Shown here: in pieces, positions 1 to 35,887 of the stretch
How positions within the stretch are numbered: position 1 is the first letter of the stretch
Layout: each line of letters opens with the position of its first letter
DNA from: Candidatus Doudnabacteria bacterium RIFCSPHIGHO2_01_FULL_46_24
Lineage (GTDB): Bacteria > Patescibacteriota > Doudnabacteria > UBA920 > O2-02-FULL-48-8
Direction of reading: 5' to 3'
Length of the DNA: 35,887 bases
Assembly: GCA_001777575.1 (NCBI GenBank)
Contig: MFEL01000004.1
Span: 1 to 35,887 of the forward strand
Program-made: the position numbers and the translations under genes
Notes under the pieces: model-generated
Seen by the model: only the letters and a program-made list of their open reading frames with translations
What the model was told of the DNA's origin: nothing
Databases searched by the model: none

Positions 1-290
1 TGATTAAACGGTTTTCCCTGCGGAGTGAGTAAAACGATCTTTAATCTCTTATCTTTAATCTTTAATCTTAGCGCGGTCAATGCCTTATCCATAATGTCCG
101 CGCGAATGACCATTCCGGCTCCGCCGCCGTAGGGCCGGTCGTCAACGCTTTTGTGGACTCCTATACCAAAATCGCGGATATTTACAAGCTTAATTTTGAT
201 CAGCTTTTTGGCAAGCGCACGCTTAATCAGGCTTATGGAAAAATAAGACTCAAACGCTTCCGGAAATAGTGTTAGAATTATGAATTGCAT
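1..290 (-). CDS. trmD: tRNA (guanine-N1)-methyltransferase TrmD, N-terminal part (truncated by window edge)
   Basis: Manual translation of the minus strand from ATG at 290: MQFIILTLFPEAFESYFSISLIKRALAKKLIKIKLVNIRDFGIGVHKSVDDRPYGGGAGMVIRADIMDKAL..., typical TrmD (DxRPYGGGxGMV). Adjacent to KH and rpsP genes. Confidence 0.9.
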   Translation of the reverse strand, partial: MQFIILTLFPEAFESYFSISLIKRALAKKLIKIKLVNIRDFGIGVHKSVDDRPYGGGAGMVIRADIMDKALTALRLKIKDKRLKIVLLTPQGKPFN

Positions 291-298
291 AGAATAAA

Positions 299-325
299 AA
301 CCCCGCAGCTTGCGGGATTTTTTGG
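299..325 (-). terminator. Intrinsic terminator between KH-protein gene and trmD
   Basis: CCCGCAGCTTGCGGG-type hairpin flanked by A/T runs (aaaaaccccgcagcttgcgggatttttt). Confidence 0.6.
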
Positions 326-327
326 AT

Positions 328-657
328 TTAAAGTTTGAATTCGTCGATGTCGGAGGAGAGATCCATCGGCTGCGGTTCTCTCGCGGCCCTGGGACCCCGC
401 GTGGAGCCTTCCGGCTCGTGAATCTTGAGGTTCACCCGGGACTTTCTTTTGGCCCCCACTACCCGCAACAGCGTGCGGATGGACTTGGCGGTCTGGCCCT
501 GGCGGCCGATGACCTGCCCCATATCCTCGGGATGAAGATGAAGGGTAATCAGTACCCCCATTTCGTCAACCGTGCGCTCGGTTTTCACATCATCTGGATG
601 GTCAACCAAAGCCCTTACGACGTATTCTACAAATTCCTGGTCTTGTTCTCTGGACAT
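328..657 (-). CDS. KH-domain RNA-binding protein (KhpA-like); ORF is open to 687
   Basis: FVEYVVRALVDHPDDVKTERT...GVLITLHLHPEDMGQVIGRQGQTAKSIRTLLRVVGAK: GxxIGxxG-type KH motif; next to rpsP. Confidence 0.85.
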   Translation of the reverse strand: MSREQDQEFVEYVVRALVDHPDDVKTERTVDEMGVLITLHLHPEDMGQVIGRQGQTAKSIRTLLRVVGAKRKSRVNLKIHEPEGSTRGPRAAREPQPMDLSSDIDEFKL

Positions 658-733
658 TGTAGTAAAATTATTAAATCTTTCTGCCAAGCTGTAGTTCGAC
701 CACTACTAGCTTACACGAAAAGCTTAGCGGAAA

Positions 734-1132
734 CTATTGGCCCGTGTCAACTCCGGCGCTCGGCGAAGCCTCGGTTGGAGCTTCGACAGCTCGGCTGGTC
801 GGAACCGTCTTAGCTTCAGAGGCTGGAGTGGCTGCAGCTGGTGCAGTTTCTGTCGCTTCTTGCTTCTTCGGCCGCCATGCTTTGACTTTCTTACCTTCTA
901 AAAGTTTTTTTTCAATCAAGAGATTTCTGACCGTCGGCGACAAACTGACATTCTCGGCCAGCCAGTGCTTGAGCCGCTCTTCGTCTTTGATGCCGAAATT
1001 TTTCGAGCGGGGATTGTAATGCCCTAAAACCTCCAAAAATTTCTTGCCTACCGCGCGGTAGGACTGCGCTAAAACAATCCGGAAATCCGCCCGATTTTTG
1101 GCCCCTGTTCTTTGTAGTCGAATGGTTAACAT
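734..1132 (-). CDS. rpsP: 30S ribosomal protein S16
   Basis: MLTIRLQRTGAKNRADFRIVLAQSYRAVGKKFLEVLGHYNPRSK...; start taken at internal Met of the 734..1159 ORF. Confidence 0.92.
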   Translation of the reverse strand: MLTIRLQRTGAKNRADFRIVLAQSYRAVGKKFLEVLGHYNPRSKNFGIKDEERLKHWLAENVSLSPTVRNLLIEKKLLEGKKVKAWRPKKQEATETAPAAATPASEAKTVPTSRAVEAPTEASPSAGVDTGQ

Positions 1133-1171
1133 GAAATTAGTGCTTGCGTAGTATATCAACCAAAACGCGGT

Positions 1172-1200
1172 TTGACAAGAGCTCTTCGCGCCGGTATGCT
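1172..1200 (+). promoter_or_regulatory. Sigma70-type promoter for the 1225 gene
   Basis: TTGACA (1172-1177), 17 bp spacer, TATGCT (1195-1200). Palindrome AAGAGCTCTT (1177-1186) lies in the spacer. Confidence 0.65.
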
Positions 1201-1224
1201 TTCAGCGAAAAGGAGGACGCCCAT

Positions 1225-1764
1225 ATGACGGACCTGAAGTGGCTGCCAAACAGCCTGTCATACTCAAGGGCTGTATTAGGCGCCCTGGTGATCCCGCCGC
1301 TGGCCTATTTCGGACAATGGGAATGGGCGTTCTGGATCATGGTCGCAGCTGCGCTCACTGACTTTGCGGACGGCGCGGCTGCCAACCTGCTCAAGTGCGG
1401 GACAAGGTGGGGGAAAGAAATCCTTGACCCCCGCTGCGACGGCACATTCGCCTTCGGCATTATTCTCGGGTGGGCGCTCGAGAGCGATCACTTCTCTCGA
1501 TTCCTGCTTGGAATCGCCATGCTTGTTGTCGGAGAATGGTTATACCGGATCAAGCACGGGCGACAATCCTCGCTGCAACGCTTTGCGGCCATCACGCTGC
1601 CGCTATGCCTGTTGGGAACCCTGTATGTGTTCGGGTACTATTACGCCCATAACGCATATGGTGATGCGATGCAACGGCCATGGTTCATGGCATCGCTGCT
1701 CATTGTCCCGGCGACGCTGACTAAACTTGACAGGTTCAAAACCTGGGCCACTGGTCAGCTCTAA
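1225..1764 (+). CDS. CDP-alcohol phosphatidyltransferase-like integral membrane protein
   Basis: Start after AGGAGG SD. DFADGAAANLLKCGTRWGKEILDPRCDG approximates the CDP-AP motif DxxDGxxAR...GxxxDxxxD, with A-N instead of A-R and one extra residue. Confidence 0.6.
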   Translation: MTDLKWLPNSLSYSRAVLGALVIPPLAYFGQWEWAFWIMVAAALTDFADGAAANLLKCGTRWGKEILDPRCDGTFAFGIILGWALESDHFSRFLLGIAMLVVGEWLYRIKHGRQSSLQRFAAITLPLCLLGTLYVFGYYYAHNAYGDAMQRPWFMASLLIVPATLTKLDRFKTWATGQL

Positions 1765-1769
1765 CCCTG

Positions 1770-1812
1770 CTTATGCCTACCTACCGACAGGCGGGCGGGG
1801 CTTTTTTTTTAT
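1770..1812 (+). terminator. Terminator-like degenerate CCTACCTACC/GGCGGGCGGG inverted repeat followed by T-run
   Basis: cctacctaccgacaggcgggcggggctttttttttat directly after the stop of the 1225 gene. Confidence 0.5.
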
Positions 1813-2426
1813 TTCAAACGGTTTTTTAAATGCCTTCTTATCCACCAAGCAATAACTATAACGATAACAATAACTACAACCGCGTCGAAACGCCGGAAAT
1901 AACTTTCAAGTGTCTGCCAATTTTCGCCTAGCTTAAATCCCAACCAGGCCAGGAAATATGACCAGATAAATGAGCCTAAAAATGCGTAAAACACAAATGG
2001 CCAAATCGGCACTTTGCCAATGCCGGCCGGAATGGAAATAAATGTGCGTACCACGGGCAGCAGCCGGCCTATAAAGACCGAAAATTTGCCAAATTTTTGG
2101 AAAAATTTCTCGGTCAATTCCAAATCGTGCGAGAAAATGAGCACATAGCGGCCGTATTTCAAAATCAGAGGCCGGCCGCCGTAGTAGCCTAGCGCGTAAG
2201 TGACCATGGAGCCGATGACCGAACCGACTGCTCCGGCCAAGGCCAAACCGAGTAAGGTGAATCTCCCGCCTTCAACCAAAAAGCCGCTAAATGGCATGAT
2301 AATTTCGCTCGGTAGCGGAATGGCCGCGGATTCAATGGCCATAAGCAAAGCCACACCGGTATAGCCGAGGTTGGAGATCGTCTGGGTGATGAAGTTGGTG
2401 AGGGTGAGAATGATATCTGTAAACAT
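1809..2426 (-). CDS. DedA family membrane protein (SNARE-associated/VTT domain)
   Basis: GYTGVALLMAIESAAIPLPSEIIMPFSGFL...GRLLPVVRTFISIPAGIGKVPIWPF: DedA signatures. Confidence 0.88.
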   Translation of the reverse strand: MFTDIILTLTNFITQTISNLGYTGVALLMAIESAAIPLPSEIIMPFSGFLVEGGRFTLLGLALAGAVGSVIGSMVTYALGYYGGRPLILKYGRYVLIFSHDLELTEKFFQKFGKFSVFIGRLLPVVRTFISIPAGIGKVPIWPFVFYAFLGSFIWSYFLAWLGFKLGENWQTLESYFRRFDAVVVIVIVIVIAWWIRRHLKNRLK

Positions 2427-2431
2427 TTGGT

Positions 2432-2530
2432 TATACGTTATTCGTCGGCGCAGCGCGTATCGTTTAGCGGCGGCGTTTTACGTCACGCTGTCGCATAACG
2501 TTTACCGATACGCGTGGCACTGCCGCTAAC
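2432..2530. repeat. Intergenic element with three interleaved inverted-repeat pairs
   Basis: ACGTTAT(2435-2441)/ATAACGT(2495-2501); CGCGTATCG(2454-2462)/CGATACGCG(2506-2514); TTAGCGGC(2464-2471)/GCCGCTAA(2522-2529). Confidence 0.55.
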
Positions 2531-2539
2531 CCTCTGCCT

Positions 2540-4693
2540 CTACTCTGCGATTGCCTCCGCTTTCTCCAGTTTAATTGACAGCACTTTCGACACCCCGTGG
2601 TCATCCATGGTCACTCCGTATAAGGTATGGGCCTGCCGCATAGTTTCGCGATTATGAGTTATGGTGACAAATTGCGTCTGGTGCGCCAGTGTGCCCAAAA
2701 TTTTGGCAAACCGGATAGAGTTGGCTTCGTCCAAAGCCGCATCCACTTCATCCAGAACCACAAACGGGGAAGGATAAGAGGCCAAAAGCGCGCAGAGCAA
2801 GGCGATCGCGGTTAGTGCCCGTTCGCCGCCGGACAAAGCCTGAATAGTGGTAAGTTTTTTCCCTGGCGGGGTCGCCCTGATTTCTATGCCCGTGATTTCC
2901 TTGTGGGTTTTTATCGGCAGCTCTCCTATTTCTTCTTCGGTTTCTTCTCCCTCGTCAACAATATCTTCACGCAACAGACTCATGTTGGCTCGGCCGCCAT
3001 TAAACAAAATCCGGAAATATTCGGAAAACCGCTCGGAAATCCGGCTGAAAGCTTCATCAAACTGCTGCTTGATCACCAAATCGAGTTCCGCAAGCACCTG
3101 GTGCAAATCCGAAACAGCCGCAGTTAAATCCTTGTGCTGGCTGGTCAGATAATTATAGCGCTCCTCCGTCTCGCGGTATTCATTCAAGACCTGCTCGTCC
3201 ACGCCGCCGGTCAGCTCCAGCTGGTGCTTGAGTTTGGAAATTCTATTAACCAGGTCCGCAGGGATGGACGCGGCTTTATGCTCTGAGATCTTCTCGAAGC
3301 GTTGAGTCAGCGCTTCTCTAGCTTCCTTGTTAAGATTCTCCAGGCGCGTGTCCAGCCTGGCCTTTTCCACCAATATCGCATTGAGTTCGTCCTTGACTCG
3401 ATTAAGTTCGACATTCTTCAGCCGAAATTTTTTCTCTTCCTCGGATAAGAAGTTCTTTTTCTGCTTGCCTTCGGCGACCAGCTTGTTCCGAAGCATCCGC
3501 TGCTGATTCATTTCCGCCACTGTCCGCTCGAGTTCCTGGCTTAAATCGGTCTTTTGTTTGGTCAGTTCTTCGTTTTTTGCCGCCCCGGTTTCACCGGGGC
3601 GAGCCTCGCTCATCCAAGATGAGCGGGACTCGTAAAAAACAACCAGTTCTTTAAGCTTGTGTTTGATTTCCTCGATGTTGTCAGCGCGAAGTAAATCCAA
3701 CAGCGCTTCAAACTTGCTCCTAAACTCGGAAAAATTTTTAGTCGCCGGCAGTTCAACTTTCAGTTTACCTTTCACCTCCGCCAATCTTTCGGCCACACTC
3801 AACCGCCGCTCCTCGAGCCCTGCCAACTTTTTATCCAGTTCATCCAAAAAATTATCCGTTTGTTCGCTTTGCCGCTCTTCCTTCTCCCAAGTGTTCTGGA
3901 AAGCCAAGATTTCCGATTCCAGGTTTTTCACCAAAGCGGATTTCAATCCCTGTTTCTCGCCCGCCGCGCTAAGCTCAGTCTCCAACAAATAAAGCTCGCG
4001 GCCAAAAAATTGCAGCTGTAAAGAAGCAAGCTCATTTGCCGCCCCCTCCCGCTCTTCCATGCGCTTGGCCTGCCTTCTTAGCGACCTCAGCCTCGGCTCG
4101 ATTTCTTTAATGAGTTGGTCGACCTGGGTCAGATTTTCCGAAGTTAAGGCCAGCCGCCGTAAAGTTTTTTCTTTTTTGAGGTAATACGGCTTGACGCCAG
4201 AGGCCTCTTCGATTAAATTTTTGATTTCGGATGGCCCGGACACCACCATCTGGTCAATCGTGCCCTGGCCAATGACCGCATAGTTGGTCGCGCCGAAACC
4301 GGAGCGAAACAAGGCGTCCACGACATCCAAAAGCCTGACTTTGTTGTTGTTGATAAGATATTCCGACTCGCCGTCGCGGTAAAGTCTTCTTGTAATCGCG
4401 ACCTCGGAATAATCAAATGGAAATTTCCGGTCCTTATTGTCGAAGTGCAGGGAGACTTCGGCCATGGAATGTTTGGCTTTCTTGTCGCTCCCGGCAAAAA
4501 TCACGTCTTCAGATTTCTTCCCGCGCAATAGCTTCAGCGACTGCTCGCCCATGACCCAGCGGATGCCGTCGGCAACATTGGACTTGCCGCTGCCGTTGGG
4601 GCCGACAACTGCGGTCAATCCCGGATCAAAATCAAGCACAGTTTTCTGCGCAAAGGATTTGAACCCATGAATTTCCAATCTTTTTAAGTACAT
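2540..4693 (-). CDS. smc: Short SMC-family ATPase (chromosome segregation), apparently without a canonical hinge
   Basis: Walker A VVGPNGSGKSNVADGIRWVMGEQS, signature LSGGERALTAIALL, Walker B SPFVVLDEVDAALDEAN; only 717 aa. Confidence 0.9.
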   Translation of the reverse strand: MYLKRLEIHGFKSFAQKTVLDFDPGLTAVVGPNGSGKSNVADGIRWVMGEQSLKLLRGKKSEDVIFAGSDKKAKHSMAEVSLHFDNKDRKFPFDYSEVAITRRLYRDGESEYLINNNKVRLLDVVDALFRSGFGATNYAVIGQGTIDQMVVSGPSEIKNLIEEASGVKPYYLKKEKTLRRLALTSENLTQVDQLIKEIEPRLRSLRRQAKRMEEREGAANELASLQLQFFGRELYLLETELSAAGEKQGLKSALVKNLESEILAFQNTWEKEERQSEQTDNFLDELDKKLAGLEERRLSVAERLAEVKGKLKVELPATKNFSEFRSKFEALLDLLRADNIEEIKHKLKELVVFYESRSSWMSEARPGETGAAKNEELTKQKTDLSQELERTVAEMNQQRMLRNKLVAEGKQKKNFLSEEEKKFRLKNVELNRVKDELNAILVEKARLDTRLENLNKEAREALTQRFEKISEHKAASIPADLVNRISKLKHQLELTGGVDEQVLNEYRETEERYNYLTSQHKDLTAAVSDLHQVLAELDLVIKQQFDEAFSRISERFSEYFRILFNGGRANMSLLREDIVDEGEETEEEIGELPIKTHKEITGIEIRATPPGKKLTTIQALSGGERALTAIALLCALLASYPSPFVVLDEVDAALDEANSIRFAKILGTLAHQTQFVTITHNRETMRQAHTLYGVTMDDHGVSKVLSIKLEKAEAIAE
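3572..3640. repeat. Palindromic element inserted in-frame within smc
   Basis: GTTTTTT...AAAAAAC ends enclosing two hairpins: GCCCCGGT-TTC-ACCGGGGC and GAGCCTCGCTCATC-CAA-GATGAGCGGGACTC. Confidence 0.65.
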
Positions 4694-4697
4694 AAAT

Positions 4698-4806
4698 AAT
4701 GGTCAATTTACAGTTATCAATTTACAATTAATAATCAATGGGCCAATTTACAATTGAAAATTGATGTTTGAAAATTACTTGGTAATTGATATTTGATAAT
4801 TGAAAA
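4698..4806. repeat. AT-rich CAATTTACAATT/TTGATAATTGAAAATT repeat cluster
   Basis: Repeated TCAATTTACA(A/G)TTATCAAT units and inverted copies upstream of smc; similar units flank the IVP gene at 21233-21685. Confidence 0.6.
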
Positions 4807-4809
4807 TTT

Positions 4810-5493
4810 TTAGAAGTCACTAACCTTGAGGCCATTCTCCGCGGCCGCTATTTCCGCTTCTTGTTTGGACGGCCCTGTGCCGGTGGCCACTTGCTTCTCC
4901 CCCACAAACACCCCGACCTCAAACTGCTTGTTGTGGTCCGGACCCCATTCGTTCAAAACTTTGTAATGCGGCGTGACCCCGATTTTTTCCTGCGTCAGCT
5001 CCTGAAACTTGCTCTTGGGATCCAAAACCTTGCCGGACGAGACTACTGCGGAAAGCTTGTTTAAGACAAAACTGTCCACGAAAATTTTGGCCGAGGCAAA
5101 CCCGCTATCCAAATAGATAGCGCCAATAAGCGCTTCCAAGGCGTTAGCTAAAATCACTTGCCGGGCCCGGCCCGTGTCCTTAGCCTCGCCCCTGGACAGC
5201 AAAATATGCCGCTCCAACTCCAGCTCGGAGGCGATGTCCGAAAGCATTTTGTAATTAACCAGCGCCGAACGGAGATTGGTCAACTCCCCCTCGGGATTGG
5301 GAAATTTGCGGTACAAATGCTCGGTGGTGATTAATTCCAAAACCGCATCGCCCAAAAACTCCAGCCGCTCGTTATGAGGCAAGGGCCAGCGACGGTTCTC
5401 ATTGAGATAAGAGCGGTGGGTCAGCGCCGACTGCAGAAGATTGCGGTCTTTGAATTGTAGGTTGATTTTGGTTTCGAGTTGTTCTAAGTCCAT
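4810..5493 (-). CDS. rnc: Ribonuclease III
   Basis: NERLEFLGDAVLELITTEHLYRKFPNPEGELTNLRSALV... and C-terminal dsRBD (PKSKFQELTQEKIGVTPHYKVL...). Confidence 0.95.
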   Translation of the reverse strand: MDLEQLETKINLQFKDRNLLQSALTHRSYLNENRRWPLPHNERLEFLGDAVLELITTEHLYRKFPNPEGELTNLRSALVNYKMLSDIASELELERHILLSRGEAKDTGRARQVILANALEALIGAIYLDSGFASAKIFVDSFVLNKLSAVVSSGKVLDPKSKFQELTQEKIGVTPHYKVLNEWGPDHNKQFEVGVFVGEKQVATGTGPSKQEAEIAAAENGLKVSDF

Positions 5494-5501
5494 AGTTTTA
5501 T

Positions 5502-5614
5502 AAATTCCAAATCACAAGCATCAAATCACAAATAATTATCAAATTTCAAGCTCCAAAGTTTAGAATTTGAAAATTGGAATTTATTTGGGATTTGTAATTT
5601 GAGATTTGGTGCTT
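5502..5614. repeat. AT-rich inverted-repeat (MITE-like) element
   Basis: Ends AAGCATCAAATC (5516-5527) and GATTTGGTGCTT (5603-5614) are inverted with 11/12 match; CCAAAT-type repeat units between. Confidence 0.5.
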
Positions 5615-5620
5615 AATTGT

Positions 5621-5695
5621 TGGTGGGCGGTATAGGGATCGAACCTATAACCTAACGCACGTCAAGCGTTCGCTCTACCATTGAGCTAACCGCCC
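5621..5695 (-). tRNA. tRNA-Val (anticodon GAC), CCA encoded
   Basis: GGGCGGTTAGCTCAATGGTAGAGCGAACGCTTGACGTGCGTTAGGTTATAGGTTCGATCCCTATACCGCCCACCA; anticodon loop TTGACGT. Confidence 0.93.
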
Positions 5696-5697
5696 TC

Positions 5698-6483
5698 TTA
5701 AGAAGCTATCTCGGGCAAAATCGTTTCTATGGGCTTGTCCTCTTCCAATTTGATCCCCCGAACTAGCTCCTGGAAAGCTAAAGCCCAACAGACTTGGGTA
5801 AACACCAATGCAACTGGGGCGCTAAGTAAAAAAAATACGGCCACCGCTGCCATAATTATATTACCATAAATCTGGATAAATACAACTGCGGCTAAGACAG
5901 GAAGAACAGCCTGAATCACAAACAATACCAGGCTTAAAATCATCAGAGTTGCCCAGTATTTGGCAATTAAATTCAAAGCGGATGTCAAACTGTCTTTCAG
6001 TTTTAGATCATAAAACACGGCAAACAAACAGGCCAGCTCTGTCGCAGCAAACAAATTTAAACCAATCGCGGCATAGATCAAGCTTAAAAATAACTGAGTG
6101 GTTTCTGTCAACTCCGGCTGAGATAAAATTATGCCAATCACCACCAAAACTGCAGCCAGCAACACCAGCACTCCTGCAATCCGTACGGCAAATTTTCTGC
6201 CGGACCGAAGGGACGAAACAAAGCCGGTTTGCCGCTTAAGCAGAATTTCTCTGCTAGCCACAATTAGGCCGGCCTTGGCCCGGAAACCAACAAATAACAT
6301 TCCCAACAGCAACAAGGTTTCCGGCCAACTCCCCCCTTGGTTAGCCAAAGAGTTCTCGTCGCCGTTGGTCAAAAAAAATATCAGCGCCAACGATAGAAAC
6401 AAAATAAGGCCGTAAACATACAAAAACCGGTAAGTTTTCGTAGCCGCCCAGGCCTGCCTGAAAATTTTTTGATAGGACAACAT
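5698..6483 (-). CDS. Hypothetical integral membrane protein (multi-TM)
   Basis: 261 aa with several hydrophobic segments; operon position next to ftsH. Confidence 0.7.
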   Translation of the reverse strand: MLSYQKIFRQAWAATKTYRFLYVYGLILFLSLALIFFLTNGDENSLANQGGSWPETLLLLGMLFVGFRAKAGLIVASREILLKRQTGFVSSLRSGRKFAVRIAGVLVLLAAVLVVIGIILSQPELTETTQLFLSLIYAAIGLNLFAATELACLFAVFYDLKLKDSLTSALNLIAKYWATLMILSLVLFVIQAVLPVLAAVVFIQIYGNIIMAAVAVFFLLSAPVALVFTQVCWALAFQELVRGIKLEEDKPIETILPEIAS

Positions 6484-6491
6484 ACTTACGC

Positions 6492-8384
6492 TTAAGTAGA
6501 GACAACTGAAGGCAGACCCCGATCCAATTCTTGCAGACCTTTCTTGACCAGTTTTTCCTTAGGCATGACATCCACCAGCAGACGTTCAAAATCTTCCCGT
6601 TCAATGGTCTCAACTTCAATCAATTTCTTGGCAATCAATTCCAGATACTTCTTGTACTTCTTGATGATGTCCAGCGCCTGCTTGTAGGCCTTGTCAATGA
6701 AATTGGCCACCTCTTCGTCGATTTTGGCCGCGACCTTCTCGGAATAATTTTTCTGCTCCGCGATCTCACGGCCTAAAAAAATCATGTCATGGTGCTCGCC
6801 GAAAGTCATGGGCCCTAAATTTTCCGACATGCCATAGACCGTAACCAGTTTTCTGGCCAGGTTCGTGGCGACTTTCAAATCGCTGGATGCCCCCGTGGTC
6901 AATTCATTGAACACCAGTTTCTCCGTGGCATAACCGCCCAATGACACGGCTAAATCTGCCAAAAATTCCGACTTGGAATGCAAGTTTTTGTCCTCAGTCG
7001 GCAGTTTCATGGTATAGCCGGCCGCGCGGCCGCGGGAGACGATGGAAACTTTATGCACCGGATCAGCGTGCGGCATGACCGTGGCCACCAAGGCATGCCC
7101 GGCTTCATGCCAGGCCGCGATTTCTTTTTCTTTCTTGGACAAAAGATGGCTTTTGCGCTCAGGTCCCAGCATGACTTTTTCAATCGCCTCGATCAACTCA
7201 AGCTGTCCCACCTCGCGCATGTTTTTTCGGGCTGACAAAATCGCCCCTTCATTCATTAAATTCGCCAAATCCGCGCCGGAAAATCCCGGCGTGCGTTCGG
7301 CGATCACGCGCAAATTGACTGCCTTGGATAGAGGCTTGTTCTTAGTATGGATCTTCAAAATCGCCTCGCGGTCGGCAATGTCCGGATGGTCCAGCACGAC
7401 CTGCCGGTCAAACCGACCTGGCCGCAAAAGCGCCGGATCCAAAACATCTGGCCGGTTGGTGGCGGCAATGACAATGACATTGGCATCTTGCTCAAACCCG
7501 TCCATCTCCACCAAAATCTGATTCAACGTCTGCTCGCGCTCGTCATGCGAGCCGCCCAAGCCGGCACCGCGCTGCCGGCCCACCGCGTCAATTTCATCAA
7601 TGAAGACAATACAAGGCGCATTTCTTTTGGCTTTCTTAAACAAATCCCGCACGCGGGAGGCCCCCACCCCTACAAACATCTCCACAAATTCCGAGCCGGA
7701 GATATGGAAGAAAGGCACGTTGGCTTCCCCGGCTACAGCCCGGGCCACCAAAGTTTTACCCACTCCGGGAGGACCGAGCAGTAGAACACCTTTGGGGATG
7801 CGCGCACCAAGAGAGAAAAATTTTTGCGGGTAGCGCAAAAATTCCACAATCTCTTTCAATTCCTCTTTGGCTTCCTTGATCCCCGCCACATCGGCAAACG
7901 TCACGCGTTTTCTGCGATCGGACTGCTCCATCAGTTTCGCGCCTGACTGACCGAAAGACATGGCGCGGTTGTTGCTTCCCTGCACTTGCCTCATCAAAAA
8001 CCAGATGAAGGCGGCAATCAGCAAAAACGGGACCAAAAACGGCAGGATGGTGGAGAACAGCAGCGAAGAAGCGCCGCCCTCTTTCACCTCAATTTTGATT
8101 TCTTTGATTTTGGCCGGCTCCACTCCGTAATTGTTCAAAGTTTCACTCAAAGCCACTTCCCGCTCTTTGTTGGCCCGCTGTTTGGCGCCGTCTTTCAAAA
8201 AAACCAGCAACCTGTCGTCCGAGACTTCGATTTTTTCCACCTGCCCGGCATTGACCTCTTCCGCTATCTGGGAGATGGACACTTCCGGCACCCCCTTGTC
8301 CTCGGTCTCAAAAAAGCTGAAAGCCCCGGCCACGACCAGGAAAATCGCGATAATAAACAGAATGTTTCGAATAAAACGATTCAT
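6492..8384 (-). CDS. ftsH: ATP-dependent zinc metalloprotease FtsH
   Basis: [50 protein letters not shown] zinc motif. Confidence 0.98.
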
Positions 8385-8443
8385 GTGGTTTTTAATATAA
8401 TCATTTGCTAAAAAATTTTACGTGAAAACCAGCCTGCTGTCAA

Positions 8444-8528
8444 TGGTGCCTGGGGAGAGATTCGAACTCTCAATCCTTTCGGAACATGGTCCTAAGCCAT
8501 GCGCGTATGCCAATTCCGCCACCCAGGC
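8444..8528 (-). tRNA. tRNA-Leu (anticodon TAG), CCA encoded
   Basis: GCCTGGGTGGCGGAATTGGCATACGCGCATGGCTTAGGACCATGTTCCGAAAGGATTGAGAGTTCGAATCTCTCCCCAGGCACCA; anticodon loop CTTAGGA, long variable arm. Confidence 0.93.
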
Positions 8529-8561
8529 ATGCATCTGTTCCAATTTTAACATAAAAACGAA

Positions 8562-8605
8562 AAGCCCGAGAGCTGTCCGGTTAAAGACAACATACCTCGG
8601 GCCTA
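8562..8605 (-). terminator. Intrinsic terminator of the 8627-10030 gene
   Basis: Minus strand GCCCGAGGTATGTTGTC...GACAGCTCTCGGGCTTTTCGTTTTT. Confidence 0.6.
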
Positions 8606-8626
8606 CTACTTGCAAACTTGCCATGA

Positions 8627-10030
8627 TTAGAACGACGCGACGGGGACGGATCCGGACTTGTCCGGCGCGGCCATCACCACGTCTTCGGCGATCAGTGCCT
8701 TGCCGCCGGTGTTGGCCGAAGGGGGCGAGTCTTTCGCCCGCCCTTTGGTATGCTCGCCCACCGTGGCCGTCAGCCTGTCTGCCTTCTGCAGAGCTTCTGA
8801 CAGCAAGGCGACATGCTCTTTGAAGATCTGAATGGTAGGGTCTTCCAGACCGACAAAGGTCTGCAGACTGACCATAATAACAAATTCGCCAGTCTTGCCA
8901 CCCAGTTTGAGAGTGACTTGGACATCGAGAATCTGGATGAACCGCTTGATCGCGGAAATCCAGACCGAATCCCCCAACGGGCACGCCTCTACATCCTGGC
9001 TGGACTGGTCTGACCCCCACAGGATCGTCCCTGACCCTGGGATGAGGTAGGTGATGCAGCCCTGGACGGTTTCAGCCGCCAGCTGCTCGCCAGTCAGCGC
9101 CCGCTTATCGTCGTTGCGCTTAAGCTCGCGCTTGCGCAGTTCAACGACGATCCGGCGGACATCGAGGTTTATGGTCACCTCGGTCCCGTCAGACAGCGTG
9201 ACCCTGATGTTGTCCGTGGTCCAGAGGCCGACATGGCCCTTGCTGGTGCGCTTGAACACGAGGTGCGCCCCCAGCTTGCGGGCCACCACCGGCGCGTACG
9301 AGTTGTCCGCGTCCGGCTGCTTGGCGCTGATGATGGCGAGCTTGAGCGTAATCTGAGTCCCTGGGATTTTGAACTCATCCCACTGGATCTGATTCTTCGC
9401 CACCATGTTCAGCATGCAGGTATAAAACCCGATGCTGTCAGCCAGATCCACGAACAGATCCTGGAATGTCGCGTGCGCTACGAGCCGTGCCACGTCTGCC
9501 ATGGTCTTCGGCAGCGTTTCAAGCTTTGGCATCAGCACTGCTGGCAACTGAAGCGTGCGCCTGCACAGTCCTTCCCACACGCGCCAGCGCTTCTTGACCA
9601 TGTTCGGCAGTTCACGCGACCCCACACCCCGGTTCCGGTCTGCCCAACGGGTATACCGAACCAGATCGTGAAGTGCCGCGATGAACGCCTGGCCGAGCTG
9701 CTTGCTGAACCCCAACAAGACGCCGACCTTTTTCATGACCAACTCTGCAGCACACGTATACTCCCCGCGGCCATGCTCGTCCAGATCGCTGCCGCCGATG
9801 CCAAGCAGATACACCCCATGCTTCTCAAGCTCCTGCCAGGACACAGCCCCGGCCAATTCCGCAGGCAATTCAACGCCTGCCTCCCGGAGCTTCTCGGCCG
9901 TGATGTCGTCGGGGTTACCGACCTCGACGAGCTCTGCCTGGGCCATGCCAGACATAAGCAAGCGCAGCTGCAGTTCGCCGACAAACTCATCGTTGTGCCG
10001 ACGCCGGTGGGTCACGATCCATCGCTTCAT
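8627..10030 (-). CDS. Putative MYG1-like metal-dependent hydrolase N-terminus fused to an unrecognised C-terminal region
   Basis: IVTHRRRHNDEFVGE (cf. THNGTFHxDE), YLLGIGGSDLDEHGRG (cf. DVGGxYD...DHH), CAAELVMKKVG (cf. SSAGLVWxHxG); GGAGG SD. Weak, motif-level only. Confidence 0.55.
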   Translation of the reverse strand: MKRWIVTHRRRHNDEFVGELQLRLLMSGMAQAELVEVGNPDDITAEKLREAGVELPAELAGAVSWQELEKHGVYLLGIGGSDLDEHGRGEYTCAAELVMKKVGVLLGFSKQLGQAFIAALHDLVRYTRWADRNRGVGSRELPNMVKKRWRVWEGLCRRTLQLPAVLMPKLETLPKTMADVARLVAHATFQDLFVDLADSIGFYTCMLNMVAKNQIQWDEFKIPGTQITLKLAIISAKQPDADNSYAPVVARKLGAHLVFKRTSKGHVGLWTTDNIRVTLSDGTEVTINLDVRRIVVELRKRELKRNDDKRALTGEQLAAETVQGCITYLIPGSGTILWGSDQSSQDVEACPLGDSVWISAIKRFIQILDVQVTLKLGGKTGEFVIMVSLQTFVGLEDPTIQIFKEHVALLSEALQKADRLTATVGEHTKGRAKDSPPSANTGGKALIAEDVVMAAPDKSGSVPVASF

Positions 10031-10100
10031 GGAATTCCTCCAGTTTTTTCAAAAAGTGTGCAACGAGAAACTGCATCACCCATATTGCGGGCAACAGGAA

Positions 10101-10142
10101 AATCTAGCACATCTTGACATTTCTGTCAATATCTGCTAAGAT
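10101..10142. promoter_or_regulatory. Symmetric divergent promoter pair with shared TTGACA-TTTC-TGTCAA palindrome
   Basis: Plus: TTGACA 10114-10119, 17 bp, TAAGAT 10137-10142. Minus: TTGACA (10129-10124), 17 bp, TAGATT (10106-10101). Confidence 0.75.
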
Positions 10143-10151
10143 ACGCGGTCA

Positions 10152-10336
10152 ATCATGCCTGTCTCGCCAAAGCGCAAGCGACGGCGGAACTGCCTCCCTA
10201 TTTGTAGCAGGGAAAGCGTGATAGATCTTTGACAACGTTAGTTCGCTGGGATTGTTTTGTGTCGAGTGGAAACATTCGGCATGAGGCAATCTCGCGTTTA
10301 GATCTCACAAACACAGATCCCGCGATGCGGGGGAGG
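10152..10336 (+). promoter_or_regulatory. Structured 5' leader with candidate anti-SD/SD pairing
   Basis: ATCATGC(10152-10158)/GCGTGAT(10216-10222) closing stem; CCTCCC (10193-10198) complementary to GGGAGG SD (10331-10336); local CCCGC-GAT-GCGGG hairpin abuts the SD. Confidence 0.4.
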
Positions 10337-10342
10337 ACAGTC

Positions 10343-11065
10343 ATGGCAGATGATCGCAGAGATAATCGCCGCGATCGCGGCAATGGCCGCGACAAAGGTC
10401 GCGGCAAGGGCGACAAGCCCAAGCAAGACCCCAGACCAGTCCTGAAGGTGTCTGGGGTTCAATCACAGGTGTTCGTTACGGTCACGGTTCCCGGCAAGCC
10501 CCAGCCCGGCGCGCTCGTCACATTTGGCGCCGGTCCCGAAGGCAATGCTGAACGGAACCGCGTGAAGATCGGCGACAAGCCGGTTGCCGTGCGAGTGGAA
10601 ACCGACGGCGTGGCCCGCGGCATGATCGACATGTCCAAGGGCTCGTCGGACGCCACCCACATGGCCGCGTGCTTCCAGGGCCGCTACTCCGAGCCGGTTG
10701 AAATCCCGGCCGAGGGCGAACCGAAGAAAGAGACAAGCGGCAAGAAGAAGGCTCGTCTCAAGGTTCTGCCGGAAGGCGACCAGGACTCCATGGATATGAA
10801 ATACGCCATGGAAATCCTGACCTACGATGAGAAGGGCGAAAAACCAACGACGGGAGTGGTCGAGTTCGCCGCGAGCGAGAGTGTCACGCTCGTGAATCGA
10901 GCCGCTAATACCATCCTCGCTACCAACGTCAAGTTTTTCACCCTCAACGTCGGAGCCAACGGTCGCCTGCTTCTGGAAGTGCAATACTCTGGACTGGAGT
11001 GCCGGATCAGCTTCCGGCATGCGGAAACCGACGAGCGAGCGGATAAAACCCTCGCGTTTCTCTAG
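10343..11065 (+). CDS. Hypothetical protein with highly charged R/D/G/K-rich N-terminus
   Basis: ATG after GGGGGAGG SD; MADDRRDNRRDRGNGRDKGRGKGDKPKQDPRP... followed by a folded-looking region. Confidence 0.75.
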   Translation: MADDRRDNRRDRGNGRDKGRGKGDKPKQDPRPVLKVSGVQSQVFVTVTVPGKPQPGALVTFGAGPEGNAERNRVKIGDKPVAVRVETDGVARGMIDMSKGSSDATHMAACFQGRYSEPVEIPAEGEPKKETSGKKKARLKVLPEGDQDSMDMKYAMEILTYDEKGEKPTTGVVEFAASESVTLVNRAANTILATNVKFFTLNVGANGRLLLEVQYSGLECRISFRHAETDERADKTLAFL

Positions 11066-11075
11066 GGAGACTGAC

Positions 11076-11738
11076 ATGGCTTCAATTCGCGATTGGATCA
11101 ACGCTGATGTCATGGTCCACAAGGTCCTGGACATCATCGTCCAATTCTTGTCGGACCTCGGCGCCGAACACGTCGCCCGGACCTTCTTTAGGGGCGGCTT
11201 TCAGCCTGCTGACCGCGCCCTGCTCGAAAAAGTCACCAAGCTCGCGGCTGAGGGCAAGCGCGGTGAAGCGGCTGAAGCGTTGCGGCCCAGGCTGAAGGGC
11301 TTGGGACCCGAAGACGAGTCCATCATGGACTCGGACCGGCTGGCGTTGTACCGAATGGCTCGCGCCCTCGGTGCAGCCAGTCCAGTCGCCCTCGCGCAGC
11401 TTGCCGCCTTGGACACGTTCCTGGCGGCACTGCCGGATGATGTGCGGGCCAAGCAACGGCTGCAGCACACCATCGAACCCAACCGCGCGGTGCGGCGCGC
11501 CAACCTCATCCAGCTCGCGCTCATGCCTGACGACGCCGCGCGCGCCGCGTTTCTGCGCGGCGGCGGCGCGTTTGAAAAAGGCGACACGGAGAAGTTCATC
11601 GAAGCCCTGGAAGCATGGGCTTCGGCAAGGAACGCCGAGACGCGAGCGCGGATCGCTCTGAAACTCGCTCGCTGGCGAACACCCTTGCCCGCCTTTTCAT
11701 TCTGGCATAGGTGGTTCAACTTCAACCCCTTCAAGTAG
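11076..11738 (+). CDS. Hypothetical, predominantly alpha-helical protein
   Basis: SD GGGAGA then ATG; 220 aa; tightly packed in the operon. No recognised family. Confidence 0.75.
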   Translation: MASIRDWINADVMVHKVLDIIVQFLSDLGAEHVARTFFRGGFQPADRALLEKVTKLAAEGKRGEAAEALRPRLKGLGPEDESIMDSDRLALYRMARALGAASPVALAQLAALDTFLAALPDDVRAKQRLQHTIEPNRAVRRANLIQLALMPDDAARAAFLRGGGAFEKGDTEKFIEALEAWASARNAETRARIALKLARWRTPLPAFSFWHRWFNFNPFK

Positions 11739-11758
11739 TAGGATAGGAGACGATAACC

Positions 11759-12760
11759 ATGGCCCAACTGCTGCTTCTGTTGCCCGAGTGGTTGCGCAAC
11801 CTCTTCCTGGGGGTTGGCAACTGGACGCGGGAACACATCCACGAAACCGTCCACGTCCTGTTCAGGGCGCTGATTCTCAACGTCGGCCTGCTCGGGCTGG
11901 GACTGCTCTTGGCTCGTGTCGGATTCGCCGGCGATTGGCTATGGCTGATCGGCACGGGACGGTTTCTCACCGCCTTGGCCGGAATGCTGGCTGCCATCCT
12001 CTGGCTGTACATGTATGTACGGCTGTGGGTGTTGGCACAAGCAGGTATAGTCGGGGACACGGCCTTGATCGAATCGGTCAAGCAAGTTTCGAGGCCGCTG
12101 CCTGACAAGCCGATCGAGCTGCCGGAAATCTTCACGCAAGCGCGGGCCGACAAGGCCCTGCGTGCCGTGATGTCCGGCCTGGCCGCCGTAGCCGCGGGAA
12201 GCGCCTATGCCAGCCTGGTGCCGGTATTCACCAACCTCTCGCTATTCTTCGCGCTGGTGACACTGGCGTTCGCCACGGCATTCGCTATCTGGCCAAGCCC
12301 GGAGCAAAACCCGAGGCCAGTCGCGCGGAAGTGGCTCATGGTTCCTCTGGCGATCATGGTCATCTGCACGGTGTCGTTCTTCCGTCCGTTTGACGGCAGG
12401 CGCAACCTGCGGGTGAACTACGCCGAGGGTGAAGCTAGGCTTTCGACCGCGGAGTACGAAGCCGCGGGCATCGAACGCCTGAGCGAGGAGCGAAACGCCA
12501 TTCTAGCTCGGTTGCCGAACCTCACGGCCGCTGACCAGACGCGCCTGTCGGAGATCAACCAGCTGATCGCCGACATCCAGGCAGGCCGCTACACCAACCG
12601 GCCGAGCTCCTGGGACCTGGTCTCGGTCAAGGAGGCCTGGCAAAGCGCCAAAACGCCCGAGTTGAGCGAGGAACTCGTGGTGTTTCTGATCATCACGCTG
12701 CTGCTGGGTGCCTTACTTCTGCACTTAGCGACGCGGAAGTCAGGCGCGAGCACTCACTAA
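11759..12760 (+). CDS. Hypothetical multi-TM membrane protein with soluble charged loop
   Basis: SD TAGGAGA; several hydrophobic segments, then ERLSEERNAILARLPNLTAADQTRLSEINQLIADIQAG and a C-terminal TM. Confidence 0.75.
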   Translation: MAQLLLLLPEWLRNLFLGVGNWTREHIHETVHVLFRALILNVGLLGLGLLLARVGFAGDWLWLIGTGRFLTALAGMLAAILWLYMYVRLWVLAQAGIVGDTALIESVKQVSRPLPDKPIELPEIFTQARADKALRAVMSGLAAVAAGSAYASLVPVFTNLSLFFALVTLAFATAFAIWPSPEQNPRPVARKWLMVPLAIMVICTVSFFRPFDGRRNLRVNYAEGEARLSTAEYEAAGIERLSEERNAILARLPNLTAADQTRLSEINQLIADIQAGRYTNRPSSWDLVSVKEAWQSAKTPELSEELVVFLIITLLLGALLLHLATRKSGASTH

Positions 12761-12772
12761 GGAGACGACGCC

Positions 12773-13555
12773 ATGAAATACATCAAGTTGTTCATGATCG
12801 CCGCTGCCCTTGGGCTGCTCGTCTGGTTCCGGATCGTTCCAGCCATCCTGCCGCCGGCTGAGGCTGGGGTCCGCGCCATCAACTCGCTGGCTGATAGCCA
12901 CGAGAAGATCCGCGCACGTGAAGACAAGGCCGAAGTTGCTCCCCTCGTTGGGGGCGATGACCGGAACTTTGGGGCCGGACTCAAGGAGTTCGGCTCCAAA
13001 GACCACCTTCGGCAAGTTGATCGGCAGGCGGCGTTGGACCGGCAAAACGGCGCCATGCCGATTGCGCCCGACCCGTACGCGTTCATCCAGGCCACCAACC
13101 TCCATCCCCAGGGGTGCGTGCCGTTCAGCGAACCGGTGGTTATCTACGAAACCAGCGGGTATATCAGTTATCCGCGGTACTCGGAGCATGCCATGCACCC
13201 CGCGGACAACCCGTTCAACCCCAATCCAAATTACGAGGGGCGGGGGTTGTCGAGTCCATACGGGGTGCCGGCGCCGCCGCTTCTGGGGAAGGTCAACACT
13301 GTCCTTCCCTATCCGGACTACCAGCGCCATCTGGCGCTGTTGGTCCGAGCCACGGAGAAGGGTGTTTCTAGCGGCTGGCTGCCACTGTTGCCTAAGGTCG
13401 GCCAGACCGCGGCAATGCTGGACCCGGCCTCGTGGGGCAGGCACGGCTGCCTGGAGTTCAAAGTCAACCAGGAACCCCGGCTCCACGGGGAAATCACCGG
13501 CGGCTATCAATTCAAGTACATCGCCGCCGACAAGTATGTGGGTGTTCAGAATTAG
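12773..13555 (+). CDS. Hypothetical membrane-anchored/exported protein
   Basis: SD AAGGAGACG; N-terminal hydrophobic segment MKYIKLFMIAAALGLLVWFRIVPAIL. Confidence 0.75.
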   Translation: MKYIKLFMIAAALGLLVWFRIVPAILPPAEAGVRAINSLADSHEKIRAREDKAEVAPLVGGDDRNFGAGLKEFGSKDHLRQVDRQAALDRQNGAMPIAPDPYAFIQATNLHPQGCVPFSEPVVIYETSGYISYPRYSEHAMHPADNPFNPNPNYEGRGLSSPYGVPAPPLLGKVNTVLPYPDYQRHLALLVRATEKGVSSGWLPLLPKVGQTAAMLDPASWGRHGCLEFKVNQEPRLHGEITGGYQFKYIAADKYVGVQN

Positions 13556-13585
13556 TTAGAAGGAGGATTCTGCCAAAGGCAGAGA

Positions 13586-13622
13586 GCGCTGATGTTTCGC
13601 AAGAACAACAGCGCTCTTTTGT
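13586..13622 (+). terminator. Intrinsic terminator of the four-gene operon
   Basis: AGAGCGCTG...CAGCGCTCT followed by TTTGTTTTG. Confidence 0.75.
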
Positions 13623-13627
13623 TTTGT

Positions 13628-13674
13628 CCCAAAAGGTACCTAAAAAAGGCATGGCAATTTTAGGTACCTTTGGG
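13628..13674. repeat. Perfect 14-bp inverted repeat with AGGTACCT in each arm
   Basis: AAAGGTACCTAAAA (13632-13645) / TTTTAGGTACCTTT (13658-13671), extended by CCC/GGG after a one-nt bulge. Confidence 0.75.
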
Positions 13675-13740
13675 AAAGATCTCTCCACTCTCCGATCCAA
13701 GTTCGGGGTCGGTCGAGAACAAGGGCTAAATTCGCGACCA

Positions 13741-13769
13741 TTGACATAGGCCCACTTTTTTGCTAAAAT
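13741..13769 (+). promoter_or_regulatory. Sigma70-type promoter for the 13990 gene
   Basis: TTGACA (13741-13746), 17 bp spacer ending TGC, TAAAAT (13764-13769). Confidence 0.7.
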
Positions 13770-13813
13770 TATATGTTTCCAGGATGCTTTTTGAAAAGCG
13801 TAAGCCTGCAATT

Positions 13814-13931
13814 ATTCCTCTCCTAGGATAGGAGGGGTTAGGGGAGGTACGGTTAAAGCATAAGCAATGTTTAGGCTTTAGCTCTACCCCCACCTACCCT
13901 CCAGCCCCCGGCGGCCAGTGAGGGAGGGAAT
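13814..13931. repeat. Imperfect inverted-repeat, MITE-like element
   Basis: ATTCCTCTCC...GGGAGGGAAT ends; GGAGGGGTTAGGGGAGGTACGGTTAAAGC versus GCTTTAGCTCTACCCCCACCTACCCTCC. Confidence 0.5.
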
Positions 13932-13989
13932 TTCTGTTCCAGGGGAGGAATAAACCAGACCTCAACATCGCCCAAGGAGGGCCAATACC

Positions 13990-14949
13990 ATGAAGCGTTC
14001 AATGATCGCGTTCGTTCTGTTCACGCTCACGCTCGCGGCGCCCATCTCGGCGCAGGAGCGCACGCTCCTCCGGCGCGACTACCCCCTTCCCGCCGTGCCC
14101 GCCGCAGGGATTGCCACGGTCATCCTCGAAGAGGACGGTTATGAGGTCGTCTTCGACGACCAGGTTCCCGCCGCAGCCATGTGGCAAGGAACACTCAAAG
14201 CCGGCGCCTCAGTCCTGGCCGCAGCCAATGCAGTCCTCGAGCCTTCGGGCTTCGAGGCCGTGATTGCCGGCGACGGAAAAGTGCATATCCGTCGCAAACG
14301 GACGGCGACTATGGCTGCGGTAACGGCCACAGCCGCGCGCGTCGAAGCGGCAACAGCCTCGACCTACGCCGACGAGTACACGGCGCAGACACGCAGAGCA
14401 GCGGATAACATCATCCGCCGCGAATTCGGCGACGTTTACGCCGAGCGCTACTTCGCCGAAGAGGACGCACGCCGTGCCGGCACCTATCGTAGTCCGCTGG
14501 CCCGCTACGCGGACGCGTACCCGCAACCATACTACGGCGGGTACGGCTCAGGTGGCATCTTTTCGCCGGGCGGCGGGTATGGCTATGACGGCTACTACAA
14601 CCCATTCGCCTATCGGTACTTCGAAAACCAGGAAAAATACGGGTTGTTGAAGATCGACGGCCCGGACCGGTTCCTGCGAAGGGTACGCGTGCTGGTGGAC
14701 GGCGCAGATGCCGCAGTCGGTTCCAAGGCCAACAACTCCTGGAACGGCGCGGTGGTGCTCGCCACAGGGCCCCACATCGTGGAGTTCGTCCGCGAGGACA
14801 AAGGCGGCCTTGTCGCCTTTAAGCGCCAGGTCAACATCATCCCGATGTCGATCCAGCGCAACCCCACGTGGCTGCGGGTCTCGGGCAATGAATTCGAGAA
14901 TGCCCGCGAGCTCTACAAGTACCGCCAGCACGTATTCACGGAGCGCTGA
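13990..14949 (+). CDS. Secreted protein with signal peptide; weak STN-like N-terminal and PEGA-like C-terminal resemblance
   Basis: SD AAGGAGG; signal peptide MKRSMIAFVLFTLTLAAPISAQ; Y/G-rich linker PYYGGYGSGGIFSPGGGYGYDGYYNPF. Confidence 0.7.
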   Translation: MKRSMIAFVLFTLTLAAPISAQERTLLRRDYPLPAVPAAGIATVILEEDGYEVVFDDQVPAAAMWQGTLKAGASVLAAANAVLEPSGFEAVIAGDGKVHIRRKRTATMAAVTATAARVEAATASTYADEYTAQTRRAADNIIRREFGDVYAERYFAEEDARRAGTYRSPLARYADAYPQPYYGGYGSGGIFSPGGGYGYDGYYNPFAYRYFENQEKYGLLKIDGPDRFLRRVRVLVDGADAAVGSKANNSWNGAVVLATGPHIVEFVREDKGGLVAFKRQVNIIPMSIQRNPTWLRVSGNEFENARELYKYRQHVFTER

Positions 14950-14968
14950 CAACGCTCCGACGCTTCAA

Positions 14969-15016
14969 AACAAAGAGGCCGACTCATGCCATCACAGCAC
15001 GAGCCGACCTCTTTTC
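14969..15016 (+). terminator. Intrinsic terminator of the 13990 gene
   Basis: AAAGAGGCCGACTC...GAGCCGACCTCTTTT. Confidence 0.65.
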
Positions 15017-15032
15017 GTTTTCTTCTAACTAT

Positions 15033-15407
15033 CTACCCTAACGCGGTATTGATGACGTTGACTATAACGTAAGCGAGGATGATGATCACAATACCGATTA
15101 TGGCATTCTGCAAGGTCTTCTTGCCTCTCTCGGCCAACTCCTCATTGGCGCCGGACAGAATATACTGGAAACCGCCGATGATGATAAACAGGACAGCTAT
15201 CAAGCCCGCGACGGTTAGCAAGACATTGAGAATCTTTATTATCAGTTCCTTTGGTCCGGTCGCGCCCCATGAAGGAAGCCTGTTTACATCACTTATGCCG
15301 GTCTGATCAAGCGGTAGTACTGCTAAAACAAAATCCGGCATGACCATAGTCAGTGTCACAAGAAACAGGAAGATAATCAGACAGATTTTTTGTGCTTTCG
15401 GTTTCAT
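15033..15407 (-). CDS. T4SS-pilin-like small membrane protein (TrbC/VirB2-type)
   Basis: IGGFQYILSGANEELAERGKKTLQNAIIGIVIIILAYVIVNVINTAL; two-TM architecture, signal-like N-terminus. Confidence 0.8.
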   Translation of the reverse strand: MKPKAQKICLIIFLFLVTLTMVMPDFVLAVLPLDQTGISDVNRLPSWGATGPKELIIKILNVLLTVAGLIAVLFIIIGGFQYILSGANEELAERGKKTLQNAIIGIVIIILAYVIVNVINTALG

Positions 15408-15413
15408 ATCGGT

Positions 15414-15767
15414 TTATGTCGCGCCCAATGCTTTGGCAATGACGTTTACAATCACATAGGACAGAATGATAATTACCAAACCGATCACAGCATTCTTTAA
15501 GGTCTTCTTGCCTCTCTCGGCCAGCTCCTCATTGGCGCCGGACAGAATATACTGAAAACCGCCGATAACGATAAACAGGACAGCCAAAATTCCGGCGATG
15601 GTCAATAAATACAGAATGATACTTGTAGTCAGCACGGCTGGATCAGCTGTAGTGGATCCCGCGAGGCCAGGAGGCGGCTGATTATTCGGGGTGACTCGAA
15701 AAGCCAAGACTGACAATGGAACAGTCCACAGAGAAGCTATAGCAAACATTGTTTGCAATTTTTTCAT
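15414..15767 (-). CDS. T4SS-pilin-like small membrane protein
   Basis: IGGFQYILSGANEELAERGKKTLKNAVIGLVIIILSYVIVNVIAKALG; paralog of the neighbour. Confidence 0.8.
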   Translation of the reverse strand: MKKLQTMFAIASLWTVPLSVLAFRVTPNNQPPPGLAGSTTADPAVLTTSIILYLLTIAGILAVLFIVIGGFQYILSGANEELAERGKKTLKNAVIGLVIIILSYVIVNVIAKALGAT

Positions 15768-15778
15768 TAAACCAACTC

Positions 15779-16147
15779 TTAGATATTTTGGCTGATGAGG
15801 GCGCTGGAGATCACGCGGACTATGACGAAGCTTAAGATAATCACGACAATGCCGATGATGGAATTGGTAATGATCTTTTTGGCCTGCGCGCCCGCCTCTT
15901 CATTGCCGGCCGCCGTGATATAGCGAAAGCCGCCGATGATAAGGAACAGCACGGCAATCAAGCCGGCGATGGCCAACGCGATGTTGATAATTTTGAGGAT
16001 GAACTCGGACAACCTAGTATCCCCAGGCAAACCCGTGCCAGCCGGGTTGGGATTGGTATATTGGGCTCCCGCCAGAAACGGGCTCACCACCAAAACCAAG
16101 CTTAGCACCATGCTGGCAATTTGGGCGTATTTGATGTATTTGCTCAT
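15779..16147 (-). CDS. T4SS-pilin-like small membrane protein
   Basis: IGGFRYITAAGNEEAGAQAKKIITNSIIGIVVIILSFVIVRVISSAL. Confidence 0.8.
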   Translation of the reverse strand: MSKYIKYAQIASMVLSLVLVVSPFLAGAQYTNPNPAGTGLPGDTRLSEFILKIINIALAIAGLIAVLFLIIGGFRYITAAGNEEAGAQAKKIITNSIIGIVVIILSFVIVRVISSALISQNI

Positions 16148-16202
16148 TTTTTTCTTTCTTAATGGTTAGTCCGCCGAAGCTTTAGCGTAGGCGGATCGAC
16201 CT

Positions 16203-16553
16203 TTATTTTAGTATATTATTAATGACATTGACTATCACATAAGACAAAATAATCACGACTATCCCTATTATAGCATTGGTCACGGTTTTTTTGCCAGTCT
16301 CGGCCATTTCCTGATTGGCGCCCGAGGTCATGTACTGGAACCCGCCAATGACCAAAAACAGGATGGCTGCAATCCCGGCAAGGCCCAACAAAGCGTTGAG
16401 AAATACGCCGAATAAATAGCCAAAGGTGTTGTTATCGCCTCCAAAATCGACAAAAATCCCCTCGGCCGGGTTTGTGATGTGATTGGCTTGTGCCAAATTG
16501 CTTAAATTAAGCAAGGCAACAATGACGATAAAAATGACAATAACAAATTTCAT
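16203..16553 (-). CDS. T4SS-pilin-like small membrane protein
   Basis: IGGFQYMTSGANQEMAETGKKTVTNAIIGIVVIILSYVIVNVINNIL. Confidence 0.8.
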   Translation of the reverse strand: MKFVIVIFIVIVALLNLSNLAQANHITNPAEGIFVDFGGDNNTFGYLFGVFLNALLGLAGIAAILFLVIGGFQYMTSGANQEMAETGKKTVTNAIIGIVVIILSYVIVNVINNILK

Positions 16554-17611
16554 GAAAGTCCGAGTAATGCACCGGCTGCTTTAATTATGACATAACTTAA
16601 TAAAATTGTCAGAATGCCGGCTGCCACCCACTTCATAGCATTCTTGGCTTGCGTGGTCTGCTCTTCCTCGCCGCCGGCCGTGATATAGCGAAAGCCATTG
16701 AACACCAACATCAAAACAGCAATCAAGCCCACCACCTGCAGAAACCGTTCCAGCCAGCTTTTAACGAACACCACGAAATCATCAGTAGCTAGGGGATTGT
16801 CGATGGCTAGGCCTTGCGGATTGTTGGGGTCAGGCAGGGTGCCGACGCCAAGAAGGTGCATCATGGCATTGGTCAGCACGAATGACAGCACAGCCATGAT
16901 GAAGCCATACACGGTCCATTTGAACGCGGTCTTGGCCCTGGTAATGCCTTCTGAATCGCCCTGGGAAGTGACCATGGCAAATCCGGCAAACGCCATGGCA
17001 ACAATGGGAATCAGTGAAGTAAACCCGGCAAAAATAAAAATCATCTTTATGGCCAGGGCCACGAGCGTTTCTGGCGCAGGGGACACTACTCTCCCCTGAC
17101 CATCTTTAGTTTCACCTATCGGATTGCAAAGCTCACTGCTGATATTGCCCGGATCGCAAGTCGCGGCAAAGGCTTGAGGGAACGGCAAGACTGAGGTTGA
17201 AGCGGGTGGCTTTGGCAAAAATTCCATGATCTGGTTGAAGTTCTTGCCGGTCATGGCTAAAACCGTGAAATTGATGAGCAAAAAGGCGATGATGATCAGA
17301 AAAAAACCGATGACCGCGTCCTTAAACGTGCCTTTGGCTTCCGTTAATTTCTCCTGGTTGCCATAAGCCGCGACCATGCCATACGAGCCCCAGAACATGA
17401 AAAACATAGCCACAATCCAGGAAATGCCCACGAAAAAGTTGATGACCCTCATGGTCAGAACAACCAAGTGCGGCAGGGTGCATTCATTATTGCTCCCTCG
17501 CTGGCCGCAGGGGACCAGGCCTGTCTCACCCTGGGCAGCAACAAAACTAAATACAGTCAACCCCAGCAAGACCAAACAAATGGAAAGAATAAATTTATTT
17601 TTCATTATCAT
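16550..17611 (-). CDS. Multi-TM protein with three tandem pilin-like modules
   Basis: Modules: GSYGMVAAYGNQEKLTEAKGTFKDAVIGFFLIIIAFLLI; AGFAMVTSQGDSEGITRAKTAFKWTVYGFIMAVLSFVLT; NGFRYITAGGEEEQTTQAKNAMKWVAAGILTILLSYVII. Confidence 0.75.
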   Translation of the reverse strand: MIMKNKFILSICLVLLGLTVFSFVAAQGETGLVPCGQRGSNNECTLPHLVVLTMRVINFFVGISWIVAMFFMFWGSYGMVAAYGNQEKLTEAKGTFKDAVIGFFLIIIAFLLINFTVLAMTGKNFNQIMEFLPKPPASTSVLPFPQAFAATCDPGNISSELCNPIGETKDGQGRVVSPAPETLVALAIKMIFIFAGFTSLIPIVAMAFAGFAMVTSQGDSEGITRAKTAFKWTVYGFIMAVLSFVLTNAMMHLLGVGTLPDPNNPQGLAIDNPLATDDFVVFVKSWLERFLQVVGLIAVLMLVFNGFRYITAGGEEEQTTQAKNAMKWVAAGILTILLSYVIIKAAGALLGLS

Positions 17612-18909
17612 TCTCGCAAAAAGACGTTAACTTGGGCGGCACCGTTTTTGATCGCGTCTTGCGGCTTGAAATTGCGCAAAATCACATCGTCAATCATGCG
17701 GCCAAATATCCCCTCAAATTTGCCCACATCCTTTTTGTAAACCGACTTGGCGATCAAGGCGCCGTTGGCAAACGGCCCTAAATTCTCATCCTCCTGCTGC
17801 TGGGCCAAAATGTCGCGGCGCGAGGAGGGCAGTGGATGCTTGGCGTAATATCCTTGCAGCGATTCTTTCTGGCTGATGAAATTGAGGAAACTCCAGGCCA
17901 ATTCCTGATTGGCGGAAAATTTGGAAACTGCCTCGCCCCAATAGTTGGCATAATTGGCCTTAAGGAAATTGCCGCCAATTTGTGGTAAATCGGTCACCGC
18001 CCAGTTAAGCGCGGGCCCGCGGCTTTGGATGACCGGGCGCATATAAGAATATGACAGCATTAGCCCCAGGCGGCCGGCGACGAATGCGTCCACGCTTTGG
18101 TCCGAGCGCGTGTTCCAGGTGTAGGTTTTTTTGGCAGCCTGGGCGAATTGCGTATAAAACTCCAAAGCCATCGCCCCCGGATTGAATATCTCGCCGCCGG
18201 GCAAATTCTGCTGGGCGTCGAACCGCACACTGTTCAAATCATCAGCGTAAAACACGGTGCCGTTTTGGAGCATGAGCATAAGCACAATGTCCACCGCGCG
18301 GTTGATATTTTGGGATGTGCCCAGCGCTATGCCGGAGCGGTCAAAAATACCTGGCTGGGTTTGCTTGGTAATCTTGTACACTGCCGCCACCACCTCGTCC
18401 CAAGTCTTAGGCACGGTAGTGACGCCGGCGGAATTGAGGATATCCTTGTTGTAATACAAAGCCAGGGCATCAACGCTTAGAGGGATAGCGTAGATTTTGC
18501 CGTCCTTGATGAAGTCGCCGCTTACCGCGTCCACGAAAGTTTCCTTGTAGAGGCGAAAATTAATCAATTTCTCGGGAGCTGGCGAGAGCTTGTCGATGTG
18601 TTTGGGCAGCCAGTCGTTGTGGATGGAAAAAATGTCCGGCGTCCGGCCGGAAGCGATGGCGTCAACCAGTTCTGCCTCGTAGTCTTCCGCATTTTTCTTG
18701 ACGAACGTGACAGTGACGTTTTTGTTGAATGATTGGAACTGGGAAATGAGGTCAGCGACGCTTTCGTTGTCCTCAAACGTCTTCCACCAGATCAGATTAA
18801 TCTGTTCCCCGCTCTGCTTCGGCCCCTTACTGCCGCTGCTAAACACCAAACCCAAAATCACCAGCAAAACCAGGATCGCGCCGCCGATTATATAATATTT
18901 TTTTGGCAT
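17608..18909 (-). CDS. Extracellular solute-binding protein (family 1-like), N-terminally TM-anchored
   Basis: INLIWWKTFEDNESVADLISQFQSFNKNVTVTFVKKNAEDYEAELVDAIASGRTPDIFSIHNDWLP...YAIPLSVDALALYYNKDIL. Confidence 0.85.
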   Translation of the reverse strand: MPKKYYIIGGAILVLLVILGLVFSSGSKGPKQSGEQINLIWWKTFEDNESVADLISQFQSFNKNVTVTFVKKNAEDYEAELVDAIASGRTPDIFSIHNDWLPKHIDKLSPAPEKLINFRLYKETFVDAVSGDFIKDGKIYAIPLSVDALALYYNKDILNSAGVTTVPKTWDEVVAAVYKITKQTQPGIFDRSGIALGTSQNINRAVDIVLMLMLQNGTVFYADDLNSVRFDAQQNLPGGEIFNPGAMALEFYTQFAQAAKKTYTWNTRSDQSVDAFVAGRLGLMLSYSYMRPVIQSRGPALNWAVTDLPQIGGNFLKANYANYWGEAVSKFSANQELAWSFLNFISQKESLQGYYAKHPLPSSRRDILAQQQEDENLGPFANGALIAKSVYKKDVGKFEGIFGRMIDDVILRNFKPQDAIKNGAAQVNVFLRE

Positions 18910-18960
18910 TTTTTTGATTTCAAATTTGGAATAAGTTGTTTTTATTCTACAATAAGCGGG

Positions 18961-19845
18961 CTAAAATTTCAAATTTTTGAGATACTGACCAAAATCTTCC
19001 CGCAGATCATCGTGCTTGAGGCCAAACTCCACCACGGCCTTTAAGTATTCCAATTTGTTGCCGCAGTCATAATAGCGGGAATTTTTTATTTCAATGGCGT
19101 GGACTTTTTTGCCGGCCTGCATCAGCTTGTTAACGCCATCCACATAATACAGCTCTTGGCCTTTGCCGATGGTTTCCGGGACCGAAGCTTCCAACGCGTC
19201 AAAAATATCCGGAGTAAAAATGAATCCCGAAACAATGGCCAAATCCGATGGGGCGTTGTCTGGCCCGGGCTTTTCCACAAACTTAGCAACATCAATAACG
19301 CCGTCAGCGATTTCGGCGCCGCCGACGTAGCCGTATTTTTTGGTGTCCTCCGGTTTGGATGTGCGGATGCCGGACAAAATGGTCGTGCCGTATTTTTCGT
19401 ATGCGGCAATCATCTGCTTGGTCCGGGAAGGTTCGGCAGCAATGAAATCATCTCCCCACAACATAAGGACCGGTTCGTCGCCGACCACTTCCCGAGCCAC
19501 CAGCAATGCGTGGCCGTTGCCCAGAGCTTCCTTCTGCCTGACATACACAAAATCGCAAAGCTCGGAAATTTTCCGCACCTTTTCCAGCAAATCAAGCTTG
19601 CCGTCCTTTTCCAGCCGCGCCTCCAGTTCAAAATGGCGATCGAAATGGTCCTCGATCGCGCGCTTATGCCAGCCGGTGACCAAAATAATCTGCTCAATGC
19701 CGGCATCCACAATCTCTTCCACTACGTATTGGATAACCGGCTTATCTACGATGGGCAGCATTTCCTTGGGCTGCGCCTTGGTCGCCGGCAAAAACCTCGT
19801 TCCAAATCCAGCCGCCGGTATTACCGCTTTTCGGACCTTCTTCAT
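18961..19845 (-). CDS. galU: UTP--glucose-1-phosphate uridylyltransferase
   Basis: KAVIPAAGFGTRFLPATKAQPKEMLPIVDKPVIQYVVEEIVDAGIEQIILVTG. Confidence 0.95.
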   Translation of the reverse strand: MKKVRKAVIPAAGFGTRFLPATKAQPKEMLPIVDKPVIQYVVEEIVDAGIEQIILVTGWHKRAIEDHFDRHFELEARLEKDGKLDLLEKVRKISELCDFVYVRQKEALGNGHALLVAREVVGDEPVLMLWGDDFIAAEPSRTKQMIAAYEKYGTTILSGIRTSKPEDTKKYGYVGGAEIADGVIDVAKFVEKPGPDNAPSDLAIVSGFIFTPDIFDALEASVPETIGKGQELYYVDGVNKLMQAGKKVHAIEIKNSRYYDCGNKLEYLKAVVEFGLKHDDLREDFGQYLKNLKF

Positions 19846-19892
19846 GTGGATAAATAATTAAATTGCCCCTTTATTCTAGTATCTTTTTGCTC

Positions 19893-19921
19893 TTGACAAT
19901 AGGTGAACGATCGTTTACCAT
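19893..19921 (+). promoter_or_regulatory. lexA promoter with LexA-box-like operator in the spacer
   Basis: TTGACA (19893-19898), 17 bp, TACCAT (19916-19921). Near-palindrome GGTGAACGATCGTTTACC (19902-19919) contains GAAC-N4-GTTT. Confidence 0.75.
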
Positions 19922-19936
19922 TACACCAGGAAGTTC

Positions 19937-20103
19937 ACCCCGTTAGAAATAAACAAATCAAAACGCTTAATAACAGACTTAAGATACTGTTATTATCAAA
20001 GCTCCTGAAAATCCAGGAGTTTAGGCTCAAAAATTTCTAACGGGGTAAAAACGAAGAAATCGGTGCCATTCTGCCGCCGCCTTGAGTGACACTGATTTCT
20101 TCG
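19937..20103 (+). ncRNA. Structured lexA leader / candidate ncRNA
   Basis: 14-bp ACCCCGTTAGAAAT/ATTTCTAACGGGGT stem enclosing TAATAACAG/CTGTTATTA and CTCCTG/CAGGAG hairpins, then CGAAGAAATCGGTG/CACTGATTTCTTCG. Confidence 0.5.
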
Positions 20104-20161
20104 CCCTCTTCCTCTCCCCCATTTCCCATTACCCCCTTTACACCCCTTATTCCCTTTTTTT

Positions 20162-20776
20162 ATGAACCCCTTAAGCCCCAAACAACAAAACCTTCTCGAC
20201 TTCTTAAAAGACCAGGTTCAGTCCACTGGCCTTCCTCCTTCTCTTTCGGAGATCGCGCAAGCCTTAAAACTCAGATCCAAAAATGCTGTCTCAAAACTTC
20301 TCAAGTCCCTGGAACAGAAAGGCTTCATCCGGCGCTCTGGCAAGGCTCGCGGCATTGAAGTGCTAAACCCCGAAGGCGAGCCGATTGGCCGGGGACTCTT
20401 AAGTGTTCCTCTGCTGGGCCGGATCACCGCGGGCATCCCAATGCTGGCTGAGGAACAAATTGAGAATTGGCTCAATTTGCCAGTCAGCTTGGTCCGCGGC
20501 AGGAGAGATGTCTTCTTGCTGAAAGTGGTGGGCATGAGCATGAAAGATGCCGGCATTCTGGACGGCGATTTAGTCTTGGTCAAGCAGCAAAAAATCGCAG
20601 ACGTCGGCAACATCGTAGTGGCGTTGTTACAGGACGAAGCCACGGTCAAACGGCTGGTCAAGAAAGACGGGAAGTTTTATCTCAAAGCCGAAAACAAAGA
20701 ATATCCCAATATCTACCCTGAGCATGAATGGTCGATCCAGGGGAAAGTAATCGGAGTCATTAGAAACATGGAGTAA
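20162..20776 (+). CDS. lexA: LexA repressor
   Basis: N-terminal wHTH LSPKQQNLLDFLKDQVQSTGLPPSLSEIAQALKLRSKNAVSKLLKSLEQKGFI; cleavage site ITAG; Ser in GMSM; Lys in ATVKRL. Confidence 0.95.
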   Translation: MNPLSPKQQNLLDFLKDQVQSTGLPPSLSEIAQALKLRSKNAVSKLLKSLEQKGFIRRSGKARGIEVLNPEGEPIGRGLLSVPLLGRITAGIPMLAEEQIENWLNLPVSLVRGRRDVFLLKVVGMSMKDAGILDGDLVLVKQQKIADVGNIVVALLQDEATVKRLVKKDGKFYLKAENKEYPNIYPEHEWSIQGKVIGVIRNME

Positions 20777-20777
20777 C

Positions 20778-20960
20778 ATGTCCGAATTCGAGAAACAAAA
20801 ATTCAGCTTGATGGCGGAGCTCAAAACCTTGTGCGCGCATTGCCGAAACGAAGTGGCGCACAATTGCCGCATCCAAACCATCGCTGACCAAATCAACCAA
20901 CTGCGCGGAGTCCCGCTTATTGTCAACGACAGATTCAATGGGCTATTAATACTTAAATAA
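20778..20960 (+). CDS. Small hypothetical protein (60 aa) between lexA and DUF3276-like gene
   Basis: Starts 2 nt after the lexA stop with GGAG upstream; co-directional. Confidence 0.55.
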   Translation: MSEFEKQKFSLMAELKTLCAHCRNEVAHNCRIQTIADQINQLRGVPLIVNDRFNGLLILK

Positions 20961-20971
20961 GGACTAACCAT

Positions 20972-21208
20972 ATGGAATTTGCGCCAGCGCTGTTTTCCAC
21001 CAAGGTTTCCGCGGGACGACGCACTTATTTCTTCGACGTAAAAGCCGCTAAAAACGCCAAGCCCTTCCTCAAGATCACCCAGTCGGAAATCAACGGAGAG
21101 GAAAAGAAAAAGAGCTATCTGAATATCTTTGAGTCAGAGATATCAGGATTCGGTTCAGCGGTTCGCGAAGCAGTTGCTTTCGTCAACCAAACCAAAAAAG
21201 AGGCTTGA
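20972..21208 (+). CDS. DUF3276/PUR-like nucleic-acid-binding small protein
   Basis: LFSTKVSAGRRTYFFDVKAAKNAKPFLKITQSEI...: resembles the PUR-domain DUF3276 family. Confidence 0.7.
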   Translation: MEFAPALFSTKVSAGRRTYFFDVKAAKNAKPFLKITQSEINGEEKKKSYLNIFESEISGFGSAVREAVAFVNQTKKEA

Positions 21209-21227
21209 TAAAAACAAGCCTCTTTAA
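21199..21227 (+). terminator. Intrinsic terminator after DUF3276-like gene
   Basis: AAAGAGGCTTGATAAAAACAAGCCTCTTTAA. Confidence 0.75.
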
Positions 21228-21265
21228 TGTTCAATTAACAATTTACAATTTTCAAGTAATTATCA

Positions 21266-21649
21266 ATGGATCAAGAAAACAATAAAGGCAAAAAATACGA
21301 TTTAGCCGAGAGAACTTCGGTATTCTCGGAGAACCTGATTGAATTTTGTCGATCCCTAGAAACAAATAGAATTGATCAAACCATCATAGTACAGTTAGTT
21401 CGGAGCGGAACCAGCATTGGGGCCAATTACATGGAAGCAACTAACGGGTCTTCCAAAAAAGACTTTATTAACAAAATCAATATTTGCAAGAAGGAGTCTC
21501 AGGAAACAAAATACTGGCTCCGTTTAGTATTAAAACTTTGTCCTGATAAAAAGCAAAAAATAAATATACTATCAACGGAGGTATATGAGCTACTGCTTAT
21601 TTTTCAGAAAATCATTAGCTCATCAAAACGAGATAAAATTGAAAATTAA
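21266..21649 (+). CDS. Four-helix bundle protein (23S rRNA intervening-sequence protein family)
   Basis: FSENLIEFCRSL...QLVRSGTSIGANYMEATNGSSKKDFINKINICKKESQETKYWLRLV: IVP/S23 family signature. Confidence 0.88.
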   Translation: MDQENNKGKKYDLAERTSVFSENLIEFCRSLETNRIDQTIIVQLVRSGTSIGANYMEATNGSSKKDFINKINICKKESQETKYWLRLVLKLCPDKKQKINILSTEVYELLLIFQKIISSSKRDKIEN

Positions 21650-21684
21650 TTGATCATTGATAATTGAATATTGAAAAATAAAAT

Positions 21685-23205
21685 ATGACAGCAAAAGTTT
21701 ACTCTGCTACGCTTGTGGGCTTAGATGCCCAGCCAGTGGAAGTGGAAGTTGACATCTCCTCGGGCTTGCCGAAAGTGATTGTGGTTGGGCTTCCTGACAC
21801 GGCCATCCAGGAAGCCCGAGAACGCGTCAAATCAGCCATCAAAAATTCCAACGCCATTTTTCCCCCAAGCCGCGTGGCCATCAATTTAGCGCCCGCTGAT
21901 TTGCCCAAAAACGGCACCCATTTTGATTTGCCTATTGCCATTTCCATTCTTTTGAATTCCGGGCAAATTTTCTTTGAGCCGAAAGGCAAGCTCTTTATCG
22001 GTGAATTGGCGCTGGACGGCAAGCTCCGTCCGGTTTCCGGCATTCTGCCAATTGCGCTCATGGCCAGGAACTTGGGTTACAGAAAACTTTTCATCCCAAA
22101 AGATAACGCCAAAGAGGCCGGGCTGATTGACGGCATTGATATCATTCCCGTCACTGATCTTTATCAAATCATCGGCTATTTGCAAAATCTCATCAAAATC
22201 AAATCTTTACCTAAACCCAATTGGAACGAAATTCTCAAATCACCGGAAATTTCTTTTGACATGAAATTCGTGAAAGGCCAGGAATCAGCCAAACGCGCCC
22301 TGGAAATCGCGGCGTCCGGCGGCCACAATGTCCTGCTCTCAGGCCCCCCTGGCACTGGCAAAACCTTGCTGGCCAAGGCTTTAAGCTCGATCCTGCCGAG
22401 ACTGACTGTAACCGAGGTTTTGGAAATTACCAAAATTTACAGTGTCGCCGGACTTTTGAATTCCCAAAACAACCTCGTTACCACCCGACCGTTTCGAAGT
22501 CCGCACCATACTTCGTCTTCGATTGCGTTAGTCGGCGGCGGCTCCATTCCCAAGCCAGGAGAAATTTCCCTAAGCCACCGCGGCGTGCTCTTTCTGGACG
22601 AGTTTCCCGAATTCGGTCGGGCGGTCCTGGAAAACCTGCGCCAGCCGCTGGAGGATGGAGTAGTGACCGTGGCTAGAGCCGCGGCAACCACGGTTTTTCC
22701 GGCCCAATTCACTCTAGTGGCGGCCCAGAACCCCTGCCCTTGCGGCTATTTTTCCGATCCCTCCAAGCCATGCATCTGCTCCCCTTCCCAGATCATGAAG
22801 TATCAGAAAAAAATCTCCGGCCCGCTGCTGGACCGAATTGACCTGTGCGTGGAAGTCGGCAGGGTGGAATATGACAAACTCACGGCTGAAGGGGTGGCGG
22901 AATCTTCGGACAATATCCAAAAACGCGTGCAGAAAGCCAGGGACATCCAAACGGAACGCTTCAAAAACCACTCTAAAATAAAAACGAACTCCGAAATGAC
23001 CATTAAGGAGATCAAAGAGTTCTGCATTCTTTCAGAAAAAGAAAAAGAATTTTTGAAAGCCACGGTGGTCAAGATGTATCTCTCGGCTCGGTCCTATCAC
23101 CGCATTCTAAAGCTTTCCCGCACCATTGCCGACCTCTCCGGGTCAGAAAACATCGCCGTCAATCATCTGGCCGAAGCAATCCGATACCGCCCAAAGGTTG
23201 AATAA
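21685..23205 (+). CDS. comM: YifB/ComM family Mg chelatase-like AAA ATPase
   Basis: PVEVEVDISSGLPKVIVVGLPDTAIQEARERVKSAIKNS, GPPGTGKTLLAKALSSILP, RPFRSPHHT, QNPCPCGYFSD. Confidence 0.95.
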   Translation: MTAKVYSATLVGLDAQPVEVEVDISSGLPKVIVVGLPDTAIQEARERVKSAIKNSNAIFPPSRVAINLAPADLPKNGTHFDLPIAISILLNSGQIFFEPKGKLFIGELALDGKLRPVSGILPIALMARNLGYRKLFIPKDNAKEAGLIDGIDIIPVTDLYQIIGYLQNLIKIKSLPKPNWNEILKSPEISFDMKFVKGQESAKRALEIAASGGHNVLLSGPPGTGKTLLAKALSSILPRLTVTEVLEITKIYSVAGLLNSQNNLVTTRPFRSPHHTSSSIALVGGGSIPKPGEISLSHRGVLFLDEFPEFGRAVLENLRQPLEDGVVTVARAAATTVFPAQFTLVAAQNPCPCGYFSDPSKPCICSPSQIMKYQKKISGPLLDRIDLCVEVGRVEYDKLTAEGVAESSDNIQKRVQKARDIQTERFKNHSKIKTNSEMTIKEIKEFCILSEKEKEFLKATVVKMYLSARSYHRILKLSRTIADLSGSENIAVNHLAEAIRYRPKVE

Positions 23206-23207
23206 AC

Positions 23208-23231
23208 CCCGCACCAGAGCCCTGGTGCGGG
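23208..23231. terminator. Convergent 10-bp hairpin between comM and the PRPP-synthetase-like gene
   Basis: CCCGCACCAG-AGCC-CTGGTGCGGG. Confidence 0.6.
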
Positions 23232-23255
23232 ATAAAAAAGAACCCCGTCTGACCC

Positions 23256-24317
23256 TCAAGACAGGGTGCCCAAAACGCTAACCAGGCTCTGCACGATCAC
23301 CGGCGCCATAGAAACCGGAATGATTCGGCCTCCAGTCGAGCCTTCGTACTCGGTTTCGTCGTGGCCGCGAGGACGTGTGTCCCCAAACCAAATGGTATCA
23401 AACGGCTGGAGTTCACCGAACGGAAACAGCGCCATTTTCCAGCCCGGCGAGCACACCGGATGGGTGGCGATGAGCCGCACACTGGCTATGCGGTTGAGCT
23501 TGAGACGATGGGCCGTGCTGCACGAGGTCCGGCCGGTGGATAATTCGTCTTCGCGCATGAAGGCATGACATTCGGCCAAATCATTCAGGTCACAGGACAC
23601 CAAAGCCGCGTCATCACCGAATATCTCTGCAACCTTGTCCAGGAAGCGCGAATCTTCCACCAAATGCACCTCGTTATTCTGGCGCAGTTTGGGGCTAGCG
23701 CACATCTGCAGCCCCATGGCCTTGGCCATCCTCAGCGAGCGAATGATCGAACCAAGATCCGGCGAATAAAACCGAACTCGGTCCTTGCCCAAAGCCGCCA
23801 CGACTCCAGAGATAGCTTCTACGAACACCTTGGTCGGATCTGCAATCCACAGCTTGAGTCCGAATTCGTCGCAGAATTCTTGCGTCTTTTCTTCGGAGTG
23901 GGGTTCACAGACGACGAGATGATCCACGCCCCAACATTTGAGGTCGCGGATGAACCATCTCAGCCTGGTGATTTCGTTGTTCTTCTCCTCATGGTCCTGC
24001 CGCCGAAACGGCAGAAACCCAAGGATGAGCGTGAGCGTCTTCGCGCCATACTGCAGTTTGCACGCCTTGATCAGATCCGCCATTTCTGATCGGATCCTGG
24101 TAGTGATAGGGCACGCAAACAGCAACACGTGCTTGTCGCTGATTTTCTGCGGCTCATCCAGACAAAAGCCCGGCTCCCCATCTGACCAGGTAGAATGCCA
24201 GATGTGAGAAAACCGCAGAGTCAGACTTGCGGTGCGGTTGAGGATATTAACCACGCGCGCATGAAACGAATGATGGCCTGTCGTTCCGTAGACCATCAAC
24301 TTCTCGCTGCTGATCAT
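23256..24317 (-). CDS. Divergent ribose-phosphate pyrophosphokinase (PRPP synthetase)-like protein
   Basis: ATG at 24317 after GGAGGAGG. LGFLPFRRQDH (cf. PYxxYxRQD), VRFYSPDLGSIIRSLRMAKAMGL (cf. VVxPDxGGxxRA), ALVSCDLNDLAEC at the PRPP-loop position, IATHPVCSPGW. Confidence 0.6.
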   Translation of the reverse strand: MISSEKLMVYGTTGHHSFHARVVNILNRTASLTLRFSHIWHSTWSDGEPGFCLDEPQKISDKHVLLFACPITTRIRSEMADLIKACKLQYGAKTLTLILGFLPFRRQDHEEKNNEITRLRWFIRDLKCWGVDHLVVCEPHSEEKTQEFCDEFGLKLWIADPTKVFVEAISGVVAALGKDRVRFYSPDLGSIIRSLRMAKAMGLQMCASPKLRQNNEVHLVEDSRFLDKVAEIFGDDAALVSCDLNDLAECHAFMREDELSTGRTSCSTAHRLKLNRIASVRLIATHPVCSPGWKMALFPFGELQPFDTIWFGDTRPRGHDETEYEGSTGGRIIPVSMAPVIVQSLVSVLGTLS

Positions 24318-24389
24318 TGATCTCCTCCTCCAAAGAGGGAAACAGCAATCATAACAACATAGCACGAGCTATTAAATTGAGCAAACATA

Positions 24390-24411
24390 AAAAGCCAGCT
24401 AGCTGACTTTT
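24390..24411 (-). terminator. Terminator after tRNA-Ile
   Basis: Minus AAAAGTCAGCTAGCTGGCTTTTTATGTTT. Confidence 0.6.
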
Positions 24412-24421
24412 GCATTTGTAA

Positions 24422-24498
24422 TGGTGGGCATGCCTGGACTCGAACCAGGAACCGTTCGGATATAAGCCGAATGCTCTAACCAGTTGAGCTACATGCCC
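24422..24498 (-). tRNA. tRNA-Ile (anticodon TAT), CCA encoded
   Basis: GGGCATGTAGCTCAACTGGTTAGAGCATTCGGCTTATATCCGAACGGTTCCTGGTTCGAGTCCAGGCATGCCCACCA; anticodon stem TTCGG/CCGAA, loop CTTATAT. Confidence 0.92.
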
Positions 24499-24533
24499 CC
24501 GTCGCAATATTATATTTAATTTTTGCTATACTT

Positions 24534-25292
24534 TCAATCCCGATGCTGGAACAGCGGCAAACAGGCGCCGATTATCCCGGCATGGTTAAGTTTGGAAACT
24601 TTAACTTTGGTCTTTGGGGGAAACTTTCGCAGGGTCCGGACTATGGCCTCAAGCTCTTTTTGCATGCCGGGAATCCGAGACCAGCCGCCACCAACCAAAA
24701 TTATCTCCGGATCAACAGAGCGGACGATGACCGATATAAGGGTGCGTAAAAATCGGCGAGCGTCAGAAGCTTTGTTAAATCGTCCGGCTTTCCTGACTTC
24801 CTGCTCCAAAAATTGTCCATTCAGCAATTCAATATGCCCGATTTCTCCAGCCAGGCTGTTGCTACCTATATAAATTTGCCTGTCAAAAACAATTCCCGAA
24901 CCAATGCCGGTTCCCAGAATAATCCCCACAACACTCCGAAAATTCCTTCCGCCCCCGACCACGGCTTCAGCCAGGGTGAACGCTTTGGCGTCGTTAATGA
25001 CATTTACCGGAACCTTAAAGCGTTTTTCTAGCAACTTTTTCAAATTCACCGTTTTCCAATGCTTAATGTTTCCCAGCTTCTTGACCTCTCCGGACGGCAA
25101 AACTTGCCCCGGCATACCTATGCCAATGGCATCAACGCACCCATAAGAGGCGATCAAATCCAAGAGCTGCTCCAACAAATTACTGTCAGAAGTCGGCAAA
25201 ACCTTGAGTTTACTTACCCGAAACCGCCGATCAACCAATCCTGCCGCGATTTTGCTCCCGCCGACATCAATACCCAAATTAAAGCTTGTCAT
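24534..25292 (-). CDS. ROK family kinase/regulator (glucokinase-like)
   Basis: LGIDVGGSKIAAGLVD; GIILGTGIGSGIVFDRQIYIGSNSLAGEIGHI. Confidence 0.85.
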   Translation of the reverse strand: MTSFNLGIDVGGSKIAAGLVDRRFRVSKLKVLPTSDSNLLEQLLDLIASYGCVDAIGIGMPGQVLPSGEVKKLGNIKHWKTVNLKKLLEKRFKVPVNVINDAKAFTLAEAVVGGGRNFRSVVGIILGTGIGSGIVFDRQIYIGSNSLAGEIGHIELLNGQFLEQEVRKAGRFNKASDARRFLRTLISVIVRSVDPEIILVGGGWSRIPGMQKELEAIVRTLRKFPPKTKVKVSKLNHAGIIGACLPLFQHRD

Positions 25293-25303
25293 AAAAAATA
25301 AAA

Positions 25304-25660
25304 TTAGGTGCTTTTATTATAATCCCCCGGATTAGACACGACAATTGCAATTCCGAGAATTATATACAGATCAGCCACATTGGCCCTAAACAGAGCAAAA
25401 TCTAAAAAATCACGGACCGAGTCAAAAAATATTCTATCCAACAGATTTGAAATGGCCCCGGCAAAAATCAGAACCAACCCTAAGCTAAATTTCGGATCTA
25501 AAGCTTTTCTCTCGAGATAAAAATAACCCAACAGCACTGCTAAAAAACCGCTGACCAAAAACAGATGGGGAAGATTGGAATTCAAAACCAAAAAGCCACG
25601 AGGGACGATTGCCTTCGTGACTTGGTCGAGTAAAATCAAAATTAAGAATGTTCGATACAC
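25304..25660 (-). CDS. lspA: Signal peptidase II (short)
   Basis: GAISNLLDRIFFDSVRDFLDF...FRANVADLYIILGI: catalytic Asp motifs. Confidence 0.8.
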   Translation of the reverse strand: MYRTFLILILLDQVTKAIVPRGFLVLNSNLPHLFLVSGFLAVLLGYFYLERKALDPKFSLGLVLIFAGAISNLLDRIFFDSVRDFLDFALFRANVADLYIILGIAIVVSNPGDYNKST

Positions 25661-25995
25661 GTGTCTGCTTCCGGTATTGCAAGCAAGCGGCCTTCTTCGA
25701 TGTCATCACCCTTCACGCATTTGCCGTAAGTGCCGTCTTCGATCCGCTTGAGCGCTGAGTCGACTTTCACCAATTTCTTTTCCATGTCTTGGGTCACTGC
25801 CAGGTTGGTTTCATAGAAAGTCATCTCGCTGGCGTTCTCATCTTCTTTGGAGCCGAACTCGGGAAACCGAGGTTTGTATTCTCCTGGATACGCTCCTGTT
25901 CCCTCATTGTCTGAATCAAAGCCAAGAATCGCGCGAAGTCTTTTTTTCTCCGCCAGTAGTTTTTCTCTGTTCTGTTCAATCAGTTGCTTATCCAT
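25642..25995 (-). CDS. DksA/TraR family zinc-finger-like regulator
   Basis: Coiled-coil N-terminus and RIEDGTYGKCVKGDDIEEGRLLAIPEADTCIEHS. Start at ATG 25995 preceded by TATAAT-N6. Confidence 0.85.
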   Translation of the reverse strand: MDKQLIEQNREKLLAEKKRLRAILGFDSDNEGTGAYPGEYKPRFPEFGSKEDENASEMTFYETNLAVTQDMEKKLVKVDSALKRIEDGTYGKCVKGDDIEEGRLLAIPEADTCIEHS

Positions 25996-26019
25996 ATGCA
26001 AATTATAACAAAAAAAGCC

Positions 26020-26483
26020 TCATCGGCCAATATCTTTGTGTCCTATAACGTTTTAGTGGTTACAGGACGGTATCATACCGTCCAAAATATATATTGAGTG
26101 ACGAGATACCGCCCTGTGGGCGGCCTCTACTTCAAGCTTATCTCCGCCTACAGGCTTCAATTCCGACGAGGTGTTGGAACTCAAGCCTGAGGCAGAGGTA
26201 AACATTCTAGAGTAGAAACCGATAAAAATGACTTATATATCTAGTCAATTTATAAGTGCAGGTTCTTCACTGTCCTTGTGGTGGTTAACACCTAACAATT
26301 TTATTTTATGTTTGTTTTTTTTGAACAAACCTTGAATTTTTGTTTTTGTTTTACAGGCAGCTGGACTAGAACAGCTCTGACGAATAGTGGAGAACGCCTG
26401 AGGGTCAACAATGACTGTTAACTATTAACTGCCCCAAGCACACTCCGCTATTCTCTAAATAATGCTTGAATTTTCAATGTTCT
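26020..26483 (-). ncRNA. Candidate long structured non-coding RNA between recA and dksA
   Basis: Promoter just upstream (TTGACA-17-TATACT on minus), no substantial ORF in the track, and multiple long hairpins including a rod of about 26 bp. Confidence 0.6.
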
Positions 26484-26489
26484 ACCAAT

Positions 26490-26518
26490 AGTATAGCAAA
26501 AAAACTAAACGTTGTCAA
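26490..26518 (-). promoter_or_regulatory. Strong sigma70-type promoter for the recA-dksA intergenic RNA
   Basis: Minus: TTGACA (26518-26513), 17 bp ending TGC, TATACT (26495-26490). Confidence 0.8.
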
Positions 26519-26520
26519 TA

Positions 26521-27543
26521 CTAATCAGCCGCTGAATCAGAAAGCACCGCTTCTTTCGCCTTATGCCTGACGCTTTTGTCTATTTCCTGGGCAACTTTCG
26601 GGTTTTGCGCTAAATACGCCTTGGCATTTTCCCGCCCCACCCCAAGTTTCACGTCGCCGAAACCATAAGTGTTGCCGTTTTTAACTACAGGCCCATACTT
26701 TACGGCGGTGTCCAACAAATCACCGACGTAAGAAATCCCACCTTCGGAAAACATGATGTCAAATTCCGCAGTCTTGAAGGGTGCTGCCACTTTATTTTTG
26801 ACGATCTTGGCTTTGACCCGGTTGCCGACGATCATTTCGCCCTGCTTGATCTGGGAAATCCTTCTGACGTCAATCCGAACAGAGGAATAAAACTTCAAAG
26901 CTTGGCCGCCGGTGGTGGTTTCGGGATTGCCGAACATCACGCCGATCTTCATGCGAATCTGATTGATGAAAATCACGGTCGAGCGGGACTTGGAAATAAT
27001 GCCTGTCAGCTTGCGCAAAGCTTGGCTCATCAACCTGGCATGCAATCCCATGTGTGAGTCGCCCATTTCTCCTTCCAGTTCAGCGCGGGGAGTGAGTGCG
27101 GCGACTGAATCGACAACGATCAAATCTACTGAATTTGAACGCACCAAGGTCTCAACGATATCCAGCGCTTGTTCGCCGCTGTCCGGCTGGCTGATGAGGA
27201 GCTTGTCCACTTTCATGCCCACGGCTTTCGCCCGCTCGGGATCAAGCGCATGCTCGGCATCAATAAAAGCCGCCACACCGCCGCTTTTCTGAACCTCGGC
27301 AATCACATGCATGGCGAGAGTGGTTTTGCCGGAAGCTTCCGGGCCGAAAATTTCAATCACTCGCCCTTTGGGAATGCCGCCGACACCCAAGGCCAAATCC
27401 AACGAAATGGAACCGGTGGGGATGGCATCAACATTCATGGCCTTAGCCATCTTCAAAGTCATGATCGAACCATCCCCGAATTTATCGCGGATGGCGTTCA
27501 GGGCTGATTCCAAATTGTCTTTGTGTTCTTCTATCTTGGTCAT
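26521..27543 (-). CDS. recA: RecA recombinase
   Basis: [58 protein letters not shown]. Confidence 0.98.
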
Positions 27544-27566
27544 GGGTTTATTATACGCAATTTATT

Positions 27567-28487
27567 CTATTTTGAAAATTCAACGTTGCGGACCACCTCG
27601 CCTTCGCGTCCCAGCTTACCCAGATTTTTGCCGTTGTATATGACCTCAGTCGAGCCGGCGTTGGCTGAAGTCAAAAGAATTTCCTTTTTTGCCGAAACGG
27701 TCTTGATTGAGCCGGCCAGCATGGTTCCGCGCTGAACCACGACCCCATCGGCTTCCAAATATATCCAGGCCGGTTCTGGACCAATATTGAGTACGACGTT
27801 GATTTCGGAGTCAGCTATCGGCTTATCGGATGGAATTTCGGCTGAAACATTGAGAATACGCTTGTTTTCGCGCTTGAATTTATTAACTGCCTTAATTTCC
27901 AGCACATTCAAGCCGGCGCTGAGAGTTAAATTCTCGTTAAATTGGCCGTTTCTGTCCACCAACACCGCCTGATTGTTGATTAACACATCCGCTCCGACTT
28001 CGGTTTTGCCCGAAACCGTAACACTGCTGCCGGCAATGGACACGTTATCCGCCGGCTCGAGAATTTCGAGAGCCGGTGGAGTCAATACCGAACGAATTTG
28101 CAGTCCGACATAGACCAACAAGACAATCACGGCCGCGGCACTTAACCCCAAAATGAAAATTTTTGGGTGTAAATTTATCCTAAAGCGCCGTTTGGCTTCG
28201 GTTTTGGGAGCTTCTTCAAAACCATGCTCTTTCTGATACTGCTCAACCAGCGCCTCCTCCGGGAGGTGATAGACTTCGGAAAGCTGTTTGAGAAATCCTT
28301 TGATATAAACTTCTGCTGGCAATTTGTTCCATTCGCCCCTTTCCAAGCTTTCCAAATAGGCTGGCTTGATCTGCGTGAGCATGCTCACGGTCCGGATGTC
28401 CAAATTCAACTTGCGCCGATACTGCCCCAAAAAATCTCCAAGCGTATCTATCTTCACCGGCTTTTGGGTAAACAGCTCTCCCATCAA
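27567..28487 (-). CDS. RodZ-like protein: N-terminal HTH, single TM, extracellular Ig-like/DUF4115-like region
   Basis: LGDFLGQYRRKLNLDIRTVSMLTQIKPAYLESLERGEWNKLPAEVYIKGFLKQLSEVYHLPEE. Confidence 0.8.
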   Translation of the reverse strand: MMGELFTQKPVKIDTLGDFLGQYRRKLNLDIRTVSMLTQIKPAYLESLERGEWNKLPAEVYIKGFLKQLSEVYHLPEEALVEQYQKEHGFEEAPKTEAKRRFRINLHPKIFILGLSAAAVIVLLVYVGLQIRSVLTPPALEILEPADNVSIAGSSVTVSGKTEVGADVLINNQAVLVDRNGQFNENLTLSAGLNVLEIKAVNKFKRENKRILNVSAEIPSDKPIADSEINVVLNIGPEPAWIYLEADGVVVQRGTMLAGSIKTVSAKKEILLTSANAGSTEVIYNGKNLGKLGREGEVVRNVEFSK

Positions 28488-30640
28488 AATCGCTCCTCAC
28501 CTTCTTCCACTTCCTCGGATCCTGTGGAGCCGTAAACTTCGCGCGGTCTGGCACCCTCCCCAGGACCAATAATGCCCCGCTCTTCCAAGATGTCCAGAAG
28601 CCTCGCCGCACGCGCGTAACCAATGCGCAATCTTCTCTGGAGGAGCGATGCTGAAGCCTTGCCGGCATTCCTCACGGTCTCAATGGCGAGCGGAACTAAA
28701 GTGTCGTCATCGTCTTCGCTTCCTGCGGAGGAGTAATGCTCTTTTTTTGGCTTTTCCAAAATCTGCTCGTCATACGACGCTTCCACTCCCTGGTTTTTTA
28801 AAAATTCAGTCACCCGCTTGATTTCTTTTTCCGAGACATATGAACCCTGAATTCGCTTCGGTTTGCTGAGCTCAGCGGTAACATAGAGCATATCACCGCC
28901 GCCTAACAACTTCTCCGCGCCAGCCATGTCCAGAATGGTGCGAGAATCCACCTGGCTGGCCACGGCAAACGCGATCCGGGCCGTGATATTGGCTTTGATC
29001 AAGCCGGTAATGACATCCACGGAAGGCCGCTGGGTGGCCACGACCAAATGAATCCCCACAGCGCGGGCCATTTGCGCCAGCCGGACGATAGCAGCTTCCA
29101 CGTCGTTCTGCGCTACACTCATCAAATCCGCCAACTCGTCAATGACTACGGCCAAATACGGCAGTTTGATCAGGGAGGATTGGTTGTACTCGAAAATGTT
29201 GCGCTTATGAACCTCGGAGAGCAGTTTGTACCGCCGATCCATTTCTGAAACCACCCACTTCAGCGCATTCACCGCCTGCTGGTGGTCAATGATGACTTTG
29301 GTCAAAAGGTGCGGAATGCCGTTGTATAACGCCAGCTCAACCCGTTTAGGATCAATGACGATTAATTTGACCTCTTGGGGTGAAGCGCGATAGAGCAGGC
29401 TGAGCATTATCGTATTGATGCAGACTGATTTGCCGCTGCCGGTGGCTCCAGCAATCAACAAATGCGGCATTCTTGAAAGATCGGAGATCATCGGGTGTCC
29501 GGCCACATCCCGGCCCAAGGCGAAAGCCAGCTTGGAAGGATGTTCGACAAAACTGGCATGACCCAAAATTTCCTTAATACCCACCAGGGCCGCGGATTTG
29601 TTCGGAATTTCTATCCCGACCAAAGCCTTGCCCGGGATAGGCAGCTCCATGCGAACCGACGAAGCCGCCAAGGCCAGCGCCAAATCGTTCTGCAGAGCTG
29701 CGATTTGGGAAAGCTTGACCCCAACCGCTGGACGAAGGGTGTACTGCGTCACCGTCGGCCCGACATTGACCTCGCCCATCTCCACTTCAATGCCAAAATC
29801 ATTCAAAGTCTTTTGAATGATGGAAACGTTCATTTCGATGTTGCCCGAATCAACCTTGGTTTTGGAATCATCCAAAAGATCAAGCGGGGGAAATTTCCAA
29901 TTTTTGTCAGCGATCGCTCCCGGCTTTATTTTTCTCGGAAGTCGAATTTCATCCAACCCATGAACTACCGGCCTGTCAGCAACCGTTTCCTTCACAGCCT
30001 TGTTGAATTCCCCTACGCTTTCTTTGATAAATCCTCCGGACAGCGCGGCATTGTTGATCTTAAAAGAAGCTGGCTTCCCTGTGCCAATCGAAGTTTCGGA
30101 CTTTTTGCGGAACAAATCTCGGAGAGAAACGTTGAAGGTCACCAGAAACGCAATCACTATACCTGCAAAGATGACGACTAAACTAGCCGCAAACCCCATG
30201 ATTTGAATCAGCGGATAGCTCAGCAATAATCCCAAATACCCCCCGCCAACCCCCTGTTTCACAAGCTCAAAGGATTTGCCCACATCTGAACGGATAACCA
30301 GCAAATGCAAAACCCCGGTTAAGGTCAAAATCAACAGCACTCCGCCGACGTAGGCATGGGTCGAAACGCTTCGTCTTTCTTCATCGTCATCTGACTGCCT
30401 AAAAAGCGCAATAACCATCATCAAAAAAACCGCAGGCACCCCGTAGGCCATCCACCCGAAAGCCAACTTCAGCACCCGCTCCAAAATTGCACCTAAAGGG
30501 CCGGCATTGCCGGTCAAACCCAAAATAAAAATTATGGAAAGAACAATAAAAAACACCACAGCTACGCCTTTGCGAGTTCCTTTTTTCAAATTGAGCTGCG
30601 GCCGCCTAAATTCTCTCTCTACTTGGTTCTTTCTTGCCAT
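28484..30640 (-). CDS. ftsK: DNA translocase FtsK/SpoIIIE
   Basis: PHLLIAGATGSGKSVCINTIMLSLLYRA, VVIDELADLM, C-terminal winged-helix gamma domain. Confidence 0.96.
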   Translation of the reverse strand: MARKNQVEREFRRPQLNLKKGTRKGVAVVFFIVLSIIFILGLTGNAGPLGAILERVLKLAFGWMAYGVPAVFLMMVIALFRQSDDDEERRSVSTHAYVGGVLLILTLTGVLHLLVIRSDVGKSFELVKQGVGGGYLGLLLSYPLIQIMGFAASLVVIFAGIVIAFLVTFNVSLRDLFRKKSETSIGTGKPASFKINNAALSGGFIKESVGEFNKAVKETVADRPVVHGLDEIRLPRKIKPGAIADKNWKFPPLDLLDDSKTKVDSGNIEMNVSIIQKTLNDFGIEVEMGEVNVGPTVTQYTLRPAVGVKLSQIAALQNDLALALAASSVRMELPIPGKALVGIEIPNKSAALVGIKEILGHASFVEHPSKLAFALGRDVAGHPMISDLSRMPHLLIAGATGSGKSVCINTIMLSLLYRASPQEVKLIVIDPKRVELALYNGIPHLLTKVIIDHQQAVNALKWVVSEMDRRYKLLSEVHKRNIFEYNQSSLIKLPYLAVVIDELADLMSVAQNDVEAAIVRLAQMARAVGIHLVVATQRPSVDVITGLIKANITARIAFAVASQVDSRTILDMAGAEKLLGGGDMLYVTAELSKPKRIQGSYVSEKEIKRVTEFLKNQGVEASYDEQILEKPKKEHYSSAGSEDDDDTLVPLAIETVRNAGKASASLLQRRLRIGYARAARLLDILEERGIIGPGEGARPREVYGSTGSEEVEEGEERF

Positions 30641-30675
30641 ATTTTGTATTTATTTTACCATAAAATATCTAAGAA

Positions 30676-31629
30676 TTAAATGTCGATTTGCCAGGCGTTC
30701 CCTTTGCGTATGAGCCTGCCTTTGATCTTGAACCCGGAAGCTAATTTATGCCCGCCCCCGCCCAGCGATTGGGCCAACTTCGAGACATCCACGCCCTTGT
30801 GAGGTTCTGAGCGAAGCGATCCTTTGACCTCTCCGGCGTCTTGGCGCAAGAGCAGGGCAAATTTCGCCTGGGGAATGTTGTTGAGAAGTTCGACAAATCC
30901 TTCCAAATCGTCGTCCGAGGCTCCGGCTTCTTTCAGATCTTCTTCCGTTAAGACTGAGAACACCATTTTTTTCTCCGGATCAAATCTCGTATTTTCCAAA
31001 CCTTTGGCATAGGCCCGAATGGTCGAGGGTGGCTTCTTACCCATGAGCTGCACGGCGATTTTGTCTATCCTGGCTCCTTTCTTCAAAAGCTCAGCCGAGG
31101 CTTCGAGGCATTCTGACGTAGTGTTGGCGTGCTTAAACCCGCCCGTGTCGTAAAAAATTCCAGTCAAAAGACAGGTGGCAATGTCTTTGGTAATCTCCGC
31201 TGAGGTGAATTTCAAAAAATAATAAACCAATTCCGCCACTGACGAGGTGCTGGGCTCCACGACATTGACTGAAGCAAAGGCGATATTGTCAGGATGGTGA
31301 TCAAAGTTTATAGTCTGGCACTGCAATGATTCCAATCTTTTCAATCCGGTTCTTTCGATCCGATTGCAGCCGAAAAATATCGCCAAGTCGAAATTCAAAT
31401 CTCCCACTTCTTGCGAGACCGCTTCCCAGCCAGAGAGGAATTTGAACTTCTCCGGCATTTCGCCCCTGATGGCGACCCAAACTTGCTTCTTCAACTGAAG
31501 CAAGAACAAACGCATGGCTAACACGGAACCGAGATCATCGCCGTCCGGTCCTTCGTGCATGGTCAAAAAAATTCGGTCAGAGCTTTGAATGAGATCCCAA
31601 GCTTGCTCAAACTGCATCTTTGTCTTCAT
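30676..31629 (-). CDS. DHH/DHHA1 phosphoesterase (NrnA-like)
   Basis: FDHHPDN motif; DHHA1 GGGGHKLASGFKI. Confidence 0.88.
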   Translation of the reverse strand: MKTKMQFEQAWDLIQSSDRIFLTMHEGPDGDDLGSVLAMRLFLLQLKKQVWVAIRGEMPEKFKFLSGWEAVSQEVGDLNFDLAIFFGCNRIERTGLKRLESLQCQTINFDHHPDNIAFASVNVVEPSTSSVAELVYYFLKFTSAEITKDIATCLLTGIFYDTGGFKHANTTSECLEASAELLKKGARIDKIAVQLMGKKPPSTIRAYAKGLENTRFDPEKKMVFSVLTEEDLKEAGASDDDLEGFVELLNNIPQAKFALLLRQDAGEVKGSLRSEPHKGVDVSKLAQSLGGGGHKLASGFKIKGRLIRKGNAWQIDI

Positions 31630-31957
31630 GGCTTTGTTTCAACAATTTACTAATGCGGGACACGTAGGCTTGGGAATAATCGACCACAAAGGCCACTCGC
31701 GGTACGACTTTCATGGCCAGTTTTCTATTTATGCTGCCCTGAATTTCATACAGCGATTCGGCGATTTTGGCCAGCACCATTTTTTCTGTCAGCTCGTCCG
31801 ACGGCAAAATAGTAATCGAAGCTTTCGCGTGGCGCAAATCTTCCGAAGTTTCCACTTTGCTGACCGTGACCATTGCCCCCAATTCCATTCCTTGCAAAAA
31901 ACGGCCCGCCTCCTGCTTGAGCAACGATGAAACTCGGTCAGTGCGCCTGCTCATCAA
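31607..31957 (-). CDS. rbfA: Ribosome-binding factor A
   Basis: RVSSLLKQEAGRFLQ...MVTVSKVETSEDLRHAKASITILP; follows infB. Confidence 0.88.
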   Translation of the reverse strand: MMSRRTDRVSSLLKQEAGRFLQGMELGAMVTVSKVETSEDLRHAKASITILPSDELTEKMVLAKIAESLYEIQGSINRKLAMKVVPRVAFVVDYSQAYVSRISKLLKQSHEDKDAV

Positions 31958-33873
31958 ATAGTCCGCTTTCGAATACTCTCTTCATACGCGATCAGAACAT
32001 CCCCCGCTTCAATCTTCGTTTTGGTTTTGACACTGAGGCCAAACTCGCTCCCATTCAAAACCTCTTTGGTTTTGACCTTGTTTTGCTGCAGCTCAAGCAC
32101 TTCGCCGTTGCCAATTATCTTATCTCCGCGTTTAATCTCAAGTTTTACAGAGTCTTTCAGTTTCCCTTCCGCAACGTTGCCGCCAATCACCATTCTGTCT
32201 TTTTCACTCCGGAAGACAGCCAAAACCTTAGCCCGGCCCAAATCTGTCCTCAGAACCTCCGGAGTCAGCATTTCCACCACTGAACGAGTCAATTCCTCCA
32301 CCAGCTCATAGATGACGCTATAGAGGCGCACCGGAACCAATCTCGCCGAGGCCAGCTTGGCCGCCTGGGGCGAAAGCCGCGTGTGGAAACCAATGATAGA
32401 AGCGGAAGCCGCTTGCGCGCGCAGCACATCATTCTCAGAAATTTCGCCGGCCGACTGATCCAGAATGTTGATCTTAACTTCAGCGTTTTTTAGTTTAGCA
32501 ATAGCCTCTGCAATCGCCTCCAGACTGCCGGAAACATCCGCCTTAATGATTAAATTAAGTTCTTTCCCGGACACCTGGAGCGAACTTTTTGAAGCAACTT
32601 TCTTGGCCCGTTCGGATTTGATTACCAGCAATGCCTGGGCGGAAGCTTCAGTCAGCAAAGGGTAAGTTTTCATGATATCGCCAGTGGCAGGTAATGCAGA
32701 AAGGCCGGTAATGGCGACTGGCTGGGAGGGGAGCGCGTTTTTGACTTTTACCCCTTTCGCGTCAGCCATGGCTCTAATTTTGCCAAAAGCCCCGCCCACT
32801 GCCACGATGTCAGAAAGTTTCAAACTGCCATTTTGGATAAGTACGGTGGCCACCGGACCCAAGGTCTTCGACGCATGCGATTCAATCACCGTCCCGACCG
32901 TTTGCCCCGCAGGATTAGCCCGTAAATCCAAAACGTCGGACTGAAGCAGGATCAAATCCAACAATTCATCTACCCCAGCCCCGGTCTGCGCCGAGACTTG
33001 AGCCACTGGCACAGCCCCACCCCATTCTTCAATCAGCACGCCAAAGTCCGCCAGTTCTTTTTTGACTCTTTCAATGTTGGCGTCGGGCTTGTCAATTTTA
33101 TTGATCACGACTATAAGCGGAGTTGCGGTAACTTTGGCGCGGTTGATGACTTCAATTGTCTGAGGCTTGACGCCATCGTCGGCCGCCACCACCAACACGA
33201 TCATATCCGTGACATTCGCCCCACGCGCGCGCATCGCGCCAAACGCCTCATGCCCCGGAGTATCCAGAAATGTTATCTGTTTGTTGTTCCTCGTTATTTG
33301 ATACGCGCCAATATGCTGGGTAATTCGTCCAGCTTCTTTCTCGACGACCTTGGTATTTCGAATTATATCCAAAAGGGTTGTTTTGCCGTGATCCACATGG
33401 CCCATAATCGCCACAACGGGCGGACGAAGGACAAAGCTTTCTGGATGTGCGCTTTTTTCCGCTTCCATTATTTCCTCCACATAGCCAAGCCCCAGCTTGA
33501 CTGAGGCTTCTACGGCCTCAGCCACCTTAAACCCCAAATCAGTGGCCACGATGGCCGCAGTATCGTAATCGATCTCTTCATTGATGGTGGCCATGACCCC
33601 GTTTTCAATGAGTTTTTTTATCACTACGGTCACTTCCAAGCCCAATTTGGCAGCCAATTCCTTCACCGACAAAACCTTGGGTAGGGAGATTGCCGTATCC
33701 GTTCTTGTTTCTGTCTGCGCAACCTTTGAACCGAAGGCATTTAGAATCTGCTTAGCCAGCAGATTGTCTATTTTGTTGGCCCGGGGAGAAATAAAAAATC
33801 CGGCTGTATTGGCTTTCACCCGCAGCTGCGAGATGGGAATATTCAATTGCTTTGAAAGTGTCGAAATATCCAT
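31954..33873 (-). CDS. infB: Translation initiation factor IF-2
   Basis: [53 protein letters not shown]. Confidence 0.97.
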
Positions 33874-33912
33874 GACAGGTTATTATGGACTAATCTACGA
33901 CAAAAATCAAGA

Positions 33913-34677
33913 CTATTTTCTGGGCGGCTCGGACTGCTCCCACATATACCAAAACCACTTGCGATAACTCCCCGCCAAGTCTTTGCTGCGGATAATAAAA
34001 AACACCGTGTCTTCCGGAACTTTACCAATGGTCAAACCCGTGTAACTGACGACATAATCGCCAAACATACCCACGCCCGAATTGGTCGAGTACTTTTTCG
34101 GCAAAAACCGGTATTTTAAATCACCGGGAAAATATTTTGGGAAATTAGGCATTTCTTGCTTGACTTCATAATCAAACAGCTGAATGAATTTAATTTTTTT
34201 GCGGTTGGCTTCCCTGAAAAAAGCATCACGCGCCGCCTTATCTAATCTGGGGTCAAACCATCCGCCTTTGGCGCCGATAAAATAGCTGTCTTGGCCAATT
34301 CGCAGAATATCCCGCCAAATATTTTGCTGCCCCGCGAACCCGCGGTAGATAAAAGCCTCTTGCGGAGCCAGACGTTCTCTAAATTTTTTCTTCAGTTCCG
34401 GCAGAACTTTTTGCAATTGCTCTTGTTTGACTGACAGCAGCTCCACCAGTTTATCCGGGTCCACCGCGTTGTAGCGGTTTTCTTTGGTGGAAATTATTTG
34501 AAAGCACAGGCCCTTGTCAATCAGGCGCTGAATAGCGTCATAAGCGTTCCGGCGGTGGATATGGGCAAACACGGCAATGTCGGAGATGCCGGATTCGCCA
34601 TGTTCCACCAGCGCTTCGTAAATCTTGGCCTCATTCGGACTTAAGCCCAGAGATTCGTAGATATTGAAATTTGACAT
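33913..34677 (-). CDS. TrmB-family transcriptional regulator
   Basis: YESLGLSPNEAKIYEALVEHGESGISDIAVFAHIHRRNAYDAIQRLIDKGL wHTH followed by coiled coil. Confidence 0.82.
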   Translation of the reverse strand: MSNFNIYESLGLSPNEAKIYEALVEHGESGISDIAVFAHIHRRNAYDAIQRLIDKGLCFQIISTKENRYNAVDPDKLVELLSVKQEQLQKVLPELKKKFRERLAPQEAFIYRGFAGQQNIWRDILRIGQDSYFIGAKGGWFDPRLDKAARDAFFREANRKKIKFIQLFDYEVKQEMPNFPKYFPGDLKYRFLPKKYSTNSGVGMFGDYVVSYTGLTIGKVPEDTVFFIIRSKDLAGSYRKWFWYMWEQSEPPRK

Positions 34678-34695
34678 TTGTTATTTGGAATTTGT

Positions 34696-34730
34696 GGTGG
34701 CCTTAGCCACCGCATGGTGGTCTTGGCCAC
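34696..34730. promoter_or_regulatory. Tandem operator-like palindromes upstream of the trmB-like gene
   Basis: GGTGGCCTTAGCCACC (34696-34711) and GGTGGTCTTGGCCAC (34716-34730), start-to-start distance 20 bp. Confidence 0.55.
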
Positions 34731-34799
34731 TCTTTATGCATATTATATGCTTTCTGGCTAACAGTCAACCTCGACTGGAGCTTTTAAGGAGGAAACCCA

Positions 34800-34892
34800 A
34801 TAGACGGTTTCAATTGGGCCATGTGTGCCCTTGCGCTTATCGTGCTTTACTCTTTGCTTACTCTGGTATTGCGCTGGATTATGCGCTCATGA
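34800..34892 (+). CDS. Possible 23-30 aa membrane microprotein (ATG 34821, or non-canonical ATA 34800 at optimal SD spacing)
   Basis: AAGGAGG then ATAGACGGTTTCAATTGGGCCATGTGTGCC...; peptide (IDGFNWA)MCALALIVLYSLLTLVLRWIMRS; stop overlaps the next SD. Confidence 0.3.
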   Translation: MDGFNWAMCALALIVLYSLLTLVLRWIMRS

Positions 34893-34902
34893 GGAGGAAA
34901 AC

Positions 34903-35082
34903 ATGTATTGGATACTTGTCCGCGATTTGCTCACAGTCTACGTGATGATCGGCACGATCTTCGCTTTCTGGGTTACTGTCTTCGACTGGCGACCAAAGGG
35001 GTTCGTTGACCATTTGATCGGGATTGCCGCCTTCTTGATTATAGCCATATCATGGCCAATCTTCGTTTGGAGAGACAGATGA
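34903..35082 (+). CDS. Small two-TM membrane protein (59 aa)
   Basis: GAGGAGG SD; MYWILVRDLLTVYVMIGTIFAFWVTVFDWRPKGFVDHLIGIAAFLIIAISWPIFVWRDR; ATGA overlap with next gene. Confidence 0.65.
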   Translation: MYWILVRDLLTVYVMIGTIFAFWVTVFDWRPKGFVDHLIGIAAFLIIAISWPIFVWRDR

Positions 35083-35702
35083 AAAAACTGCTCATGGCTG
35101 CCGCTCTTTCGTTCTCGCCTTGTCTGCTCTCGGCCCAAGCGTTTGATCCGCAAGTTCGCCTGCTCATGCACAGCCACGTGGTTGCGCCGGCGCACAAGCT
35201 CGGGATTGCCACCTGGACCATCCTGCCTGACGTGACGGATCGCAATCTCAAGAGCCGCAATCCCAAACGCCTGCTGTTCGTGGCCGGCCTGCTCGTCCGA
35301 TCCAATACGACCAGCGACTATAACTGGCTTGAGGTCATGCCAGGAGCACTGGTGGAAATCCATCCCGTGACCAAGGCCGGCAAAATCCACATGCTGCTCA
35401 ACACCCGAGCATACCTTAGCTGGCCGAGAGCAGATCTGTACCTCGAAAACCACCTAAGGTCTGACCGCCTGCTGTTCAGCGCCTTCGCCACCCGGCCGTT
35501 CAGGATAAGACGGCTAAGCGGGCGATTCGGCGGCGAGAGCGAAGCAATCGTGGGCCTCAAGCCGGAAGTGCCAAATATTTTTCTGCTCGGCCCCCGGCTA
35601 AGCGTGCGGCTGAAGCCGCCCTGGCTGAATGTGGCCACCGCCGTTTACTTAAACCAGGACGCTGATCTGGTGTGGCGGACTTACCTCAAGTCCGGCAAGT
35701 GA
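35079..35702 (+). CDS. Secreted hypothetical protein (signal peptide)
   Basis: GGAGAG SD; MKKLLMAAALSFSPCLLSAQAFDPQ signal peptide; ATGA translational coupling. Confidence 0.7.
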   Translation: MKKLLMAAALSFSPCLLSAQAFDPQVRLLMHSHVVAPAHKLGIATWTILPDVTDRNLKSRNPKRLLFVAGLLVRSNTTSDYNWLEVMPGALVEIHPVTKAGKIHMLLNTRAYLSWPRADLYLENHLRSDRLLFSAFATRPFRIRRLSGRFGGESEAIVGLKPEVPNIFLLGPRLSVRLKPPWLNVATAVYLNQDADLVWRTYLKSGK

Positions 35703-35703
35703 C

Positions 35704-35746
35704 CCAACCCCTGTTTGGAACAATCTAGACAGGGGTAATTTTTTAT
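35704..35746 (+). terminator. Intrinsic terminator of the 34800-35702 cassette
   Basis: CCCCTGTTTGGAACAATCTAGACAGGGGTAATTTTTT. Confidence 0.75.
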
Positions 35747-35751
35747 AGAAC

Positions 35752-35779
35752 AAAAAATCCCACTTATGGGGATTTTTTG
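35752..35779. terminator. Bidirectional terminator hairpin
   Basis: AAAAAATCCCACTTATGGGGATTTTTT. Confidence 0.65.
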
Positions 35780-35809
35780 CTCTCTCGAAAAAAATTTTTA
35801 TTTTCAAAA

Positions 35810-35887
35810 TTATTCGCGGTCTCTGCTGGAAGCGACTTTGATTTTCTTAGCTTTGGCTTTGGCCGCCTTGGGCAGGATCACGGTGAG
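35810..35887 (-). CDS. C-terminal end of a small heat-shock protein (Hsp20/alpha-crystallin), truncated by window edge
   Basis: Minus translation LTVILPKAAKAKAKKIKVASSRDRE*, typical Hsp20 C-terminus. Confidence 0.6.
   Translation of the reverse strand, partial: LTVILPKAAKAKAKKIKVASSRDRE

Follow-up and report, generated by a model that had tools for sequence, protein, structure and literature searches.

The gap between recA and a dksA-like gene on the minus strand of a Candidatus Doudnabacteria (Patescibacteria) genome, which comprises 847 kb and whose completeness is rated 100%, probably encodes, as a gene of its own, a non-coding RNA (ncRNA) of about 470 nt, which, judged from the sequence, would form the core of an abundant, trans-acting RNA-protein particle made in the manner of rRNA and active in general gene expression. 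The window, that is the whole stretch of DNA analysed, covers 35,887 nt, and the gene order on its minus strand is recA (27543-26521), the gap, the dksA-like gene (26001-25642) and lspA. The protein encoded at 25642-26001 (minus strand) has no Pfam match, and the name DksA hence denotes likeness only; its zinc-finger cysteines look degenerate. A sequence-only reading of this DNA had proposed here a long regulatory or housekeeping ncRNA with its own promoter and without a substantial ORF, and this proposal is supported by the lack of an Rfam match, by conservation throughout the class and by strong covariation. No conserved ORF was seen in the gap, a 50-aa ORF at 26053-26205 being without counterpart among the listed ORFs of the relatives, and a coding role was rejected, as the relatives share no ORF. 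The 482-nt transcript folds to -158.9 kcal/mol as compared to a mean of -109.5 kcal/mol for shuffled sequences (z = -8.0; 0 of 100 shuffles as good), the sequence-only reading having predicted local folding almost throughout, and the inverted repeats previously listed were found where they had been placed. The elements of the locus, in the order of transcription, are the following.

26490-26518, minus strand: sigma-70-type promoter TTGACA-17-TATACT, immediately after the recA stop.
26483 (approximately) to 26010, minus strand: the ncRNA gene in the gap between recA and the dksA-like gene.
26472-26482, minus strand: boxA-like antitermination element GAACATTGAAA, beginning approximately at the expected transcription start.
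26382-26453, minus strand: P1, the 5' stem-loop GAATAGCGGAG / CTCCACTATTC.
26382-26389, minus strand: P2 5' strand CACTATTC, pairing with 26268-26275.
26359-26376, minus strand: P3 hairpin AGCTG-TTCTAGTC-CAGCT, with 100% of cells paired.
26364-26370, minus strand: kissing loop L3, TCTAGTC, complementary to L6.
26337-26352, minus strand: A-rich strand AAAACAAAAACAAAAA, whose core ACAAAAACAAAA is kept across families.
26310-26330, minus strand: predicted P4 hairpin GTTTGTT/AACAAAC inside the A-rich region, which varies among families.
26280-26292, minus strand: P5 hairpin GGTG/CACC, with covariation.
26268-26275, minus strand: P2 3' strand GGACAGTG, closing this long-range helix.
26232-26256, minus strand: P6 hairpin CTTATA/TATAAG, with 100% of cells paired.
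26240-26246, minus strand: kissing loop L6, GACTAGA, complementary to L3.
26122-26220, minus strand: P7 rod, GGTTTCTAC/GTAGAGGCC and CTCTGCC/GGCGGAG, with compensatory pairs in families f1 and f2.
26069-26110, minus strand: P9, the 3' hairpin, with outer helix GGTATC/GATACC, inner helix CGTC/GACG and an AT-rich loop.
26010-26028, minus strand: terminator-like end, GGCC-GATGA-GGC followed by T7, with a weak stem in the window; GGCTTTTTT is conserved in f1.
26002-26030, minus strand: promoter-like site TTGGCC-17-TATAAT of the dksA-like gene, separate from the promoter of the RNA.

By DNA search, the gap is present in all 14 genomes of the host family, one copy being cut by a contig end, and the order recA, RNA, dksA-like gene is retained in 12/12 copies with both flanks, lspA coming next in 11 (for L012 and L014, the contig stops short). 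A first covariance model, built from 14 core sequences and a region of about 150 positions, gave strong matches in 46 of the 50 genomes of the order, which amounts to the whole class, and in all six of its families, usually with one copy per genome and with weaker second matches in G041 and G028. The main helices are backed by covariation. Both sides have changed in 5/8 pairs of P2, where CACTATTC/GGACAGTG of the window is replaced elsewhere by AACTTCTC/GAGAAGTT, TACTGTTC/GAACGGTA and other pairs, and three to four of the five pairs of P3 are compensatory. For P2, P3 and P5 taken together, 10/17 pairs are changed on both sides, with 158 such cells as compared to 57 in shuffles, or 138 as compared to 48 within the class alone, in alignments that were fitted to the covariance model and are thereby biased toward the structure. 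Here and in the alignments of the 3' part (below), the compensatory pairs exceed those in 500 of 500 shuffles, and sliding the partners of P2, P3 and P5 by one to three columns abolishes the signal. Between these helices, the A-rich strand forms near-invariant columns in alignment A1 and is found in distant families too. Counterparts of P1, judged by eye, and hairpins corresponding to P6 occur in other families.

The 3' part was assessed on model-free alignments, in which 12/32 pairs are compensatory in f1 and 42/80 in f2, the structure for f2 having been predicted from the same alignment. The inner helix of P9 is compensatory in 4/4 pairs in f1, and this hairpin, an inner helix capped by a loop rich in A and T, has the same shape in f1, f2, f27, f40, f57, f64 and f22. 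Of the structure drawn in the sequence-only reading, stems b, d and e (P3, P6 and P7) are borne out by the comparative data and stem a (P1) in part, its 3' strand overlapping the 5' strand of P2. Stem c (P4) falls into the A-rich region, and stems f and g compete with P9; a 3' switch formed from f and g was considered, but P9, which covaries, is the likelier structure. That drawing was also incomplete, as it lacked P2, the kissing loop between L3 and L6, the boxA and the phylogenetic spread.

The loops of P3 and P6, L3 and L6, are complementary to each other by at least five contiguous pairs at the expected place in 53 of 55 copies, and by at least six in 49. This pairing is realised in 27 sequence combinations, such as TCTAACC/GGTTAGA and TCTAATC/GATTAGA in sister species, and CCAATC/GATTGG, TTAAGCC/GGCTTAG, TCCAACC/GGTTGGA, ACCAGC/GCTGGT, CGACGA/TCGTCG, CCGATC/GATCGG, GCGATC/GATCGC, CCGATA/TATCGG and CCGATT/AATCGG elsewhere. 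When loops were swapped between families, at least five pairs remained in 30% and at least six in 13%. In a permutation test with 28 representatives, the observed sum of 172 was reached by none of the 10,000 permutations, which averaged 116.7 and went up to 136.5 at most, for a contact that had been spotted by eye before testing and with the P3 loop set by hand in three f40 copies, for which the script chose a competing hairpin.

Second and third (R3) covariance models were run on 389 genomes of the phylum, the first-look filter scoring seven candidates per genome, and copies outside the class were accepted by their anatomy in f8, f10, f27, f40 (four genomes), f57, f64 and f145, which places relatives of the RNA in seven further families of the phylum at the least. 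The kissing pair holds in all five families found only with R3 (f8, f27, f57, f64 and f145), and as L6 lies outside the search models, it serves as an independent check on them. A pattern for the P3 hairpin was found in eight genomes and in none with the reversed control. The f22 copies L119 and L120 are tentatively taken as the same RNA, since the hairpin, the A-rich strand and the 3' hairpin appear to fit, with P2 not located. Both contain, far downstream, a hairpin GGGGCTCCC-GGATCGCTC-GGGGAGCCCC whose loop is complementary to the P3 loop and which is possibly a displaced kissing partner. Among the weaker matches, L089, L095-L100 and L110-L112 were discarded as false: the majority resemble coding sequence, and no kissing loop is present in the nine examined for it, which show at most five L3-L6 pairs (0/9 reaching six). 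Searches of plasmid and viral contigs returned nothing. Of the 389 genomes searched with R3, no more than about ten from other classes yielded the RNA, and its spread may hence be patchy. The designation lineage-specific, which had been suggested as a possibility, is too narrow, given the relatives found elsewhere in the phylum.

The promoter, which had been noted from the sequence, matches 11/12 consensus bases, carries an extended TG, and has counterparts upstream of the RNA in 12/12 full-length copies of the family and in most copies of the class. Between promoter and RNA, a boxA-like element is present in 36 of 47 promoter-bearing loci as compared to 0.2 expected from shuffles, by a pattern that was partly fitted to the data. 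The published boxA consensus GYTCTTTAANA (PMC5725501) occurs without any mismatch in the upstream stretch of 12/45 loci, where 0.05 are expected; other families of the class have it in exact form. Only one further exact match was found in 269 kb with both strands counted, so that 12 of the 13 sit between promoter and RNA. The locus has its boxA just 3' of the promoter and inside a transcript predicted to be untranslated, as in a boxA-led stable-RNA transcription unit. BoxA elements are not exclusive to stable RNAs. The leader of the genome's own 16S rRNA gene has the boxA-like AGACATTAAAAACC and GCACTTTAACAACTGAA, and NusB (L127) and S10 (L134) are encoded in the genome. A single-sequence search with one query did not find Rho in the genome, so that boxA may not act here in its customary way against Rho. 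The 16S and 23S rRNA genes (L136:247-501, L124:1-1407 and L128:1-191) are both split by contig ends. The 16S match spans about 1400 bases where the model has 937 positions, and this gene thus appears to contain an insertion; inside the 23S rRNA gene, a group I intron was matched. At the other end of the ncRNA, a strict terminator scan of 26010-26028 gave no match.

The arrangement of the locus could also suit a long 5' leader of the riboswitch or attenuator type, which would control the dksA-like gene and lspA and use its 3' hairpins as a switch. Such a role would fit with the dksA-like gene as the next gene in nearly all class copies (mostly so in f2-f6) and in f8, with the alternative 3' stems in the window (f and g versus P9), and with the lipoprotein genes nearby, lspA here and lgt in some of the other families. 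However, this linkage to the dksA-like gene is lost outside the class: the next gene is lgt in f22, f27 and f64, gmk lies divergently in f10 and f145, with a convergent ssb in f10 as well, and the neighbour in f40 is gmk or an unknown gene. Besides, the promoter-like site of the dksA-like gene, which follows the terminator of the RNA, ends 7 nt before its ATG, and a boxA together with a fold this large is unusual for leaders. Since the neighbours vary between families and the dksA-like gene has a promoter-like site of its own, an independent trans-acting RNA is favoured and appears more likely than a leader, which we regard as unlikely. The DksA-type neighbour pointed out in the sequence-only reading does adjoin the RNA, but the link is probably a coincidence, given that the adjoining genes differ in other families.

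A strongly diverged version of a known housekeeping RNA is less likely still, 6S and SRP RNA being the candidates. Scanning the window with Rfam (release 15, 4227 models) gave three tRNAs only and no match in the gap; up to E = 10, the window RNA gave chance-level hits of miRNA type and similar, far below gathering scores, and up to E = 0.5 its distant homologues gave none. This agrees with the earlier failure to place the RNA as tmRNA, RNase P, SRP or canonical 6S RNA. The genome has its own tmRNA (RF00023, C14:6829-7208) and class A RNase P RNA (RF00010, C10:106650-107024), and these two candidates were rejected. In G001, a sister family member that is 94% complete, no tmRNA passes the cut-off; apart from G012, a tmRNA is present in the rest of the family. 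The models for 6S (RF00013) and small SRP RNA (RF00169) were negative in 21 class genomes, the former also in the window RNA, so these two roles look vacant; the 6S model misses 9/14 control genomes too, and its silence is therefore weak evidence. 6S RNA is a rod of about 190 nt with a central open bubble that binds RNA polymerase, whereas the consensus fold here is multi-domain and about 470 nt, hence two to three times longer, and has no single open-bubble rod. As to SRP RNA, the S-domain with its helix 8 is missing here, and no SRP RNA was found in the approximately 760 kb of the 847-kb host genome scanned with all of Rfam. Searches of the genome (G000, L121-L170) by motif and by phmmer with single query sequences gave neither Ffh nor FtsY, so that no SRP RNA is expected, and a signal recognition particle may be missing from the class. 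The most improbable reading is that of a ribozyme or of an RNA that processes itself. It would be consistent with the complex fold, the tertiary contact that locks it and the unpaired bases that hardly vary, but known ribozyme families do not match, there is no sign of mobility, and each genome has only one strong copy. Hfq was considered as a protein docking on the AACAAAAAC repeat, an idea given up since a single-sequence search of the genome turned up no Hfq.

The most likely function is thus that of a housekeeping-type RNA of an RNA-protein particle that would be made like rRNA. As read from the sequence, transcription would start from the RNA's own promoter and pass directly into a boxA of the rRNA kind; P2 would close a domain holding P3, the A-rich strand and P5, followed by P6, whose loop is predicted to pair with the P3 loop and lock the fold, and then by the P7 rod, the 3' hairpin with its AT-rich loop and an end resembling an intrinsic terminator. 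RNA polymerase modified by NusB and S10 would transcribe it as it does rRNA, making the RNA abundant and trans-acting. Around this RNA, an RNA-protein particle with a part in general gene expression would assemble, and a partner would most likely dock on the exposed ACAAAAACAAAA strand. An RNA present in almost every genome of the class and also elsewhere in the phylum likely has an indispensable task. Patescibacteria make up a very large part of the known variety of bacteria and have tiny genomes; to our knowledge, little of their RNA biology has been worked out, and few large conserved bacterial RNAs are without an assigned role. It is possible, though rather doubtful, that the Patescibacteria (CPR) have in it a housekeeping RNA of ancient origin that is as fundamental to their reduced cells as 6S or SRP RNA elsewhere, with rRNA-like synthesis, a kissing-loop fold and a role in some core process, these cells being apparently without SRP, Hfq and Rho, and that most copies outside the class are missed by the present models. 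The kissing loop, the A-rich strand and the boxA offer direct experimental handles.

No description of this ncRNA was found in the open-access papers searched. OLE, GOLLD and ROOL are large ornate bacterial RNAs (PMC12286853, PMC9723947), which are reported in PMC12286853 to form homo-oligomeric complexes. The RNA described here is like them a large structured ncRNA from a single gene without an assigned role, and differs in its hosts and in that the Rfam models do not match it. We know of no description of a boxA leader, the A-rich strand or the layout of P2 and L3-L6 for these RNAs. The raiA-motif RNA, or ModT, is similarly structured, widely conserved and encoded by its own gene, and is reported from Bacillota and other phyla (PMC11706538); its Rfam model likewise does not match the present RNA. 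LOOT RNA (RF03000) is present in the same genome (L136:19538-19663, minus strand, 74.5 bits), but is 121 nt long, lies at another place and has no match to the window RNA. Leaders of rRNA operons share the order of promoter and boxA, whereas here sequence other than rRNA follows. As an RNA family, the RNA of the gap is without a known relative, and in its broad kind it is one of the large structured ncRNAs.
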